DNA of 62,235 nucleotides from Saprospiraceae bacterium (lineage in GTDB: Bacteria > Bacteroidota > Bacteroidia > Chitinophagales > Saprospiraceae), in contig JAHDIN010000016.1 of the NCBI GenBank assembly GCA_020630775.1, forward strand, positions 1,211 through 63,445, in the 5' to 3' direction. The notes beneath the pieces are model-generated. The model saw nothing but the letters and a program-made list of their open reading frames with translations. It did not search any database and was not told the origin of the DNA. This document shows positions 1-62,235 of the stretch, piece by piece (the stretch's first letter is position 1; the number at the start of each line of letters is the position of its first letter). Both the position numbers and the translations under genes were made by a program.

Positions 1-45
1 TTTATCGAACATCGAAAACACTTACGATTTATTCCAATATCGCGA

Positions 46-63
46 CGACAATCTTTATTGTCG
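46..63 (-). terminator. short stem-loop after the first gene
   Basis: A perfect 7-bp inverted repeat (CGACAAT / ATTGTCG) with a 4-nt loop lies just beyond the stop codon of the minus-strand gene at 73-414. No clear U-tract follows in the minus direction, so it is a weak terminator candidate and may only be a structured 3' end. Confidence 0.35.
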
Positions 64-72
64 AATAAGCAT

Positions 73-414
73 TTATTTTAATTCTGTATCTCCTGTAGTC
101 TGTTCATTTTGATTTTTAATTCTATTAAAGTCAGGTGTCAATTTACTGTACCTTTTTCTAGCAGGTGTCTGGCTAGATGCAACGTTTACCGGCAACTTAT
201 TGATCTCATATCCATCCATGTAGTTAGGATTAGGTTTGATGATCTCAAATTGTTCAGCATCATTCAAAACAACCTGCATAGGCTCACCATTAATCAAGAT
301 AGTAGTCGTTTTCCTGTTGACCTCCTGACTAAAAAGTTTTGTAAAATTTGTCGACCCAATGAGTAATAAGCTCATCAAGATTAATTTATAAGATAATATT
401 GCGGGTGTGTTCAT
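73..414 (-). CDS. small exported protein of unknown function
   Basis: I do not recognise a family. I place the start at the ATG at 414 (113 aa), because from there the protein opens with a typical signal peptide (hydrophobic residues about 10-28, ending near FSQ). The longer in-frame ORF up to 462 would run into the small gene at 432-560. The mature part is short and polar, with the segment ILINGEPMQVVLNDAEQFEI and a basic C-terminal tail. It is the last gene of a probable operon that starts with the OmpA-like gene at 1708 and includes the small membrane protein between them. Export to the periplasm or cell surface is inferred from the signal peptide alone. Confidence 0.6.
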   Translation of the reverse strand: MNTPAILSYKLILMSLLLIGSTNFTKLFSQEVNRKTTTILINGEPMQVVLNDAEQFEIIKPNPNYMDGYEINKLPVNVASSQTPARKRYSKLTPDFNRIKNQNEQTTGDTELK

Positions 415-431
415 GGTCCTAACTTTAATGA

Positions 432-560
432 TTAGAAATATTTTATTATTAGAGACAAACAAATAACTACAGCAATCAATGCCAACAAGGCCACCATTTC
501 GACCTTATTATTTTGAATGTCTATATCATTATCAAATGTGCGTTTATCTGTAAAGTTCAT
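432..560 (-). CDS. 42-aa single-pass membrane protein
   Basis: This is a short ORF with an ATG start and TAA stop. The product has a polar N-terminus (MNFTDKRTFDNDIDIQNNK), then a single strongly hydrophobic helix (about residues 22-39, VALLALIAVVICLSLIIK), and ends at YF. It fits exactly between the OmpA-like gene (stop at 566, 5 nt away) and the exported protein starting at 414 (17 nt away), which is the spacing of an operon member. I know no family for it. The hydrophobic helix with polar flank and the tight packing support a real gene, but the short length leaves doubt. Confidence 0.5.
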   Translation of the reverse strand: MNFTDKRTFDNDIDIQNNKVEMVALLALIAVVICLSLIIKYF

Positions 561-565
561 TTTTA

Positions 566-1708
566 TTAATTTAAAATTTCTATAATTTCTCGACTACGCT
601 TACCTGACTTATTTTCCTCAAGAATGATTTCTTCTAATGTTTTATTATCAAAGCTTGATTGCTCTACAAAGCCAGTAACTTTAAACTCAGTCCTTCGGTT
701 TAGCTGGTGTGCTGTTTCATCGCATGGTTTTCCATCTCCGCAATCATTCAACAGCATAGTCTCTCCGTAACCTTTTGCAGAGATACGTCTTGTATTTATC
801 CCTTTAGAAACAATATATGCTACTGCTGTCTTAGCTCTATCTTCTGATAACCTTAGGTTATAGTCGTCTTTTCCTCTACTATCAGTATGAGCGCTTAATT
901 CAATAATTATTGGATTACGCTTAAGCATTCTCACAAGGCTATTTAATGCTGGTTGGGCATCTTTTCTTATTGTTGATTTATTATAATCATAGTAGATATT
1001 ATCTAATACAATAGCCTCATCCTTTATGATTTTTTTCATTGCTATGTCAGTAATAATACTTCCCTTAGTATTACTCTCTGTAAGTTCTGACTCAATTTCT
1101 GGAGAGCTATAAGTACCTAATCCTTCAAAACATAAAATGCATCCGTGTATGTCTACATTAACTTCGATCCGCTTGGCGAAGTAGCCTTTCTTTCTAATAA
1201 GAATAACATACTTGTTGCCCCTTTCGAAATTGGCTTTGAAACTATTGCGTGGGTCATTATCTACTACTATAACGCTTTTACCAGCAGTTCGGTTGTAAAT
1301 TTCTACCTTTAAATTTGTTAATTCTTTTCCAAGTTGTGTATCCTTGAAGCTTAGTAGTTCCTTTACAGTTGCTTCAAATTCATATCCTGGCATTCTTTGC
1401 ATACCAACATTTAACTGAATTTGATCATCATCACAATAAAAAACAGACTCTTGCTCAAAGTAAGCTTGTCGTGAATATTTGATAATATAATTAGTAGACT
1501 GAGATAATTCTATCGAAAAGTTTCCATTTTGATTACTCATTGTTTTAACGAGCAAGCTATTATCATGAGAATTATAAACTTCTATAAGTACATCATCGAG
1601 TTTCCTTTGATTTTGAGAATCCGTTATAGAACCGGTAACGATGACGATTTGGCCTGAAATATTCAGACTAAAAAATAAGAACAAATTGAGAAGAATGAAT
1701 TTTGACAT
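566..1708 (-). CDS. OmpA-family outer membrane protein with N-terminal beta-sandwich domains
   Basis: The 380-aa protein starts with a signal peptide (residues 1-20, ending NISGQ). Two carboxypeptidase-regulatory/CNA-B-like beta-sandwich segments follow (about 22-110 and 110-200; the first contains GSITDSQNQRKLDDVLIEV). Residues about 230-350 form a peptidoglycan-binding OmpA domain with IYYDYNKSTIRKDAQPAL, the motif ELSAHTDSRG and the C-terminal NRRTEFKV. In this family the conserved Asp and Arg of the C-terminal domain bind diaminopimelate and tie the outer membrane to peptidoglycan. It lies downstream of the response-regulator gene and has its own upstream palindrome at 1783-1797, so it may be a target of that regulator. 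It probably heads an operon with the two small genes at 432-560 and 73-414. Confidence 0.88.
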   Translation of the reverse strand: MSKFILLNLFLFFSLNISGQIVIVTGSITDSQNQRKLDDVLIEVYNSHDNSLLVKTMSNQNGNFSIELSQSTNYIIKYSRQAYFEQESVFYCDDDQIQLNVGMQRMPGYEFEATVKELLSFKDTQLGKELTNLKVEIYNRTAGKSVIVVDNDPRNSFKANFERGNKYVILIRKKGYFAKRIEVNVDIHGCILCFEGLGTYSSPEIESELTESNTKGSIITDIAMKKIIKDEAIVLDNIYYDYNKSTIRKDAQPALNSLVRMLKRNPIIIELSAHTDSRGKDDYNLRLSEDRAKTAVAYIVSKGINTRRISAKGYGETMLLNDCGDGKPCDETAHQLNRRTEFKVTGFVEQSSFDNKTLEEIILEENKSGKRSREIIEILN

Positions 1709-1782
1709 TTTTAAATTTCTTTATATCAAATTTCATTCAAATAGACTTACTTTATTAAGGTTGAAAAGCGTATTTTAAGGTA

Positions 1783-1797
1783 TAGGTAAATCACCTA
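1783..1797 (-). promoter_or_regulatory. TAGGT-N5-ACCTA palindrome, copy 1 (upstream of the OmpA gene)
   Basis: The + strand reads TAGGTAAATCACCTA. The site is 74 bp upstream of the ATG at 1708. Near-identical sites occur at 4941-4955 and 6126-6140, each 65-110 bp upstream of another minus-strand gene. On the minus strand similarity continues past the palindrome, with AATACG followed by a T-run at about +9 to +18. The likely role is an operator for the LuxR/NarL-type regulator encoded at 1812-2459. The binding protein is inferred. Confidence 0.65.
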
Positions 1798-1811
1798 GCA
1801 GAGCAGTAAAA

Positions 1812-2459
1812 CTAGATTTCCAAAAGCCCAAATTTAATAGCTTTTTTTACGAGCCCCGCCGTATTCTTCACATCAAGTTTATCCAGTAAATTCCTACGAT
1901 GGGTATCAACAGTTCTAATACTTATAAACAACTCTTTAGCGATCTCCGGATTTGAATACTCTTGAGCTATTAAGGTTAGAATCTCAGTTTCACGTTTTGT
2001 CAATGGTGTTTCTACCGTCTTATCTTTTGGTTTAGTGCCTTTGGTGATGTGTTTAATCAACACTTGAGAAGCATATTGAGAGTAGAAAGTATCCCCATTA
2101 GAAACTGTTGATATAGCGTTTAACATTTCTTCGCCACCAGCATCTTTAAGGATATATCCTTTAGCACCAATCTCAAGAATCTTTACAATGTAACTTTCCT
2201 CATGATGCATGGATAATGCTAGTATTTTTAAATCCGGATATTGTGTGAGTAATGTCTTCGATAAAGCAATACCGCTTTCTTTACCTATGGTAATATCCAT
2301 TAATAAAACATCCGGCATCCCTGCTTCGTGCATCATAGAGAGCGCTTGTTCAGTATTGCTTGCTGACCAAATAAGTTCACATTTTTGACTCACCTCCATT
2401 ATAGATTTCACACCATCGCGAAACATTTTGTGGTCATCAACTATCGCTACTTTTATCAT
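1812..2459 (-). CDS. LuxR/NarL-family response regulator
   Basis: At 215 aa this is the usual length for the family. The receiver domain (1-120) has the acidic pair D8-D9, the phospho-acceptor D55 in LLMDI, and the conserved lysine K105 in YILKDAG. The C-terminal LuxR helix-turn-helix (about 150-212) contains LTKRETEILTLIA, IAKELFISIRTVDTHRRN and the closing LDVKNTAGLVKKAIKFGL. The gene overlaps the 3' end of the kinase gene by 23 nt, so the pair is translationally coupled. It probably takes phosphate from that HisKA_3 kinase and binds paired half-sites. The TAGGT-N5-ACCTA palindromes ahead of this operon and of both flanking OmpA genes are the best candidates. Family assignment is firm; targets are inferred. 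Confidence 0.93.
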   Translation of the reverse strand: MIKVAIVDDHKMFRDGVKSIMEVSQKCELIWSASNTEQALSMMHEAGMPDVLLMDITIGKESGIALSKTLLTQYPDLKILALSMHHEESYIVKILEIGAKGYILKDAGGEEMLNAISTVSNGDTFYSQYASQVLIKHITKGTKPKDKTVETPLTKRETEILTLIAQEYSNPEIAKELFISIRTVDTHRRNLLDKLDVKNTAGLVKKAIKFGLLEI

Positions 2460-3444
2460 TTAAACTTGATTTTGGAATTTTAAGAATGACTTCTAAGCCC
2501 TTATCAACAATGGGAATAAATTGAATTTCGCCAAGCATAGATTTGGCTCTTGATTTAATATTTGCTATTCCTAAGCCTTTACTCTTTTTTGACATTTTAT
2601 CTGAACCATTATTGAATAAAGACATGTAAAGCGCATCATCATCGACCCATAGCTTAAGTCTAAACAAATCAGCTTGACCATGCTTAATACCGTTTTGTAC
2701 AGCCTCTTGGATAATGCGATAGATATTCAGTGCTACACTTGGACTTATTGTTGGGTTAGAATCTGAAATCTCAATTTCGTTTTGAAATTCTAAACCCGAA
2801 TTGGTTCTTAGTTTTTTCTGAAAATTTTCGATGGCTGAAATCAAGCCAAAATCTAAAATACTCGGTGGCGAAAGATCATGAGAAATCATTCTTACCTCAT
2901 TGGAAACCTCTGAAATATCCGATGACAACTGTCTTAGCTTAAGCTTCATTTCGTCGTCATCGCTTTTAATTATCAAACTATCTAAACCTAGCCTAATGGA
3001 GGATAGATCTGGCCCTACACTATCGTGTATTTCTTTACTTAATCTACTGCGTTCTACTTCTTGTCCTTTGATTATATTTTTCAAAGCCAAGTTTCTTACA
3101 TTAATGATATCTGAGACATCTTGAAAAAAATACAACATGCCTTCCGAAATTTTCTTGCCAGTGAGATTAAGAAATCTGTTACAAAATGAAATCTCTATAG
3201 CTTTGAAGTTTGTGCGGCCCTTAAGATTATTATCTGAAATAATTTTATCAAAGGGGGTTCTATCAATAATTTCTTCGATATGGCGATCAATATAGTACGA
3301 AGGCATTTCTTCTAAATTAAGAAAAAGTAATGTCTGCCCATTAATCATTGTAATATAGCCAGACATATCAGAAACCAATATTCCTTGTGGAAAAGATTCT
3401 GCTAATTGATAAAGTATCTCTAAGCTATGAGTTACAGAATTCAT
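2437..3444 (-). CDS. soluble PAS-HisKA_3 sensor histidine kinase (NarL/DegS class)
   Basis: The 335-aa cytoplasmic kinase has no membrane segment. A PAS domain occupies about residues 8-115 (GILVSDMSGYITMINGQTLL; FFQDVSDI). The HisKA_3 dimerisation domain follows, with the phospho-accepting H140 in LSKEIHDSVGPDLSSIR. The HATPase domain (about 225-330) has the N-box in IIQEAVQNGIKHG and the G-box GLGIANIKSRA. Its start overlaps the upstream RsbT/RsbX-like gene by 4 nt and its end overlaps the response regulator by 23 nt. With no sensor of its own outside the membrane, its input is likely the PAS pocket, or the ATPase/STAS proteins encoded just upstream. That link is an inference from operon structure. 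Confidence 0.92.
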   Translation of the reverse strand: MNSVTHSLEILYQLAESFPQGILVSDMSGYITMINGQTLLFLNLEEMPSYYIDRHIEEIIDRTPFDKIISDNNLKGRTNFKAIEISFCNRFLNLTGKKISEGMLYFFQDVSDIINVRNLALKNIIKGQEVERSRLSKEIHDSVGPDLSSIRLGLDSLIIKSDDDEMKLKLRQLSSDISEVSNEVRMISHDLSPPSILDFGLISAIENFQKKLRTNSGLEFQNEIEISDSNPTISPSVALNIYRIIQEAVQNGIKHGQADLFRLKLWVDDDALYMSLFNNGSDKMSKKSKGLGIANIKSRAKSMLGEIQFIPIVDKGLEVILKIPKSSLNDKSSDS

Positions 3445-4430
3445 ACTAAACTGTAATTTACAACCAAAACACTTGCATCTCCATAGGATCTTACATGCGA
3501 ATTAAAAATGGCATTAGCCATTTCTTGAGAAGACCCTTTAATTTGAAGTTCTTCAGGAAGGGTTTTGATACCATCTGTACAAAATAACATGTGCACGTTA
3601 GCATCAAAACGCAGTTCGAAAACCCCTTCTTTATATTTCATTAAGTTTCCAATTCGACCTCCGACATTGATCAACTTTGCTAGGCCTGACTCATGTACTT
3701 TATAACAATGTGTATCTCCAAAGCCTTTGTAAGTGATTTTTCCTGGCGTGAACCTAGCCATGCTTCCTGTAATACCAACAATATCTGAACTTTCTTTGAC
3801 CAAAGAATTAAGGTTAAAAAACAATTCATCAATTGGTTTTGTATAATTTTTATTTAAATAAGCCTTGCACGCACTTGAGATAGCGTAAGCATCGTACCCT
3901 TGACCCGGACCATCTATCAATGCAACTAAAATAGAATCGCCACCATATTCTTTTATTAAAAATTGATCTCCATTAAAGTCATATTGACCATCGGCTAAAC
4001 TAACGACACCATAATCAACTAGGTCTTTACGAATAGGTCTATGTTTTTCAAGTGTTACCTTAGTACCATGTCCAAGTCTTGAATCGATTTGCATATAATC
4101 TGTACTTCGCTCAGCGACACCCAAACCGATACCCAAACTATTTGAGATCGTGGTGTAGCCTTGATTCATTGCTTCTTGCACGTTCTTAATACCTTTTCCG
4201 AAGTCTTCTATCTCTACCTTTATAACACCACCATTTTTGATTTTTGAAATCGTCATTTCGCCTCCGCCACCATGACGGTATGCATTTACACCGATTTCAG
4301 AAACAGCTAAAATGAGCTGCTCCACATCCAATTCATTAAAGTAGCAACTGTGGGCAAATTGCCTCACTACATCGAAGCAATAGCTTAGATCTTTTGAGTT
4401 CTTTATTTGATATTTTTCTGAGACTAACAT
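3441..4430 (-). CDS. RsbT-like ATPase fused to an RsbX/SpoIIE-like phosphatase domain
   Basis: The 329-aa protein has two parts. Residues 1-130 form a GHKL ATPase of the RsbT/anti-sigma kinase type, with an N-box (SEIGVNAYRHGGGG), a DFGKGI motif and a GIGLGVAERS motif. Residues about 140-329 resemble the PP2C-like phosphatases RsbX/SpoIIE (LVALIDGPGQGYDA; MLFCTDGIKTLP; GDASVLVV). In Bacillus RsbT phosphorylates the STAS protein RsbS and RsbX removes the phosphate; here the opposing activities sit in one chain. Its start shares a nucleotide with the stop of the STAS gene and its end overlaps the histidine-kinase gene. The probable role is to set the phosphorylation state of the adjacent STAS protein and switch the downstream kinase. 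Phosphatase activity is predicted by family resemblance only. Confidence 0.85.
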   Translation of the reverse strand: MLVSEKYQIKNSKDLSYCFDVVRQFAHSCYFNELDVEQLILAVSEIGVNAYRHGGGGEMTISKIKNGGVIKVEIEDFGKGIKNVQEAMNQGYTTISNSLGIGLGVAERSTDYMQIDSRLGHGTKVTLEKHRPIRKDLVDYGVVSLADGQYDFNGDQFLIKEYGGDSILVALIDGPGQGYDAYAISSACKAYLNKNYTKPIDELFFNLNSLVKESSDIVGITGSMARFTPGKITYKGFGDTHCYKVHESGLAKLINVGGRIGNLMKYKEGVFELRFDANVHMLFCTDGIKTLPEELQIKGSSQEMANAIFNSHVRSYGDASVLVVNYSLV

Positions 4431-4873
4431 TATTTTTTTACCAGCTTGAAACCTTGTCTATCGTACACCCAATTGATAGCACTTTTCAAATGCTTTTGGA
4501 TATTTAAATTTTCCATTTCTACACCAGCCGTAATCATGCTTTGAGCAACTACAGGTTTTATACCACAAAAAACGACTTCCATTCCAACCAATTTTAAAAG
4601 CTTATTTAAATTGGTTAAATGCGCAGCTATAGAACTATCGATGATATCAATATTGCTTAGATCTATAATGATTATATCATTTTCATTTCTACTCACTACC
4701 TCGAGCAATGAGTCGATGACTTTCTTCATTCTTACAGAATCTATTGTCCCATAAAATGAAGAAAACAAACAATTATCTGTGATTTCATTAATGACCATTG
4801 GCGCATCGCCTCCGATGATTCTTCTACTAAAGGCCAATTTACGATCTGAATTTTGCGACTTATCTTCTTTCAT
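4430..4873 (-). CDS. STAS-domain partner-switching protein (RsbS/RsbR C-terminal type)
   Basis: The 147-aa protein has a short polar N-terminal leader (1-25) followed by a single STAS domain (about 30-140). The diagnostic stretch IIIDLSNIDIIDSSIAAHL places a serine (S80) directly after the aspartate, at the position phosphorylated in RsbS. RsbR paralogues carry threonine there, so the site is RsbS-like, and there is no RsbR-type globin or other sensor domain. It is the first gene of the operon; its stop touches the start of the ATPase/phosphatase gene, as expected for obligate partners. A palindrome 67 bp upstream (4941-4955) is the likely control site. Family is well supported; which protein the unphosphorylated form binds is unknown. 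Confidence 0.88.
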   Translation of the reverse strand: MKEDKSQNSDRKLAFSRRIIGGDAPMVINEITDNCLFSSFYGTIDSVRMKKVIDSLLEVVSRNENDIIIIDLSNIDIIDSSIAAHLTNLNKLLKLVGMEVVFCGIKPVVAQSMITAGVEMENLNIQKHLKSAINWVYDRQGFKLVKK

Positions 4874-4940
4874 AACTTTCTGTTACAAATATTTAAAATT
4901 GAATGATTTAATTCTTAAGTGAAAAACTGATATTAGAAAC

Positions 4941-4955
4941 TAGGTAATTTACCTA
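4941..4955 (-). promoter_or_regulatory. TAGGT-N5-ACCTA palindrome, copy 2 (upstream of the STAS/kinase operon)
   Basis: TAGGTAATTTACCTA is a perfect palindrome around a central T, 67 bp upstream of the ATG at 4873. Its position ahead of the operon that encodes the response regulator suggests autoregulation. The downstream context on the minus strand (TAATATCAGTTTTTC) resembles that of the other two copies. Confidence 0.65.
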
Positions 4956-5003
4956 TATGCATTTAAATCTATCAAAAAATGGTGATTCATAAAAACAACT
5001 GCT

Positions 5004-5036
5004 AAAAAGTTGCCCCAACAATTACTCATTGGGGCA
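5004..5036 (-). terminator. rho-independent terminator of the OmpA-like lipoprotein gene
   Basis: The 8-bp stem TGCCCCAA / TTGGGGCA (5011-5018 / 5029-5036) has a 10-nt loop. In the minus direction it is followed by ACTTTTTAG. It lies 86 nt past the stop of the gene at 5122. Confidence 0.7.
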
Positions 5037-5121
5037 CTTAACGACCAACTTACTTACATTGATCCTTACGATCAAACGAGATTGTATTGGTTTATGGAAT
5101 GTTTAAAGGATTCTTATCAAC

Positions 5122-6018
5122 TTACTGTTGGGGTTTTAACAAATCATAAAATTGTCCTAGCTTAGGCAATAATATAATCCTTGTTCTTCTATTTGTTGCT
5201 TTGCCTTCTTCTGTTGTATTTTCTGCTAATCTATTGTACTCACCCCTACCTGCTGCTATGAGTTTATCGGGATTGATGCCGTACTTTGTTTGTAATGTGC
5301 GCACTACTTCGGCAGATCTTTTGACACTCAAGTCCCAGTTATCAGCAACGCAACTATTTTTAATAGGAACGTTATCCGTATAACCCTCGACCATTAGGTC
5401 TAAGTCAGATCTGGATTTAGCAATTTGAGCTACTTTTGAAAGCACTTCATCTGCTCTTGCAGTTAAAGTATATCGACCCGAATCAAATAACATTTTATCA
5501 GATAAGTTGACATAGACAACCGTCTTATCGACTTTCACCTCAATATCTTGATCCTCTATTCCTTTGCGGAGTACGGACTTTAAATTGATAGCCAATGCTA
5601 AGTTTAATGAATCAGCTTTATCTTTTGCATTCATTAGATACCTGATATACTGATCTTTCTTTTCTAATTGTCGAATAGTTTGCCCCATATTGTCACTAGC
5701 AGTTTTGGACAATACTGTTAATTCTCCAACTTGAGAGTATTGCTGTTCTGACCTTTGCTTTAATTCTTGAATTTGTTCTTTGTAAGATTTCTCAAGCGTC
5801 GCATTTGTGGTAACTAAGATATCATATCTGTCTTTTTCACTAGCTAGCTTAGCTTGAAGTCTAGATTTTTCTGTGTTACATTCATTGAGATCAAACTCAG
5901 TTGCACTCAATTTATTGACAGCTGAGTCTAATTCGTACCCTAGATCAATATATTTTTTCTTGCTTACGCAAGAAGTCATGAGAAGCGTGAGGAACAAAAA
6001 TGAAAAAGTAAATTTCAT
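5122..6018 (-). CDS. OmpA/MotB-type lipoprotein with a coiled-coil stalk
   Basis: The 298-aa protein begins with a lipoprotein signal peptide whose lipobox is MTSC (Cys17). A long helical, probably coiled-coil region spans about residues 25-150 (many E/K/Q/L heptads, such as LEKSYKEQIQELKQRSEQQ). The C-terminal OmpA domain (about 160-285) has LFDSGRYTLTARADEVLSKV, the motif VEGYTDNVPI and the closing ATNRRTRIILLP. The coiled coil probably spans the periplasm, with the lipid anchor in one membrane and the C-terminus on peptidoglycan. The gene stands alone, with its own terminator at 5004-5036 and a palindrome upstream at 6126-6140. It is a plausible regulon partner of the OmpA-like gene at 566-1708. 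Confidence 0.88.
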   Translation of the reverse strand: MKFTFSFLFLTLLMTSCVSKKKYIDLGYELDSAVNKLSATEFDLNECNTEKSRLQAKLASEKDRYDILVTTNATLEKSYKEQIQELKQRSEQQYSQVGELTVLSKTASDNMGQTIRQLEKKDQYIRYLMNAKDKADSLNLALAINLKSVLRKGIEDQDIEVKVDKTVVYVNLSDKMLFDSGRYTLTARADEVLSKVAQIAKSRSDLDLMVEGYTDNVPIKNSCVADNWDLSVKRSAEVVRTLQTKYGINPDKLIAAGRGEYNRLAENTTEEGKATNRRTRIILLPKLGQFYDLLKPQQ

Positions 6019-6125
6019 GTTTAAAAATTGATTGTTGTATAAAAAAACGTTTAACTAAAATTGATAAAACAAAGTTGCAACCTTAACGAGCTGATACTGT
6101 CCCGTATAAAACGTATTTTTAGTAC

Positions 6126-6140
6126 TAGGTAAAACACCTA
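6126..6140 (-). promoter_or_regulatory. TAGGT-N5-ACCTA palindrome, copy 3 (upstream of the OmpA-like lipoprotein)
   Basis: TAGGTAAAACACCTA lies 107 bp upstream of the ATG at 6018 and 107 bp upstream of the divergent sigma-factor gene at 6248. On the minus strand it continues into GTACTAAAAATACGTTTT, which closely matches the same stretch past copy 1 (AAAATACGCTTTT). It may control one or both divergent genes. Confidence 0.6.
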
Positions 6141-6247
6141 TATTCGTAATATAATACTGACAAAAGCTTCAAATAAACTTAAACCTATATTAATAAGCCT
6201 ATTTTTAGCAACAGATATTAAACCCTTAATTGTATTAAATACAGAAT

Positions 6248-6835
6248 TTGGAAGAAGAAATAATAAAGAAACTAAAGTCTAGAGATCAGTCAGGTCTTCA
6301 ATCATTATATAAAAATTATGGTGATGTGCTTTATGGCAATATCCTTAGAGTAACAAACAACGACACCTCTATTGCTCAGGAAATCCTGCAAAATACATTT
6401 CTTAAAATTTGGAAAAACATTGATAAATACGAATCCAAAAAAGGTGGATTATTTACATGGATGAATACAATTGCAAGAAATACAGCGCTTGATAAAGTTA
6501 GATTAGTAGGATATCAACAGAATAAAAAAACCGAATCTATAGATGCCTCCGTATATAGTTTAAACAAGTCTTACATTTCTGCTTCAAAATTAGATGTAGA
6601 TAAATTGTTATCTACACTTGAAGAGAAAAACAAAGTCGTTCTAGATATGATATACCTTCAAGGGTATTCACATCGAGAAACCGCAAAAATACTTGATTTG
6701 CCATTAGGCACCATAAAATCAAGATTGCGCATCGGACTTGGGGCTTTAAGAAAGGAAATTGATAAAGAAAAACATTTGTTTTTTGGTTTTATCATTATTT
6801 TAATCATTATATGCAGCTTAATTAAATGGCTTTAA
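6248..6835 (+). CDS. ECF sigma factor with a hydrophobic C-terminal tail
   Basis: The 195-aa protein is an extracytoplasmic-function sigma-70 factor. Region 2 (about 15-85) carries LYKNYGDVLYGNILRVTNN and the -10 recognition helix region TWMNTIARNTALDKVR. Region 4 (about 115-170) carries YLQGYSHRETAKILDLPLGTIKSRLRIGL. The best start is the TTG at 6248, since no in-frame ATG precedes region 2. After region 4 the chain ends in a strongly hydrophobic stretch (about 176-195, FFGFIIILIIICSLI) that looks like a membrane helix, which is unusual for a sigma factor. The last 10 nt overlap the anti-sigma gene, so the two are coupled. Function is firm; the membrane tail is a prediction. Confidence 0.9.
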   Translation: MEEEIIKKLKSRDQSGLQSLYKNYGDVLYGNILRVTNNDTSIAQEILQNTFLKIWKNIDKYESKKGGLFTWMNTIARNTALDKVRLVGYQQNKKTESIDASVYSLNKSYISASKLDVDKLLSTLEEKNKVVLDMIYLQGYSHRETAKILDLPLGTIKSRLRIGLGALRKEIDKEKHLFFGFIIILIIICSLIKWL

Positions 6836-7590
6836 GAATAGAAGAAATAAGGGAATCAGGACTTCTAGAACTCTATGTTTTAGGAGACTTAAGTGGAGAA
6901 GATCTCTCCACGGTTGAAGCTGCTTTAAGTAAATATCCTGAATTATTAGAAGACATAAGTAGTATAGAACAGGCGCTAAAGATTTATGGTAAAATCCATA
7001 GTGTACCTGCACCAAATATTTCATTTGACAACTTAATTAATAAGCCACTTTCAAGTTCCAATTCCTATAATCCAGCAAGTAGACCTGCGAAAAGCAGAGG
7101 TAGTTGGTTATGGCCTTTAATGTTTATTGGTGCATTAATTGGCGGAGGTTTCATCTACAACAATCTCTCCCAAAAACTAAGCGATTCACAGTCAGATCTT
7201 GTTAATTGCAGGACCAATAGTGAACAAAAAGATGTACAAATTGAATTGCTTCAACAGATAAGCAATCCGAATAATACAATCATAAAGGTAGACCCTACGG
7301 AGAAATACCCAGAGACAAATATTTATTTGCATAACGATAATGCTGCACAAAAGGCGTTTCTACAAATTAAGTCTTTACCACCTATTGCTGATAATCAAAG
7401 CTATCAACTTTGGTCTCTTAAAGACAATGTAGATCCAATACCGCTGGATGTTTTTGAAGGTGATGCCGGCAATATTTTCGAAGTAAACTTTGAATTAAAC
7501 ACTGGGGCTTATGCCATTACTATAGAACCAAAAGGAGGAAGCACCTCTCCTACTTTAGATAATTTAATTGGTGTCTTTCCAGTATCATAG
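6826..7590 (+). CDS. RskA-type membrane anti-sigma factor
   Basis: The 254-aa protein has a cytoplasmic N-terminal anti-sigma domain (1-65; ESGLLELYVLGDLSGEDLSTVEAAL), a single membrane helix (about 93-111, WLWPLMFIGALIGGGFIY), a short helical linker, and a C-terminal periplasmic RskA domain (about 165-254; NQSYQLWSLKDNVDPIPLDVF and the hallmark EPKGGSTSPT). Proteins of this class hold their cognate ECF sigma factor at the inner membrane and release it on signal-dependent cleavage. Its start lies inside the end of the sigma gene (10-nt overlap). The regulon cannot be deduced from this window. Confidence 0.9.
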   Translation: MALRIEEIRESGLLELYVLGDLSGEDLSTVEAALSKYPELLEDISSIEQALKIYGKIHSVPAPNISFDNLINKPLSSSNSYNPASRPAKSRGSWLWPLMFIGALIGGGFIYNNLSQKLSDSQSDLVNCRTNSEQKDVQIELLQQISNPNNTIIKVDPTEKYPETNIYLHNDNAAQKAFLQIKSLPPIADNQSYQLWSLKDNVDPIPLDVFEGDAGNIFEVNFELNTGAYAITIEPKGGSTSPTLDNLIGVFPVS

Positions 7591-7645
7591 AATATTCGGT
7601 GTTTAAATCGAAGGTGTTATCAATTCTTCGATACTTTGATCGGGA

Positions 7646-7687
7646 ATAAAAAAAATCCTGCTTTACATGATTATCACATAAAGCAGG
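7646..7687 (-). terminator. rho-independent terminator
   Basis: The 9-bp stem CCTGCTTTA / TAAAGCAGG (7657-7665 / 7679-7687) is followed in the minus direction by a run of eight T residues. It ends the gene at 7752 and lies between convergent genes. Confidence 0.85.
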
Positions 7688-7751
7688 AAAATATTTGAGT
7701 AAGCATGAATTATTAATTTGCTTGTTTAACTTTTAGTAACAAGCATATATT

Positions 7752-8315
7752 TTATGCCATGACAGTCAATTGTTCTTTTAATTCCAGAAGCGCTTTTAAC
7801 TCTTTTCGAATTCGTTCTCTCTGATTGATCAAAGTATAATTTATACTTTCTGGAAAGGCTACATTTCTTATAACCTTATCATAATCATCAATCAAAATAG
7901 AAGCACCTCTTTCAATTTCTTCAATTATGGCTTCTACCTGATATTCGTTGGGAACATTATTAATTTTAATATCAATAAACATCCTATGCAAGGTCCCTAA
8001 AAAAGAGGTCTCCACTTCAGGCTTGCCACCTAATGCTTTTATAAAATCTTCTAATCTAGAATGCATTTCGTGTCTTTCTGCAGCATACTTTTTGAGCCAT
8101 TTATTAACAATTGGATTCGAAGAGGCTTTGATTATCTCTAAGTAACCCTTTTCTGCGTCTTGCAATCTGTTCACTAAATCTTGTAAAGAATTCTTTGCTT
8201 TTGTAACAACTTGTTTTTCTTCATTGCTCAACTTATCGAAATCTGCTGACTGCGTTGTTTCATTTGAAAAATTAGGCCAATCAGCTTTATTATTATTTGA
8301 ATTCATCGTAATCAT
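7752..8315 (-). CDS. DUF2383 / PA2169-family four-helix-bundle protein
   Basis: The 187-aa all-helical soluble protein matches the ferritin-like DUF2383 family (often labelled PA2169). It has NSLQDLVNRLQDAEKGY, the middle motif AAERHEMHSRLEDFIKALGG and the GTLHRMFIDIK segment. The first 30 residues are polar and probably disordered. A second ATG at 8306 (MNSNNN) is an equally good start. Members are usually stress- or stationary-phase-induced and often sit near Dps or Usp genes, as here in a broad sense; their biochemical function is not known. No signal peptide is present, so the protein is cytoplasmic. It is a single-gene unit with a strong terminator. Confidence 0.82.
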   Translation of the reverse strand: MITMNSNNNKADWPNFSNETTQSADFDKLSNEEKQVVTKAKNSLQDLVNRLQDAEKGYLEIIKASSNPIVNKWLKKYAAERHEMHSRLEDFIKALGGKPEVETSFLGTLHRMFIDIKINNVPNEYQVEAIIEEIERGASILIDDYDKVIRNVAFPESINYTLINQRERIRKELKALLELKEQLTVMA

Positions 8316-9237
8316 ATTATTTATTTTTTGTTATAAAATTCCAACATTTCCAAATACTCATTCGAGCATCAGGCTTGTAGGATTGAGAGGTATTATATCG
8401 GTTATACTCTTATTTACAATAATGGTCATAGCCGGAGCTAAATGATTTCAGATTGACTGTTAACATTAAGCATTGCTGGATTTGTTATATCAAGCAAGTT
8501 ATTACTGTAATCTCGTAGAAGGCTGGATGTGGATATTCTTGACCTTGCATTAGATACTGTATATACAATATTCGTCCATTTTTTACTACTACTTATTATT
8601 CGTACACGCGGTATCATAGTTACTATTTTAAGTTAAGAAAGAATTTAACCCATGTAGGCTATAAGTATGTCGTATTAACAACATAGCTACCTACAATTAA
8701 TTGAATCGAGTTAATCATCGAATAGAGACGCGTCTATCGCTATTCAGTTTTGGGCAAATATTTAATGACTTGAAGTGAGCTCAAAGTCAATTTAAATAAT
8801 TACGTCAGGTATATCTACCAGATTTTAAACTAATGCTGTAGTGAGGATGTAAGACACTTCTAAGCACTTGCACATGCTTAGATGGAAACACCATGCTTTC
8901 CTTTATCAAGCGTTTTTTCTCGACAGGCAAGTGCTTTATAGGAAAGCTTTTTGATTGTTTATTTTTTTTGTAAGTCACAATAATATAACGCTTCTACACA
9001 ATTATTGTTCAAGAGTTCGCCGAATATTTTCTTTGAGAAAAGTCGTCTTCCTAAATCAAACTGACCGCAAGTAGATGGTAAGAAATAAAATTTATTTTTT
9101 TTTAAGAAAAAAGATCCACCTCTACATCTACCCACGTACATAGATTAAATCAATAGAAATTTCCGCTTGGAATATTTAAATCCCAAAACAGGCTACTGTA
9201 AACAGAAGCGAACCATTGTTAAATTAAAACTATTATC
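8316..9237. other. 920-bp region without a convincing gene
   Basis: Neither strand holds a persuasive coding frame. Weak frames on the + strand (ending at 8445) and on the - strand (8959-9141) lack domain content and start signals. At 8861-8937 there is a group of nested inverted repeats (AAGCACTTGC at 8862 with GCAAGTGCTT at 8927; TAAGCA/TGCTTA at 8861-8880), which could fold as an RNA. The region must also contain the promoters of the divergent genes at 8315 and 9238. Confidence 0.5.
8861..8937. ncRNA. candidate structured RNA element
   Basis: Two 10-nt arms (AAGCACTTGC and its exact complement GCAAGTGCTT) enclose 55 nt. A competing 6-bp hairpin TAAGCA/TGCTTA overlaps the left arm, and GGAAA/TTTCC pairs inside. 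Mutually exclusive helices are typical of switching RNAs, but the family is unknown and the evidence is only base pairing. Confidence 0.25.
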
Positions 9238-12200
9238 ATGACTAAAATTTCACTTTTAAAATTAATTTTTCTGAGTTGTATATTTCTGATAGCTAATAAA
9301 GAAGTACAATCACAAATCGTAATTAATAATCTTTCTTCAGGTCCTGGATCACTTCAATCAGTTATTGAATTGGCTGTTGACGGTGCAACAATTACATTTC
9401 AACAAGGCTTAACAGACATCAGCATAGATTCAGAAATTACACTCTCTAAAAACTTAACAATAGAAGGCAATGAATTATCGCCTGTCACTTTAGATGCAAA
9501 CGGACTTTCAAGAATCTTTAATGTGACATCAGGTAGTATAACTCTAAAAAATATAAATTTCGTAAATGGAACAGCAGATGATGGTGGTGCTATTTTCAGC
9601 GCCGGAGAATCAGTTGTTATTGACAATTGTACATTCTCAAATAACAGTGCTACAGGAACATCTGGTTCAGGTGGTGCTATTTACTCTGACATAGGTTCCT
9701 ATCTTGAAGTTTCTAATTCTACATTTTCAAATAACACCTCTATAAGAGCTGGAGGAGCTATAGAAATAAACAGTAATTCAGGATTGAGTCTTGTTTTAAA
9801 CAATGTTGACTTAAGAGCAAATACAACCGCATCAGCACCAGGAAACGGAGGTGGATTACATATCACTGGCCCTGGTGACTCAATGATCACCGGAGGTACT
9901 GTTTCTGAAAATACTGCATCAGCTGAAGGCGGTGGATTATGGAATGGCACAGGAGTAATGATGATCAACAATGTGACGATTACATCAAATGTGGCAAGTG
10001 GCGCTATGAGCGATCAAGGAGGAGCAGGAGTCTTCAACGCAGGAGGTACAATAGAAATAAACAACTGCACTATAAACGATAACAATGCTACAGGTATGGC
10101 TGGCTCAGGTGGTGGCATCCTTAATGACAAAGGAAGTCTCACTGTCAGCAACACAACTATAAGAAACAATACTGCTGTAAGAGCTGGTGGGGGTATCGAA
10201 GACAATTCTGAAATGGACAAAACACTAGTTTTAAACAATGTAACATTAGAATTAAATACAACTGCAATGAGCCCCGGTAATGGAGGGGGCTTGCACATCA
10301 CTGGACCAGGTAACTCTATGATAAGTGGAGGATTAGTTTCTGAAAACTCTGCATCTGCTGAAGGAGGTGGTCTTTGGAATGGCACAGGTACTATGGTCAT
10401 CGATGGCACGACTATCAGTTCAAATATCGCTAATGGAGATATGAGTGATCAAGGTGGCGGTGGTGTTTTCAATGCCGGTGGTACAATTAATATTCTAAAT
10501 GCATCAATTACAAATAACAGTGCATTAGGATTGTCTGGATCAGGCGGTGGTGTCCTCAACGACCTTGGCGTACTCGAAATATCAAATACAGAAATCTCTG
10601 GAAATACTTCTGCTAGAGCTGGTGGTGGTATCGAAGACAATTCTGCAATGGGTAACACACTTATCTTATCAAATGTTACATTAAACACTAATACCACGGC
10701 AATGAGCCCAGGTAACGGTGGTGGTTTACATATCACAGGACCTGGCGACTGCATGATTACAGGTGGCATGGTTACTGAAAATACAGCTTCAGCTGAAGGT
10801 GGTGGATTATGGAATGGTACTGGTGTCATGGTGATCAATGGAACAACTATAACCGCCAATGTAGCTAGTGGAGATATGAGTGATCAAGGTGGCGGTGGCG
10901 TTTTTAACGCTGGCGGTACTATCAATATTCAAAATGCAATAATTACAAATAACGACGCTGATGGCATGGCCGGTTCTGGCGGTGGTGTCCTCAACGACCT
11001 CGGTGTACTCGAAATATCAAACACCGAAATCTCTGGAAACACTTCTGTAAGAGCTGGTGGTGGTATCGAAGATAACTCTGCTATGGGCAATACACTCATC
11101 TTAACAGATGTTACTTTAAACGCTAATACGACAGCAATGAGCCCCGGTAATGGTGGTGGCTTACATATAACAGGACCTGGCGACTGCATGATTACAGGTG
11201 GCATGGTTACTGAAAATACAGCTTCAGCTGAAGGTGGTGGATTATGGAATGGTACTGGTGTCATGGTGATCAATGGAACAACTATAACCGCCAATGTAGC
11301 TAGTGGAGATATGAGTGATCAAGGTGGCGGTGGCGTTTTTAACGCTGGCGGTACTATCAATATTCAAAATGCAATAATTACAAATAACGACGCTGATGGC
11401 ATGGCCGGTTCTGGCGGTGGTGTCCTCAACGACCTCGGTGTACTCGAAATATCAAACACAGAAATCTCTGGAAACACTTCTGTAAGAGCTGGTGGTGGTA
11501 TCGAAGATAACTCGGCTATGGGCAATACGCTCATCTTAACGGATGTTACTTTAAACGCTAATACGACAGCAATGAGTCCTGGAAACGGTGGTGGTTTACA
11601 TATCACAGGTCCTGGTGATAGTAATATCAAAGGAGGTCTTGTATCTAATAATTTCGCATCTGCAGAAGGCGGAGGCTTATGGAATGGAACTGGATTAATG
11701 GTGGTTGAAGAGGTTGAGGTCGTCAGTAACTCTTGTGGTTTACAAGGTGGTGGTGTATTCAATAATGGTGGTAGCATCGAACTAGTAGCCTCAACTATTT
11801 CTATGAATAATACAGAAGATGCTGAAGGAGATGGAGCTGGAATTTATAACGAAGCACCTGGAAATATGATGATCTTAAGATCAACGATATCCAATAATAC
11901 ATCTGCTGATCAAGGAGGAGCAGTATTTAACAATGGCAATAATTTAATGATAGATGCTTGTACCATCGTATTCAATGAAGCCACTTCTGGAGCGGGGATT
12001 AGTGGTACTTCGATGGTAACTGTAAAGAATACAATCCTTGCAAGTAACAATGCTATGACATCCGCTGATTTAGACGTGATGGTAATGAGTCAAGGGTACA
12101 ACCTTCTTGGCAGTAATGATGATGGTTTATTTACAGAATCTAATACCGATCAAGTTGGTGAAGATCCCAAGGTAATGCAACTTGAAGATAATGGCGGGCC

Positions 12201-12603
12201 TACAAGAACGCATCAATTAGCACAAGGCTCCCCTGCATATAACATGGGAGATCCTAATTCAGATTTTCCAGATCAAAGAGGCACTGCTGTATTTGCAGGC
12301 AGAAGAGATATTGGGTCCTATGAATCAGAAGAAGTATTGACATCGATATTTGAGATTAGTGACGCAACAAATATTGATATTAAGATCTATCCTAACCCAA
12401 CTACAGACTTTCTTTTCATTGAAGGCATGAAAGGACAAAACAATTATGATGTTTTAATCTTTTCAACGGATGGTCAATTAATCCTTAAAGACAACGTCCA
12501 AAACAACGAAAATATAGATCTGACACAGTTAACATCTGGAAGCTATAACATTACGATACAAACCAAACAAGGTGGCTTATCTAAAGAGCTTATAAAAATC
12601 TAA
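9238..12603 (+). CDS. secreted right-handed beta-helix protein with T9SS sorting domain
   Basis: The 1121-aa protein has a signal peptide (1-25, ending VQSQ), then over 950 residues of Gly/Asn/Thr-rich repeats typical of parallel beta-helix proteins of the Pmp/polymorphic type (recurring GGGLWNGTG, GGGVFNAGG, FSNN and SGNTS motifs). It ends in a C-terminal T9SS type A sorting domain (about 1045-1121; IYPNPTTDFLFIEG ... GSYNITIQTKQGG). The central part is built from 145-aa units repeated exactly in register (435 nt each), and the last two full units are almost identical in DNA. The protein is expected on the cell surface or released through the type IX system, perhaps in adhesion. No catalytic residues are recognisable. 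Long proline-rich frames on the opposite strand are by-products of the Gly-rich codons. Confidence 0.85.
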   Translation: MTKISLLKLIFLSCIFLIANKEVQSQIVINNLSSGPGSLQSVIELAVDGATITFQQGLTDISIDSEITLSKNLTIEGNELSPVTLDANGLSRIFNVTSGSITLKNINFVNGTADDGGAIFSAGESVVIDNCTFSNNSATGTSGSGGAIYSDIGSYLEVSNSTFSNNTSIRAGGAIEINSNSGLSLVLNNVDLRANTTASAPGNGGGLHITGPGDSMITGGTVSENTASAEGGGLWNGTGVMMINNVTITSNVASGAMSDQGGAGVFNAGGTIEINNCTINDNNATGMAGSGGGILNDKGSLTVSNTTIRNNTAVRAGGGIEDNSEMDKTLVLNNVTLELNTTAMSPGNGGGLHITGPGNSMISGGLVSENSASAEGGGLWNGTGTMVIDGTTISSNIANGDMSDQGGGGVFNAGGTINILNASITNNSALGLSGSGGGVLNDLGVLEISNTEISGNTSARAGGGIEDNSAMGNTLILSNVTLNTNTTAMSPGNGGGLHITGPGDCMITGGMVTENTASAEGGGLWNGTGVMVINGTTITANVASGDMSDQGGGGVFNAGGTINIQNAIITNNDADGMAGSGGGVLNDLGVLEISNTEISGNTSVRAGGGIEDNSAMGNTLILTDVTLNANTTAMSPGNGGGLHITGPGDCMITGGMVTENTASAEGGGLWNGTGVMVINGTTITANVASGDMSDQGGGGVFNAGGTINIQNAIITNNDADGMAGSGGGVLNDLGVLEISNTEISGNTSVRAGGGIEDNSAMGNTLILTDVTLNANTTAMSPGNGGGLHITGPGDSNIKGGLVSNNFASAEGGGLWNGTGLMVVEEVEVVSNSCGLQGGGVFNNGGSIELVASTISMNNTEDAEGDGAGIYNEAPGNMMILRSTISNNTSADQGGAVFNNGNNLMIDACTIVFNEATSGAGISGTSMVTVKNTILASNNAMTSADLDVMVMSQGYNLLGSNDDGLFTESNTDQVGEDPKVMQLEDNGGPTRTHQLAQGSPAYNMGDPNSDFPDQRGTAVFAGRRDIGSYESEEVLTSIFEISDATNIDIKIYPNPTTDFLFIEGMKGQNNYDVLIFSTDGQLILKDNVQNNENIDLTQLTSGSYNITIQTKQGGLSKELIKI
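9583..11766 (+). repeat. internal tandem repeats, 435-nt period
   Basis: Equivalent points of successive units (the codon before SPGNGGGLHITGPG) fall at 9832, 10267, 10702, 11137 and 11572, a constant 435 nt or 145 codons. About 400 nt of the unit beginning at 10739 recur almost unchanged from 11174; I see only four single-base differences (acaccgaa/acacagaa, ctctg/ctcgg, acactc/acgctc, aacaga/aacgga). Flanking units are more diverged. Confidence 0.9.
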
Positions 12604-12615
12604 AAGCGCGGGGGT

Positions 12616-12660
12616 TGTTAGCCATTTTGTTCCTATCAAAAGGGCAAAATGGCTTTAACA
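12616..12660 (+). terminator. strong stem-loop after the beta-helix gene
   Basis: AGCCATTTTG (12620-12629) pairs with CAAAATGGCT (12645-12654), and TTGTTA/TAACA extend it. There is no U-tract on the + strand, so it is a likely 3'-end structure rather than a textbook intrinsic terminator. Confidence 0.5.
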
Positions 12661-12742
12661 AAAAAAAGTTGATCAGTATGATCCACTTAGACTAATGCAC
12701 CCGTATATAATTACAAATAACATTTAAATAAAAATTTCTATT

Positions 12743-13702
12743 ATGAAGAATCTAATTATTTTCAAAATCGCTTTATTGGCTTTATTATTCCTCAACTCAT
12801 GTGGAGATGATGATCCTTTCGAAGCAAGAACAACAACATTTAACTATCAATTACACAACGGACAAGCCGTACCATCTGCACCTTATGCTGGCTTACACCC
12901 TAATGATTTTTCTGCATCCATGCTTGTAGAAGAAAATGAGGACGGAACAGCCACAATCTCAGTAACCCTAATGAACACCGTTGATGGAGTAACTTATCCA
13001 TTACATGCCCATGATGCGGCAGATCCAGCAACAACACCAAATGGCACACCCTATATAGAAACGCCAAATGGAGATGTATTTGCTCAAATGGCAGCTGGTA
13101 ATGGTGGATCAGTAACAGTATCGCAATCAACGGAATTATCATATGATGAAGTAACTTCAGATTATGCTGGTTTCTTTGTGGTGCATGATCCTTTGCAAGC
13201 CATTAGTACTACCGATATCTCAACTTACTTGGTAGTAGGAGGTTTTGCAAGAGAACAAGCTTCAGTTGATTATAAAACATCAACTTTTAATTACAGTTTT
13301 AATGAAGGTCAAGTAGCGCAGGCATTTGCATATACTGGAACGCATCCTGACAATTTAATGGCTACAATTCAAGTAGACGAATTAGCGGATTCAAAATCAA
13401 GAGTAACTGTAAGGTTAATGAACACTATTGATGGTGAGACTTACCCTACACATGCACATGATATGGCAGATCCAGCAACAACACCAAATGGTACACCTTA
13501 CATAGAAACACCAAATTCTATGGTATTTGCTTCAGGAATTACCGGAAATGGTGATGTCGCGGGTGAGGCAATGATTAGTAATATGTCATATGACATGATT
13601 ACAACAAGTTATGATGGCTTTTTTGTAGTGCATGATCCATTACAGCCTGTCACAACAACTGACCCTACGACATATGTAGTTTTAGGAATTTTTGCGAGAT
13701 AA
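12743..13702 (+). CDS. lipoprotein with two tandem CHRD-like domains
   Basis: The 319-aa protein has a lipobox (FLNSC, Cys20) followed by GDDDP, an acidic +2 context associated with surface export in Bacteroidota. The mature part is two copies of one domain (about 32-172 and 176-319). Each copy has TFNYxxxxGQ near its start, HAHDxADPATTPNGTPYIETPN in the middle, and YDGFFVVHDPLQ towards the end. The layout (a barrel-like domain with a central histidine pair) recalls CHRD domains, but this is a tentative match. The conserved His-x-His-Asp could bind a metal or substrate. It may share a transcript with the beta-helix gene 140 bp upstream. Confidence 0.7.
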   Translation: MKNLIIFKIALLALLFLNSCGDDDPFEARTTTFNYQLHNGQAVPSAPYAGLHPNDFSASMLVEENEDGTATISVTLMNTVDGVTYPLHAHDAADPATTPNGTPYIETPNGDVFAQMAAGNGGSVTVSQSTELSYDEVTSDYAGFFVVHDPLQAISTTDISTYLVVGGFAREQASVDYKTSTFNYSFNEGQVAQAFAYTGTHPDNLMATIQVDELADSKSRVTVRLMNTIDGETYPTHAHDMADPATTPNGTPYIETPNSMVFASGITGNGDVAGEAMISNMSYDMITTSYDGFFVVHDPLQPVTTTDPTTYVVLGIFAR

Positions 13703-13738
13703 TTAAATAAATTAGTCTTCAGATTTTTCTGATAATAG

Positions 13739-13782
13739 AATGGCCAGAGATGCATGGTTTTCTCTGGTCCATTTTCTATTTT
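13739..13782 (+). terminator. rho-independent terminator
   Basis: AATGG-CCAGAGA pairs with TCTCTGG-T-CCATT (13739-13772) and is followed by TTTCTATTTT. It separates the lipoprotein gene from the kinase gene at 13833. Confidence 0.75.
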
Positions 13783-13832
13783 ACAATAGCTGATGAAACA
13801 CCCTATTTTATCACCTATCTACACTTAACCAA

Positions 13833-15266
13833 ATGAATTATTCAAAGGAAATATTTGAGCAATTAATCAAATACACACCAGCAGCTGTAGCGATGTTTGA
13901 CAAGGACATGAAGTATATCGCACATAGCGAAAGATGGTTAACCGACTACCAAATAACTGATGGTTCAATTATAGGTAAATCACATTATGAAGTCTTCCCA
14001 GATATCCTTGACAGATGGAAAAAGGATCATATCGACGTCCTTAACGGTGCGACAATAATAAAAGAGGAAGACGAATGGAAACGTGATGATGGAAGTTCTG
14101 TTTTTATTAGATACAGACTTAATCCTTGGAGGAATTCAAGTGGAGAAATCGGCGGTTTAATTATGTTCACTGAAGTCATCACTGCATTTATTGAAAACAG
14201 AAATCAACTCAATAAAACCAATACCTATCTCGAAAGTATTTTTAAAGCCTCACCTGATGTTATCCTCATTTTAGACAAGAATCAAAAGGTTACAGACCTC
14301 AAACTAGGTCAAAATTATGAGATCTTTGAGGACGAACTATTAGGCAAATCACTAAATGATATTTTTTCAAGAAAACTTAAAAGTGACACGATAAAAAATT
14401 ACATAAGCCTAGAATCTGAAAAGAACAATACTGAAATTTATACACTAAGAACAGACAATAATCTAGAATACTTTGAAGCCAGAATAAGCCCTTACTTAGA
14501 AGACAGTTCTATTGTTACACTAAGAAAAGTCACCTCACTAATTAAAGCCAATTTAGCATTAGATCAATCTGAAGAAAAGCTCAATTTTACTAATCTCAAC
14601 CTTGAACAATTTGCATATGTTGCAGCCCATGATGTAAGAGAAACAGTCAGAAACATTTACAACTTCTCTCAAATATTAGAACTTAAGTTAAAAGAGAAAC
14701 TTACTGAAGAAGAACAACAGTATTTAAACATTATCCTAAATAACTCAAAACGATTAGATGTCTTAAATGAGAATCTACTTTCTTACAGCACATTCAACCT
14801 AGCGGCTGTTGAAAAAGAAAATATATTTTTCAGCCCATTACTCAATTCGAGTTTTGATAAATTAAAAAATCAATACAAAGAAAAGGATATAAGGTTTATA
14901 ATAGATAATTTACCCAAGTCCATCAGAGCATACAAACAACAAATAGATATGTTATTCTTTAATCTCCTTGACAATGCCATTAAGTTTAATAAAAGCTCGG
15001 TTATAGAAATTCAAGTTGACTATAAAAGAACCGACCAATCTCATCAATTTAAGATTAGTGATAATGGTATCGGCATAGACAAAATATACGCCAATAAAAT
15101 ATTTGAAATTTTTCAAACACTAGAACCACAAGAAAATTATCAAGGTCAAGGCATGGGTCTTTGTATCTGTAAAAGAATTATGGACATACATGGAGGCCAG
15201 ATTTGGCATGAAGAAAATAAACCACGAGGCAGTCAATTTCTACTTGAGTTTCCAATAGAAAATTAG
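13833..15266 (+). CDS. soluble PAS-PAS sensor histidine kinase (orphan)
   Basis: The 477-aa protein has no membrane helix. The first PAS domain (about 5-120) contains AAVAMFDKDMKYIAHSERWL and GKSHYEVFPDI; the second (about 133-240) contains SPDVILILDKNQKVTDL. A HisKA domain follows, with H266 in FAYVAAHDVRETVRNI, then a HATPase domain with LLDNAIKFNK, SDNGIGID and the G2 box GQGMGLCICKRIMDIHGG. The H-box deviates slightly from the usual SHDLREPL. No response-regulator gene is adjacent, so its partner lies elsewhere or outside this window. The FPDI-type first PAS is common in Bacteroidota and phytochrome-like kinases; no ligand-binding residue is obvious. Confidence 0.92.
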   Translation: MNYSKEIFEQLIKYTPAAVAMFDKDMKYIAHSERWLTDYQITDGSIIGKSHYEVFPDILDRWKKDHIDVLNGATIIKEEDEWKRDDGSSVFIRYRLNPWRNSSGEIGGLIMFTEVITAFIENRNQLNKTNTYLESIFKASPDVILILDKNQKVTDLKLGQNYEIFEDELLGKSLNDIFSRKLKSDTIKNYISLESEKNNTEIYTLRTDNNLEYFEARISPYLEDSSIVTLRKVTSLIKANLALDQSEEKLNFTNLNLEQFAYVAAHDVRETVRNIYNFSQILELKLKEKLTEEEQQYLNIILNNSKRLDVLNENLLSYSTFNLAAVEKENIFFSPLLNSSFDKLKNQYKEKDIRFIIDNLPKSIRAYKQQIDMLFFNLLDNAIKFNKSSVIEIQVDYKRTDQSHQFKISDNGIGIDKIYANKIFEIFQTLEPQENYQGQGMGLCICKRIMDIHGGQIWHEENKPRGSQFLLEFPIEN

Positions 15267-15279
15267 AGTTATTAATAAA

Positions 15280-15690
15280 TTACTCTTTATCCAACCCATC
15301 AACAACTACCCCTACTAAAGAAGCTGGAAAAGCAATCAGCACAATCCTTTTAAACAATACATCAGGATTACTTAAAGGCAACTTATCTAAAGCAAATAGA
15401 ATCACCACAACAACCATTAAAGTAATAACATAGTCGATAAATATTCTAAAAATAAAAGCTGAAAGTCTATTCTTAATATTAGCCGAATAAATGCCTTGAT
15501 AGACATAAAGACCTAAGAAGAGAAGAGACAAAACCATTATAAAGAAAACATTAAACAAAGGCAGAGATTCACTTAATCGCCAAGCCTCTTCAGAGAAAGC
15601 AATGGGAGCTATTAGTAAAGAAGAGCCAATAACTATTTGAATAAAGTCTTCAAGATTAAACCCGCTCGGTGCTTCATTTCCTGAATTCAT
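15280..15690 (-). CDS. DUF2391-family integral membrane protein
   Basis: The 136-aa protein has four predicted membrane helices (about 16-32, 46-64, 82-102 and 115-130). The pattern AFSEEAWRL after the first helix, and FPASLVGVVVDGL near the end, resemble the DUF2391 (TIGR02587-like) family, whose function is unknown. It ends the probable minus-strand run MscS (18483) - TrkH (17589) - DUF3124 lipoprotein (16230) - this gene, with gaps of 36, 9 and 18 nt. That context points to ion or osmotic homeostasis. It converges on the kinase gene with only 13 nt between stop codons. Confidence 0.68.
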   Translation of the reverse strand: MNSGNEAPSGFNLEDFIQIVIGSSLLIAPIAFSEEAWRLSESLPLFNVFFIMVLSLLFLGLYVYQGIYSANIKNRLSAFIFRIFIDYVITLMVVVVILFALDKLPLSNPDVLFKRIVLIAFPASLVGVVVDGLDKE

Positions 15691-15708
15691 TTTCCTTTTT
15701 TAAATCCC

Positions 15709-16230
15709 CTATTTTACTGAATAGCCATCGGTTGAAAATGCGAATGCTTTTGAACTGGTAGAGCCAACCATAACCGCTTGTACTAAAGGTTTGACATTGG
15801 TGTTATCAGAACTTAATTCTACAATAAAGTTCGCTCCAGGACCACCGGAAACATCATCCTTTTCAATATAATAATTGACCGTCGCCATAGGCTGTAGCAC
15901 TATCGGATCCTCAATATAACTACGTACTAAATCACCTTCTGTATTGAAGTAATCAATTACAGAAACAAACAAGGAATCTTGATGACTTGTATTACGTATG
16001 CTTAGAGTTGCTGATAGTAATGAATTAGTATTAGATGCGTCCACATATATATCAGAGTATATAGGCACATACAATAAATCATCATAAGCTTTGTCACTCT
16101 TAGACAGCTCCCTATCTAATTTCAGTGATTCCAATTCATCGACACCAGATGCATCTACATTAGGATCTGTATTTGTGCAAGCAAACAATAAAGATGACAA
16201 ACATAAGATTGTTAAAAATAAGTTTTTCAT
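15709..16230 (-). CDS. DUF3124-family lipoprotein
   Basis: The 173-aa protein has a lipobox (LLFAC, Cys18). The mature domain matches DUF3124: YVPIYSDIYVD, TLSIRNTSHQDSL, the central DYF, the GGPGANFIVEL segment and the terminal QAVMVGS. The family's function is unknown. The gene begins 9 nt after the TrkH stop codon, so it is almost certainly cotranscribed with the potassium transporter; a role as an envelope partner of that transporter is possible but only inferred. Confidence 0.82.
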   Translation of the reverse strand: MKNLFLTILCLSSLLFACTNTDPNVDASGVDELESLKLDRELSKSDKAYDDLLYVPIYSDIYVDASNTNSLLSATLSIRNTSHQDSLFVSVIDYFNTEGDLVRSYIEDPIVLQPMATVNYYIEKDDVSGGPGANFIVELSSDNTNVKPLVQAVMVGSTSSKAFAFSTDGYSVK

Positions 16231-16239
16231 AAGTAGAAT

Positions 16240-17589
16240 TTAAAGTGCTAAATCTTCAACTTTAGGTTTTCGTCTCATTAATGGAGATTGCGATATTAAA
16301 GCAAATCCAAAAGTCATTACTCCTAAACGCCCAATAAACATAAGGAAAGAAATTATAATTTTGGTCGAATTGCATAAATCACCAGTTATGCCAGTGGACA
16401 AACCAACTGTACTTAGTGCTGAAGCACATTCAAATAATAATTTCTCAAAGGTGAAACGCGCTCCGTCTAACTGAACGACAACCCAGGTACCTAGCAATAA
16501 AATGAATGAATAAAAGATTAAAGAAGATATGGCCAAGTAAATTTTTTGTGCTGGAATTTCTTTTTTGAAGAAAGTTATATGTGATCGCTTTTTTAAAATG
16601 GAATACAACAAACCGATCAAAGCAGTCACAGACGTTGTCTTAATACCACCACCAGTGCCCGCTGGAGATGCTCCGATCACCATGATAATTATAATAATCA
16701 AGAGACCTCCTAACTTAAAATCTTCAATAGGAAAATTATTAAAACCTACAGTGGTATGCGCCGAAACTAATTGAAATAATGAGGTCTTAAATCCCGATAA
16801 CCCTTTGTTAATCATAAGACCATCAGAAAGATATAAAAATATCGTTCCTACAAGAATATACGCTAAGGTACTTACAAGAATAATCTTAGAAGTCAGTGTC
16901 ACATGTTTACGCTTTCGCAAAAGTTTTAACCAAAAGTCCAACAATACAATGAAGCCAACCGATCCTAAGATACTGAGTACCATAATCGTATTTGTAATTA
17001 AAGCATTATCCTCAAAAGATGTCATAGAATCGCTATAAAGACTAAATCCAGCAGTACAAAATGCTGAGATACTATGAAATACCGCCGACCATAAAGGCTG
17101 TTCTATCCCAATCTCTTTAAATCCAAAATATAGCACAATTGCCCCAATCACTTCAATTAAGACTGTAAATATGAAAACACTATATATAAACGATACTAAC
17201 GGATATCTATCAGGCAGATTAAATTCAAGCTTAAGTAAACGCGCAGAAATTTTTGGCAACTTTGGACTGTCTCGAAGTATGATAAAACTACTTAAAGCCA
17301 TATAACCAATACCGCCTAATTGGATAAAAAAGAGGGACACTATCTGCCCAAAAATGGTCATCGTCCCACCAAAATCTATAGGCGACAACCCTGTTGTACT
17401 AACTATAGATGTTGATAAGAAAATAGTATCAACCAATGACATTGAATCATGCGTACTAAATGGTAATAGTAATAATAAAAAACAAAGCAAGGATAAAAAC
17501 AGATAACCTTGAATAAGCAATAATAGAGAAGATCTTTTATCTCCATTGCTTTTAGTTAACCAAGTCCTTACTGTTTCAACCTTGCTCAT
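16240..17589 (-). CDS. TrkH/KtrB-family potassium uptake protein
   Basis: The 449-aa membrane protein is the right size for a KtrB-type K+ translocating subunit. The four pore loops are visible, each with the conserved filter glycine: STTGLSP (about 64-70), CTAGFSL, TTVGFNN and STVGLST. The helix before the third loop has the typical kinked GAxPxGTGGG sequence (ASPAGTGGGIKTT). These proteins import K+ together with a cytoplasmic RCK subunit (TrkA/KtrA). No such gene is in the window, so the partner must be encoded elsewhere. It is cotranscribed with the upstream MscS gene and the DUF3124 lipoprotein downstream. Confidence 0.93.
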   Translation of the reverse strand: MSKVETVRTWLTKSNGDKRSSLLLLIQGYLFLSLLCFLLLLLPFSTHDSMSLVDTIFLSTSIVSTTGLSPIDFGGTMTIFGQIVSLFFIQLGGIGYMALSSFIILRDSPKLPKISARLLKLEFNLPDRYPLVSFIYSVFIFTVLIEVIGAIVLYFGFKEIGIEQPLWSAVFHSISAFCTAGFSLYSDSMTSFEDNALITNTIMVLSILGSVGFIVLLDFWLKLLRKRKHVTLTSKIILVSTLAYILVGTIFLYLSDGLMINKGLSGFKTSLFQLVSAHTTVGFNNFPIEDFKLGGLLIIIIIMVIGASPAGTGGGIKTTSVTALIGLLYSILKKRSHITFFKKEIPAQKIYLAISSLIFYSFILLLGTWVVVQLDGARFTFEKLLFECASALSTVGLSTGITGDLCNSTKIIISFLMFIGRLGVMTFGFALISQSPLMRRKPKVEDLAL

Positions 17590-17625
17590 CTTAAAATGAC
17601 TATTTCATTTGTCATTACCATATTG

Positions 17626-18483
17626 TTACAACACCTTCTTTGTATAAAGTGTTCTAATTGGATATGGAATTGATATTTCATTTGCCTCGAAAGCTCTTTT
17701 TAAGCCCTTAATGGCTTTGCTTTTAACATCTATAGCCTTCAAATTTCTTTTACCATCAACCCAAAACCTCAGCATGAAGTCAATTGAACTTTCACCAAAG
17801 TTGGTGAAATATATCTCAATATCATCAACTTTATTTTGAGGGAATAACTTATTGATGGTTTCTTTAGATACGGCTTCAACTTGTTCTAAATCTGACTCAT
17901 AACCTACTCCACAATTTATAGTTGTCCGTATTTGCTTTGTCAAACCAAAGTTCTTAAATGGGTTTTCTAATATCATTTTGTTCGGGATGACCACAATATT
18001 ATTATCACTCTCTTTTATCTTGGTGTTTCTAAGATCCACTTCAACAACTTCACCAGAATATCCATTGGACTCTATAAAATCACCAACATTAAGCTCGTCT
18101 TTTACAGCTATAAATATACCTGAAAACGTATTAGACAATGTACCTTGCAAGGCTAAACTGATAGCCAAACCAGCTACACCAGCACCAGCCAATAATGACT
18201 TTAATGTGCCATCCAAATTTAATATCGCTAAGGCTAAAAATACACCTAAAGCAATAATAACAACGGAGGCAATATTTGTAATTAAACCTCTTATAGAAGC
18301 CTGCCTAATTGCCCTTCGCAGTAACTTATTAAGATAACCTTGTAAAATTTTAGATAACCAGTAAGCGCATAGGAAGGTTATTAATGCAAGCAAGAAATTA
18401 GGCAAGCTGAGTATCAGTGCATCCACCCAACTCGACAATTTATTAATCAGCTTTTGAAATGAAGTTTCTATTTGTTCATTCAT
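17626..18483 (-). CDS. small-conductance mechanosensitive channel (MscS family)
   Basis: At 285 aa it has the length of E. coli MscS. There are three N-terminal helices (about 25-45, 68-88 and 92-125); the third has the Gly/Ala-rich pore signature (LLAGAGVAGLAISLALQGTL). The beta domain follows (FSGIFIAVKDELNVGDFIESNGYSGEVVEVDLRNTKI), then the C-terminal alpha/beta part ending in IPYPIRTLY. Such channels open on hypo-osmotic shock to release solutes. The gene lies 36 nt upstream of trkH, which suggests linked control of K+ uptake and solute release. A second, clearly different MscS gene lies at 22113-22961. Confidence 0.93.
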   Translation of the reverse strand: MNEQIETSFQKLINKLSSWVDALILSLPNFLLALITFLCAYWLSKILQGYLNKLLRRAIRQASIRGLITNIASVVIIALGVFLALAILNLDGTLKSLLAGAGVAGLAISLALQGTLSNTFSGIFIAVKDELNVGDFIESNGYSGEVVEVDLRNTKIKESDNNIVVIPNKMILENPFKNFGLTKQIRTTINCGVGYESDLEQVEAVSKETINKLFPQNKVDDIEIYFTNFGESSIDFMLRFWVDGKRNLKAIDVKSKAIKGLKRAFEANEISIPYPIRTLYTKKVL

Positions 18484-18519
18484 AACTACTGCCTTATTTT
18501 ATAATCATAATTAAATTAA

Positions 18520-18801
18520 TTATACCAAGGAAGCTATCTCTTTCAATCCTTTCTCAAAGTACGCTGTTGCTTGATTAAAGCTATTTTTTGATGCATCCCA
18601 TTTTTTATCGGCTGCACTTTCTAATTCCTCATATTTAGTTAATAAATCTAGCTTGGCATCTTTTAGTGCTGACAACTTTTGACTGAAGTCTTCACTAAGT
18701 TTATCAGATATGGAATCCTTTCTTTTTTCCAGTGCTTCGATTTTATCAAATAATTGATCAATTGTTTGTTTTGCATCTCTTTTATATTTTTTAGTATTCA
18801 T
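18520..18801 (-). CDS. small helical coiled-coil protein (sll1863-like)
   Basis: The 93-aa hydrophilic protein is predicted to be almost entirely helical, with heptad-like spacing (TIDQLFDKIEALEKRKDSI ... LLTKYEELE). Size and composition resemble the sll1863-like family of stress-linked coiled-coil proteins, an assignment made by eye and therefore tentative. It has no signal peptide or membrane helix. It lies 36 nt upstream of the MscS gene and 77 nt downstream of the Usp-like gene, within the stress gene run. Confidence 0.6.
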   Translation of the reverse strand: MNTKKYKRDAKQTIDQLFDKIEALEKRKDSISDKLSEDFSQKLSALKDAKLDLLTKYEELESAADKKWDASKNSFNQATAYFEKGLKEIASLV

Positions 18802-18878
18802 TGTAAACTATATTTTATTTTATGTCTACTCTGTTAAAGGATTTTCGACAATCTCCTTAGGCGACAGTATGTTTTTTT

Positions 18879-19703
18879 CTATAAAATAAGCATAGGTCTG
18901 TCTGATGATAAGATAAAGTTGTTCGTATTCATTTCAAAAACACGCTCTACAAATGATTTATCAAAATTGTGACAAGCCAACCAATCAGGTTGAGCACTAT
19001 GAATATATTTATCTAGCGATTGCTTACCCTCAATAAAACGCGCTTGAGAAATGCCGACTTGAGATCCATATCCCAGTCTATTTATATCATCCCAAAACTT
19101 TTTTATTTGGAGTTCATTCTCATCAACCAGAAGGATGACTTTCATGCCTAAATTTTTGACTATATCAAAAGGTATCATACTTTCAATATGTTTTCCACCA
19201 TTTGAAATAACCATTAATGTTTCTGGTTTTTTGTATTCATAATCCGTAGGCACACATAGACATGGTAATTGAATTCGTTTAGCCAAATCCGTCTCTTCTG
19301 TTCCCCATAGGTCATTCCAAATATTAGAAGCACTTGTCACTTCAATTAACCATAAGAGGCATGATTTATCATCAAATTTATTCTCTCGAATAACTTCTGC
19401 ATCTTCATAACCTAGCGTATACTTCGCATCAATATTATTCTTCTTGAAGTAAGTGAGTAAGCTTTTCAGATGATCCTCTTTAAATCGAGTTACCTTCTTT
19501 GTAATGTAGGAAGCATAATCAAGCATACCATTACCCACTATGGCTGCTGGCCTAGGGTTATTAGCATAAATTGGGATGGACTCTATTAATTGTAGCGTCT
19601 TTTGTGTATCATGTGTCAACTGCGCAGTAAAATCCAAAAATTTATCAGATTCTGAAAACACCTCTGGTGGTGTTGCGATAATATTATTCTTTTGCATAGT
19701 CAT
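18879..19703 (-). CDS. tandem universal stress protein (UspA) domains
   Basis: The 274-aa length fits two Usp folds. The first half is strongly diverged. The second (about 155-274) is clearer, with CLCVPTDYEYKKPETLMVI, a Rossmann-like strand pattern, and the terminal NNFILSSDRPMLIL, which matches the closing strand (SxxPVLVL) of Usp proteins. A typical ATP-binding G-2x-G-9x-G(S/T) motif is not evident, so nucleotide binding is uncertain. A second start at 19697 (MQKNN) is possible. It sits between the baeRF gene and the coiled-coil gene in the stress region. Confidence 0.72.
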   Translation of the reverse strand: MTMQKNNIIATPPEVFSESDKFLDFTAQLTHDTQKTLQLIESIPIYANNPRPAAIVGNGMLDYASYITKKVTRFKEDHLKSLLTYFKKNNIDAKYTLGYEDAEVIRENKFDDKSCLLWLIEVTSASNIWNDLWGTEETDLAKRIQLPCLCVPTDYEYKKPETLMVISNGGKHIESMIPFDIVKNLGMKVILLVDENELQIKKFWDDINRLGYGSQVGISQARFIEGKQSLDKYIHSAQPDWLACHNFDKSFVERVFEMNTNNFILSSDRPMLIL

Positions 19704-19774
19704 TTATTTTAAATTAGGAAATAAGCAGCCTTGCTGCTATACAAGGAAATGCAGATGTCATTTTCATCAGAAGA

Positions 19775-19816
19775 AAAGATCTTAAATTAAATTGGAGTGC
19801 AACTCCTTAGATCTTT
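19775..19816. other. stem-loop between the Usp-like and baeRF genes
   Basis: AAAGATCT (19775-19782) pairs with AGATCTTT (19809-19816), and an inner hairpin GGAGT-gca-ACTCC (19794-19806) sits within. It may be an intercistronic processing or weak termination structure after the baeRF gene; no U-tract follows. Confidence 0.4.
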
Positions 19817-19835
19817 ATAAAGAAGACACAGACAA

Positions 19836-20900
19836 TCACATCGCCATGGCTTCTTTAGGGCTATAGGTTATAGCCTTTAGGTTTTCATAATTACCTTGAA
19901 CGACCTCAATGTTTTTATTGTAGCAAAACCTAAGTAGTTCTTCTACTCCAAAAAACTTTGTATCATCTAAAGACTCATACTGCTCAGGCAGTATTAAAGT
20001 TTTGACATTGCCTAACTCCAGATTGAAATGAATTTCATTTCTTTCGTTAAGTGTATTAGATTGAGTAAAATCCTGATTGATTTCTTTTTGAATACGTTGC
20101 GCTTGTCGATGATGCATTTCGTCAAAAACTTTATCAACCTGAAGTCTTATTTCAGCTGGAGAAAAATCATCTACATTCCCCTTTAGATAATGCGAAGACA
20201 TATATTTGTAGTCAGATATCTTTCTGAACAAAGAAATATGCTCTTCGACACCAGCCAACACTAACGGCACTTGCTCGTCAAACAATATTGGCTTAAGTCC
20301 GTCGCTGATAACTTTAAAAAATTGTTCTAGTCGTAAGTTCGATTTATCCCTATAATTATTTGTACTCGATAAACCATTTGGCGTATTATGCAATGTTTCT
20401 TTTTGCACATCTAAATTAAGTGCATCAGCCATATTAGTTGGAATCAAATCCTCTGTTTTGATTGGGAATATACCATTCTCAACAGCTTCGAAAAAACGCA
20501 CATTATTTTGACTTAAAGTCAGAACGAATGCCCTCTTTTTATTCATCTGTGACAATAATACAGGTACTGTCACAAACATATTGTTGACATATGATGCTGG
20601 TTCAACTTCTTGAGTCAAATGCACCAGTTGGCTGAAATTAGTTGCAAAATAGCCAGCAAGTCCACTTGATTGTTGGGACCAAAATTTATTATCATCTAAT
20701 AAATCCCTCGCACTAGCTAAAAAAGATGTTTTCTCATACCCCTGATTCTCTAACTCTTTATACACCTTTTGAAGTTCGTTTTTCCACCTAATTCTATTTA
20801 TCTCATAATCACCAACAATTTTTGTAGGAATGATTATAGATACGGCTGGAAATCCAATATGATCAAGAATCTTCTCTATTTTATTTTTATTCAATTGCAT
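19836..20900 (-). CDS. baeRF-domain protein (bacterial archaeo-eukaryotic release-factor-like)
   Basis: The 354-aa soluble protein has the layout of baeRF proteins: AVSIIIPT near the start, IRWKNELQKVYKELENQGY, LLDDNKFWSQQSSGLAGYFATN, then FVLTLSQNNVRFFEAVENG and the middle-domain segment PLVLAGVEEHISLFRKISDY. I cannot fix the subfamily (type 3 or 7). Family members are proposed to act on stalled ribosomes or in stress responses by analogy to eRF1/Pelota; this has not been shown for most of them. The ATG at 20900 follows the Dps stop codon directly (1 nt between), so it is cotranscribed with Dps. Confidence 0.78.
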   Translation of the reverse strand: MQLNKNKIEKILDHIGFPAVSIIIPTKIVGDYEINRIRWKNELQKVYKELENQGYEKTSFLASARDLLDDNKFWSQQSSGLAGYFATNFSQLVHLTQEVEPASYVNNMFVTVPVLLSQMNKKRAFVLTLSQNNVRFFEAVENGIFPIKTEDLIPTNMADALNLDVQKETLHNTPNGLSSTNNYRDKSNLRLEQFFKVISDGLKPILFDEQVPLVLAGVEEHISLFRKISDYKYMSSHYLKGNVDDFSPAEIRLQVDKVFDEMHHRQAQRIQKEINQDFTQSNTLNERNEIHFNLELGNVKTLILPEQYESLDDTKFFGVEELLRFCYNKNIEVVQGNYENLKAITYSPKEAMAM

Positions 20901-20901
20901 A

Positions 20902-21402
20902 TTATTGGTTATTTACTTTTAGAAATTCGATGCGTCTGCCTTTATACCAAGAATAAAGTAGCCATGCTTCTTTTTCGAGGTTTGACAACATACCTGATAC
21001 TAAATCTACAGTTCCTTCATCTTGAATTTCTGCAGCTTGTTTGATAACTGTACGCATTAAGGAAATCAGTTTCTTTTGATCTTTCAAAACCTCTTTGGCC
21101 ATTTCCATATCATCAAGCAAGTCCTTAGACTCCTTCACATCAGAATTGCTTAAGTAGATGCTCATTGAGCCATCCGGTTTATGACCGATAGTTAAAATAC
21201 GCTCTGCTATTTCATCAATAGTTGTCTTAGCGCTATTGTAATAATTTTCGAAAAGCTCGTGGAGGTCAAAAAAACTTCGACCTTGAACATGCCAGTGAAA
21301 ACTTCGTAGGTTTTGATAGTAAACGTTATAACTGGCTAATAATTTATTTAAGTGTGTGGCGACATGCGACAACACACTGGCGTCGATACCAAGATAGTTC
21401 AT
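20902..21402 (-). CDS. dps: Dps/ferritin-like DNA-protection protein
   Basis: At 166 aa it is the usual Dps length. The ferroxidase-site residues are all visible: FHWHVQG (His in helix A), LHELFENYYNSAKTTIDEIAERI (helix B with the conserved D and E), followed by the long BC segment and helices C and D. Dps dodecamers oxidise Fe2+ with H2O2 and mineralise it, and many bind DNA in starved cells. The gene begins a probable operon with the baeRF gene (1 nt apart); about 235 bp of AT-rich sequence upstream should contain its promoter. Function is well supported by family. Confidence 0.92.
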   Translation of the reverse strand: MNYLGIDASVLSHVATHLNKLLASYNVYYQNLRSFHWHVQGRSFFDLHELFENYYNSAKTTIDEIAERILTIGHKPDGSMSIYLSNSDVKESKDLLDDMEMAKEVLKDQKKLISLMRTVIKQAAEIQDEGTVDLVSGMLSNLEKEAWLLYSWYKGRRIEFLKVNNQ

Positions 21403-21637
21403 AATAAGATTTTAAGTGAAAGAAATTTACAGATGGGTAATGTCAAAGCTTAACTTTGACCGCATAACACTAATTAACGGGGAGTTTGTATATGTTATAT
21501 GTTTCTTTGTTATTCACAACTATATAACCCTATAGGAAAGGATTTGTTCATTTTTTTCTGAAAAAAAATTAAAAAATGTTAATTGACTCAAATAAATTAA
21601 TTCTGAAATTATAGGAGGTAAAATTCATTTATAGAGT

Positions 21638-22129
21638 TCATTCATCAACATCAGAATCTTCAACACCTTCAATTAATTCATCTATAGCATGTATTAACTT
21701 TTTTCTTTTCAACTTAGCTCTTTCGACAATCTCAGCAGAGTTATTAGGGTTGGCAATCTGAATGTTGTAGTAATTAATAATAGTACTCATTGCATTGATC
21801 TTTGTAGTCAGATTTGTTTGTAAAACTTGATCTTGTAATGCCTTTTGAGATTGCAATTGAGCATTGGCAGATTTCTTTAATTCTTTACGATTCATTTCAA
21901 TCTCCTGTCGATTAAGCTGAATTTCTTCTCGTTGCATTATTATCGTATAAATCAGTCCGACAAATGCTAAGCCAGAATATAGTGCATTAACAGCACCAAA
22001 CATATCGCCTACCGTTCCTCTATCCGACCAATTAGGCACCAAGTAATAAATGATAATACCAGAAACTACCCAAACTAAAATGACGAATAAAACTAATAGA
22101 GGTAAAATATTTTTATTCTTTGTTTTCAT
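21638..22129 (-). CDS. two-helix membrane protein with coiled-coil tail
   Basis: The 163-aa protein has two membrane helices (about 9-29 and 44-64) separated by the short loop PNWSDRGTVGDMFGAVNALY. A charged helical tail follows with a repeated E-x-x-L-N-R pattern (EEIQLNRQEIEMNRKELKKS), likely a coiled coil, then an acidic end. Proteins with the RGTxGDMFGxVNALFSGLAF motif are widespread and uncharacterised. It overlaps the 3' end of the upstream MscS gene by 17 nt and is therefore translationally coupled to it, which suggests it accompanies the channel. Function is unknown. Confidence 0.7.
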   Translation of the reverse strand: MKTKNKNILPLLVLFVILVWVVSGIIIYYLVPNWSDRGTVGDMFGAVNALYSGLAFVGLIYTIIMQREEIQLNRQEIEMNRKELKKSANAQLQSQKALQDQVLQTNLTTKINAMSTIINYYNIQIANPNNSAEIVERAKLKRKKLIHAIDELIEGVEDSDVDE

Positions 22130-22961
22130 GATTATTCTTTAAAATGACGGTTCTGTATGGATAAGGGATTTCGATGCCCTCTTGATCAAATCTTTGCTTT
22201 ACTGTTTTTAAAACATCAAAATGCAACTCATTCGCTGTATCAAAATCTAATGTCCAAACAAAAGCACGCAGATTTACACTAAAGTCTCCCAAGGCGATTA
22301 CCTTAACGGGGACTGGTGAAACATTTTGATTTTTTTGTTCTAAAGTTCGGTTATCGATAAACAATGGATGGGCTTGTATAATCTCACTGATTAATTTCTG
22401 CGCTTTGTCAATATCAGCATCATAAGCTATACCAATATCTATATGCTTTCTAATTTTCTTATCAGTAATACTGCTATTAATTATAGTATCATCACTCATA
22501 TGGCTATTAGGAATGACTATTCGTCTAAATTCATAATCTTTAATGACCGTATGCCTGAGCGTGATCTCTTCCACAATACCCCTTCTACCACTGGCAATTT
22601 CAATTCTATCACCTACCCTAAATGGTTTGAATATTAAAATAAATATGCCTCCAACAATATTTGAAAAAGCCTTTTGGGATGCAAAACCAACGACCGCTGC
22701 TAAAACTCCTGCACTGGCAAACAAAGCGTGACCCAAATTCTTGAAATATGGTATTTTAGAAAAGATCCAAAACAAGGCCATTCCATAGCAAACAAATTTT
22801 ATAGAATTTCGTAAAAAGATAAAATTGGTAGGATCAGCTTGTAACTGTGTCACATTTCTATTAATGTAGAAGTCAAATGCTCTGGTTAACATTTTAGAAA
22901 TAAACCATGCTACAAAGAATGATAAGAACACCAATAGCACATACTCTAAATAAATACTCAT
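22113..22961 (-). CDS. second MscS-family mechanosensitive channel
   Basis: The 282-aa protein has three N-terminal helices and the pore helix LFASAGVLAAVVGFASQKAFSN. The beta domain FIL-IFKPFRVGDRIEIASGRRGIVEEITLRHTVI and the terminal EIPYPYRTVIL complete the fold. The pore has the VxGFASQKA pattern seen in the YbdG/MscM-like branch rather than the AxSLALQGTL type of the paralogue at 17626, so the two are not recent duplicates. It overlaps the two-helix membrane protein gene by 17 nt and is divergent from the lipocalin-like gene at 23273. Confidence 0.92.
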   Translation of the reverse strand: MSIYLEYVLLVFLSFFVAWFISKMLTRAFDFYINRNVTQLQADPTNFIFLRNSIKFVCYGMALFWIFSKIPYFKNLGHALFASAGVLAAVVGFASQKAFSNIVGGIFILIFKPFRVGDRIEIASGRRGIVEEITLRHTVIKDYEFRRIVIPNSHMSDDTIINSSITDKKIRKHIDIGIAYDADIDKAQKLISEIIQAHPLFIDNRTLEQKNQNVSPVPVKVIALGDFSVNLRAFVWTLDFDTANELHFDVLKTVKQRFDQEGIEIPYPYRTVILKNNHENKE

Positions 22962-23272
22962 AGGTCAATTAAAATTTTCAACTCTATATAATGCATGTTA
23001 GTACACATGTCACAAAAAAACATATCCGCTTTCATATTCTAAATAATAGCTACAGAAAAAATTTCCACTTTAGCCACAAATCCATTTCAAAAACTGGAAT
23101 ATTTAACTCTCCATTTTTAAGAAAAATTAAACGGAAATAAAAGCAAGTATTAAGATACTATTTAAAAAAAAGAAAAAACTTTTACCAACATATTAAAATT
23201 AGCTAACGTCTATATATATATGTAAGTAAAAAAAAGAAAATCCTTTAAATCACTTAATTAAAAGAACAATTT
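22962..23272. other. divergent intergenic region
   Basis: These 311 bp are very AT-rich, with several poly-A runs and an alternating TA stretch near 23210-23222. It should hold the promoters of the MscS gene and the lipocalin-like gene. I see no ORF and no strong inverted repeat. Confidence 0.5.
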
Positions 23273-23698
23273 ATGAGAATAATGAAATTATTAGCAATTG
23301 CCTTGACAACATTATTAGTTTTGGCCAGTTGCGAAAAAAACGACACAAGTACACCTCAAATCTCCTTAGGAGGAACATGGCAATTAAAAGAGGTTTTTAT
23401 TGACATCGGAGACGGTAATGGCACTTGGGAGACTGCCTCAAACCCATACCAGTATACATTTCAAACAGATGGCACTTACACAACCAGCAGATTTGATGAT
23501 TGCAATTCTGGAAAATACACCTTAAGAGCTAATGAACTCGAATTAGATTTTGATTGCAATTCATTAACAATAGGTAATCAAAGCTTTACAGATAGCATAA
23601 TCGAAGAGATCACATTTGAGGATGATCACATCATTCTGAAGCCCACCTACGTGATTTGCACAGAAGGTTGTGGCTTTAAATTTGAGAAAGTCGAATGA
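23273..23698 (+). CDS. lipocalin-like lipoprotein
   Basis: The 141-aa protein has a lipobox (VLASC). The mature part looks like the small lipocalin-like domains common in Bacteroidota: GGTWQLKEVFIDIGDGNGTW, YTFQTDGTYTTSRF, then GKYTLRANELELDF. Four cysteines (in DDCNSG, DFDCNS and ICTEGCGF) could form disulfides. A second ATG at 23282 (MKLLAIA) is the likelier start, since the signal peptide is complete from there. Ligand and role are unknown. Confidence 0.7.
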   Translation: MRIMKLLAIALTTLLVLASCEKNDTSTPQISLGGTWQLKEVFIDIGDGNGTWETASNPYQYTFQTDGTYTTSRFDDCNSGKYTLRANELELDFDCNSLTIGNQSFTDSIIEEITFEDDHIILKPTYVICTEGCGFKFEKVE

Positions 23699-23750
23699 GT
23701 CAAGTTTGAAAATAAGTATGCATAGATTCGTATCGAAATAAATAAAAATC

Positions 23751-23797
23751 AAATAAAGAACAACTGCAATCGACTAGATTATGGTTGTTCTTTATTT
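23751..23797. terminator. bidirectional terminator between convergent genes
   Basis: A perfect 14-bp inverted repeat AAATAAAGAACAAC (23751-23764) / GTTGTTCTTTATTT (23784-23797) has a 19-nt loop. T-rich sequence follows on both sides. The right arm overlaps the last codons of the K+ channel gene, so that gene's 3' end forms part of the terminator. Confidence 0.75.
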
Positions 23798-24090
23798 TCT
23801 AGCTCTTCATAGTGAGCATGCGTCACCTCGATAAAGTTTAATATCAAACCCAAACCAATAATTATATAAACGATCGTAAACAATTTTCCAGCATCAGTTT
23901 GTGGAGACACATCACCATACCCTACTGTAGTCAAAGTCACCACAGAAAAGTAAAGACTGTCAACCCAACTCCATCCTTCAATAAATTTATAACTCACAGT
24001 CCCCAATCCTACTATAGATGCAGTAAACATTAACAACTTATTATAGGCCTTGTCTTTTGCAAAAGACAATATAGTTCGGATGAAATACAT
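23779..24090 (-). CDS. small two-helix potassium channel
   Basis: The 103-aa protein has the minimal K+-channel plan: outer helix (about 18-36), pore loop with the selectivity filter TTVGYGD (in LYFSVVTLTTVGYGDVSPQT, about 49-68), and inner helix (about 70-88, FTIVYIIIGLGLILNFI) with the gating-hinge glycine. There is no RCK or ligand-binding domain, so gating is unclear; it should assemble as a tetramer. Together with TrkH and two MscS genes it makes four ion-flux genes within 8 kb. It is divergent from the Hsp20 gene, with a strong inverted repeat between them. Confidence 0.9.
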   Translation of the reverse strand: MYFIRTILSFAKDKAYNKLLMFTASIVGLGTVSYKFIEGWSWVDSLYFSVVTLTTVGYGDVSPQTDAGKLFTIVYIIIGLGLILNFIEVTHAHYEELENKEQP

Positions 24091-24196
24091 AACTCATTTT
24101 ATTATTATTAATAGCTATATCTCAGCAAAGTTCTGTAAATGATAAGATGAATACTCTTTTACCATATAATTACTGTATAACTGACAAAATTTCAAA

Positions 24197-24237
24197 ATCT
24201 GAAAATTTTTCAGTCTTCAAATGTCAAATTTTCAGAT
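24197..24237. promoter_or_regulatory. 12-bp inverted repeat between the K+ channel and Hsp20 genes
   Basis: ATCTGAAAATTT (24197-24208) and AAATTTTCAGAT (24226-24237) are exact complements 17 bp apart. The left arm overlaps a compact palindrome CTGAAAA-T-TTTTCAG (24199-24213). It lies 107 bp from the channel start and 71 bp from the Hsp20 start. It is not CIRCE. The likely role is an operator for one or both genes. Confidence 0.55.
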
Positions 24238-24307
24238 ATGAATAATTGGCATTCCAATTGATAATTCGAAATTATAAGTTCTTTTATTAATTAAAACTTT
24301 TTGAGTT

Positions 24308-24748
24308 ATGTTACCAGTAAAAACAACTTTGCTTCCGACTGTCTCAAGATTTTTTGATGACGATTGGAATAATCTATTCGATTGGAGTAAAAATAATTTA
24401 GCCACCCAATCCCACAGTTTACCTCCTGTAAATATTCAGGAAAAATCGGATCATATCCTTATTGAGCTGGCCGTTCCAGGTCGTAAAAAGGCGGATTTCC
24501 AGATTAAAATCCACAATAGTACACTAAGCATCATGCATCTTGCTGAAGACCCTAATCAAGTTCCTTCAAAAAATTACACACGTAAGGAATTTAGTTTTTA
24601 TGCTTTTGAAAGATCATTCAACATTAACCACAATATAGTTGATGATCAAAAAATAGAAGCTTATTACGAAGATGGTATTCTCAAATTGATCCTATTCAAG
24701 AAAGAAGAAGCTAAAGAAAAACCTAGCCGTACTATTCAAATAAAATAG
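24308..24748 (+). CDS. Hsp20 / alpha-crystallin small heat-shock protein
   Basis: The 146-aa protein has an N-terminal arm with FFDDDWNNLFDW. The alpha-crystallin domain (about 40-137) opens with PPVNIQEKSDHILIELAVPGRKKADFQIKI and closes with IEAYYEDGILKLIL. A short C-terminal extension ends RTIQIK, containing the I-x-I anchor that binds a neighbouring subunit. Such proteins hold unfolding proteins in an ATP-independent way. It heads a run with the HtrA gene and is preceded by the inverted repeat at 24197-24237. Confidence 0.93.
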   Translation: MLPVKTTLLPTVSRFFDDDWNNLFDWSKNNLATQSHSLPPVNIQEKSDHILIELAVPGRKKADFQIKIHNSTLSIMHLAEDPNQVPSKNYTRKEFSFYAFERSFNINHNIVDDQKIEAYYEDGILKLILFKKEEAKEKPSRTIQIK

Positions 24749-24767
24749 ATGACTCAAATAGGTTGAA

Positions 24768-24794
24768 GGAGGTGTCAATCAAATGAGCACCTCC
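24768..24794 (+). terminator. stem-loop after the Hsp20 gene
   Basis: GGAGGTG (24768-24774) and CACCTCC (24788-24794) pair around a 13-nt loop, followed by ATTTACTT. It is a probable terminator or attenuator ahead of the HtrA gene. Confidence 0.6.
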
Positions 24795-24824
24795 ATTTAC
24801 TTAACAGTTTAAATTTATTTAGAC

Positions 24825-26345
24825 ATGAATAAAAATTATTTAATCTCTGGATTGATAGCTTTATTCGTGAGTGCTTTCTCGTTTACAGCTATCCATTATT
24901 TCAGCAAACACAAAACAAAATCGATACTGGTCGAACATGTAAATTCGACTCCGAGTCAAACAGCAGTATTCACAATAAACGAAGATGGAAAGACCATTCC
25001 TTTAGACTTTCAAGAGACTGCGAAAGATGTGCTTGACGCAGTGGTACACATAAAATCAACACACATATATTCAGGCAACACACAGCCATATCAATGGCGA
25101 TCCATCCCTGATCCATTTAAAGATTTTTTTGGAGATGGTCTGGGGCAAAAATTCTTTTTTGAGTCTCCGTCACCAAATCAATCCAAGCAACCAAAAACAA
25201 AATTAGGATCAGGATCAGGAGTTATATTTAGTGACGATGGATATATCATTACCAATAATCATGTCATCGCTGAATCTGATGACATAGAAGTTACTTTACA
25301 TGACAACAGAACTTTCAAAGCACGTGTTGTAGGTACAGATCCATCTACAGACTTAGCGTTGTTACAAATAAAAGCAAAGGATCTTCCTTATGTTCCATTT
25401 GTCGACTCCGATAATGTAAATATCGGACAGTGGGTTATGGCTGTAGGAAATCCGCTAGGACTCAACTCTACGGTAACTGCCGGCATCGTGAGTGCTAAGG
25501 GAAGAAACATTAATATTCTAAAAGAAAAGTATGCCGTAGAGAATTTTATTCAAACTGATGCTGCCATAAACCCAGGCAATAGCGGAGGCGCCTTAGTTAA
25601 TCTTGAAGGTGGCTTAATTGGAATCAATACGGCCATTGCCAGTCCAACAGGCACATTTGCTGGTTATGGTTTTGCCATACCTTCCAATATCGTATCGAAG
25701 GTTATGGAGGACCTTATCGAATTCGGATCTGTCCAACGTGGCGTTTTAGGCATCATGATTAAAACTATTGATGGCAACTTCGCTAAGAAAAACAAGTTAC
25801 ATGTCAGCGAAGGTGTTTATGTAGACAGTCTCTTATCACATTCAGCAGCTGGTAAAGCAGGCATTAAAAAAGGCGACATCATTGTAAAAGTAAATGACAA
25901 TTCTATTAAGACATCCCCAGAATTGCAAGGAGAGATTGCACAATTTAGACCAGGAGATGAAATTGAGATTAGCTACATCAGAAATGGAAAAAGAAAAAAC
26001 ACAAAAGTCATTCTTAACAATAGAGATGGCAATACCAAACTGGCACCCGATAGCGCCTCAGAACTTGAAAGAATATTGGGGATCGAGATGATAGACTTAG
26101 ATAAAAAAATGCTAAACGCCCTAAATATTGATACTGGAATAAAAATCGAGAAAGTATATCCAGGAAAAGTAAAAAAGCACACACAAATGCAAGATGGCTT
26201 TATCATCACCCACATAGATGGTGAAAAAGTCAAGGACAAAGAAAATTTCTTTAAAACATTAAAAAAGAAAAAAGGTGGTGTAATGCTCCAAGGCATCTAT
26301 GAAGATATACCTGGAGAATACTATTACGCCTTTGGTATGGAATAA
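24825..26345 (+). CDS. HtrA/DegP-family periplasmic serine protease
   Basis: The 506-aa protein has an N-terminal signal sequence or anchor (about 5-25). The trypsin-like domain has the full catalytic triad: H146 in ITNNHVIAES, D176 in DPSTDLALLQI and S253 in NPGNSGGALV. Two PDZ domains follow (about 290-390, beginning QRGVLGIMI; and about 410-506, with IKIEKVYPGKVKKH). A charged/aromatic loop (about 80-125) matches the LA loop of DegP. These proteases degrade or refold damaged envelope proteins. It follows Hsp20 and precedes two small exported paralogous proteins that may be linked to it. Confidence 0.95.
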   Translation: MNKNYLISGLIALFVSAFSFTAIHYFSKHKTKSILVEHVNSTPSQTAVFTINEDGKTIPLDFQETAKDVLDAVVHIKSTHIYSGNTQPYQWRSIPDPFKDFFGDGLGQKFFFESPSPNQSKQPKTKLGSGSGVIFSDDGYIITNNHVIAESDDIEVTLHDNRTFKARVVGTDPSTDLALLQIKAKDLPYVPFVDSDNVNIGQWVMAVGNPLGLNSTVTAGIVSAKGRNINILKEKYAVENFIQTDAAINPGNSGGALVNLEGGLIGINTAIASPTGTFAGYGFAIPSNIVSKVMEDLIEFGSVQRGVLGIMIKTIDGNFAKKNKLHVSEGVYVDSLLSHSAAGKAGIKKGDIIVKVNDNSIKTSPELQGEIAQFRPGDEIEISYIRNGKRKNTKVILNNRDGNTKLAPDSASELERILGIEMIDLDKKMLNALNIDTGIKIEKVYPGKVKKHTQMQDGFIITHIDGEKVKDKENFFKTLKKKKGGVMLQGIYEDIPGEYYYAFGME

Positions 26346-26376
26346 TATTATTTAATAATTAAAATTTTTAAAAACA

Positions 26377-26730
26377 ATGAAGACACTAATTATCAAAATG
26401 ATGTTACTCGGTTTGATTATGCAGTTTACCCCTACTATCCATGCATCAATTAACCATGAATCAATCATCATGATTGATAACAACTCCGACAAAGACAAAT
26501 TAATGGACAAGTATGTGTGGCTCGATAGAAAGGTGAGCCAGTCAAAAAGTGTAAAAGCCATTAAAGAAATGATTTCAAATCAAGGCCATACTTACTTGAT
26601 GATGCAAAAAGGTGATAAGGTGGAGCTATATACTGAAAGAGGAAATCTCTATTCTACCTTTTCTTCTGAGGCCGACTGCAAAAAAGTATGCCGCCTAAAA
26701 GAAGGAAATCTAAAATGGACCAACTCATAA
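26377..26730 (+). CDS. small exported protein, first of a paralogous pair
   Basis: The 117-aa protein has a signal peptide (1-23, ending IHAS). The mature part contains LMDKYVWLDRKV, HTYLMMQKGDKVELYTERGNLY and a C-terminal CKKVCRLKEGNLKW. These features line up with the protein at 26836-27201 (DKYEWIND, NYIVVKSENATTMYTISGDKY, CKEFYKLKDSPLQW), so the two are paralogues. I know no named family. It lies 31 nt after the HtrA gene and is probably cotranscribed with it, which fits a periplasmic partner or substrate of the protease. That role is an inference. Confidence 0.65.
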   Translation: MKTLIIKMMLLGLIMQFTPTIHASINHESIIMIDNNSDKDKLMDKYVWLDRKVSQSKSVKAIKEMISNQGHTYLMMQKGDKVELYTERGNLYSTFSSEADCKKVCRLKEGNLKWTNS

Positions 26731-26768
26731 TTTATTTAGGTTGACGGTAACAAAAGTTGGTTCATTTA

Positions 26769-26803
26769 GCTGCTGACTATTATAAAGTCAGCAGCACTTT
26801 TTT
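26769..26803 (+). terminator. rho-independent terminator
   Basis: The perfect 10-bp stem GCTGCTGACT / AGTCAGCAGC has a 7-nt loop and is followed by ACTTTTTTG. It ends the HtrA transcript. Confidence 0.9.
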
Positions 26804-26835
26804 GAATTTATTTTACAAACTTCAAACACATAATC

Positions 26836-27201
26836 ATGTACAAAATATTATTAACAATCTCATTATTCCTTTTAACGTTTTCATTAGCATTTGGACAAAC
26901 TAATAAATTGGATACACAAAAAATTAGTGCTATTCAGGAGATATTAGACAAATACGAATGGATCAATGACCTAAATCTTGAATCACTCAACGATGAGGTT
27001 GAAATCAAGGAATACAGTGCTCCTAATGGCACTAATTACATTGTTGTAAAATCTGAAAACGCCACAACCATGTATACAATCAGCGGAGATAAATATTGCA
27101 CAAATCACAGCGAATTAAATTGCAAAGAATTTTATAAACTGAAAGACAGTCCATTGCAATGGAAAGGTCAATTTAAGTCAGTTATAGCAGATAAAAAGTA
27201 A
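26836..27201 (+). CDS. small exported protein, second of a paralogous pair
   Basis: The 121-aa protein has a clear signal peptide (1-20, ending AFGQ). The mature part shares with the 26377-26730 product the landmarks DKYxW, a Tyr followed by hydrophobics, (L/M)YT, a G-x-x-Y turn, and C-K-x-x-x-x-L-K-x-x-x-L-x-W. It has two cysteines near the end (CTNHSELNC). It has its own flanking terminators on both sides, so it may be expressed separately from its paralogue. Function is unknown. Confidence 0.65.
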   Translation: MYKILLTISLFLLTFSLAFGQTNKLDTQKISAIQEILDKYEWINDLNLESLNDEVEIKEYSAPNGTNYIVVKSENATTMYTISGDKYCTNHSELNCKEFYKLKDSPLQWKGQFKSVIADKK

Positions 27202-27235
27202 TTTAAGCTTGGTCATTATAATATATTGATCATAT

Positions 27236-27268
27236 TGGGAAAGGTGCACAATCTGGCCTTTCCCATTT
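27236..27268 (+). terminator. rho-independent terminator
   Basis: TGGGAAAGG (27236-27244) pairs with CCTTTCCCA (27257-27265), followed by TTT. It lies 34 nt after the stop at 27201. Confidence 0.65.
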
Positions 27269-27307
27269 AAAAATTAATAATTGTTTAATCCAATAAAGCA
27301 CAACAAG

Positions 27308-27487
27308 ATGAAACAAATATTAGATAAAGACATTAATCAAAATCAAGCCAAAACAGAACAAAAAATAAAACTCTTAAAAACTGAAAAAGACAAATACCTC
27401 CTAAAATTCCCCAACATAGATATCCCTGTAGAAGTCAACGCTTACATATATAATCAGATCATGTCACAAGACAATCCCACGAACTAA
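27308..27487 (+). CDS. 59-aa hypothetical protein
   Basis: Starting from the ATG at 27308 the product has a Lys/Gln/Glu-rich helical first half (KDINQNQAKTEQKIKLLKTE) and ends in PNIDIPVEVNAYIYNQIM. There is no signal peptide or membrane helix. I do not recognise a family. It sits 107 nt after the second exported paralogue and upstream of the sigma-factor operon. The composition is consistent with a real small gene, but evidence is limited. Confidence 0.45.
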   Translation: MKQILDKDINQNQAKTEQKIKLLKTEKDKYLLKFPNIDIPVEVNAYIYNQIMSQDNPTN

Positions 27488-27656
27488 AAAGGTACTTTAA
27501 TCCTCATTAATCATAGATTTTAACTTAAGATTAAACTTAGCCTTGCCTACGCAGCATTTAATACTGCTAAATTAGTATGACTTAACATACTGAATTTCAA
27601 TTACTTAGCTTATCATTAAAATAAATATCAAGTATTTTTACGAAATCATGAACCAA

Positions 27657-27711
27657 CAGTAGTAATTTTGGTTATGATAGTAATACTACTAGCATACAAA
27701 ATGTTACTACT
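27657..27711. promoter_or_regulatory. candidate TetR-type operator upstream of the sigma/TetR operon
   Basis: The 55 bp before the sigma-factor ATG contain repeated AGTA/TACT words: AGTAGTAA at 27657, AGTAATACTA at 27679-27688, and AAAATGTTACTA at 27698-27709. Two of these (AGTAATACTA, and TAGTAACATTT as the complement of the last) recur at 42396-42405 and 42352-42362, next to the other TetR-like paralogue. Confidence 0.4.
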
Positions 27712-28203
27712 ATGATTACGAAAAAACAAACAATCGAATTCAACACCTTAGAGCCCTACTTAAGAGGCTTAGCATTCTCCTTCACAAGGAACAATGTGGA
27801 CGCAGAAGATCTCTACCAAGAAACAATTGAACGCGCTATCAGAAAGATTCATCTATTTCAAGAAGGTACGAGTTTGAAAAACTGGAGTTCGACTATTATG
27901 CGCAATATTTTCATCAACGATTATCGTAAGAAAAAGAAAATGCAAACCAGTTATGTAGAGCCTGGTAGCTATATCCACCACACCCTTGCAGTTTCCAATA
28001 AAGCGGAAGCTCATTTAGAGCTCGAAGAAGTAAATAAGGAAATAGCCAAGTTACCTAATGATTATCAAACGATTATTGATTTCGTAAAATATGGATATCA
28101 ATACAAAGAGATTGCAGACAAACTCCAGCTTCCTTTAGGTACAATAAAAAGTAGAATACACTTTGCAAGGAAGAAATTAAATAGTAGAATCTCTAGAGCA
28201 TAA
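27712..28203 (+). CDS. ECF sigma factor without adjacent anti-sigma gene
   Basis: The 163-aa ECF sigma-70 protein has region 2 (about 10-80; RNNVDAEDLYQETIERAIRKI and NWSSTIMRNIFINDYRKKKK) and region 4 (about 100-158; PNDYQTIIDFVKYGYQYKEIADKLQLPLGTIKSRIHFARKKL). No anti-sigma gene adjoins it. Instead a TetR-like regulator begins 2 nt after its stop codon, suggesting transcriptional control through the regulator. A cluster of AGTA/TACT repeats lies immediately upstream. Targets are unknown. Confidence 0.9.
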   Translation: MITKKQTIEFNTLEPYLRGLAFSFTRNNVDAEDLYQETIERAIRKIHLFQEGTSLKNWSSTIMRNIFINDYRKKKKMQTSYVEPGSYIHHTLAVSNKAEAHLELEEVNKEIAKLPNDYQTIIDFVKYGYQYKEIADKLQLPLGTIKSRIHFARKKLNSRISRA

Positions 28204-28205
28204 TT

Positions 28206-28916
28206 ATGAAAAACTTGAATGTAACAATCAATATTAACGATGATATATATCTGAAGGATCCTACCACAACAGAGTTGGGTAAGAAGATACTATTTAACAG
28301 CATCATTCTGATTGACAAACTGGGTATTGAGGATTTTAACTTCAAAAAATTAGCGCAAAGAATTTCTTCTACAGAGTCATCTATTTACAGATATTTTGAA
28401 AACAAACACTACCTTTTTATATATCTCATTAATTGGTATTGGAATTGGATGTCTATTAGGATAGAGATAGCATTGCAAAACCTTACTGACCCTAATGAGA
28501 AAATCAAAAGAATCATAAAGGCATTAATTGAGAATTCGTTTATCAATATGGATGTACCATTTATAGACGAAGAAGTGCTCCATAGAATAATAGTTAGAGA
28601 AGGTACTAAAGCTTACCACCATAAAACGGTAGATACGGATAATGACTATGGTTTCTTCTTAGCATATAAAGCACTTTGCAAAAAAATAAGCTTGGTATTC
28701 TTAGAAGTTAATCCTAATTACCCATACCCAAAAACACTAGCCTCTACACTTTTAGAAGTGTGTAATAGTAACATTTATTTCGCCAAACATTTACCTAGAT
28801 TAACTGATCTACAATTCAACAATGACCTTGAAGGAATGAGTAATGATCTTTTTGACATGCTCTATACCATGACACAAGCGAATTTAACATACGACCACAA
28901 GCAGAATAGTGAATGA
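28206..28916 (+). CDS. TetR/AcrR-like regulator, paralogue 1
   Basis: The 236-aa protein has a TetR-type N-terminal helix-turn-helix (about 15-75): LGKKILFNSIILIDKLGIEDFNFKKLAQ, the recognition helix STESSIYRYFENKHYLF, then a helical ligand/dimerisation domain. It is clearly related along its length to the protein at 41648-42331 (shared SIYRYFENKH, GFF-PYK, YAK-LPRLT landmarks). The insert EVLHRIIVREGTKAYHHKTVD is conserved in both. It is coupled to the sigma gene (2-nt gap) and followed by the SPFH lipoprotein. The effector is unknown. Confidence 0.8.
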   Translation: MKNLNVTININDDIYLKDPTTTELGKKILFNSIILIDKLGIEDFNFKKLAQRISSTESSIYRYFENKHYLFIYLINWYWNWMSIRIEIALQNLTDPNEKIKRIIKALIENSFINMDVPFIDEEVLHRIIVREGTKAYHHKTVDTDNDYGFFLAYKALCKKISLVFLEVNPNYPYPKTLASTLLEVCNSNIYFAKHLPRLTDLQFNNDLEGMSNDLFDMLYTMTQANLTYDHKQNSE

Positions 28917-28958
28917 TACATTGAAACTTATTAATTGAATCATCAAAAAATCTTAGCC

Positions 28959-29744
28959 ATGAAAAGTAACCTAATCAAATCAGCCATTGCCCTACTCCTG
29001 TGTAGTCTATTTTTATCTAGCTGCGTCACCATACGCCAAGGAGAAGTTGGTGTAAAAAGGAAATTTGGAAAATTCTCTGACCGAGGATACACAGAAGGTT
29101 TAAGAACCTATAATCCACTATTTTCTAGAATCATCATTGTCTCTACTCAAACCGAAAATTTAGAAGTAGGTCTTAACATTCCTTCTAAAGAAGGTTTAAA
29201 TATTTTCTCAGAGGTCAGTATTCTTTACAATATTAATCCCAAGGACGCTCCTGAACTATTGAGAAATATAGGTACAGATTATGAAGAAAACGTGATACTA
29301 CCTGTATTCCGATCAGCTGTAGCTGATGTTTCAGCTAACTACTTCGCTAAAGACATGCATACTGGAGAGAGAGACAATATCGAGATAGCGATCAAAGAAA
29401 AGATGATGAATTACCTAGATGACAAGGGGATCGAAATTGAAGCCGTACTTCTAAAAAGCATACAGCTACCTCAAAGTTTAGCAATGGCTATTGAAGAAAA
29501 GCTAGAAGCTGAACAACAGGCAGAACGTATGGAATTTGTCATCACTCAAACTGAAAGAGAGGCCGAGCAGAAAAGAATCGAAGCAGCTGGTATCAGAGAT
29601 GCCCAAATAATTATATCTGAAGGCTTAGATCAAAGGGTGCTTCAATTCAAATCCCTTGAGGCATTCGAAAAACTAGCTAACTCAACAAATGCAAAAGTTA
29701 TCATATCAGACGGTGATATGCCTATCATTCTGAATGATAAATAA
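28959..29744 (+). CDS. SPFH/prohibitin-domain lipoprotein
   Basis: From the ATG at 28959 the protein is 261 aa with a lipobox (FLSSC) at about residue 22. The SPFH domain follows (about 25-180; RQGEVGVKRKFGKF, GLNIFSEVSILYNINPKDAPELL, IEIEAVLLKSIQLPQ). A coiled-coil segment rich in E/A/Q (EKLEAEQQAERMEFVITQ) precedes the end GDMPIILNDK. Prohibitin-like proteins form ring or cage oligomers at membranes and often partner proteases. Here the anchor is a lipid rather than a membrane helix, so it should face the periplasm. An upstream TTG at 28935 is a less likely start. It is probably cotranscribed with the sigma and TetR-like genes. Confidence 0.83.
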   Translation: MKSNLIKSAIALLLCSLFLSSCVTIRQGEVGVKRKFGKFSDRGYTEGLRTYNPLFSRIIIVSTQTENLEVGLNIPSKEGLNIFSEVSILYNINPKDAPELLRNIGTDYEENVILPVFRSAVADVSANYFAKDMHTGERDNIEIAIKEKMMNYLDDKGIEIEAVLLKSIQLPQSLAMAIEEKLEAEQQAERMEFVITQTEREAEQKRIEAAGIRDAQIIISEGLDQRVLQFKSLEAFEKLANSTNAKVIISDGDMPIILNDK

Positions 29745-29775
29745 GATACTTTACTATTGCTGACTTAATGACAAT

Positions 29776-29801
29776 AGAGGGATAGCAAAGGCTGTCCCTC
29801 T
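29776..29801 (+). terminator. stem-loop after the SPFH gene
   Basis: AGAGGGA (29776-29782) and TCCCTCT (29795-29801) pair around a 12-nt loop. No U-tract follows (an A-run does), so the terminator call is weak. Confidence 0.45.
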
Positions 29802-29828
29802 CTTAAAAAAAACACCAAAGTGAACCTT

Positions 29829-31010
29829 ATGAAATACTTCTATATATATACGCTGATACTATTCACTTCTCTCTTAAACCTTAACGCACAAGATCAATGG
29901 ATAAAGGAAGGAGACAATCATTTTAAACAACTTAATACTGATAAAGCACTACAAGCTTACAGTAAGCATATCGAACTGAATCCAGCAGATGCCATAGCTT
30001 ACATTAAAAGGTCTAAGGTTTACGAATTTACTGGCCGTTCGCAAGAAGCTATTCAAGACAGACAAATGGCGCAGTCTATTAATCCATATGTCCTTAAACA
30101 TGTAGACCCTATTTACAGAACACAATTACTGTCAAAAAAACCTTTTAAATATGATTCTGAGAATAATCTTGGATTCAAGAAGTCGCCAGCCAGACTCGAA
30201 GATTATCTCACTTCGATTAGAAAGATCGATCAAAATTTATCTTATGACTCTTTAGTGGTTACCATTATTAAATATTTAAACGATCAAAATATTGATGCAG
30301 CTAGAAACTCAATTGCAGCTATAAGTATTAATAAAAACAATGCGTCGATTATTTATGATTTGGATGGATTGATAAATTTTCAAGAAGGCAATATATCTAC
30401 TGCACTAGATCAATTCACTGCAGCAATTGAATCAGAGCCCTACTTTTCAATACCTTATCACAATAGAGCCATATGCTTCAAATTACTCGGTCAATTAGAG
30501 AATGCTGAAACAGATCTAGAAACAGCCATTGGTTTGGATGATAATATATCCATCTATTATTTCTCTTTGGCAAAGCTATATGAATTACAGGGTAAAAAAC
30601 TTAAGGCTAAAGAAACATATGCACAAGCTATAAATTTAGAAGAGGACTATTATGAAGCCTTGACTAATTATGGATTGCTCTTAAAAGGCCTAGGCGAAAT
30701 AGATGAGGGTATTGAGTTATTATACAACCTGATTGCCAAAGATTACGACAAAGTGGAAAACCTGTTTTTAAAAGGAAACATGCATTTCATTTACGGTAAT
30801 TATGATGAAGCTATAAACAACTTTGATGACTATCTTGATATCTACCAGGATGATCATGATGCATTATTTAATCGTGGACTTTCTGAAATATTATTACAAA
30901 ATCAAGACGAAGGCTGCAAGGATATCAGATCAAGCTTAGATATCGAATACATACCAAGTCGTGTTAGAATACATGATTCTTTATGCACGTCAGCATATAA
31001 TGGTTTATAA
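29829..31010 (+). CDS. exported TPR protein
   Basis: From the ATG at 29829 the protein is 393 aa with a signal peptide (1-21, ending LNAQ). Tetratricopeptide repeats fill the rest, with at least eight units visible (for instance GDNHFKQLNTDKALQAYSKHIELNP and YDEAINNFDDYLDIYQDDHDALFNRG). TPRs form a superhelix for protein binding, so it is probably a periplasmic scaffold. The gene ends in a strong terminator (31071-31110). No catalytic part is present. Confidence 0.85.
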   Translation: MKYFYIYTLILFTSLLNLNAQDQWIKEGDNHFKQLNTDKALQAYSKHIELNPADAIAYIKRSKVYEFTGRSQEAIQDRQMAQSINPYVLKHVDPIYRTQLLSKKPFKYDSENNLGFKKSPARLEDYLTSIRKIDQNLSYDSLVVTIIKYLNDQNIDAARNSIAAISINKNNASIIYDLDGLINFQEGNISTALDQFTAAIESEPYFSIPYHNRAICFKLLGQLENAETDLETAIGLDDNISIYYFSLAKLYELQGKKLKAKETYAQAINLEEDYYEALTNYGLLLKGLGEIDEGIELLYNLIAKDYDKVENLFLKGNMHFIYGNYDEAINNFDDYLDIYQDDHDALFNRGLSEILLQNQDEGCKDIRSSLDIEYIPSRVRIHDSLCTSAYNGL

Positions 31011-31070
31011 GTTTACAATTACATCAAACTTGGAATTAAGATCCTTTTTTATATAATTCGTGAAATTTTT

Positions 31071-31110
31071 AGCCTTCGCCCACTTATCCTTGGCGAAGGC
31101 TTTTTTCTTT
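31071..31110 (+). terminator. rho-independent terminator
   Basis: AGCCTTCGCC (31071-31080) and GGCGAAGGCT (31092-31101) form a perfect 10-bp stem followed by TTTTTCTTTT. Confidence 0.92.
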
Positions 31111-31136
31111 TATTACAGAATAGCTATTTTTAAATT

Positions 31137-32342
31137 ATGCGATTCATATCAATTCTAGCATTCTTGCTGATACAAACATGGGGACTATTGGGCCAAAAAA
31201 ACATTACCAATTTCATCTTTGGCCATTCACTTATCAATCACGAATTTCAAGTTAATCCTACGCCAAGCCAAGAGACTTCAGTACCGCATTGGTTTCATGA
31301 TTTAGCTATCGCATCTGGTCACAACTATACAGTAAGTGGTCAATATGGCTTTCTTACACAGCATGTAAATTTGCCTCCAATTGCTCAATGGGGATTTGAC
31401 AATGTACCTGGTGCTTGGGACTCAGATAACGAACCTTTTACTGATGCTGACTTCTCGCATATCTTAATCACCCCAGCCAACTTCGCCCAATGGCAAGCAC
31501 CAAACATCAATTACTTTAACGAAAATACTTCCCCAGTCCAAGCAACAGTTGACATATTTGAATGGTGCTTGGCACAAGAACCTGACATCAAATTATTTAT
31601 ATATGAAAATTGGCCAGACATGGCCCCGTATCTTTCTGCAGACTTTCCCCCTAACGATCAAGAATGGGACGCCTATAACGCTTACACTAACGGCGATTTT
31701 CATCAATGGTTTTTAGAATATCATGATCTAGTTTTAGAAAACATGCCCAACAATGCTTGCGTTAAAATGATTCCTGTCGGTCCGGCCATCAGCACCGTAC
31801 TCAACCAAGCACCATTCAACCAGATACCTGTCACTGATTTATATGAAGATGATGCCCCTCATGGAAGACCAAATATTTATTTCATAGCTGCTCTTGTAAG
31901 TTACATGGCCATGTATGAAGAAAAACCGTCGAGCAATTACCCAATCCAAAATATCATCCATCCTATTCTTTCTGACAATTATCAACTTTGCGTAGATATC
32001 ATTTGGGATTACCTTCAATCCTTTAATTTTTCGAATGGAGAAAGTCGTGTATTTTGCAACAACCCTATACTCAGTCAAACTGAAATTTCGACAAATCAGA
32101 GTAGCTTTCGGGTATTTCCAAATCCTGCCAAAGCAATAATTAATATCGAAAGCAAGCTTAATAAATTTGATGGACCTCTAAGTTTTGAAATATTCAATTC
32201 ATTTGGACAAGTCATACAAAATGGTCAACTCAACAATAATGTAACCTCAATTACTCTGGGCCAAACCAGAAGCCAATTTGCTTATATTCTAATAAGAGAC
32301 AAAAATGGGAAGGTTATTTATCAAGAAAAAATAATTATGTAA
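31137..32342 (+). CDS. SGNH-hydrolase-like secreted protein with T9SS sorting domain
   Basis: The 401-aa protein has a signal peptide (1-19). Two spots fit an SGNH/GDSL hydrolase: FIFGHSLI near the N-terminus (Ser in G-x-S-L, about residue 30) and EDDAPHGRPNIYFIAAL (about 237-253), which matches the D-x-x-H catalytic block. The oxyanion Gly and Asn blocks are not certain. The C-terminal T9SS type A domain (about 325-401; VFPNPAKAIINIES) marks it for type IX export. It would be an esterase or deacetylase-like enzyme if the fold is right; the substrate is unknown. It is a single-gene unit after a strong terminator. Confidence 0.68.
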   Translation: MRFISILAFLLIQTWGLLGQKNITNFIFGHSLINHEFQVNPTPSQETSVPHWFHDLAIASGHNYTVSGQYGFLTQHVNLPPIAQWGFDNVPGAWDSDNEPFTDADFSHILITPANFAQWQAPNINYFNENTSPVQATVDIFEWCLAQEPDIKLFIYENWPDMAPYLSADFPPNDQEWDAYNAYTNGDFHQWFLEYHDLVLENMPNNACVKMIPVGPAISTVLNQAPFNQIPVTDLYEDDAPHGRPNIYFIAALVSYMAMYEEKPSSNYPIQNIIHPILSDNYQLCVDIIWDYLQSFNFSNGESRVFCNNPILSQTEISTNQSSFRVFPNPAKAIINIESKLNKFDGPLSFEIFNSFGQVIQNGQLNNNVTSITLGQTRSQFAYILIRDKNGKVIYQEKIIM

Positions 32343-32532
32343 ATATCGGTTACTCTTCTATACCTCAACTGAAGGTCCAAACTATTGGTTAGGTCAACCA
32401 GAATTACACTTTAGAGCTTAAAGATCATAAGAATACATAGTTAGGATTTAATTCCGAAGCCCCGAATTTGTTAAATTAAAATACATTAACTATTGTAATT
32501 CAACAAAACGTTTTCAAGATGATCAGAATAAT

Positions 32533-33426
32533 ATGAAAAAAAATTTAACAATATCCATAATATTAACCTTTGCGACGATATCATGTCTTGAAATAAAAGA
32601 AGAACAAATAAAGTCAAATCCTCGAATAGGTCATCTAAATGAATTTAACCCACTTCAACAAAAAATAAAAAGTCAATCAAATACGGTTGATACATGTTTA
32701 TATCTAGATTATTTCAATCAAATAGAAAAAGCTCGAATAGCTTACTTCAATGAAAGCTTCGAAAAAGCAAATGAATTATACAAGAAAGCTTTTACAAGCA
32801 TTCCATTCCCTTTAGGTGAAGATTTAAAAACCGCGGTCGAAGTAGCGACAAAAAATAATGATTCAGAATTCCTCTATAGCATTTCAATCATTCTTGCAAA
32901 AGGCGGTATTCCACTTGAGTATTTCAATCGATTTTCAAATCACAATTGGTTTAAAGAATTTAAAACCAGTTATAATTCGTACCAAGAATACTATCATAAT
33001 CATTTTAATAAAAATGTTCGAATCAAACTATTTGAATTAAGAAAAATAGATTCGACTTATAATGAAAAATATCATAGTTGGAGAAAAGGCGAAATCGAAC
33101 TATCTTTAGAAGAACTGACAAGTACTGCTAAACATACTATTTATAGCTTTAAATCTTATGTAGAGCAATTTGGATTCCCGTCAGAACAAATTTTGGGGTA
33201 TCATTTTGGAGATAAAAATATATCATCTTATCCAATATCAGTTCTACTCATACATGCATTCCAAAGAGGTGAATATTTATACATTGATGAATTTGAGAAA
33301 TTGCTTTGTGAAGGAAAACTAACTCCTGGAATAATAGCACAAGTAAGTTCAATTAAAGGATTTAGTAATGGTACTGGTATTGAACAAGAGATGAAAATCA
33401 GATACCAAAAATTTAAATCCGAGTGA
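32533..33426 (+). CDS. lipoprotein of unknown function
   Basis: The 297-aa protein has a lipobox (TISC, about residue 18) followed by LEIKEEQ. Residues about 60-110 (YFNQIEKARIAYFNESFEKANELYKKAF) look like a TPR unit and are followed by a long helical region. There are no recognisable catalytic motifs. Comparable lipoproteins with a single degenerate TPR are frequent and unnamed in Bacteroidota. It converges on the DUF4331 gene, with the terminator at 33524-33559 between them. Confidence 0.6.
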   Translation: MKKNLTISIILTFATISCLEIKEEQIKSNPRIGHLNEFNPLQQKIKSQSNTVDTCLYLDYFNQIEKARIAYFNESFEKANELYKKAFTSIPFPLGEDLKTAVEVATKNNDSEFLYSISIILAKGGIPLEYFNRFSNHNWFKEFKTSYNSYQEYYHNHFNKNVRIKLFELRKIDSTYNEKYHSWRKGEIELSLEELTSTAKHTIYSFKSYVEQFGFPSEQILGYHFGDKNISSYPISVLLIHAFQRGEYLYIDEFEKLLCEGKLTPGIIAQVSSIKGFSNGTGIEQEMKIRYQKFKSE

Positions 33427-33523
33427 AAAAATACACTATACATATCCATCCGTGATGACCGAATAACACACCTCCAGTAAGAGAAGCTGAATACGATTTT
33501 CCTTAATGCACACTAGAACTTAT

Positions 33524-33559
33524 AACAAAAAAAAGGAGGCCACTAACAGCGACCTCCTT
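33524..33559 (-). terminator. rho-independent terminator of the DUF4331 gene
   Basis: AAGGAGG (33533-33539) pairs with CCTCCTT (33553-33559). In the minus direction it is followed by eight T residues. It lies 21 nt past the stop codon at 33581. Confidence 0.9.
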
Positions 33560-33580
33560 CACATAGTCCTCCAACAAAAC

Positions 33581-36500
33581 TTAAATTTGCAACATCTTCT
33601 TGGTCATTTCAAATTCGTTAGTTTTTAACTTGTAGAATAAGGGACCGCTTGAATTAATTAGTTGTTCTTTGCGGACAGTAAGGTTATTTCTACCCTTCTC
33701 GTAATAATTTGTTGTATTGAAAACAATACGACCTGCCATGTCATAGATAGTTATCTCCGCATAAGTACTCTTATTTAAATCAAATGCGATTTGTGTCTCA
33801 GTAATAAATGGATTCGGCGAATTTTGATAAAGCGTATTCGCATACATTGCTTGTCCATCTATCGTTCTAAATTGTGCATTTATCTTCTCAAAAGAATCAT
33901 TAACATACGCTTCTATAGATGTCACATCATTGGTCATTTGAATCATCTCAGACAAACGTCCATTTTCCTTTGCAACGACATTCATTACAAATAAGACATT
34001 GCCATCTTCAACGGAAACCGCCTCCTGATTATACCAACTCATTGTAGTCGTACTTTCTTTAGGTTGACCATAAGACCCTTCTTGGACATTAATGCCTTCA
34101 GCTATTATAGATTCAATTGACATCTTTTCTGACTCAATAGTAAATTGAAAACCTAAAACTTCATCGAATGATTTTGCAAAAACAGGAACTTGATATCTCT
34201 GTCCTTTGATAAGCAATTGTTCTTGAACTTCAAAAGTCAAGTAATCGTTGGAACGAAAATCAATATCCGCTTGAGCAAAATTACTAACAACATCTCCACT
34301 TACGTCTCCATATTTTACAGCCACAAAATTCAAGTCGTCTACATCCTCACCAAGCTTGGTAAGGACAATTCTATTATTGATCTTATCAGGGTATGTTGAA
34401 TCATATCCTTTAGCATTGTCTATGAAATCCCAACTTAAACCGTTAGGTGTTTCATCAGTAATCCCAAGGATGAGTTTTCGAAGTTCAAAAATATCTAACG
34501 CTGTGATATCATTAGATTTATTGACATCAGCAGCAAGCATCTTAAATTCTGAATCTAATCGATCACGTCCTAATATGTGTCTTTGGATGATTAATAAATC
34601 TAAAGTACTTACTCCATTCAAATAGTCATTATTCTTTTCTGCTCGAATAGAATAATCAAACTCACCAATTAAATTATTGAATCCATATTCCCCGTTTTCA
34701 GTCGTCATATATTCTTGTTGAAAATCTGGCTCATCACTTTCTAGTGTGAGCATCACCTCTTCTACAGCAGCACCAGATTCTGTTTGGACTAATCCTCTAA
34801 GACTTAACATTTCGTCATTATCACACGTACCAAAAAGTCGAATCTCATCTAAATCCCAAGCATTCACCTGTGCTCCATTTCCAACTGTGCAGTATCCAAG
34901 CAATTGGACAGACAATACGCCGGTACCATCTATAATGATATCCTCGTTGCTCAAATCAAAAGACTCAAGTGTCCATCCATTCGTCGTTGGATTGTCTTCT
35001 GAACGATATACTTCAACGCCATTCAGCAAAATTCTAACACCGTACAATGTTGGGTAGTTATTTAGACCTGAAGGTCCTGCGATCCAATCAAACATAGTTG
35101 GCGCTTTCTCATAAAACTCTAATCTTGAAATTTTAGCCGCATCATTAGTTGATCCAATTTCAACATTAAAGACAACAGCACTTTCGCTTGTCGGATTATA
35201 CGTACAGTTATTCATTGAACTCACACACATTGCAGGAGAGCTCATTATACCTGGGGTACAAGAATGACCATTTATTTCAGGATTCATTCTAAACACATTA
35301 CTCGCACTCACATTTGCACAGGATAATAACTCTGGATAAGCAGGAGCAAATTCAGAATAATCTGTATTAGAGCTATTAGATGCGAATGAAGCACATTCAT
35401 TTAAACTATAATAGACTATAGAAACTTCTTCTGGATTTACATTATCATCTGGTCTGCAATCTGCCAAATATACCGCTGAGGCACCTTGGAAAAAATCATT
35501 GGTTTGTGGAGCAAAATTTCCACCAGATGTTGGCACATCAAATGTCAAAAATCTACCTCCATTATTTGCTCTCTCTGCTACATAAACCAATCCACCGTCA
35601 TGATCATAAGAAATATCGACAGGGTTTCCTAAAGAAGTTGCAGGACCTGCAATACGAATTTGCTCCGCCGCCGTAACTGTATTATCTGCCGCTGCAGATG
35701 TCCAATTATTGACGATAACCACAGCACCGTCATCTGCAACAGCGCCGCTGCCCACATCAGTCAAGACCATGACATCTTCAAACATATTATAATCAATGCC
35801 GTGCGTTCTGACCAAACCATCTATAGTCACAACTTCAGTTGGTGTAGCCATTTGATTATTTCCTAGAAAGTTTCTAAAAATCGCTACATCAGAAGAGTTA
35901 TCAACGATAGCATATAAGTCATTAGCAGCTGCAACCATCCCCCATAAATTAATATTGGTATTCACAATTTTGTCAAGGGTGATGCTTGTCGGTGAAGCAT
36001 CATAAATAACAAATCTGTTTACTTGTCCATTAGCTGCATTGGCGTCTTGCGCTACAATAATTTTGTTATTCAAAAAAGCTATTTCACGTCCATTAGTAAA
36101 ATCTGAACTTGATGTTGCTGTTAACTGAGGCGCACCATTATTACTTAAGCTTGACCTTACATTACTGTAAGCATTGACTACATTATCAGATCTATTTAAT
36201 TGATAAAGTACGTCACTAGCTTCATCGTAATAGATACCATCAGCATCATTTCCTGCAGCATCGAAAGTGCTCATACTAGAAGCCGTCTCATTAACACCGT
36301 AAAGACCAACCTTACCAGAATTATTACTTGATACGAATACTTTGACATCTGGATTTTGTAAAGGTGGTGCATTTCTAAAATACAATTCACCACTACATTC
36401 ACCCGTTCCGCTATGCGGTTGAGCCAGGTAAGGGAATGAAGCTGTAAATGCTTTATCGTTAGTTTCTACGCCCGTTGTATATGTAAGTACATCAAGTAAG

Positions 36501-38119
36501 TCTTGAGTCACAGGGCTTGGAGAGCTATTCGGATCATAGTCATCATACCACAAACCAATAGCTGCTAATACAACTCCAGATACCGCTTGTAACTCAATTC
36601 TAGTTACATCATCTTCTAGTCTTCTTCCATTTGGAAATCCATCCATATTTGGAATAAATTCCAAGTCTGCAGTCTCATTAAAAGGCGCCACTGTTAGTCC
36701 AATTGCCGCGGCCTGAATCAAGCCTAGCGAACTAAAGTTAGCGTCATCTCTTGGTGTAGCAGGTACAGCCATATTTAATCTCAACATATCTCCACCATTA
36801 GGTAGAAAATTATTGACAAAAGGTTTACCACTAGCTAGAGGGTTGCCATTCTTACCAGTTGCTAATTGATAAGGTATCACATTAGGTACACCCGTATGAA
36901 AAGCAGGCCATAAATCAACGGATCTAGGCTTACCAGGTGCAGGCAATAAGAGCCCGCCAAACACATTATCATCGAGAGCTGTACCATCCAAAGCGGGATC
37001 CCCTTTCAAGCCATATAGACCATCCGCACCGTTTGAAAAATCAAAAGCGCCTAAGGATGCTGTTTGAATTCTTAATGCACTAAATGCTGGGACAGCACCT
37101 CCAAACTGATCATCGTCCATATAGAGCGCTAATTCCGGATTATAGAAAAACTCATCTAATGTCGTTTCAGAAATTTCATCATAGGGAGAAATTCTATTCC
37201 AAAAATCTTTTTGTCCAACAGGTATAACTGCCTCATTTGTTAATGGCATACCCAATCTCGATACTTGAACCCAATCGCCAGAAACAGAAGGATTATCTGA
37301 TGAGCTAAGTGTAGTCATAGCTGGACGACTTGCAGAAGCCCAAACACCGATTACATAATCTGAATCCAAAATAGAGGTTGGATTAGCCGGAGCCCCTGAT
37401 TTCAATAAAGTAGAAATAGGCACCTGAATTGCTATAGCACTGACATTGTAACAAGCCAACCCATCATCAGGTATACCTGCTTGTCTAGGTGCATCACCCA
37501 AATCAAAAATACCAGCTAGGTCAACGTAAAAAGGATCATCAGTTGGACCAGCAAAAACACGTTCGCCAGTTGAAGACATCGTGATGGCATTATTAAATAA
37601 GGTATTATAGTCAGTATTCAGCCCTGCTGCTCCTTCTATAGAGCGTGGGCCGATATTATTAGGCGGCACAATACCATTCGTTATAATAGCTTGAAAGGTA
37701 TTACCTCCATCGATACTTCTTTCTAAAGTATATGTCGCTTTCTGATTTTGCTGACCCAAACGAATATTAAAAAAAGTCGTAGGATCTTCATTTGTAATAT
37801 CAAATGTAAATCGATAGATAATTTCATCACCAGGTACGGCGGCATCATTATCTACGTGTATTTCATATCTTATATTTTCACCAAAAGTGTAGTAGTTAGG
37901 ACCCCCTTGAGGTAATTGTAAGGGTACATAAGTCGCTATAATTGTGATCATATTTGGATCATCAGGACTCTTAAATGCATACAGATCTACATTATCTGCT
38001 AAAGGGTCATTTGAAATAAGTGGCGCTTCTCTGTGACTACTACTAAAAATTCCTGACACACTTAATAACAATGCGACCAGTACTAGTGCGTACTTATTTA
38101 TATAGATTAAATTTTTCAT
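33581..38119 (-). CDS. giant DUF4331 protein with propeller, dockerin, cohesin-like and T9SS domains
   Basis: The 1512-aa secreted protein begins with a signal peptide (1-27, ending SSS), then a DUF4331 domain (about 28-560; SSHREAPLISNDPLADNVDL at its start). A beta-propeller-like region (about 585-895) and a beta-sandwich with several cysteines (about 905-1110) follow. Next come a carboxypeptidase-regulatory-like domain, a dockerin-like pair of helices (about 1155-1215; AADVNKSNDITALDIFELRK), a cohesin-like segment (about 1260-1400) and a C-terminal T9SS domain (about 1430-1512; NSPNPFITETQIAFDL). Its first ~560 residues are nearly identical to the next gene's product. DUF4331 is uncharacterised. 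Dockerin/cohesin calls are from short motifs. Confidence 0.82.
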   Translation of the reverse strand: MKNLIYINKYALVLVALLLSVSGIFSSSHREAPLISNDPLADNVDLYAFKSPDDPNMITIIATYVPLQLPQGGPNYYTFGENIRYEIHVDNDAAVPGDEIIYRFTFDITNEDPTTFFNIRLGQQNQKATYTLERSIDGGNTFQAIITNGIVPPNNIGPRSIEGAAGLNTDYNTLFNNAITMSSTGERVFAGPTDDPFYVDLAGIFDLGDAPRQAGIPDDGLACYNVSAIAIQVPISTLLKSGAPANPTSILDSDYVIGVWASASRPAMTTLSSSDNPSVSGDWVQVSRLGMPLTNEAVIPVGQKDFWNRISPYDEISETTLDEFFYNPELALYMDDDQFGGAVPAFSALRIQTASLGAFDFSNGADGLYGLKGDPALDGTALDDNVFGGLLLPAPGKPRSVDLWPAFHTGVPNVIPYQLATGKNGNPLASGKPFVNNFLPNGGDMLRLNMAVPATPRDDANFSSLGLIQAAAIGLTVAPFNETADLEFIPNMDGFPNGRRLEDDVTRIELQAVSGVVLAAIGLWYDDYDPNSSPSPVTQDLLDVLTYTTGVETNDKAFTASFPYLAQPHSGTGECSGELYFRNAPPLQNPDVKVFVSSNNSGKVGLYGVNETASSMSTFDAAGNDADGIYYDEASDVLYQLNRSDNVVNAYSNVRSSLSNNGAPQLTATSSSDFTNGREIAFLNNKIIVAQDANAANGQVNRFVIYDASPTSITLDKIVNTNINLWGMVAAANDLYAIVDNSSDVAIFRNFLGNNQMATPTEVVTIDGLVRTHGIDYNMFEDVMVLTDVGSGAVADDGAVVIVNNWTSAAADNTVTAAEQIRIAGPATSLGNPVDISYDHDGGLVYVAERANNGGRFLTFDVPTSGGNFAPQTNDFFQGASAVYLADCRPDDNVNPEEVSIVYYSLNECASFASNSSNTDYSEFAPAYPELLSCANVSASNVFRMNPEINGHSCTPGIMSSPAMCVSSMNNCTYNPTSESAVVFNVEIGSTNDAAKISRLEFYEKAPTMFDWIAGPSGLNNYPTLYGVRILLNGVEVYRSEDNPTTNGWTLESFDLSNEDIIIDGTGVLSVQLLGYCTVGNGAQVNAWDLDEIRLFGTCDNDEMLSLRGLVQTESGAAVEEVMLTLESDEPDFQQEYMTTENGEYGFNNLIGEFDYSIRAEKNNDYLNGVSTLDLLIIQRHILGRDRLDSEFKMLAADVNKSNDITALDIFELRKLILGITDETPNGLSWDFIDNAKGYDSTYPDKINNRIVLTKLGEDVDDLNFVAVKYGDVSGDVVSNFAQADIDFRSNDYLTFEVQEQLLIKGQRYQVPVFAKSFDEVLGFQFTIESEKMSIESIIAEGINVQEGSYGQPKESTTTMSWYNQEAVSVEDGNVLFVMNVVAKENGRLSEMIQMTNDVTSIEAYVNDSFEKINAQFRTIDGQAMYANTLYQNSPNPFITETQIAFDLNKSTYAEITIYDMAGRIVFNTTNYYEKGRNNLTVRKEQLINSSGPLFYKLKTNEFEMTKKMLQI

Positions 38120-38152
38120 ATTAATGCTTTATTTTTTATTGTTATTAAATGC

Positions 38153-39904
38153 TTATTGTCTTACTTCTGTCCCTCTCCATGGCATGGCCAAATAAGGAAA
38201 GCTATTTGTAAAAGGTGCATCATTCGTTTCCACACCTGTAGTATAAGTCAATACATCTAATAAATCTTGAGTAACTGGACTTGGAGAACTGCTTGGATCA
38301 AAATCATCATACCACAGCCCTATTGCAGCTAAAACAACTCCAGAAACAGCTTGAAGTTCGATTCGTGTAACATCATCTTCTAGTCTTCTTCCATTAGGGA
38401 ATCCATCCATATTTGGTATAAATTCCAAATCAGCTGTTTGATTAAATGGTGCTACCGTTAAGCCAATAGCTGCAGCCTGAATTAATCCTAGAGAACTAAA
38501 ATTAGGATCATTTCTAGGTGTAGGTGGTACCGCCATATTTAATCTTAACATATCGCCACCATTAGGTAAGAAGTTGTTTACGAAGGGTTTACCCGCTGCT
38601 AAAGGATTTCCATCTTTTCCAGTAGCCAATTGATAAGGAATAACATTAGGCACACCTGTGTGAAAAGCAGGCCATAAATCAACGGCTCTCGGTTTTCCCG
38701 CAGCAGGTAATAATAAGGTACCAAAAACATTATCATCTAATGCTGTACCAGCCAATGCCGGATCTCCTTTCAACCCAAAGAGTCCATCTGCTCCATTTGA
38801 AAAATCAAAGGCTCCTAAAGAAGACGTTTGTATACGTAAGGCACTGAATGCTGGGACGGCCCCTCCAAACTGATCATCATCCATATATAAAGCCAGCTCT
38901 GGATTATAAAAATATTCATCCATAGTTGTTTCTGAAATCTCATCATAAGGTGTTATTCTATTCCAAAAATCTTTTTGACCGATAGGAATAACTGCCTCAT
39001 TGGTAAGTGGCATACCTAATCTAGATACCTGTACCCAATCGCCGCTATATACTGGATCTGAAGTAGCGCTTAAAGTCTTGATAGCTGGACGACTTGATGA
39101 AGCCCAAACACCTATGACATAATCAGGATCTAATATATTTGAAGGTGTAGTTGCTGCTCCATTTTTTAATAGAGTCGTTATTGGAATTTGCAATGCCAAT
39201 GAGTGTACATTGAATTTAGCCAAACCATCTCTTGGACCACTGTTTTGTCTTTGAGCATCTCCCAAATCAAAAATAGATCCTAAATCAACAAAAAATGGAT
39301 CATCTGTAGGTCCCGCAAAAACACGTTCACCTGTGCTCGCCGTCGTAACAGCACTTGAAAATAATGATGCATAGCTTTGATTTAACCCAGCACCACCTTC
39401 TATTGAACGTGGGCCAATATTAGGGGGAGGCACAGGACCATCGCTTACTATTGTTGTAAAGGTATTACCACCATCAGTACTGCGCTCAAGCGTATAAGTA
39501 GCCTTTAAATTTTGTTGGTTGAGCCTTATATTGAAGAATGTTGTAGGATCTTCGTTGGTTAAGTTGAAAGTAAATCTGTAAGTGATTTCGTCTCCAGGGA
39601 TGGAGGCGTCATTATCGATATGAATTTCATATCGTATATTTTCCCCAAAAGTGTAATAATTAGGCCCTCCATAAGGAACTTCGCCAGGAATATAGCTTGC
39701 AATAATAGTAATTGTGTTTGGGTCATCAGGACTTCGAAATGCATACAAATCTGTATTGTCAGCCAAAGGGTCTCCAGAAATTAATGGAGCTTCTCTATGA
39801 CTTGAAGCGTATGCATCTGTAACACAAAATAGACAGCCAAAAATCATTAAAAGCATGAAACTTTTAATTCCATTGGCACTAAAATAAGTTTTAGATTTTT
39901 CCAT
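38153..39904 (-). CDS. DUF4331 protein without C-terminal extensions
   Basis: The 583-aa protein has a signal peptide (about 1-34, ending AYAS) and one DUF4331 domain filling the rest (SSHREAPLISGDPLADNTDLY; GNWVQVSRLGMPLTNEAVIP-type core; EDDVTRIELQAVSGVVLAAIG near the end). It stops at the point (PYLAMPWRGTEVRQ) where the paralogue downstream carries on into its propeller. Without a T9SS domain it should remain in the periplasm or leave by another route. The two genes are 33 nt apart and form an operon that arose by duplication; this copy is the first. Confidence 0.85.
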   Translation of the reverse strand: MEKSKTYFSANGIKSFMLLMIFGCLFCVTDAYASSHREAPLISGDPLADNTDLYAFRSPDDPNTITIIASYIPGEVPYGGPNYYTFGENIRYEIHIDNDASIPGDEITYRFTFNLTNEDPTTFFNIRLNQQNLKATYTLERSTDGGNTFTTIVSDGPVPPPNIGPRSIEGGAGLNQSYASLFSSAVTTASTGERVFAGPTDDPFFVDLGSIFDLGDAQRQNSGPRDGLAKFNVHSLALQIPITTLLKNGAATTPSNILDPDYVIGVWASSSRPAIKTLSATSDPVYSGDWVQVSRLGMPLTNEAVIPIGQKDFWNRITPYDEISETTMDEYFYNPELALYMDDDQFGGAVPAFSALRIQTSSLGAFDFSNGADGLFGLKGDPALAGTALDDNVFGTLLLPAAGKPRAVDLWPAFHTGVPNVIPYQLATGKDGNPLAAGKPFVNNFLPNGGDMLRLNMAVPPTPRNDPNFSSLGLIQAAAIGLTVAPFNQTADLEFIPNMDGFPNGRRLEDDVTRIELQAVSGVVLAAIGLWYDDFDPSSSPSPVTQDLLDVLTYTTGVETNDAPFTNSFPYLAMPWRGTEVRQ

Positions 39905-40325
39905 GAAACATTATTTACTTGATATTATTATGAAATAATGGCCAGCTTTCTGACCTCAAATAAAGAATGCCATGTATAACATCTAATCAATACCCATCCC
40001 TAAACGAATGGGTAAAATGATAATAATCTTGATTAAGGAAAAATATAAACTTGGTACTGGATTACTAATTTAACAATTTTAAACTGATTTACACAATTTA
40101 ACATATTAGTATTATTATCAATATGTTGGGTATAGTTAAATACATCTTATATTATTAAAAACTGAGCCCTCTCCCGAAAGAGAGGGCCAGTACCAAGAAT
40201 ATCCCATACAAGACATCCTTAAACTTAACTAAATGAAGAATCTAGTATTCTTTTTAGTCATTGGTACTTCTATATACGGTTAGAATGGTCTGAGTGGATC
40301 ATCTATATTTTTCTCATGATCCACT
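39905..40325. other. divergent intergenic region with two hairpins and a tiny signal-peptide-like frame
   Basis: This 421-bp stretch separates the DUF4331 operon from the TPR lipoprotein. GCCCTCTC/GAGAGGGC (40166-40173 / 40180-40187) forms a GC-rich 8-bp stem with loop CCGAAA. A 16-codon frame at 40233-40283 reads MKNLVFFLVIGTSIYG, which looks like the start of a signal peptide. AGTGGATCAT/ATGATCCACT (40293-40302 / 40316-40325) forms a 10-bp stem ending 39 nt before the TPR start codon. Confidence 0.55.
40233..40283 (+). pseudogene. truncated signal-peptide remnant or leader peptide
   Basis: The 16-codon frame starts with ATG and ends with TAG. The product is hydrophobic with a Lys-Asn start, the form of an exported-protein N-terminus, and it stops before any mature part. 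It may be a decayed gene start or a short leader ahead of the hairpin at 40293-40325. Confidence 0.3.
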
Positions 40326-40364
40326 ATGGCATTATTACACGTATATCTAATTAAACAGACAGTT

Positions 40365-41603
40365 ATGATCCTCCGCGAATTAATTTCATCAAAGTGCTTT
40401 TTACTTATTCTCATATCAGCATTCATTATTTCATGTAAATCAGACCAGCGCACTTCAGAAATCAAAGAATCAACCTTTGAAGTACCAATCTTACTAGATC
40501 GGTCAGAAAAAATACGTTTAGGAAAAGAATGGGACTTTGTTCAAAACTTCTATAGCGAGCAAAAACAAGAATTATCAAAAAATTCAAAAAATTATGAGGC
40601 TGCGCTTAAGCTTAGTGAGTTATTTATAAAAGAAGCACGAGTAACAGGCGAACACGGACACTATTATCCGTCTGCGCTCAAATTACTCAATCACATACTC
40701 AACAATCACGATAAAGAAGACGATCTCAAGTATAGAGCAATCATAACTAAGGCAGGGGTGCAGCTATCACTTCATGAGTTTCAAGACGCATTAACAACGG
40801 CTAAAGCTGGCCTAAGTTTTAAAGTCCAAAATGCTCAGTTATATGGCGTTCTAACAGATTGCTATGTCGAATTGGGCGAATATGCAAAAGCTGTTGAAAC
40901 TGCAGATAAGATGGTTAATATAAAACCTGATATTAGATCCTATTCAAGGATTTCTTATTTAAGGGAAATCCATGGCGATGTGAAAGGCGCTCAGGAAGCA
41001 CTAACTTTAGCAATAAAATCAGGCTATCCTGGGACAGAAGAAACAGCTTGGGCCATGTTAACTCTTGGAGACCTATATATGGAATATGGCGAAATAGATA
41101 AGGCGGAAAAAATTTACTCAGAAATACTCGAACTCCGTCAAGACTACCCTTTCGCTATTTCCGCAAAAGGAAAAGTTGCCCATGAGAAAGGTCAACTAGA
41201 AAAAGCTAAACAACTTCAAAAAGAAGCGATGAACATAATACCTGAGGTGAGTTTCTATGTAGATCTAGTGAAAGTTCTCAAAGAAGAAAATAAAAAAGAT
41301 GAAGTCGATTCACTAATGGCAGAGATATTCTTAATGCTAGAAGATGATGTACAGGCCGGACACAATATGAATATGGAATACGCCAATATCCACCTAGAAA
41401 TCTATGGAGACCACGAAAAGGCATTATCCTTTATGAAAACTGAATTTGATAAAAGACCAAAAAATATTGACGTTAATAGAATGCTAGCTAAAATCTATGC
41501 CAGTTCCGGTAATAAATCGAAAGCTGAAGAGCATCTAGAAAAAGCGAAAATCACAAATTCTAAACATCCAGATTTAAAACTAATTGCAAAACTATTAAGT
41601 TAG
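40365..41603 (+). CDS. TPR lipoprotein
   Basis: From the ATG at 40365 the protein is 412 aa with a lipobox (FIISC, about residue 24). An upstream ATG at 40326 lies inside a hairpin and adds a non-signal-like leader, so I prefer 40365. Residues about 60-400 are TPR repeats (examples: AKAVETADKMVNIKPDIRSYSRISYL, YMEYGEIDKAEKIYSEILEL, KSKAEEHLEKAKITNSKHPDLK). It is likely a periplasmic or surface scaffold. It is divergent from the DUF4331 operon and may share regulation with it. Confidence 0.82.
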   Translation: MILRELISSKCFLLILISAFIISCKSDQRTSEIKESTFEVPILLDRSEKIRLGKEWDFVQNFYSEQKQELSKNSKNYEAALKLSELFIKEARVTGEHGHYYPSALKLLNHILNNHDKEDDLKYRAIITKAGVQLSLHEFQDALTTAKAGLSFKVQNAQLYGVLTDCYVELGEYAKAVETADKMVNIKPDIRSYSRISYLREIHGDVKGAQEALTLAIKSGYPGTEETAWAMLTLGDLYMEYGEIDKAEKIYSEILELRQDYPFAISAKGKVAHEKGQLEKAKQLQKEAMNIIPEVSFYVDLVKVLKEENKKDEVDSLMAEIFLMLEDDVQAGHNMNMEYANIHLEIYGDHEKALSFMKTEFDKRPKNIDVNRMLAKIYASSGNKSKAEEHLEKAKITNSKHPDLKLIAKLLS

Positions 41604-41624
41604 AGATTCGCTTAAATCAAGGTA

Positions 41625-41658
41625 ACAAGTCATAATTTCTGAAGAAGTTATGATTTGT
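41625..41658. terminator. bidirectional stem-loop between convergent genes
   Basis: ACAAGTCATAA (41625-41635) pairs with TTATGATTTGT (41648-41658, one G-T pair). The right arm includes the stop codon and last codons of the TetR-like gene. The A/T-only stem is of modest strength. Confidence 0.4.
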
Positions 41659-42331
41659 TATATCTGATCACCCCTCCAGCAAAATGATTAACCATCTTCT
41701 CTAAGGCGACTAAGTCATTTTCATCCTTGAGATTCGTTAACCTAGGCAAATGTTCTGCATAAAATACCTGGTTATTGATCATTTCAAAAAGTGTGGATCC
41801 TAAACTCTTGGCATATTTAAATTTTGGATTAATCTCTAAAATTATTTTCGCCAAACGACCAACCAATTCTTTATAGGGAATAAAGAATCCATATTTATTT
41901 TCTTCGTCTACTGTGGATATATGATAAGTCTTTGAGCTTTCCTTCATAATGATTTGAAACAAGAGGCTTTCGTTGATGTAATCTGTTAAAGTAGATTCAC
42001 GATTAGCATGAATCATACAATGAATGGCACGCTTTAATTTTTCATGCGGACTATCCACATTCATGGTTTGTAAATCAATAAGGTAAGTTACCCATTCACA
42101 ATACCAACAATTGAGATACAATAAAAGCAAATGCTTATTCTCGAAATAACGATATATCGAAACCTCAGCGGATGACATTTTAGTCCCCAATTTCTTAAAT
42201 GTGAATGCCTCAAAACCCAACTCATTGATTAATTCTACGGCATTTGACAATAAACGCCTTCCATATTTTGAATCCTGTGGATCTTTTAAGAATAGCTTTT
42301 CCGGTAGTTCAAACCGAAGTTTTAGAGACAT
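41648..42331 (-). CDS. TetR/AcrR-like regulator, paralogue 2
   Basis: The 227-aa protein has an N-terminal helix-turn-helix (about 20-75) with SNAVELINELGFEAFTFKKLG and the recognition helix SAEVSIYRYFENKH, plus a helical C-terminal domain. It matches the protein at 28206-28916 over its full length, including SSKTYHISTVDEENKYGFF against the paralogue's GTKAYHHKTVDTDNDYGFF. It is divergent from the carbonic-anhydrase lipoprotein and the exporter genes behind it, the usual arrangement for a local repressor. The 42332-42453 region holds candidate operators. Confidence 0.8.
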   Translation of the reverse strand: MSLKLRFELPEKLFLKDPQDSKYGRRLLSNAVELINELGFEAFTFKKLGTKMSSAEVSIYRYFENKHLLLLYLNCWYCEWVTYLIDLQTMNVDSPHEKLKRAIHCMIHANRESTLTDYINESLLFQIIMKESSKTYHISTVDEENKYGFFIPYKELVGRLAKIILEINPKFKYAKSLGSTLFEMINNQVFYAEHLPRLTNLKDENDLVALEKMVNHFAGGVIRYNKS

Positions 42332-42339
42332 TTCTAAAT

Positions 42340-42412
42340 TTTATTTAAATATAGTAACATTTATTTAAACATATAGTTTAGCTTCACGTTTAGTAAGTAA
42401 TACTAACATTTA
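42340..42412. promoter_or_regulatory. candidate TetR operators in the divergent promoter
   Basis: Two direct copies of TTTATTTAAA start at 42340 and 42360 (20 bp apart). TAGTAACATTTA (42352-42363), a near copy TACTAACATTTA (42401-42412) and AGTAATACTA (42396-42405) follow. TAGTAACATTT and AGTAATACTA also occur ahead of the sigma/TetR operon (27679-27709). Confidence 0.4.
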
Positions 42413-42453
42413 TGAATTATATTGCTAACAGGTCATTATTAACCGTAAAAATC

Positions 42454-43191
42454 ATGAAATACTCCTTCATTTCAATGACGCTTCTTATTGTTCTAGCATC
42501 TTGCCAAGAGCAGAAACCTACCCCAACAACTGAAAATCAAGACATTAAGTACACAGACCCCATTAAGTACTCAGGTTTAACTCATAATCAACACAAAAAT
42601 CTTAACCCAGACGATGCAATTAAATACCTCAAGACAGGTAATGCGCAGTTTGCCGAGGAACAAGTAACCACTAGAAGTCACGACATAGACCAAAGAAAGA
42701 ATACGGCTAGTCAGTATCCTTTTGCAACGGTGCTCTCTTGTTTCGATAGCAGAATACCTGTTGAGGATATATTCAACAAAGGAATTGGAGATCTTCTTGT
42801 TTTACGTGTAGCGGGAAATATTGTTAACCCAGAAATCCTTGGCTCAATGGAATACGGTGCTAAAGACTTAGGTTCAAAAGTGATTATGGTCTTAGGTCAT
42901 AAAAACTGTACTTCAGTGCAAAAAGCATTAGAAAAAGATACCGAAGGGAATGTTGCTTCAATTAGCATGCAATTAAAAGCTGCAGTCGCTATGGCCAAGA
43001 ATGCTTTTGGACCTAAAAGCGCCAATAACAAGGCCTATTACGAGGAAATCACTAAAACGAATGTGCAAAACTCCATGAGAGAGATCAGAAGGCAATCCCC
43101 TATCCTCGACAAGATGATTGCTAATGGTGAGATCAAATTAATAGGTGGTGTTTATGACATGAACACTGGACAAATAGAATATATAAACTAA
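42454..43191 (+). CDS. beta-class carbonic anhydrase, lipoprotein form
   Basis: From the ATG at 42454 the protein is 245 aa with a lipobox (VLASC). The beta-carbonic anhydrase fold shows all active-site landmarks: Cys96 with the Asp-Arg pair in SCFDSR, His149 and Cys152 in LGHKNC, and VLRVAGNIV between them. The enzyme interconverts CO2 and bicarbonate with Zn2+. A lipid anchor places it outside the cytoplasm, an uncommon site for this class. It is the first gene downstream of the divergent TetR-like promoter and lies 43 bp before the HPF-like gene, so it may lead the exporter operon. Confidence 0.9.
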   Translation: MKYSFISMTLLIVLASCQEQKPTPTTENQDIKYTDPIKYSGLTHNQHKNLNPDDAIKYLKTGNAQFAEEQVTTRSHDIDQRKNTASQYPFATVLSCFDSRIPVEDIFNKGIGDLLVLRVAGNIVNPEILGSMEYGAKDLGSKVIMVLGHKNCTSVQKALEKDTEGNVASISMQLKAAVAMAKNAFGPKSANNKAYYEEITKTNVQNSMREIRRQSPILDKMIANGEIKLIGGVYDMNTGQIEYIN

Positions 43192-43234
43192 TTGAAACCC
43201 AATTATTAAATTACAACTATCGAAACTTAAGCTA

Positions 43235-43534
43235 ATGAAAATTGTTATTAGAAATCAAGCTAATGTATCAAATAAGTATATAAGATTTGCTAAATGGAAA
43301 ATATTCAAATACAGTCGTAAGTATAACAAGTTAGTTTACGCAGAAGTATACATAAAGAAGATCTCTATCAAACCAGAAGTATATAATATAACAGTCAGAT
43401 TAGGTGTACCCGGTCCAGATATCGTCGTATCATCAACTTCTGACAATTTAAAATCTTTGTGGTCGGATCTTTCTTCTAAAATGAAACGCCAATTACGCAA
43501 GTACAAAACAAAACAATTAGAAGCCTTCTCTTAA
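43235..43534 (+). CDS. HPF/RaiA-like ribosome-associated protein
   Basis: The 99-aa basic protein has the length and pattern of short hibernation-promoting factors: MKIVIRNQANVSNKYIRFAKWKIFKY, a central two-strand section (VYNITVRLGVPGPDIVV) and a terminal helix with SSKMKRQLRKYKTKQ. In the family such proteins bind the 30S subunit in the decoding region and shut down idle ribosomes. Sequence match is moderate. It lies 12 nt before the ABC transporter gene, so it belongs to the exporter operon, an odd partner for it. Confidence 0.65.
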   Translation: MKIVIRNQANVSNKYIRFAKWKIFKYSRKYNKLVYAEVYIKKISIKPEVYNITVRLGVPGPDIVVSSTSDNLKSLWSDLSSKMKRQLRKYKTKQLEAFS

Positions 43535-43546
43535 CGCTAAAGCAAA

Positions 43547-45208
43547 ATGAATAATTATTTAACTCCGATTAAAAGATTTAATCGCCTTTTAAGTCTTGAG
43601 AAGAAAGATATTACGCAAGTATATATCTATGCTTTCTTTAATGGTCTAGTCAACCTCTCTTTACCGCTGGGCATTCAGGCTATTGTCAATTTGATACAAG
43701 GCGGTCAGATCACTACTTCCTGGTATATCCTTGTGGCTTTAGTGATTGCTGGCGTTGGTTTAGCTGGTACACTCCAGCTATTACAACTAAGAATCGTGGA
43801 GAATATCTCGCAAAGGATATTCAGTAATGCCTCATTCGAATTCGCTTTAAGAATACCTAAGATCAAATACGAGTCTCTAAGAAATTATTACGGCCCTGAC
43901 TTAGCCAATAGATTCTTTGACACTTTAACCATCCAGAAAGGCTTACCTAAAATTTTAATTGATTTTTCGCTAGGTATATTTCAGGTGATCGTGGGGCTGA
44001 TTGTACTCAGTCTTTATCATTCGTTCTTTATAATATTCAGCGTCCTACTCGTAATAGTAGTATACCTCATTATTGCCGCTACGGGACCTAAAGGTTTGAG
44101 AACGAGCCTAAAAGAGTCAACTCAGAAATATAAAATCGCCTTTTGGCTTGAGGAGATTGCTAGAAGTAAGTTATCATTCAAACTGGCTTCTGACAATAAA
44201 TTAAGCTTGACCAAAACGGACACACACGTAGATAAGTATTTAGATTCAAGAGAAGATCACTTTAGAGTAATTATCAATCAGTCTGTTTATCTGATCATTT
44301 TTAAGATCATGGTAGCAGCAGGTTTGTTGATCACAGGAAGTATTCTTGTTTTTAATGATCAAATGAATATCGGACAATTTGTTGCCGCAGAAATCATTAT
44401 CATCTTAATCATTGCATCAGTAGAAAAGATTATCAAAACCATCGAGTCGATCTATGATGTTTTGACAGCATTAGAAAAAATTGGTTACGTATTCGACAAA
44501 CCTATGGATGAGTTCAATGGTGTAAATCTGAAAGAATCCGATGATTCATTTAAAATAACGGTTGAGAATGTATCTTACCGTTATGATGATGCCCCAACAC
44601 AAACACTTGACAACGTTACTTTCGACATCCCCAATAATACATCTGCAATCATCTCTGGACCACCAAGTTCAGGAAAATCGACACTTTTAAAAATAATATC
44701 AGGCATAATGGACCCTTCAGATGGAATCATTAAATTCAATGACTTCCCGATGAAGTCTTTGGACTTTGATAACCTAAAAGAAGAAATAGGTTTTTGTATT
44801 AGTAATGGAGAAATTTTTCACGGCACTATACTTGAAAACATCTCATTAAACAGAGATAAAGCTACTCCAGAAAATATAAGTAGAGCTATAAATATAACTG
44901 GACTTTCGCCATACCTTTCAAAAATGCCGCTTGGATTTAATACTGTTGTTGACCCTGAGGGCAAGAAAGTACCAACCAATGTTCAAAACAGAATACTCCT
45001 TGCAAGAGCTATGGCCACAAACCCTAAACTATTGATTCTTGAAGACCCTTTGGAGCATATTAATCACAAAGAGAAGATTGAAATCATTGAAGCCATTACG
45101 GCATCAGAAAACAGATGGCACATACTCGTATCGTCAGTAGACGACTCATGGAAAGACTATATCGACAAAATAATTGAATTAAATAACGGTAGAATTATAG
45201 CTGCATAA
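43547..45208 (+). CDS. ABC exporter, fused membrane and ATPase domains, with degenerate signature motif
   Basis: The 553-aa half-transporter has an N-terminal six-helix membrane domain (about 20-300) and an ATPase domain (about 325-553). Walker A (GPPSSGKST, 371-379) is intact. The LSGGQ signature is replaced by KKVPTNVQNR before ILLARAM, and Walker B reads LLILEDPLEH (E499-D500), so the usual D-E order is reversed. This fits a divergent Bacteroidota branch of HlyB-like exporters; ATP hydrolysis may be altered. It lacks an N-terminal peptidase domain. The HlyD gene starts 10 nt later, and TolC follows. Confidence 0.88.
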   Translation: MNNYLTPIKRFNRLLSLEKKDITQVYIYAFFNGLVNLSLPLGIQAIVNLIQGGQITTSWYILVALVIAGVGLAGTLQLLQLRIVENISQRIFSNASFEFALRIPKIKYESLRNYYGPDLANRFFDTLTIQKGLPKILIDFSLGIFQVIVGLIVLSLYHSFFIIFSVLLVIVVYLIIAATGPKGLRTSLKESTQKYKIAFWLEEIARSKLSFKLASDNKLSLTKTDTHVDKYLDSREDHFRVIINQSVYLIIFKIMVAAGLLITGSILVFNDQMNIGQFVAAEIIIILIIASVEKIIKTIESIYDVLTALEKIGYVFDKPMDEFNGVNLKESDDSFKITVENVSYRYDDAPTQTLDNVTFDIPNNTSAIISGPPSSGKSTLLKIISGIMDPSDGIIKFNDFPMKSLDFDNLKEEIGFCISNGEIFHGTILENISLNRDKATPENISRAINITGLSPYLSKMPLGFNTVVDPEGKKVPTNVQNRILLARAMATNPKLLILEDPLEHINHKEKIEIIEAITASENRWHILVSSVDDSWKDYIDKIIELNNGRIIAA

Positions 45209-45218
45209 AATAACCGAC

Positions 45219-46589
45219 ATGCTTAATATCAGTTTAGAATCCGTATCACCATATATAAAGAAAAGTGACTTTAGATCATTTAATAAGTTACAAAAGCGTA
45301 AACATTCCAAGTTTTTACTTAGGGCGCTTATAACATTATTTGTTTTATTTATCATTTTCATGTTTCTCCCTTGGACACAGAACATCCGTTCGAGCGGAAC
45401 AGTAACTACTTTAAATCCTTATGACAAACCTCAAAACATTCAAGCTTTAATTGGCGGTCGGATTGAGAACTGGCGTGTCAAGGAGGGCGATGTTGTGAAA
45501 GCAGGAGACACGATTCTTTTTCTTACAGAGGCAAAAGAAGAATACTTGGATCCTGATATTCTTAACAATACGAAAGTCCAACAAGACGCCAAATTAAAAT
45601 CTGCAGATGCCTACCTTTCTAAGCGAAGTTTTTTAAGCGATCAGTTAATTGCTATAAAGGACTTAAGGGATACAAAGTTAGAACAACTAAATATTAAAAC
45701 GCAGCAAATAAATCTTGAGATAGAGGCAGAAAAGCAGGCTTTAGAAGCCGCTAAGACATATGCAGAAAATGCCACGAATCAGTTGGATCGTATGCAAAAC
45801 ATGTATGAAAAAGGTATAAAATCTTTGACTGATTTAGAAACAAAAAGGTTGTCCAATAGAGAAGCCAATGCCAAGTTGGTTTCAATAGAAAACAAATTGC
45901 TTAAGCTCAATAGAGAGAAAGACAACATCAATCAAGAGATTGAATTTACGAGAACAGATTACGAGCAGAAGCGCGCAAAAATTGATTCTGAGATTCAGAC
46001 TGTTGATTCTTACCGATTTAGCCTACTAGGTGAATCTAATAAATTGCAATCAAAGTATAATCAGATTGAAAGAAGACAAAGTTCATTCGTTGTGACATCG
46101 CCCATTACCGGTCGTATCACAAAGGTGCTTAAAAATGGAATTGGAGAATACGTAAAACCTCAAGAAAACATTGCTACAATAGTCCCTGAAGAATTCCAAA
46201 GAGCGGTCGAATTATTTATTGTACCGAATGATATGCCACTTGTTCAAATAGGCAAAAATGTGAGATTGCAATTTGACGGTTGGCCCGCTATTGTTTTCAG
46301 TGGATGGCCCAATACATCATTTGGCACCTACGCCGGCAAGGTATATGCCATTGATAATGACATCAGTGAAAACGGAAAATATAGAATTTTAGTCATTGAA
46401 AATGATGAAGAAAAGGAATGGCCAAATCTCATAAGAATAGGTTCAGGCGCTAGAGGTCTACTCTTGCTCAATGATGTAAAAATATACTATGAAATCTGGA
46501 GGCAACTCAATGGTTTTCCACCAGACTTCTATGATCCAGAGAAAAGAAAGAAAGTAAAGAGTAAAGCACCATTAAAAAAGGTGAAGTAA
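45219..46589 (+). CDS. HlyD-family membrane fusion protein
   Basis: The 456-aa protein has one N-terminal membrane helix (about 33-50, LLRALITLFVLFIIFMF). A biotinyl-lipoyl-like domain follows (about 65-105; GGRIENWRVKEGDVVKAGDTILFL), then a long coiled-coil hairpin (about 110-285; LEAAKTYAENATNQLDRMQN). The second half of the lipoyl domain is at SPITGRITKVLKNGIGEYV, and beta-barrel and membrane-proximal domains follow. It bridges the ABC exporter and TolC in a type I-like pump. Spacing of 10 nt from the ABC gene and 11 nt to the thioesterase gene supports one operon. Confidence 0.92.
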   Translation: MLNISLESVSPYIKKSDFRSFNKLQKRKHSKFLLRALITLFVLFIIFMFLPWTQNIRSSGTVTTLNPYDKPQNIQALIGGRIENWRVKEGDVVKAGDTILFLTEAKEEYLDPDILNNTKVQQDAKLKSADAYLSKRSFLSDQLIAIKDLRDTKLEQLNIKTQQINLEIEAEKQALEAAKTYAENATNQLDRMQNMYEKGIKSLTDLETKRLSNREANAKLVSIENKLLKLNREKDNINQEIEFTRTDYEQKRAKIDSEIQTVDSYRFSLLGESNKLQSKYNQIERRQSSFVVTSPITGRITKVLKNGIGEYVKPQENIATIVPEEFQRAVELFIVPNDMPLVQIGKNVRLQFDGWPAIVFSGWPNTSFGTYAGKVYAIDNDISENGKYRILVIENDEEKEWPNLIRIGSGARGLLLLNDVKIYYEIWRQLNGFPPDFYDPEKRKKVKSKAPLKKVK

Positions 46590-46600
46590 AAAAATCAACT

Positions 46601-46990
46601 ATGAAGTTTTATACTAGAAAATTAATAAAGCCAGGAGACCTAAATGCGAATAATACTTTATTCGGTGGTGCATTATTGAAATGGATTGATGAAGAAGCAG
46701 GCATTTATGCCATGACAAAATTAGATTCAAAGAAAGTGGTCACAAAGTTTATTTCAGAAATAGATTTTGTGAGTTCGTCAAGACAAGGAGACGTTATAGA
46801 GATTGGACTTGAATTTAAAGCCGTTGGAAGAACGAGTATCACTTTCTCTTGTATTGTAAGAAATGTGTTTTCAAAAAAAGTCATCATCTCCATTGACAAA
46901 ATAGTCTTTGTCAAAATCGATGAAAACGAAAAGCCGACACCTCATGGCAAAACGCTTGAAAACCTAGGCTACACTTCTAGCGACAAATAG
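46601..46990 (+). CDS. hotdog-fold acyl-CoA thioesterase
   Basis: The 129-aa protein is a hotdog-fold protein of the YciA/acyl-CoA hydrolase type. It contains PGDLNANNTLFGGALLKWIDEEAGIYA, with the Asn and Asp that align with the catalytic pair, and VGRTSITFSCIVRN in the beta sheet. It should cleave acyl-CoA thioesters in the cytoplasm. Its location between the HlyD and TolC genes (11- and 7-nt gaps) is unusual for housekeeping lipid metabolism and suggests an acyl group is linked to the exported substrate or to signalling. Confidence 0.82.
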   Translation: MKFYTRKLIKPGDLNANNTLFGGALLKWIDEEAGIYAMTKLDSKKVVTKFISEIDFVSSSRQGDVIEIGLEFKAVGRTSITFSCIVRNVFSKKVIISIDKIVFVKIDENEKPTPHGKTLENLGYTSSDK

Positions 46991-46997
46991 AATATCG

Positions 46998-48398
46998 ATG
47001 CAAATTAGAGTATTAAAATTTAGCCTCAGTATTTTAATAATACTTGTTTGTTCGCAAGGACGAACACAGGACACGCTCACATTGCAAACATTCCTAGCTA
47101 ATGTTTTCGAGAATCATCCACTCATTAAAAAAGCAACACTATATGACGAAATTGCTTCGGCGTATGATCTTCAACGCAGAGGTGTTTTAGATCCTAAATT
47201 GTACTCTGACTTCGATAGAAAATTATTTGACGATAAGACATATTTCAATATTTGGAACACTGAAGCCAAAATACCCACAAGATTACCTATTGATTTTTCT
47301 GTAGGTTATGAACGAAACGATGGTCTATTTCTTAACCCTGAAAATAGTGTTCCTAATAATGGCTTGGTTTATGGAAGTATAGACATCAGTTTACTGAGAG
47401 GCCTCCTATTTGATGAGCAGCGATTCCATATGCAAGCTGCAGAATTAAGCGGCATTAAGGGTCAAATTGAACAAGACATTCTCATAAGGGAAATTATTTT
47501 TCAAGCCATAATAGCTTATGTAGAATGGGCAGAAGCGCAAAGCACCTACAATATTTATCAAAACTACTTGGAGCTTATACAAATCAGGCATCAAAATATC
47601 ATTGAACTTTACCTTAATGGAGACAAGCCTGCCGTGGACACATTAGAATCTAGAGTTAATCTAAATACCGCAGAAAAATTGCTTTTGAGTTCTAATGATA
47701 AGTTGATTTCAAAACGGCAAAAACTAAGTTTATTTATATGGGACGATGAAGAAAATCCTCTCGAGATTCAAGCGTCACTCTACCCTATGGCTATATCTAG
47801 GCTACTTCTTGAGTTAGAGAATCTATCAAGCATAGGCGACCCTAATGTTGAGCTAGACCCACTAATTAGAAAGATTGAAAACGAAATTGCCTTTCTGGAA
47901 TTAGACAACAGACTAGAAAAAGAGTTTCTAAAACCAGAACTCAACCTAAAGTTCAATACCCTTGTAAATCTAGGTGATAATGCATTTCAACCTGCATATA
48001 GTTTCAATGATTACAAATATGGAATCGGATTTCAATATCCAATTCTGAATCGTAAGGTCAAAGGTAAGATCAGATTAAACAATGCCTTGATTGATCAAAG
48101 TCGATATGATGGCACACAATACAGAGGGCAACTTTTGACAAAGTTTAGAGCTTTAGAAAGCAGGAGATTATTACAAGTAGATCTTGTTAATGTTACCCAA
48201 GAAAAAATAACAAATAGCCTACTACTCTTGGACGCTGAACAACTCAAGTTCTCCATTGGAGAATCCTCTATCTTTTTGCTCAATCAGCGAGAATTGAAAT
48301 TATTGGAGTCGAGGATTGAACTCATTAAGACTTATGCAGGATTTTGTCATGTGCTGAATGAGCTGTACTTCTGGAAGTTGGGGCAGGAAGTAGATTAA
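46998..48398 (+). CDS. TolC-family outer membrane efflux protein
   Basis: The 466-aa protein has a signal peptide (about 1-24). Two OEP repeats are visible (about 30-230 and 270-460), with long helices such as LQTFLANVFENHPLIKKATLYDEI and QSRYDGTQYRGQLLTKFRALESRR, plus beta-barrel segments between. It forms the outer membrane channel of the pump with the HlyD and ABC proteins. It ends the operon, with a strong terminator at 48523. Confidence 0.88.
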   Translation: MQIRVLKFSLSILIILVCSQGRTQDTLTLQTFLANVFENHPLIKKATLYDEIASAYDLQRRGVLDPKLYSDFDRKLFDDKTYFNIWNTEAKIPTRLPIDFSVGYERNDGLFLNPENSVPNNGLVYGSIDISLLRGLLFDEQRFHMQAAELSGIKGQIEQDILIREIIFQAIIAYVEWAEAQSTYNIYQNYLELIQIRHQNIIELYLNGDKPAVDTLESRVNLNTAEKLLLSSNDKLISKRQKLSLFIWDDEENPLEIQASLYPMAISRLLLELENLSSIGDPNVELDPLIRKIENEIAFLELDNRLEKEFLKPELNLKFNTLVNLGDNAFQPAYSFNDYKYGIGFQYPILNRKVKGKIRLNNALIDQSRYDGTQYRGQLLTKFRALESRRLLQVDLVNVTQEKITNSLLLLDAEQLKFSIGESSIFLLNQRELKLLESRIELIKTYAGFCHVLNELYFWKLGQEVD

Positions 48399-48522
48399 AC
48401 TTTAGACAAGTAGGTATGATATAATTTCATTAATTTAGAGAGCATCCATTCCTTTAATGCTTAACCTATCCCTAAAACTGATCATAAGATATCCCATCAA
48501 AGCAAATGTTGATAATTCGCTT

Positions 48523-48556
48523 TGCCCTTTTGATTATCCAAAAGGGCATTTTTATT
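48523..48556 (+). terminator. rho-independent terminator of the exporter operon
   Basis: TGCCCTTTTG (48523-48532) pairs with CAAAAGGGCA (48539-48548), with loop ATTATC, followed by TTTTTATTT. It lies 125 nt after the TolC stop codon. Confidence 0.9.
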
Positions 48557-48634
48557 TAGCGATTAGCATCCCTCTTAAAATACTCATTTGGGAAATTAAC
48601 TGAAATACAAGTTCAAATTTTAACCACAAGGCAT

Positions 48635-49056
48635 TTATGTCTTATTAAGGACTATGCGCAACTTGCCACACGCATCATTGACTGCAGTCGAAGAAGCCTC
48701 AAAAGCATATCCACTATATATAGTTTTAAGGATTTCTTTATTGTTTCTATTAGTTAAATCCAAGGTAGTTTCATCACTTAAAATTTCGGCATAAACAATT
48801 TCGCCCATTTTATTGACGAGACTTTTGTTACTAATTGCTTACCTGAGTCTTGATTTGTAAAACCAGCTGCTTTTAAGACCTTATCAATACCACGCTTCGT
48901 TATTTTTCGACCGTCACCACCTTCAAAACTATCTTGCACTTCTGATGCTTTATACGACTGCTTTTCAGTGTAAGACATATCATTATTAAATTTAGAAGTT
49001 GAATTAACTCCACAGGAAAGAAAGACCAAAAAGGATAAATAAAGGAGATTTTTCAT
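48635..49056 (-). pseudogene. frameshifted small lipoprotein gene
   Basis: From the ATG at 49056 the first frame runs to a stop at 48778-48780 and gives a lipoprotein with lipobox FLSC and ASEVQDSFEGGDGRKITKRG. A second minus-strand frame, open from 48838 down to a TAA at 48635-48637, encodes MGEIVYAEILSDETTLDL and continues to GKLRIVLNKT. The two frames overlap at 48778-48838. The total span of 422 nt is one base short of 141 codons, as expected if a single base was lost near 48838. The C-terminal frame has no good start of its own apart from an internal ATG. Function is unknown; a sequencing error or programmed shift are the alternatives. Confidence 0.6.
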
Positions 49057-49168
49057 AATGGTTGTTTTTTACAATTAGATAGATATGCCCAAAGGACAAT
49101 TAGTGACTTTGATATATCAAAAATTAAAAGAAAAAACTATATTAACATTCACAACTGCCCTTATTTTC

Positions 49169-51286
49169 ATGAAAAGATCAACGCTATTCCTATCTACGCT
49201 TCTTTTTCTCCCTTTATATGTTTATTCACAACTAGAGAACGATCTTATATTACAACCGATTGCACAATTTGAAGAAATAGCCACAGATATCATTCCGTTA
49301 GATGATGGACGTATTTATGTCACCCTTCAATCGGGATTAATAAAGATAATCGATCAAAATACAGAGATCAACGCCACTCCTTTATTAGATTTTACGCACA
49401 GGATAAGAGAGAACTCGGAAGGCGGACTATTAAGTTTGGCCTTACATCCTAATTTTGAAAACAATGGATATTTCTACATATTTTATACCGACAATAATCA
49501 AGAAGACAACATCGCTAGATTTACAATTACTGATTTCGAAAATAATGTAGTTGATTTAAACTCTGAAAAGCACATATTAAAAATTGATGGAGGTGTAGCC
49601 ATTCATCATGGTGGTTGTCTAAAATTTGGGCCAGACGGATTACTTTACATAAGCATCGGAGATCATGGTGCATTTAGCACAAATCCTTCACAAGACAACA
49701 ATAGCTTATGGGGCAAAATATTAAGGATTGATATTGACAATGGAGACCCATATTCCATTCCCGACAACAATCCATTAAAAGGACAAAGCCAATTCAGAGA
49801 AGAAATTATCGCCAATGGACTACGCAATCCCTGGAAGTTTGATATTGATAGCACTACTGGAGATTTATGGATTGGTGACGTAGGCTCTGACCTATTTGAA
49901 GAAGTAAATTTACTATCTCCAAATACAGCAGAGGTCGTCAATTTTGGCTGGCGTTGCTTTGAAGCCACAGATGCTTTATTCTCTCCAGACTGTAATAAGA
50001 TATCGAATATGCATACGCTACCTATTGCTCACTATGCCCATGAGTTCAAATCATGCAAAGGCTCTATAACTGGAGGTGTGTTATGGCGGGATGTACCCAA
50101 TACTTCAAATGCCTCGATTTATATTTTTGCAGACTTTTGCCGTGAAGGCTTGTACTACATTGATAACATGAACAGCTATGTAATCAATCAAGTAGATGTA
50201 TATAATCCCGAACTAGAAGAAATTGTAGCCATCAGCCAAGACAAAACAGGAAGTATTTTCATTTCTGCTGGTGCACCTTTATCACGCATTTACAAACTCG
50301 ATGTTGGATGTACATTCCCTAATATCGATATCCACTTGCCTTCATGCCCCACCATACCAGATGGATGTATTGCTTTTGATTTACCCGAACAAAATACAAT
50401 CACAAGCATTAAACTTTATGACTTCAACAATCAACTTATTGAAGAAAATGATTATTGCAAAATCAAGAAAGGGACATACACTTTAATTATTGACAATATC
50501 GACTCAAGGTGCTCCAGAGAACTAAACATAGAAGTAGAGAGTTTCAAACCAGAAATATCAACAACTGAAGCAAGTTGCGATATCGCTGAAGATGGAATTA
50601 TTGAAGTTAACCTACCGGATTCGTTACCTGAATACTTTAATTTTTTTATTGAAAACATAAATGGAAAACATCTAGACAAAGAGCAATACGACAGGGCACC
50701 TGCAGGGGATTACAATTTAATTATAAGCACAGACTCACTAGGCTGCACTGATACCATTCCATTCAGAGTCAGACATGACCAAATATTATTTAGACCGGAT
50801 TTCTTAAATGGTACACTATCCGTTCCAGATACTTTCGCGCAATACCAATGGTATATGGTAGATATTAATTCGAGCACATTTGCAGATTCTATAGTCATCC
50901 CAGGTGCGACTGATTACCAATACACACCTCTTGAGACAGCTTGGTATTTTATAAATGTCAAACAGCAGAATGGATGTTCTAATAGATCTTTTGCGAAGGA
51001 CGTTATTATCACCTCCTTAGAGGAACCTGAACATTGGGATAACATATCAATCTACCCTAACCCAACCAAAAACTTTCTCAATATCCGGTTCAATTCAAAG
51101 CTCAATTCAAAACTAGAGTTACGCATTCGAAGTCTCAATGGCAGAGAGATTTTCAAAAAGCAAATCTATGTCAAAAGCGGTAAATTTGATTATCAGGTAG
51201 ATTTAAAATCCTACGATAGTGGGTATTATATTATTTCAATTAATAACGAAGAATCATCTATTGCTTTACCATTTATTAAAGAATAG
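49169..51286 (+). CDS. PQQ-type glucose/sorbosone dehydrogenase-like protein with T9SS domain
   Basis: From the ATG at 49169 the protein is 705 aa with a signal peptide (ending VYSQ); the longer in-frame start at 49085 adds residues without signal character. Residues about 25-370 form a GSDH-type beta-propeller (EGGLLSLALHPNFENNGYFYIFYT, HHGGCLKFGPDGLLYISIGDHGA, GLRNPWKFDID). An Ig-like middle part has several Cys, and a T9SS type A domain closes the chain (about 630-705; IYPNPTKNFLNIRFN). Some family members oxidise sugars using PQQ and Ca2+, but many Bacteroidota members have no tested activity. The protein is expected at the cell surface. Confidence 0.85.
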   Translation: MKRSTLFLSTLLFLPLYVYSQLENDLILQPIAQFEEIATDIIPLDDGRIYVTLQSGLIKIIDQNTEINATPLLDFTHRIRENSEGGLLSLALHPNFENNGYFYIFYTDNNQEDNIARFTITDFENNVVDLNSEKHILKIDGGVAIHHGGCLKFGPDGLLYISIGDHGAFSTNPSQDNNSLWGKILRIDIDNGDPYSIPDNNPLKGQSQFREEIIANGLRNPWKFDIDSTTGDLWIGDVGSDLFEEVNLLSPNTAEVVNFGWRCFEATDALFSPDCNKISNMHTLPIAHYAHEFKSCKGSITGGVLWRDVPNTSNASIYIFADFCREGLYYIDNMNSYVINQVDVYNPELEEIVAISQDKTGSIFISAGAPLSRIYKLDVGCTFPNIDIHLPSCPTIPDGCIAFDLPEQNTITSIKLYDFNNQLIEENDYCKIKKGTYTLIIDNIDSRCSRELNIEVESFKPEISTTEASCDIAEDGIIEVNLPDSLPEYFNFFIENINGKHLDKEQYDRAPAGDYNLIISTDSLGCTDTIPFRVRHDQILFRPDFLNGTLSVPDTFAQYQWYMVDINSSTFADSIVIPGATDYQYTPLETAWYFINVKQQNGCSNRSFAKDVIITSLEEPEHWDNISIYPNPTKNFLNIRFNSKLNSKLELRIRSLNGREIFKKQIYVKSGKFDYQVDLKSYDSGYYIISINNEESSIALPFIKE

Positions 51287-51508
51287 AAGCTATTGGCGTA
51301 TTCGTAATAAGAAATTAAGCATACATATAAAACAATTGAGGTTTCACATTTATAAGAATCCTTAAATTTCTAACTCAGAGTTCAATTCTTTTTGTCACTA
51401 TTCAATTATTGCATATAATACATCGAACGTGACATAAAAAGTGATTCATTGAACGCATTAATTTTAATCATTTAGGTAAATTCACAACAGTAATAAATAA
51501 ACCTATCC

Positions 51509-53992
51509 ATGAAAAAAACGCTACTCTTTCTCATTGCGCTTATCTCATTACAATTAGTTTCAGCGCAAGACTTTGCGATTCAATTAGACGGTCAATCAGA
51601 ATATCTATCTGTTCCACATAAGGACAATCAAAATATAGGCGACAACTTTACTGTAGAGGCTTGGATTTACGCCAATAGCTGGACAAATGAAATATGGAGA
51701 GGATCTATCATCAACAAAGACAATCAAGGTCCAGATAGAGGATATGCGTTCAGAGTCGGTGACAATGGCAAGTTATCCTTCGTTATCGCTGTAGACAATA
51801 CTTGGCAAGAAACATTCACGTCTTCAATAATGAATACCAAGCAATGGCATCATATAGCAGGCACTGTTGATAATGGCACAGTAAAACTTTACATCGATGG
51901 TCAAGAAGTAGCCAACGGATCGTTTTCAGGAACCCCTTCTGCCCTACCTATGCCTTTAAGAATTGGCGCCTCTAACTTTGATGGTCGATTTTTTGATGGG
52001 ATCATTGACGAAGTGCGCTTGTGGTCAACAACAAGAACTGCGCAACAAATTGCAGAGGCATCAACACAAGACTTGATAGGTAATGAATCAGGATTAGAGT
52101 TATACCTCCCAATGAAAGAAGGCTCTGGCAATACAACAGAAAACTTAGTAGATGCCAATTGCAGTGCTACTGGAGTAGGCATTGACGATAGTAATTGGGT
52201 AGAGGGTTATAGTTTACCAGACTTTGACATTTCAACCAAAGGCATACAAGGCTTTGATCGAATTAACATGAAGACCAGACCAATCAAATTAATGGTAGAC
52301 CTCCAAAACACAGGTACCAATGAAATTTCAGATTATACCCTAGAAGCATATGTGAATGGTGATTTGGCACTATCTGAAAATTTTGATGTCAGCATTCCTG
52401 CTGGAGAATTAACGACAGTAACATTTAAAACACCACTAGACCTTGTTGACTTAGATAGACCTAATATCGAAATTGTAGCTAACCATCCTGATGACGGCAA
52501 CTTACTTAACAACAGATTAAGCACAACCATAAATAATGAGAAGGGCCCGCGAGTTCAATTATGGGAATCAGAACAACATAATTTCGGAGCAGCAGGACAA
52601 AATCAATTTCAGAAAGTCGTGTTACCAAAAGACTTATCTCCTTATAGTCAAATCTTATTGCACATTTCGGTTGATTGTCCTTCAACAGGATGCGACCCTT
52701 GGGATCAAACAGCAAATATTGTAGCCATCACACCTAACGGTAATTTTGAAATTGCAAGATATATTACGCCATTTGGTATAGCTTGCGGACCTTGGACTGT
52801 AGACATAACAGATTTTAGATCTATTCTTGAAGGCAGTGTCGAATACAATTCTTTTGTGCAAGTTTTTGGAAGTTCAGGATGGCTGGTAAATGTAGAGATG
52901 GAATTTATTGAAGGTAATGCTTCGTTGCCTTTTTCTAAAGTAACGCCATTATGGAGAAACGACTATCAAGTATATGGAGATCCGGGTATAAGTTATGATT
53001 TTGATCCATTTGTAGTTACACGATCAGACAACACGGCATCTACCCACTTAAGAATGCAAGTAACGGGTCATGGACAAGGGAATACAAATAACGCTGCTGA
53101 ATTTTTTGATGTACGTCACAGCATTACAGTTGACGGCACGGAAGTAGATCAACATCATCTTTGGAAAGATGATTGTCCAGCTAATACCTGTGCTGATCAA
53201 TTAGGCACATGGCTATTTCCTAGAGCTGGATGGTGCCCCGGTCAAGAAGTCAGACCTTACAATGTGGATCTTACGAGCATACTTACCGCCCAACAAAATG
53301 CTTCAATAGATTATGTACTTCAAGATTACACCAATTTACTTAACACAGGATACAACTCAAGTGGTCACACAGAGCCACATTACAGAGTTCACGGCTTCCT
53401 TATAGAAGAAAGTAGCGACAGATATGTAGATTATAGAAACTTAAGATTAGAAAACCTCCGCGTCGAATCTTCTAACCAAATGACAGATTTGGCGACTGTA
53501 GATCTTTTCAATGACGGTTCTGTACCCGTAGAAGGCTTTACAGTAAATTTATTTGACGTAGACGGCCGTCAAATATTCACGAGAGATTATACGCTTACTA
53601 TGGATCCAGGTGAAGGAATAGAGTTACTTATGCAATACAACAGCGCAGCATTAAGCAGTAAATACATTGCTGAAGTCATTTACGACAACACTGAAAACCC
53701 TGGAGACAATTTAGTAAGAAGCAACATTTCAGTATCCGCAGAAGAGGCATGGTTTAATAACTTAATCACCGTGGCTCCAAATCCATCACAAGGCATTGTG
53801 GTTGTTTCAACAGACAACTTGCTTCTAGGTGCTCAATTAACGGTGATTGACGCCCAAGGCAAATTGATTTCTAACACTGTCATCACAGAGAAAAATACAG
53901 AGATTAACTTCGAACATCAAGGACTTTACTATTTGAAAGTAACTGCTCCAGAAGGTCAACAGACAACTCGAAAAGTAGTTATTGTTAAGTAA
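51509..53992 (+). CDS. LamG domain fused to PNGase F-like domain, with T9SS sorting
   Basis: The 827-aa protein has a signal peptide (1-19, ending VSAQ) and a LamG/concanavalin-like domain (about 22-215; FTVEAWIYANSW and IDEVRLWSTTRTAQQIAE). A linker domain follows. A PNGase F-like region (about 340-660) has CPSTGCDPWDQTANIVAI, ARYITPFGIACGPWTVDITDFR and WLFPRAGWCPGQEV. A C-terminal T9SS domain ends it (about 755-827; VAPNPSQGIVVVST). PNGase F releases N-linked glycans by hydrolysing the Asn side-chain amide. Here a carbohydrate-binding-like LamG module precedes it. It lies 16 nt before the SusC gene and likely belongs to the same locus. Confidence 0.82.
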   Translation: MKKTLLFLIALISLQLVSAQDFAIQLDGQSEYLSVPHKDNQNIGDNFTVEAWIYANSWTNEIWRGSIINKDNQGPDRGYAFRVGDNGKLSFVIAVDNTWQETFTSSIMNTKQWHHIAGTVDNGTVKLYIDGQEVANGSFSGTPSALPMPLRIGASNFDGRFFDGIIDEVRLWSTTRTAQQIAEASTQDLIGNESGLELYLPMKEGSGNTTENLVDANCSATGVGIDDSNWVEGYSLPDFDISTKGIQGFDRINMKTRPIKLMVDLQNTGTNEISDYTLEAYVNGDLALSENFDVSIPAGELTTVTFKTPLDLVDLDRPNIEIVANHPDDGNLLNNRLSTTINNEKGPRVQLWESEQHNFGAAGQNQFQKVVLPKDLSPYSQILLHISVDCPSTGCDPWDQTANIVAITPNGNFEIARYITPFGIACGPWTVDITDFRSILEGSVEYNSFVQVFGSSGWLVNVEMEFIEGNASLPFSKVTPLWRNDYQVYGDPGISYDFDPFVVTRSDNTASTHLRMQVTGHGQGNTNNAAEFFDVRHSITVDGTEVDQHHLWKDDCPANTCADQLGTWLFPRAGWCPGQEVRPYNVDLTSILTAQQNASIDYVLQDYTNLLNTGYNSSGHTEPHYRVHGFLIEESSDRYVDYRNLRLENLRVESSNQMTDLATVDLFNDGSVPVEGFTVNLFDVDGRQIFTRDYTLTMDPGEGIELLMQYNSAALSSKYIAEVIYDNTENPGDNLVRSNISVSAEEAWFNNLITVAPNPSQGIVVVSTDNLLLGAQLTVIDAQGKLISNTVITEKNTEINFEHQGLYYLKVTAPEGQQTTRKVVIVK

Positions 53993-54008
53993 TTGATCAG
54001 GGAATAAA

Positions 54009-57000
54009 ATGACGATAAAAAAAATTATTGGGTCAGCCTTGTGCTGCTTATATATGGCCATTGGCTTTTCGCAAGTTGAAATAAAAGGTATCGTCATTGA
54101 TGGCGACACCAATGAACCTCTAATTGGCGTCTCCATCCTAAACCTTAACTCCAACAAAGGCACCGTAACAGAAATCGATGGATCCTTTGTTATTTCAGGT
54201 AAACAAGGCCAAGAATTAGAATTTAATTATTTAGGATATCGCAGTTTAAAGCGAACAATAGAAACATTAGAAAACCTAAGCATTCAATTATTTCCTAATG
54301 GTGTAGAATTAGACCAAGTAGTCATAACTGGACCTGGCATAAAAAGACAGAAGCGTGGATTAGGTTATTCTACAGAAAGTTTTAAAGGTGAAAACATTGC
54401 CTTATCCAATGCGCCGAATGTAGTCAATGCTCTATCTGGTCGAGCAGCTGGAGTAAATATTACAAATGCGAATGGCATAGATGGCGGCACCTCGCGAATT
54501 GTTATAAGAGGGAATAACAACATCACAGGAAATAACCAACCTTTAATTATCGTCGATGGTGTTCCTATTGAAAACCCACCTGGACTCACCCGAATCGGTA
54601 GAGGTACAGATTGGGGTTCAGCCATCAACAACATCAATCCTGAAGATATTGCCTCTGTAGATATACTCAAAGGACCTACTGCATCTGCTAAATATGGCAT
54701 GCGAGGTGCTAATGGAGTTGTTGTGATCACCACCCATAAAGGGCAATCGAGAAAAGGTCTTGGCATAGAATACACTGTCACACACAAACACATACAACCA
54801 TTTCGTTACAGAGAAGTCCAAAATATTTTTGGAGCTGGAGGTCCTGTCAGTTTACTCGAACCAACATTCCAAACCAATGCTGCGGGAGAACTGGTTTATC
54901 CTAATGCCGTCCATACCAGCAATGGTCCTTTCGGAAGGCCAACTACTGAACAATTTGGCTTTTATTCCACTGGAGTAAGTTGGGGGCCACGAATGGAAGG
55001 CCAAACAGTAAGATGGTGGGATGGTGAGTTAAGAGAATACACGCCTCAACCTGATAATTTAAAACAGTTTTTTCAAAATGGCTCAACCACTACTCACAAT
55101 ATCAACTTTAGTAGAGCTGGTGATTTTGGTACTATTAGAACGTCTTTGAGCTATCAAGATCATTCTGCAGTTGTCCCCAATTCAGATTTCAATCAAACCA
55201 CAGTCAACTTAGGAGGTCAATTAAACATAAGCAACAAAGTAAGCTCTACCATTTCTATAAGCTACATCAACTTCAATAGGAAAAACAGTCCTTCATTGGG
55301 AGATGACAATAATGCTTCATTTGGAAAAGGCATACTTTACAGTTGGCCTAGGTCTTACAAAGGTTTAGAGGAAGAATTAAATTTCAATGAAGACGGCACT
55401 CGCCACAACTATGGAGGCAATTATCCATTTACGTTTACGCCCAATCATTTATGGTGGAATACTTATAACCAAAACACCTACTTGACGCGTAATAAAATCA
55501 TAGGATCTATAGGTTTGAATTTTCAAATCCTATCATGGCTTTCTGCAGAAGTTAAAGTCGGTACTGATTTAAATTTCAATGAGTTCGAGCAGCGATTTAA
55601 TCCTTTTGATCAAACAGGCATTGTCGGGGGTTTCTACAGTAATGAAATAGACAGAAACACCATTGTCAATAATGAATTTTTAATTACTGCTCAAAAGGAA
55701 AACATTTTTAGAGATGACCTTAATGCTTCATTTTCATTTGGAGGCACAAGCTGGAAAAGAGATCAATATGGCATCAATGCTTTTACTAGAGAATGGCAAA
55801 ATCCATGGTTATTTGCATTCAATAATTTTAGCTCAAGCAACATAGATCAAATTCCATTACCAAACGAAATAAGATACAACAAGCGCATTAATTCATTATA
55901 TGGCTTTTTAAATTTAGATTACAAAAAGACAGTATTCTTAGAGTTAGCTGGAAGAAACGACTGGTCCTCTTCCCTACCCATAAATAGCAATTCGTATTTC
56001 TATCCTTCTGCATCATTGAGTTATGTCCTTTCAGAAACAATTGATCTACCTGATTGGATCAGTTTCTTAAAAGTTAGAGGATCGTACGCTAAGGCAGCTA
56101 CTGACACAGATCCCTTTTTATTAGACTTCGTATACAACACAGGGACGTTTGGAGGTCAACAAACTGCAAGCTTACCATCAGTCAAACCGCCTTCAGAATT
56201 GCGCCCACAAGAAGCCAATTCTTATGAATTTGGTTTAAATATTGGTGCATTTGACGATAAAGTAAGTATTGACTTGACCTATTATTACATTTCATCATTT
56301 AATCAAATATTAGACTCTCCGACACCGACATCATCTGGCGCATCTCAAATCAGAATCAATAATGGCACGCTAGAAAATTATGGCTATGAATTATCACTTA
56401 ATGCCTATGTACATTATTGGTCTGAAGGATACATCAACACAGGACTTAATTTAGCTCACAATAGAAACTTTGTAAAGAGTTTGGGTGATGGAGCCGAGTT
56501 TTTAGAGATTGGAGAGATCTGGGGCGACTTTGGTCCTAAGATAATGATAAGAGAAGGTGAACAATACGGCACTATCTATGGCTTCGATCATATATACCAT
56601 GAGAATGGCCAACCCATAGTTACTGATGAAGGTACGCATTACCAAATTACAGACACACACGTTCCAATAGGCAATGCATCACCGTTCTTAACGGGAGGTT
56701 GGACTTTAGAAGCGAAGTATAAAAACTTTAGATTTCAATCATTAGTAGATGGAAAGATTGGTGGAGACATATATGCAGGTTCACATGTCATTGGTCTGCA
56801 AACGGGACAAAGTCCGCAAACGTTAGATGAAAGAATGGGCAATGGCCTTCCATACACAGATCCTGAGGGCAACGAACGTAATGTTGGTGTTATTCTGCCT
56901 GGTGTCAAAGCAGATGGAACAACAAACAACGAAGTAGTCCATTACTACTACAAATATCTGCCGAATGCTGGAGGCTGGGGAAAGATATTAACTACACCTG

Positions 57001-57260
57001 GCATCATGGATAACTCATGGGTTAAGATGCGCGAAATGTCCTTAAGCTATGATTTCAATCCAGCAAGCTTAAGTCGACTAAAAGTATTTCAAGATTTAAA
57101 AATTTCGCTTGTAGGAAGAGATTTATTTTATTTCTATTCATCCATTCCTGATCGCATCAATCCAGAAGGAGGTAGTGGTTCTGGTAATGCTCAAGGATTA
57201 GAATGGGCTTCCTTTCCTAGTATGCGATCTGTCAGTATTCGTTTAAATGCAAAGTTTTAA
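54009..57260 (+). CDS. SusC/RagA-family TonB-dependent transporter
   Basis: The 1083-aa protein begins with a signal peptide (ending GFSQ), then a carboxypeptidase-regulatory-like domain (about 22-100; IKGIVIDGDTNEPLIGVSIL) typical of SusC proteins. The plug follows (about 105-230; VVNALSGRAAGVNITNANG, LIIVDGVPIENPPG, ILKGPTASAKYGMRGANGVV), then a 22-strand beta-barrel ending SVSIRLNAKF. It imports large glycans or peptides with the SusD-like lipoprotein. Its stop is 1 nt before the SusD start. Substrate is unknown, but the PNGase F-like neighbour suggests glycoprotein-derived material. Confidence 0.93.
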   Translation: MTIKKIIGSALCCLYMAIGFSQVEIKGIVIDGDTNEPLIGVSILNLNSNKGTVTEIDGSFVISGKQGQELEFNYLGYRSLKRTIETLENLSIQLFPNGVELDQVVITGPGIKRQKRGLGYSTESFKGENIALSNAPNVVNALSGRAAGVNITNANGIDGGTSRIVIRGNNNITGNNQPLIIVDGVPIENPPGLTRIGRGTDWGSAINNINPEDIASVDILKGPTASAKYGMRGANGVVVITTHKGQSRKGLGIEYTVTHKHIQPFRYREVQNIFGAGGPVSLLEPTFQTNAAGELVYPNAVHTSNGPFGRPTTEQFGFYSTGVSWGPRMEGQTVRWWDGELREYTPQPDNLKQFFQNGSTTTHNINFSRAGDFGTIRTSLSYQDHSAVVPNSDFNQTTVNLGGQLNISNKVSSTISISYINFNRKNSPSLGDDNNASFGKGILYSWPRSYKGLEEELNFNEDGTRHNYGGNYPFTFTPNHLWWNTYNQNTYLTRNKIIGSIGLNFQILSWLSAEVKVGTDLNFNEFEQRFNPFDQTGIVGGFYSNEIDRNTIVNNEFLITAQKENIFRDDLNASFSFGGTSWKRDQYGINAFTREWQNPWLFAFNNFSSSNIDQIPLPNEIRYNKRINSLYGFLNLDYKKTVFLELAGRNDWSSSLPINSNSYFYPSASLSYVLSETIDLPDWISFLKVRGSYAKAATDTDPFLLDFVYNTGTFGGQQTASLPSVKPPSELRPQEANSYEFGLNIGAFDDKVSIDLTYYYISSFNQILDSPTPTSSGASQIRINNGTLENYGYELSLNAYVHYWSEGYINTGLNLAHNRNFVKSLGDGAEFLEIGEIWGDFGPKIMIREGEQYGTIYGFDHIYHENGQPIVTDEGTHYQITDTHVPIGNASPFLTGGWTLEAKYKNFRFQSLVDGKIGGDIYAGSHVIGLQTGQSPQTLDERMGNGLPYTDPEGNERNVGVILPGVKADGTTNNEVVHYYYKYLPNAGGWGKILTTPGIMDNSWVKMREMSLSYDFNPASLSRLKVFQDLKISLVGRDLFYFYSSIPDRINPEGGSGSGNAQGLEWASFPSMRSVSIRLNAKF

Positions 57261-57261
57261 A

Positions 57262-58824
57262 ATGAAATTATCAAAACCAATCATACTATTACTTTGCTGC
57301 TTTCTATTTGCTTGTGACAAGGATTTCGACACTATAAACGAAAATCCTTTGCAACCTTCTCAAGTAGCGGATGGTGCCATTTTTAATGAACTAGTCAACT
57401 CTTTAAGACTAGGTTGGAATCGGCAACTATTTCTTCATAATGAAATACTATATGATGTAACAGAACAAGCTGTTGTGACCGCACAGACCTTCGGCAATGT
57501 AGAAGGTGGTGTTGAAGATGTGTGGAGCAATTACTACACTGCACTCAAAAACGCAAATGCTTTATATCAAAATCTAAATCTCGAAATCCATGACCAACAG
57601 CGGGCCATGGTCGATATTTTAATGGCATACAAAACCTTTCAGGTTACAGATTTATTCGGAGACATCCCATACAGTGAGGCTGGACAAGCTTTCTTGGACA
57701 ACCCAATTATTCGACCACAATATGACAGCCAAGAAAGTATTTATAAAAAGCTAATCGAAGATTTAAGAGAAGCATCAATAAGCCTTACTTCAGGAGACAA
57801 GACTTCTGATGGTGAAAACTATTTAAGATTTGGAACTTTTGAAACGCTATTTAGAGACAATAAAGACAAGTGGATCCGTTTTGCAAACTCCCTACAGTTA
57901 AGGTATCTGATTAGAATGTATGAAAGAGACCCTGAGTTTGTTGAACCGCGTGTCGCGGAATTGATTTCTACAGGCGCCAATACACTTATTGCAAATGGAG
58001 ATGCGCTTATGAGCCCAAGAGAGCAAATGTGGACGAATCTTGGCGTCAACTGGTCGTTTGCCGAACACAATAAAGTGCGTATGGGATCTACCATGTGGGC
58101 ATTTTTAACTGAAGACAATGAACAGTTAGACCCAAGACTAGGAATCTTTTTTGAAACTAATAATAACGATGAGTGGGTACCCTTTCCACAAATATCAGAC
58201 AACAGCACTCCACAATCTGGCGGCGAACCCTATAGAAGAGAACAGCGAGATGGTAATCATGCTGAAAAAGGAGCAGGCAACATCTACTCGCCTGTCAACT
58301 ATTATTTAATACGCGATGATTTAGATATTCCAGAGATTTTGATGACTTCAGCAGAAGTACAGTTTTTAAGAGCAGAAATATTTTTACGCGGTATTGGTGT
58401 TTCTCAAGATCCTTTTCTAGCCCAATCAGCTTACAGACAAGGCATGCTAGAATCCATGGACTTTTGGGAAGGCTTGATGGAAAACTCGGAAATATGGATC
58501 AACAAATCACGTATTTTTTCTTCTAGTGAAAAATTCCTTTTAACAGAACATCCAAAGTATAAACTTGATCCATCGGCAGATATCAATAGTAATTTAGAGA
58601 AAATATACGCTCAAAGATGGGTAGATACTTTTCGACAACCATGGGAAGGATTTAGCTTGTTAAGAAGAACCAATAAAGTACCTAGAGAAAAACCAGAGAA
58701 TACTTTCAACAGATTTAAATATCCCCCATCAGAAGTTGCACTAAATAGTTCTAGTTATCAAGAACAAATCTCAAAAATGGGTGGTGATGAAAGGAATGTA
58801 AAAGTTTGGTGGCAAGCCAATTAG
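57262..58824 (+). CDS. SusD/RagB-like surface lipoprotein
   Basis: From the ATG at 57262 the protein is 520 aa; an in-frame ATG at 57247 would overlap SusC and adds five residues before the signal peptide. The lipobox LFACDKDFDT carries acidic residues after Cys, like the surface-export signal of Bacteroidota lipoproteins. The rest matches the SusD_2-type family (DVWSNYYTALKNANALYQ; AYKTFQVTDLFGDIPYSEAGQ; QRWVDTFRQPWEGFSLLRRTNKVP). It binds the substrate and forms a lid over the SusC barrel. Confidence 0.92.
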   Translation: MKLSKPIILLLCCFLFACDKDFDTINENPLQPSQVADGAIFNELVNSLRLGWNRQLFLHNEILYDVTEQAVVTAQTFGNVEGGVEDVWSNYYTALKNANALYQNLNLEIHDQQRAMVDILMAYKTFQVTDLFGDIPYSEAGQAFLDNPIIRPQYDSQESIYKKLIEDLREASISLTSGDKTSDGENYLRFGTFETLFRDNKDKWIRFANSLQLRYLIRMYERDPEFVEPRVAELISTGANTLIANGDALMSPREQMWTNLGVNWSFAEHNKVRMGSTMWAFLTEDNEQLDPRLGIFFETNNNDEWVPFPQISDNSTPQSGGEPYRREQRDGNHAEKGAGNIYSPVNYYLIRDDLDIPEILMTSAEVQFLRAEIFLRGIGVSQDPFLAQSAYRQGMLESMDFWEGLMENSEIWINKSRIFSSSEKFLLTEHPKYKLDPSADINSNLEKIYAQRWVDTFRQPWEGFSLLRRTNKVPREKPENTFNRFKYPPSEVALNSSSYQEQISKMGGDERNVKVWWQAN

Positions 58825-58865
58825 AGATAATTGAAGTAATTTCGTTCAGTTATATCTAATCTAAT

Positions 58866-59759
58866 ATGGCTATAAACAAAAGTGATATTCCCAAGATCCC
58901 TTTTAAAGAGGAGGTTAAATTTGGAATTGAGGTTTTTGACTTTCAAAGTTTGTTTGAAAAAATTAAAAACCAGCATAATCACAATCCTCATGTGGTGCAT
59001 CGAATCAGTTTTTACTTTATACTAATTGTAACTAAAAATAGCTATTCCCATTATGTAGATTTCAAAAAGCACAAACTCAAGGAAGGCAGTATCTTATTTA
59101 TAGCCGAAAATCAAATCCATAAGTTTGGCAAGGATGTCTATAATACCGATGGGTATTGCATAATCTTCACTAGCAGCTTTTTCAATAAGAGCTTACTTTT
59201 TAATCACACTAACAAATTTCATCGTTTATTCAACTACCATATTGAAGAACCCACTTTACATTCCAAAGCATCTGACAATGATAATTTAATCCATCTTGTC
59301 GAAGCGCTCTTGCATGAATACAAAATGCCAGACAGTGATGCTAAACTAGAAATCCTATACGCTTTACTGAAAGCCTTTTTATTAAAATCTGAAAGGGCCA
59401 AAGAAATAAAATCGCTTACAGGCATTGATCATAAAAAGCTTGAAGTATTTTCAAACTTCAAAACACTACTAGAACAAGACTACCAAAACACTAGAAGTTC
59501 TCGAGACTTCGCCAGTAAGTTACTTATTTCTTACAAAGCCTTAAACAATACAGTTAAATCATTAACAGGCAAAACAGCTAAAGCCTTTATAGATGATTTT
59601 GTAACCATAGAAATTAAGAGATACCTTAGTTCCACGTCACTATCCATAAAAGAGATAAGTTACAAAACCGGCTTTGAAGAACCTGCTAATCTTATTAAAT
59701 TCTTCAAGAAGCAATCTCAAATCACGCCTCTTAAGTTTAGGCAACAACACACCTCATAA
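58866..59759 (+). CDS. AraC-family transcriptional regulator
   Basis: The 297-aa protein has an N-terminal cupin-like sensing domain (about 20-150; YSHYVDFKKHKLKEGSILFIAENQIHKF) and a C-terminal AraC DNA-binding domain (about 195-297) with two helix-turn-helix units (SRDFASKLLISYKALNNTVKSLTGK and SIKEISYKTGFEEPANLIKFFKKQ). It lies 41 nt after the SusD gene and probably regulates the locus. Its own 3' end is followed by the inverted repeat at 59782. Confidence 0.9.
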   Translation: MAINKSDIPKIPFKEEVKFGIEVFDFQSLFEKIKNQHNHNPHVVHRISFYFILIVTKNSYSHYVDFKKHKLKEGSILFIAENQIHKFGKDVYNTDGYCIIFTSSFFNKSLLFNHTNKFHRLFNYHIEEPTLHSKASDNDNLIHLVEALLHEYKMPDSDAKLEILYALLKAFLLKSERAKEIKSLTGIDHKKLEVFSNFKTLLEQDYQNTRSSRDFASKLLISYKALNNTVKSLTGKTAKAFIDDFVTIEIKRYLSSTSLSIKEISYKTGFEEPANLIKFFKKQSQITPLKFRQQHTS

Positions 59760-59781
59760 GGTCACACTTTGATAGTTTTTG

Positions 59782-59826
59782 AACACATTTTGATAATGTG
59801 TTAGCCTCACCCTGCACTTAACTTTG
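59782..59826 (+). promoter_or_regulatory. inverted repeat and -7-like promoter element
   Basis: AACACATT-TTGAT-AATGTGTT (59782-59802) is a perfect 8-bp inverted repeat between the AraC gene and the ABM/SnoaL gene. TAACTTTG (59819-59826) matches the Bacteroidota -7 consensus TAnnTTTG. A TTTG at 59789 could serve as the -33 element, but the spacing is longer than usual. The repeat may be an operator or the AraC gene's terminator. Confidence 0.4.
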
Positions 59827-59863
59827 TGGTATTATCGAATTGATAAACGAAAATCACAAAATC

Positions 59864-61321
59864 ATGAAACCCTTTACTTTTTTATTAATGATAACAGCAG
59901 GATTAATATTCGGCGCCAGTAGTTGCGAAGATGCCCAACCTATTTTAGAGGTCACGACATTCAAAACAAAAACGACTACCAATACTCAAGCATTTAATAA
60001 GCTAGATGCCAAAATAGAAGAAACATTTACTAGCAAACAGCCTGGATACATTAGAAGACAAAGTGGTATAACAGAAAACGGCGAATACCTTGTCTTCGTT
60101 TACTGGAAGTCTGAAGCTGATGCTAAAGCCTCTATGTACAAATTTATGAAGGATCAATCAGTAGCTAATTACGCTTCTATGATTGATGGCGCCTCAATGA
60201 AAATGGCCAGATACACCATGGATGGCGACTACAATGCAAGCAACTCAGAATTTATTGAGGTGATGTCTTTCAATACTGTGTCAGGAACAGACATGAACAA
60301 TTTTAAAAAGGTCAATAAAAGCGTAGAAACAGGATTTACGGCAAAACAAAAAGGTTTTAAACAAAGACTAACAGGCGTGAGCAGCGACGGCAATCAAGTA
60401 GTGGCAGTATACTGGGATACGAAGAAAAATTCAGATGCCGCTTTACAACCGTTTATGAGCAATCCTATATCAAAAGAATTTATGGGTATGATGGATCAAT
60501 CATCCATCCAAATGGGCAGATATCAAACACTTAATTCAATAAAAAATACAACAATGGAATTATCTAAGAAAGATCAAGTTGTCGCATTGCTTAACAGCTT
60601 CAACACTGGTGATCAAACACCTATCTCCTACATCAATCCTGAAAAATACATCCAACACAATTTGGCTGTGGGTGATGGTTTAGCTGGATTTGGCGAAGTT
60701 ATGCAACATGCACCACCTCAAGGTTTCAAAGCGAATGTCGTAAGAGCATTTGAAGATGGCGATTATGTATTTACACATACTGAATACGATTTCTTCGGAC
60801 CTAAAGCAGGTTTTGATGTATTCAAATTTGAAAATGGTAAAATCGTAGAGCATTGGGATAACTTAATTGAAGTACAACCACCTAATCCTAGTGGAAGAAC
60901 GCAATTTGATGGAGCAACCACAATAACAGATTTGGATAAAACGGAAGAGAATAAAGCCATCATTAAAGGATTTATTACTGACGTCTTATTGAATAATCAA
61001 AATGATAAAATCACTACTTACATTAATCCAACAAACTACGTTCAACACAATCCAGCAGTTGCTGATGGGTTAGAAGGGTTTGGAGCAGCAATGAAATACT
61101 TTGCAGAAAATGGTTTGGTAATGGAATATGACAAACTACACATGGTATTGGGGCAAGGAAATTTCGTCCTAGCATTAAGTGAAGGAAAATTCGGAAAAGG
61201 AGAACATACGGCATTCTATGATTTATTCAGATTAGAAAATGGACAAATCGTTGAGCACTGGGATGTTATTCAAGGGATACCTCCTCAATCAGAATGGAAA
61301 AACCAAAACGGTAAGTTTTAA
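59864..61321 (+). CDS. lipoprotein with two ABM-like and two SnoaL-like domains
   Basis: From the ATG at 59864 the protein is 485 aa with a lipobox-like GASSCED (about Cys20). Two antibiotic-biosynthesis-monooxygenase-like alpha/beta-barrel domains follow (about 27-108, FTSKQPGYIRRQSGITENGEY; 117-200, FTAKQKGFKQRLTGVSSDG). Two NTF2/SnoaL-like domains come next (about 205-320, YINPEKYIQHNLAVGDGLAGF; 340-470, YINPTNYVQHNPAVADGLEGF), each ending in a HWD/VQ-type segment (VEHWDNLIEVQPP; VEHWDVIQGIPPQ). It is preceded by AraC and ends in a strong terminator. A ligand-handling or cofactor-less oxygenase role is possible; the function is unknown. Confidence 0.72.
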   Translation: MKPFTFLLMITAGLIFGASSCEDAQPILEVTTFKTKTTTNTQAFNKLDAKIEETFTSKQPGYIRRQSGITENGEYLVFVYWKSEADAKASMYKFMKDQSVANYASMIDGASMKMARYTMDGDYNASNSEFIEVMSFNTVSGTDMNNFKKVNKSVETGFTAKQKGFKQRLTGVSSDGNQVVAVYWDTKKNSDAALQPFMSNPISKEFMGMMDQSSIQMGRYQTLNSIKNTTMELSKKDQVVALLNSFNTGDQTPISYINPEKYIQHNLAVGDGLAGFGEVMQHAPPQGFKANVVRAFEDGDYVFTHTEYDFFGPKAGFDVFKFENGKIVEHWDNLIEVQPPNPSGRTQFDGATTITDLDKTEENKAIIKGFITDVLLNNQNDKITTYINPTNYVQHNPAVADGLEGFGAAMKYFAENGLVMEYDKLHMVLGQGNFVLALSEGKFGKGEHTAFYDLFRLENGQIVEHWDVIQGIPPQSEWKNQNGKF

Positions 61322-61352
61322 AAATAAAGTTAAGGTTTAGGAATTCAATGAA

Positions 61353-61383
61353 GGAGTATCGCGCATCGATGCTCCTTTTTTTT
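61353..61383 (+). terminator. rho-independent terminator
   Basis: GGAGTATCG (61353-61361) pairs with CGATGCTCC (61367-61375, one G-T pair) and is followed by eight T residues. It ends the ABM/SnoaL gene. Confidence 0.93.
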
Positions 61384-61404
61384 ATAAAACAACAATTAAA
61401 CATT

Positions 61405-62031
61405 ATGGTTACTAGCACAAAAACACAAATCCAACAAGTTATTGATACATTGTTTAAAGATTCCAAAAATGATTATTTAAAGATGATGAAGGGTGCCACG
61501 AAAAGCATTTTTCGACCAATACAACCCGTAGATTTTAAAGATGTATATCTTTCAATTTCTAAAGATCAAGGTGATTATTTGGTTCAATTAATCAAGCAAT
61601 ACAATCTGAAGAATATTGTAGAATTTGGAACCTCCTTTGGCATATCTACGCTTTACTTAGCCCAAGGAGCATTAGAAACAGAAGGTTATATTACCACAAC
61701 AGAACTTATAGCATCGAAAGCAAATAAAGCCAAAGAGAACTTTATCAAAGCCGGCGTGGCAGATCTCATAGATATAAGAACTGGTGATGCCATGGAAACA
61801 TTGAAAGACTATGCACAACCGATTGACCTGCTGCTTCTTGATGGATGGAAGGATTTATATCATCCCCTATTCAAGATGCTAGAACCTAATTTTCATAAAG
61901 ACACTATTGTCTATGTTGATAATGCGAATATGACAGATACACAGATATTTCTCAATGCCGTAAAAAGTAAAAACAAGTATGATGTTGAGTTTATATTTGG
62001 GGGTAAGGTGGCTTTGATTAGAGTGGTGTAA
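61405..62031 (+). CDS. class I SAM-dependent O-methyltransferase-like protein
   Basis: From the ATG at 61405 the protein is 208 aa; an earlier ATG at 61348 lies at the terminator and is unlikely. The AdoMet-binding motif I is VEFGTSFGISTLYLAQGAL, preceded by NLKNI. An acidic residue after strand 2 (TTELIASKANKAKENF) and motif DLLLLDGWKDLYHPLFKMLEP fit an O-methyltransferase (catechol/caffeoyl type) fold. The acceptor substrate is unknown. The downstream DNA is a heptamer repeat array and the window ends there. Confidence 0.8.
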   Translation: MVTSTKTQIQQVIDTLFKDSKNDYLKMMKGATKSIFRPIQPVDFKDVYLSISKDQGDYLVQLIKQYNLKNIVEFGTSFGISTLYLAQGALETEGYITTTELIASKANKAKENFIKAGVADLIDIRTGDAMETLKDYAQPIDLLLLDGWKDLYHPLFKMLEPNFHKDTIVYVDNANMTDTQIFLNAVKSKNKYDVEFIFGGKVALIRVV

Positions 62032-62175
62032 TTGGAGATTGGAAATTTGAAATTGGAGATTCGCGACGCTAAGTCGCTGATTACGACTTACACGTCGGAT
62101 GGAGATTTGAGATTGGAAATTGGGGATTGGGGATTGGGGATTGGGGATTGGGGATTGGGGATTGGGGATTGGAGA
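62032..62175. repeat. heptamer tandem repeat array with a central hairpin
   Basis: TTGGAGA-type heptamers run at about 62032-62061 and 62101-62118; seven perfect ATTGGGG copies follow (62119-62167), then ATTGGAG (62168-62174). Between the two arms, TAAGTCG (62070-62076) and CGACTTA (62084-62090) form a hairpin with outer CGAC/GTCG pairs (62064-62067 / 62094-62097). No gene is supported here; the frame that continues through the array is low complexity. Confidence 0.85.
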
Positions 62176-62235
62176 CTAACAAAAGGGAGTATTTATAAAA
62201 GTGTGTCAACACTTTATAAATAATCTCCCATACTC

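Follow-up and report, generated by a model that had tools for sequence, protein, structure and literature searches.

The closest described parallel to the promoter arrangement reported here is that of ComA in Bacillus subtilis. The published account describes, at srfAA, rapA and other promoters, a distal inverted repeat at a class I position combined with a degenerate proximal element at a class II position, with activation of a housekeeping-sigma promoter (PMC4797271). For the gene set, the nearest counterpart is the minimal Gram-negative stressosome RsbRSTX of Vibrio vulnificus, which has two-component genes downstream; Gram-negative stressosome modules can sit beside two-component genes (PMC9237108).

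We analyzed a stretch of 62,235 nucleotides (the window) from what is probably an uncultured Saprospiraceae bacterium. It contains copies of the palindrome TAGGT-N5-ACCTA, and we think it quite likely that these serve a NarL-type response regulator (RR) as the upstream half of its two-site operator; the RR would activate its own operon and neighboring envelope genes. This system and that of ComA share a LuxR/NarL-family RR and a distal inverted repeat with a degenerate proximal element, with position and activation being predicted in our case. They differ in the half-site (TAGGT/TACGC here versus TTGCGG), in the palindrome spacer (5 versus 4) and in the proximal element (a widened degenerate inverted repeat versus a direct repeat), and ComA belongs to a different phylum and promoter type. 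Like V. vulnificus RsbRSTX, the window's locus places an RsbR-type STAS protein, an RsbT-type kinase and an RsbX-type phosphatase beside two-component genes, not a sigma factor. Unlike the V. vulnificus set, it has one short STAS protein without a sensor domain, a single protein uniting kinase and phosphatase, and a NarL-type RR with an identifiable promoter code. The open-licence literature yielded nothing on the operator motif, a Saprospiraceae stressosome, Saprospiraceae NarL regulators or a Bacteroidota STAS protein or stressosome, and no title or abstract opening in it named a Bacteroidota RsbT-RsbX fusion. Since the targets of Gram-negative stressosome modules are little known, a sequence-readable promoter code that ties one such operon to envelope and stress genes is of interest; for these genetically little-studied bacteria, it opens the output to testing and gives a way to seek the regulon in related genomes.

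By its predicted domains, the operon is a stressosome-like set (RsbR-type STAS, RsbT/SpoIIAB-RsbX-type fusion) ahead of a histidine kinase (HK) and the RR. All four genes lie on the minus strand: the RsbR/RsbS-type STAS protein (4430..4873), the kinase/phosphatase fusion (3441..4430), the HK (HisKA_3 plus HATPase_c, 2437..3444) and the RR (1812..2459). The STAS protein matches RsbR chains at 1e-15, and its S46 and S80 align with RsbR Thr positions. Residue 46 is Ser in 16/16 sequences and residue 80 is Ser in 15/16 and Thr in 1/16, the window's protein included; we take these columns to be the RsbR phosphoacceptors. An RsbR with an N-terminal sensor and a separate RsbS were not found in the operon, which has a single 147-aa STAS gene. 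The fusion joins an N-terminal SpoIIAB/RsbT-type HATPase to a C-terminal RsbX/SpoIIE-type PP2C, and its family profile matches the anti-sigma F kinase SpoIIAB at 1e-14 and RsbX (3w40) at 9e-13. Pfam SpoIIE is detected in 9/12 family members and not in the window's own protein, whose C-terminal phosphatase part is visible with the family profile, not with Pfam on that protein alone. The RR, a NarL-family protein of 215 aa and the likely operator binder, carries the Pfam domains Response_reg (1.2e-22) and GerE (4.8e-18) in a NarL/FixJ-type architecture. Its best sequence matches among PDB structures, VraR, NarL, DevR and DesR, have the same combination of a REC domain and a LuxR/GerE HTH; they are regulators of other phyla.

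The exact word occurs in the window at 1783-1797, 4941-4955 and 6126-6140 and nowhere else. This bears out the three copies described in an earlier, sequence-only reading: 0.02 (sd 0.14) are expected by chance, and at least three copies arose in 0/100 dinucleotide shuffles. The copies lie 74, 67 and 107 bp, respectively, from the start codons of minus-strand genes, in agreement with the 67-107 bp given in that reading. Once two mismatches are tolerated, the window yields 26 matches against 22 expected, no more than chance, and the signal thus lies in the exact words alone. Across the 3.10 Mb assembly (a MAG of 84 contigs, 53.9% complete) we counted eight exact copies, four of them within one 6.4 kb cluster. 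The window begins at C9:1211; the fourth cluster copy falls roughly 0.2 kb to its left, at C9:993-1007, where it precedes a minus-strand CARDB-like ORF by 92 bp. All four cluster copies are intergenic and upstream of minus-strand genes, and the remaining four are all inside ORFs of at least 100 codons. With a composite model of the promoter module, built from 15 sites that include the cluster copies, the latter score 43-54 and the other four exact copies score below 0. The outcome that had been named as speaking against a regulon, many copies in coding regions, thus does not apply, since the four coding-region copies lack the module. The composite is absent from the rest of the window (8001-62235; best score 7.5).

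A reversed-pattern control gave 13 matches genome-wide against 8 for the real word, so the bare word is not enriched. We also rejected the bare 15-mer as genome-wide evidence in other genomes, as its refined form was found 35 times in 100 relatives against 53 for the reversed control. These counts are what would be expected if the palindromes were chance words, mobile-repeat remnants, RNA hairpins or terminators. We give this explanation almost no credence, because the spacing to a proximal element and a TTTG is near-fixed in many genomes, the sites precede orthologous genes with protein identities of only 49-72%, no shuffle reaches 25 bits, and a stem of 5 bp lacking a neighboring T-run does not resemble a terminator. 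The unusual aspect is the clustering and the promoter context, rather than the word frequency. A degenerate right-half pattern, scanned in 25 genomes, returned the known sites and additional single matches; the extra match in the window, at 44772, falls inside an ORF.

The module opens with the distal palindrome; roughly 25 bp further downstream comes a second, degenerate copy, and a predicted -7 box of the Bacteroidota type (AnnTTTG) closes it. The distal element is an inverted repeat, TAsGy-N5-rsCTA, and the proximal element reads AAATAsGyTTTT..rCtGA. For the four cluster copies, the predicted promoter signal is 67-68 letters away, and two of the downstream genes encode OmpA-like proteins. 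In the OmpA1 promoter, the predicted distal operator (TAGGTGATTTACCTA, composite score 54.3) is at 1783..1797, the proximal copy (AAATACGCTTTTCAACCTT, in the 51-site TTTG-anchored alignment) at 1757..1775 and the predicted -7 box (nAnnTTTG) at 1727..1734, all on the minus strand, as is the likely target OmpA1 (566..1708), an OmpA-family protein with a carboxypeptidase-regulatory-like domain. The OmpA2 promoter, also on the minus strand, has its predicted distal operator at 6126..6140 (TAGGTGTTTTACCTA, composite score 48.6), the proximal degenerate copy at 6100..6118 (AAATACGTTTTATACGGGA) and the predicted -7 box at 6070..6077, ahead of OmpA2 (5122..6018, minus strand), an OmpA-like protein with a lipoprotein-type signal (LMTSC) and likewise a likely target. 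On the same strand, the operon promoter combines a predicted distal operator at 4941..4955 (TAGGTAAATTACCTA, composite score 43.5) with a proximal copy at 4916..4934 (AATATCAGTTTTTCACTTA), the least consensus-like of the window's three, and a predicted -7 box at 4886..4893. A shared TAAAATACG with a T-run, previously described for all three copies, was found with two of them, at 1783 and, in the form TAAAAATACG, at 6126; the copy at 4941 reads TAATATCAGTTTTT there. The earlier reading had missed the additional copy beyond the window, the second operator copy, the constant distance to the -7 box and the stressosome-like nature of the upstream genes.

The spacing was assessed in two sets of sites. 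In the 21 first-listed sites, selected by palindrome and not by TTTG, a TTTG is found at palindrome position 67/68 in 15 (chance ~0.011 per site); 19 were counted, leaving out L010:8217 and L014:7296, which have one mismatch each and no TTTG at 67/68. An A stands three bases ahead of TTTG in 15/15 sites, a tally from which L012:14082 and L025:10632 were dropped. The second set, a table of 51 TTTG-anchored sites chosen by a score that itself includes the proximal element and TTTG, has TTTG at 65-69 in 47/51. It was drawn from 53 composites of at least 25 bits in 31 chosen loci, with L154:8594 (no RR in the locus) and the marginal L201:8197 omitted; L201 scored 25.3 in the first scan and 16.6 with a stricter pre-filter, and the latter was used for the count. 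Among the 47 TTTG-bearing sites, 44 have a T at -42 and 42 a G at -39. An alternative reading took the second element (TAAAAT, TAATAT) for a -10 box whose spacer contained the palindrome; we dropped it, since TTTG lies at a constant distance further downstream. In G131 the proximal element is itself TAGGTG (AAATAGGTGTTTTACAGG) and in L020 the distal element reads TACGCAAATTGCGTA, so that distal and proximal elements read as variants of one site.

The Bacteroidota sigma-A -7 box has the consensus TAnnTTTG at -12 to -5 (PMC9723704). The first base of the box is T in that consensus and G or C in 38/47 of our sites, with T in 7/47. By the published box position, the two sites would be centered near -67 (distal) and -42 (proximal). 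In terms of a ComA-like class III promoter, the palindrome center, about 60 bp upstream of TTTG, is at a class I position relative to a predicted start site; the proximal element is conserved at the predicted class II position but reads as a degenerate inverted repeat, not as a direct repeat. No clear -33 element is conserved, and a TTTG at -33 is not prominent in the alignment of 47 sites.

These positions also bear on whether the sites activate or repress. Palindromes near promoters are typical repressor sites, and the proximal copy overlaps the inferred -33 region, where a bound protein could block RNA polymerase; the RR or another protein might then hold the promoter shut until a signal relieves it. 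We consider such a repressor operator unlikely, as some 60 bp separate the best-conserved palindrome from the -7 box downstream of it, a long way for simple occlusion, and the lack of a -33 TTTG is expected of activator-dependent promoters. The preference for activation is thus inferred from the predicted positions. In the activator model, the RR would bind as tandem dimers at both sites, near -67 and -42, which are usual activator places for contact with RNA polymerase, and the promoters would be of the housekeeping-sigma type. The stressosome-like switch, a STAS protein with two conserved Ser residues and the fused kinase/phosphatase, may feed the HK, which would phosphorylate the RR; the RR in turn would raise OmpA1, OmpA2, the CARDB-like protein and, by positive autoregulation, its own operon.

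To compare loci, we used relatives recovered by an alignment-based scan with the kinase/phosphatase (n = 17), a single-sequence search of genome contigs having given no confirmed relative, and an RR survey of 398 family genomes (the window's own included) in which seven candidates were scored per genome. The RR was found at E<=1e-58 in 35/398. The fetched sequence contained a composite scoring 25 bits or more at 15/28 RR loci not used for the model, namely in 12/13 at an RR identity of at least 56% and in 3/15 at 55% or below, a cut set after the scores were seen. None of 224 shuffles (maximum 12.6) or 16 control loci (maximum 20.0) reached this score. The controls were taken from 81 wider palindrome matches sorted by eye, 30 of the refined form and 51 not, of which 16 were used. 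Genomes without the kinase/phosphatase hold 16 refined-form sites in 14 loci, and an RR homologue (44-67% identity) was present in 7/14 of these refined palindrome-plus-TTTG loci compared to 0/16 control palindromes (p = 0.0017). Ten of the 14 were inspected before the controls were fetched; the four fetched alongside the controls are all without RR.

The RR link has evidence on the other side, and a different protein, such as the ECF sigma factor at 6248-6835 or an unlinked regulator, could read the palindrome, with synteny alone explaining the linkage. Synteny extends to several relatives, and common ancestry therefore accounts for some of the co-occurrence of RR and module. Thirteen of the 28 non-training RR loci lack the composite, G269 (65% RR identity) among them. 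Locus L022, from Flavilitoribacter nigricans, has the operon, and the scan found no composite in it. No RR homologue was found in the fetched stretch of 7/14 refined loci; G007 and G378 are contigs below 5 kb and the other five are not, including the second locus of G265, whose composite scores 32.8. In G070, the 5.1 kb contig with the two composites carries no RR. The recognition helix of the RR is equally conserved at the site-less loci G014 and G033 and hence does not discriminate. Against another reader, G030, G131, G220, G268, G211, G396 and G166 keep the palindrome where an RR homologue is the only one of 11 window-derived query proteins found at the locus (plus the HK in G131 and G220, and OmpA1 in G220). 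The window's ECF sigma factor has an orthologue-like match in 1/17 relatives' loci (L015, 43%), and the combination of a housekeeping-type -7 box with a palindrome 60 bp away is unlike an ECF promoter. We therefore regard a different reader as improbable and favor the RR.

The earlier proposal that the RR at 1812-2459 binds the palindrome and regulates itself accordingly gains comparative support rather than proof, from the non-training loci, the shuffles and the persistence of the module in G030, G131 and G220; we infer RR binding, activation and autoregulation in the window from sequence comparison. Its autoregulatory part is not universal. In a second clade (L015-L019), the STAS gene has no detected site ahead of it, although the RR recognition helix is identical; sites lie elsewhere in 4/5 of these loci (not L017). 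For OmpA2, a genome of the same genus without RR at E<=1e-50 (G009) encodes a 66% identical protein without the module. This comparison is weakened by G001, which has the RR and no site directly ahead of OmpA2 within the fetched 3.9 kb.

In relatives, the module precedes universal stress protein or ECF sigma factor genes. The ECF sigma factor was rejected as a general target: it is one in the second clade, as well as in relatives further removed, and was not recovered in G000 (E<=1e-20), which places it outside the window's regulon as far as seen with that query. We see about even chances that the module serves, at the DNA level, as the output code of a stressosome-type switch of Gram-negative bacteria, in which the STAS protein and the fused kinase/phosphatase would drive the RR. 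Within Saprospiraceae, the RR would keep a portable two-site cassette, whereas its input genes (stressosome-like, GAF kinase or plain kinase) and its targets (OmpA proteins, CARDB, universal stress protein or ECF sigma factor) would be swapped. The module is kept in G030, G131 and G220, where the RR is present and the STAS and kinase/phosphatase genes are absent from the locus. At the G030 locus, the RR and operator are kept and a GAF histidine kinase replaces the STAS protein, the kinase/phosphatase and the HK.

In the window, a minus-strand operon begins with a STAS gene (4430-4873), followed by a kinase/phosphatase gene (3441-4430), a histidine kinase gene (2437-3444) and a NarL-type response regulator (RR) gene encoding REC and GerE domains (1812-2459). 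OmpA1 (566-1708) comes after the RR gene and OmpA2 (5122-6018) lies upstream of the operon, both on the minus strand. We observed exact copies of the palindrome TAGGTN5ACCTA at 1783, 4941 and 6126, as the sequence-only reading had reported (expected 0.02). With two mismatches allowed, the bare palindrome occurs in the window at chance level, and we therefore claim no further near copies there. The genome scan proposed in that reading was carried out on the own assembly (3.10 Mb, 84 contigs, 53.9% complete) and gave eight exact copies. Four lie in a 6.4-kb stretch of the window's contig (C9), the fourth of them at C9:993-1007, ~0.2 kb left of the window and 92 bp upstream of a minus-strand ORF of 242 aa with a weak CARDB match; the other four each fall inside an ORF of at least 100 codons. 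All four clustered palindromes also match TAGGTRWWWYACCTA, a pattern found nowhere else in the assembly. Adjoining the window start on its left (~1051-1250 of the extracted C9 locus, L009) is an N run with the same ~50-bp sequence on both flanks; scaffolding probably left a gap here whose ends are duplicated.

The palindrome is the distal part of a predicted two-site promoter module. In 15 of 19 counted sites, a TTTG begins at palindrome position 67 or 68 (chance ~0.011 per site; 21 were first listed, and the two left out of the count both lack TTTG at 67/68). All 15 have an A three bases before TTTG, and a second conserved element occupies -45 to -27 in these TTTG-anchored sites. A composite model was built from 15 sites in seven genomes and then scanned over further loci. 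A table of 51 sites (53 composites of at least 25 bits, minus two left out) gives the consensus TAsGy-N5-rsCTA for the distal element, AAATAsGyTTTT..rCtGA for the proximal one (T at -42 in 44/47, G at -39 in 42/47) and AnnTTTG; since sites were picked by a score that includes the proximal element and TTTG, this table describes the module and is not a second test of it. The distal variant TACGCAAATTGCGTA in a related locus (L020) and the proximal variant AAATAGGTGTTTTACAGG in genome G131 suggest that both elements are versions of one sequence. If the sigma-A -7 box lies at -12 to -5, as given in PMC9723704, the distal site is predicted to be centred near -67/-68 and the proximal one near -42.

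The sequence-only reading had further proposed that the RR binds the palindrome and autoregulates. Among RR loci from genomes outside the model, 15/28 carry a composite scoring 25 bits or more, compared to 0/224 dinucleotide shuffles (maximum 12.6) and 0/16 control loci (maximum 20.0). Divided by RR identity, at a cut picked after the scores were seen, composites occur in 12/13 loci at ≥56% and 3/15 at ≤55%. The kinase/phosphatase gene is rare, at 18/398 family genomes, own included (E ≤ 1e-20; up to five candidates scored per genome); the RR is found in 35/398 (E ≤ 1e-58; seven candidates scored per genome). Starting from the palindrome, we assessed 14 loci with a refined palindrome plus TTTG, all from genomes in which no kinase/phosphatase had turned up. 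Seven of the 14 contain a homologue of the RR (44-67% identity), versus 0/16 control loci picked among the other palindrome matches (Fisher p = 0.0017), ten of the 14 having been seen before the controls were retrieved and the RR being absent from all four retrieved together with them. In G030, a GAF histidine kinase precedes the RR homologue (67% identity), and TAGGTAATATGCCTA stands at the head of the operon together with a proximal element and TTTG; neither STAS nor kinase/phosphatase is present at that locus. G131 and G220 keep the sites, and the window query proteins left are the histidine kinase and RR only, plus OmpA1 in G220. The co-occurrence of module and RR, kept in these three genomes, supports the RR as the probable ligand of the palindrome. 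Autoregulation is probable at the own STAS operon, which has a site; it is not general, since no site was found upstream of the STAS operon in a second clade (L015-L019).

Several results stand against the link. No composite was found in 13/28 RR loci outside the model, including G269 at 65% RR identity (four of the 13 stretches are <8 kb). Seven of the 14 refined-palindrome loci have no RR in the retrieved stretch; the G007 and G378 contigs are <5 kb, those in G029, G165, G203 and two from G265 are not so short, and one of the latter two has a composite score of 32.8. G007, an 86%-complete assembly, has two sites on the contig carrying its OmpA1 and OmpA2 orthologues, and neither the RR (E ≤ 1e-50) nor the kinase/phosphatase was found in it. 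Palindrome-linked RRs share a conserved recognition helix, in which the more distant ones show some changes, but RRs of site-free loci conserve it just as well. Because of synteny, the RR-site co-occurrences are not independent events. In G070, from another family of the order, a 5.1-kb contig without RR carries two composites (L084, 2220 and 3396), one ahead of a gene identified by eye as a PAS-SpoIIE-like phosphatase and one ahead of an outer-membrane-like DUF6089 gene, suggesting that the promoter code reaches beyond the family.

As a converse comparison, OmpA2 homologues were found in 62/100 relatives (E ≤ 1e-50), and 3/30 scanned OmpA2 loci had a composite (the own genome G000, the same-genus G001, and G007). 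The 27 loci without one (maximum 7.7) include G009, of the same genus, with an OmpA2 of 66% identity and no RR at E ≤ 1e-50. They also include loci from the RR-bearing G014, G030, G033 and G036, genomes in which the OmpA2 locus is separate from that of the RR. Since the G001 composite lies beyond OmpA2 and not in front of it, this comparison is only suggestive.

Scanning a kinase/phosphatase alignment against contigs of one genome per species (84,980 species) gave 17 loci: 15 Saprospiraceae/Saprospirales records (including Flavilitoribacter), one Chitinophagales and one Spirochaetaceae. Six contain exact palindromes (L011, L012, L013, L014, L018, L025), and L010 has one with a single mismatch upstream of STAS. 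The genes downstream are orthologues of STAS, OmpA1, OmpA2 or CARDB, or other genes; one L012 palindrome precedes a universal stress protein gene and lacks TTTG at the usual place. An MscS-type channel gene directly follows the RR in L011, L012 and L014. IS200-type Y1 transposase-like genes mark the regulon edge in three relatives, directly after universal stress protein genes in L011 (16250-16678) and L012 (14966-15391) and after a gene without Pfam match (8254-9078) in L010 (9078-9506). By eye, a GTGACC word, in several as TTGGTGACCA and often followed some 20 bp on by CTCTCT or similar, replaces the TAGGT operator upstream of second-clade OmpA2 or STAS and could be where another regulator acts (near L015 11401; L016 3127, minus strand, and 7523; L017 6214; L018 9133; L019 11236; L021 2742).

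The closest PDB chains to the STAS protein by sequence are stressosome RsbR and RsbS. Its S46 and S80 align with Thr of the RsbR chains (some entries have Ala at one or other), presumably the Listeria phosphoacceptors T175 and T209; across 16 STAS sequences, counting that of the window, position 46 is always Ser, and position 80 is Ser in 15 and Thr in one. The kinase/phosphatase family profile resembles SpoIIAB-type kinases in its first part and RsbX in its second, with Pfam SpoIIE in 9/12 members, the window's own not among them. The RR is close to VraR and NarL. Phosphorylated RR dimers on the distal and proximal elements would likely recruit RNA polymerase, a scheme similar to that of ComA class III promoters, where ComA, of the same regulator family, acts through an inverted repeat at the distal site together with a degenerate proximal element in the class II position (PMC4797271). 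Operon conservation, together with published RsbRSTX modules that neighbour two-component genes (PMC9237108), points to possible control of the histidine kinase by the stressosome-like proteins. We do not claim a full stressosome, since the window operon encodes neither a sensor RsbR nor a separate RsbS.

Autoregulation by a NarL-type regulator is a known kind of system. Searches of open-licence papers, at the level of titles and abstract openings, gave no mention of the operator sequence, the two-site module, its persistence under input-gene exchange or its tie to a stressosome-like operon.

Near the regulon, an ECF sigma factor gene (TTG or later start) and an RskA-type anti-sigma factor gene (6248-7590) diverge from OmpA2; read towards the sigma factor gene, the intervening site at 6126 scores 0.3 and forms no composite promoter. 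The gene at 7752-8315 encodes a PA2169-family four-helix-bundle protein (DUF2383), with no composite in front of it (scanned stretch 8001-62235). At 9238-12603, the translation, read by eye, is a secreted-looking protein of 1121 aa with long, very similar internal repeats.
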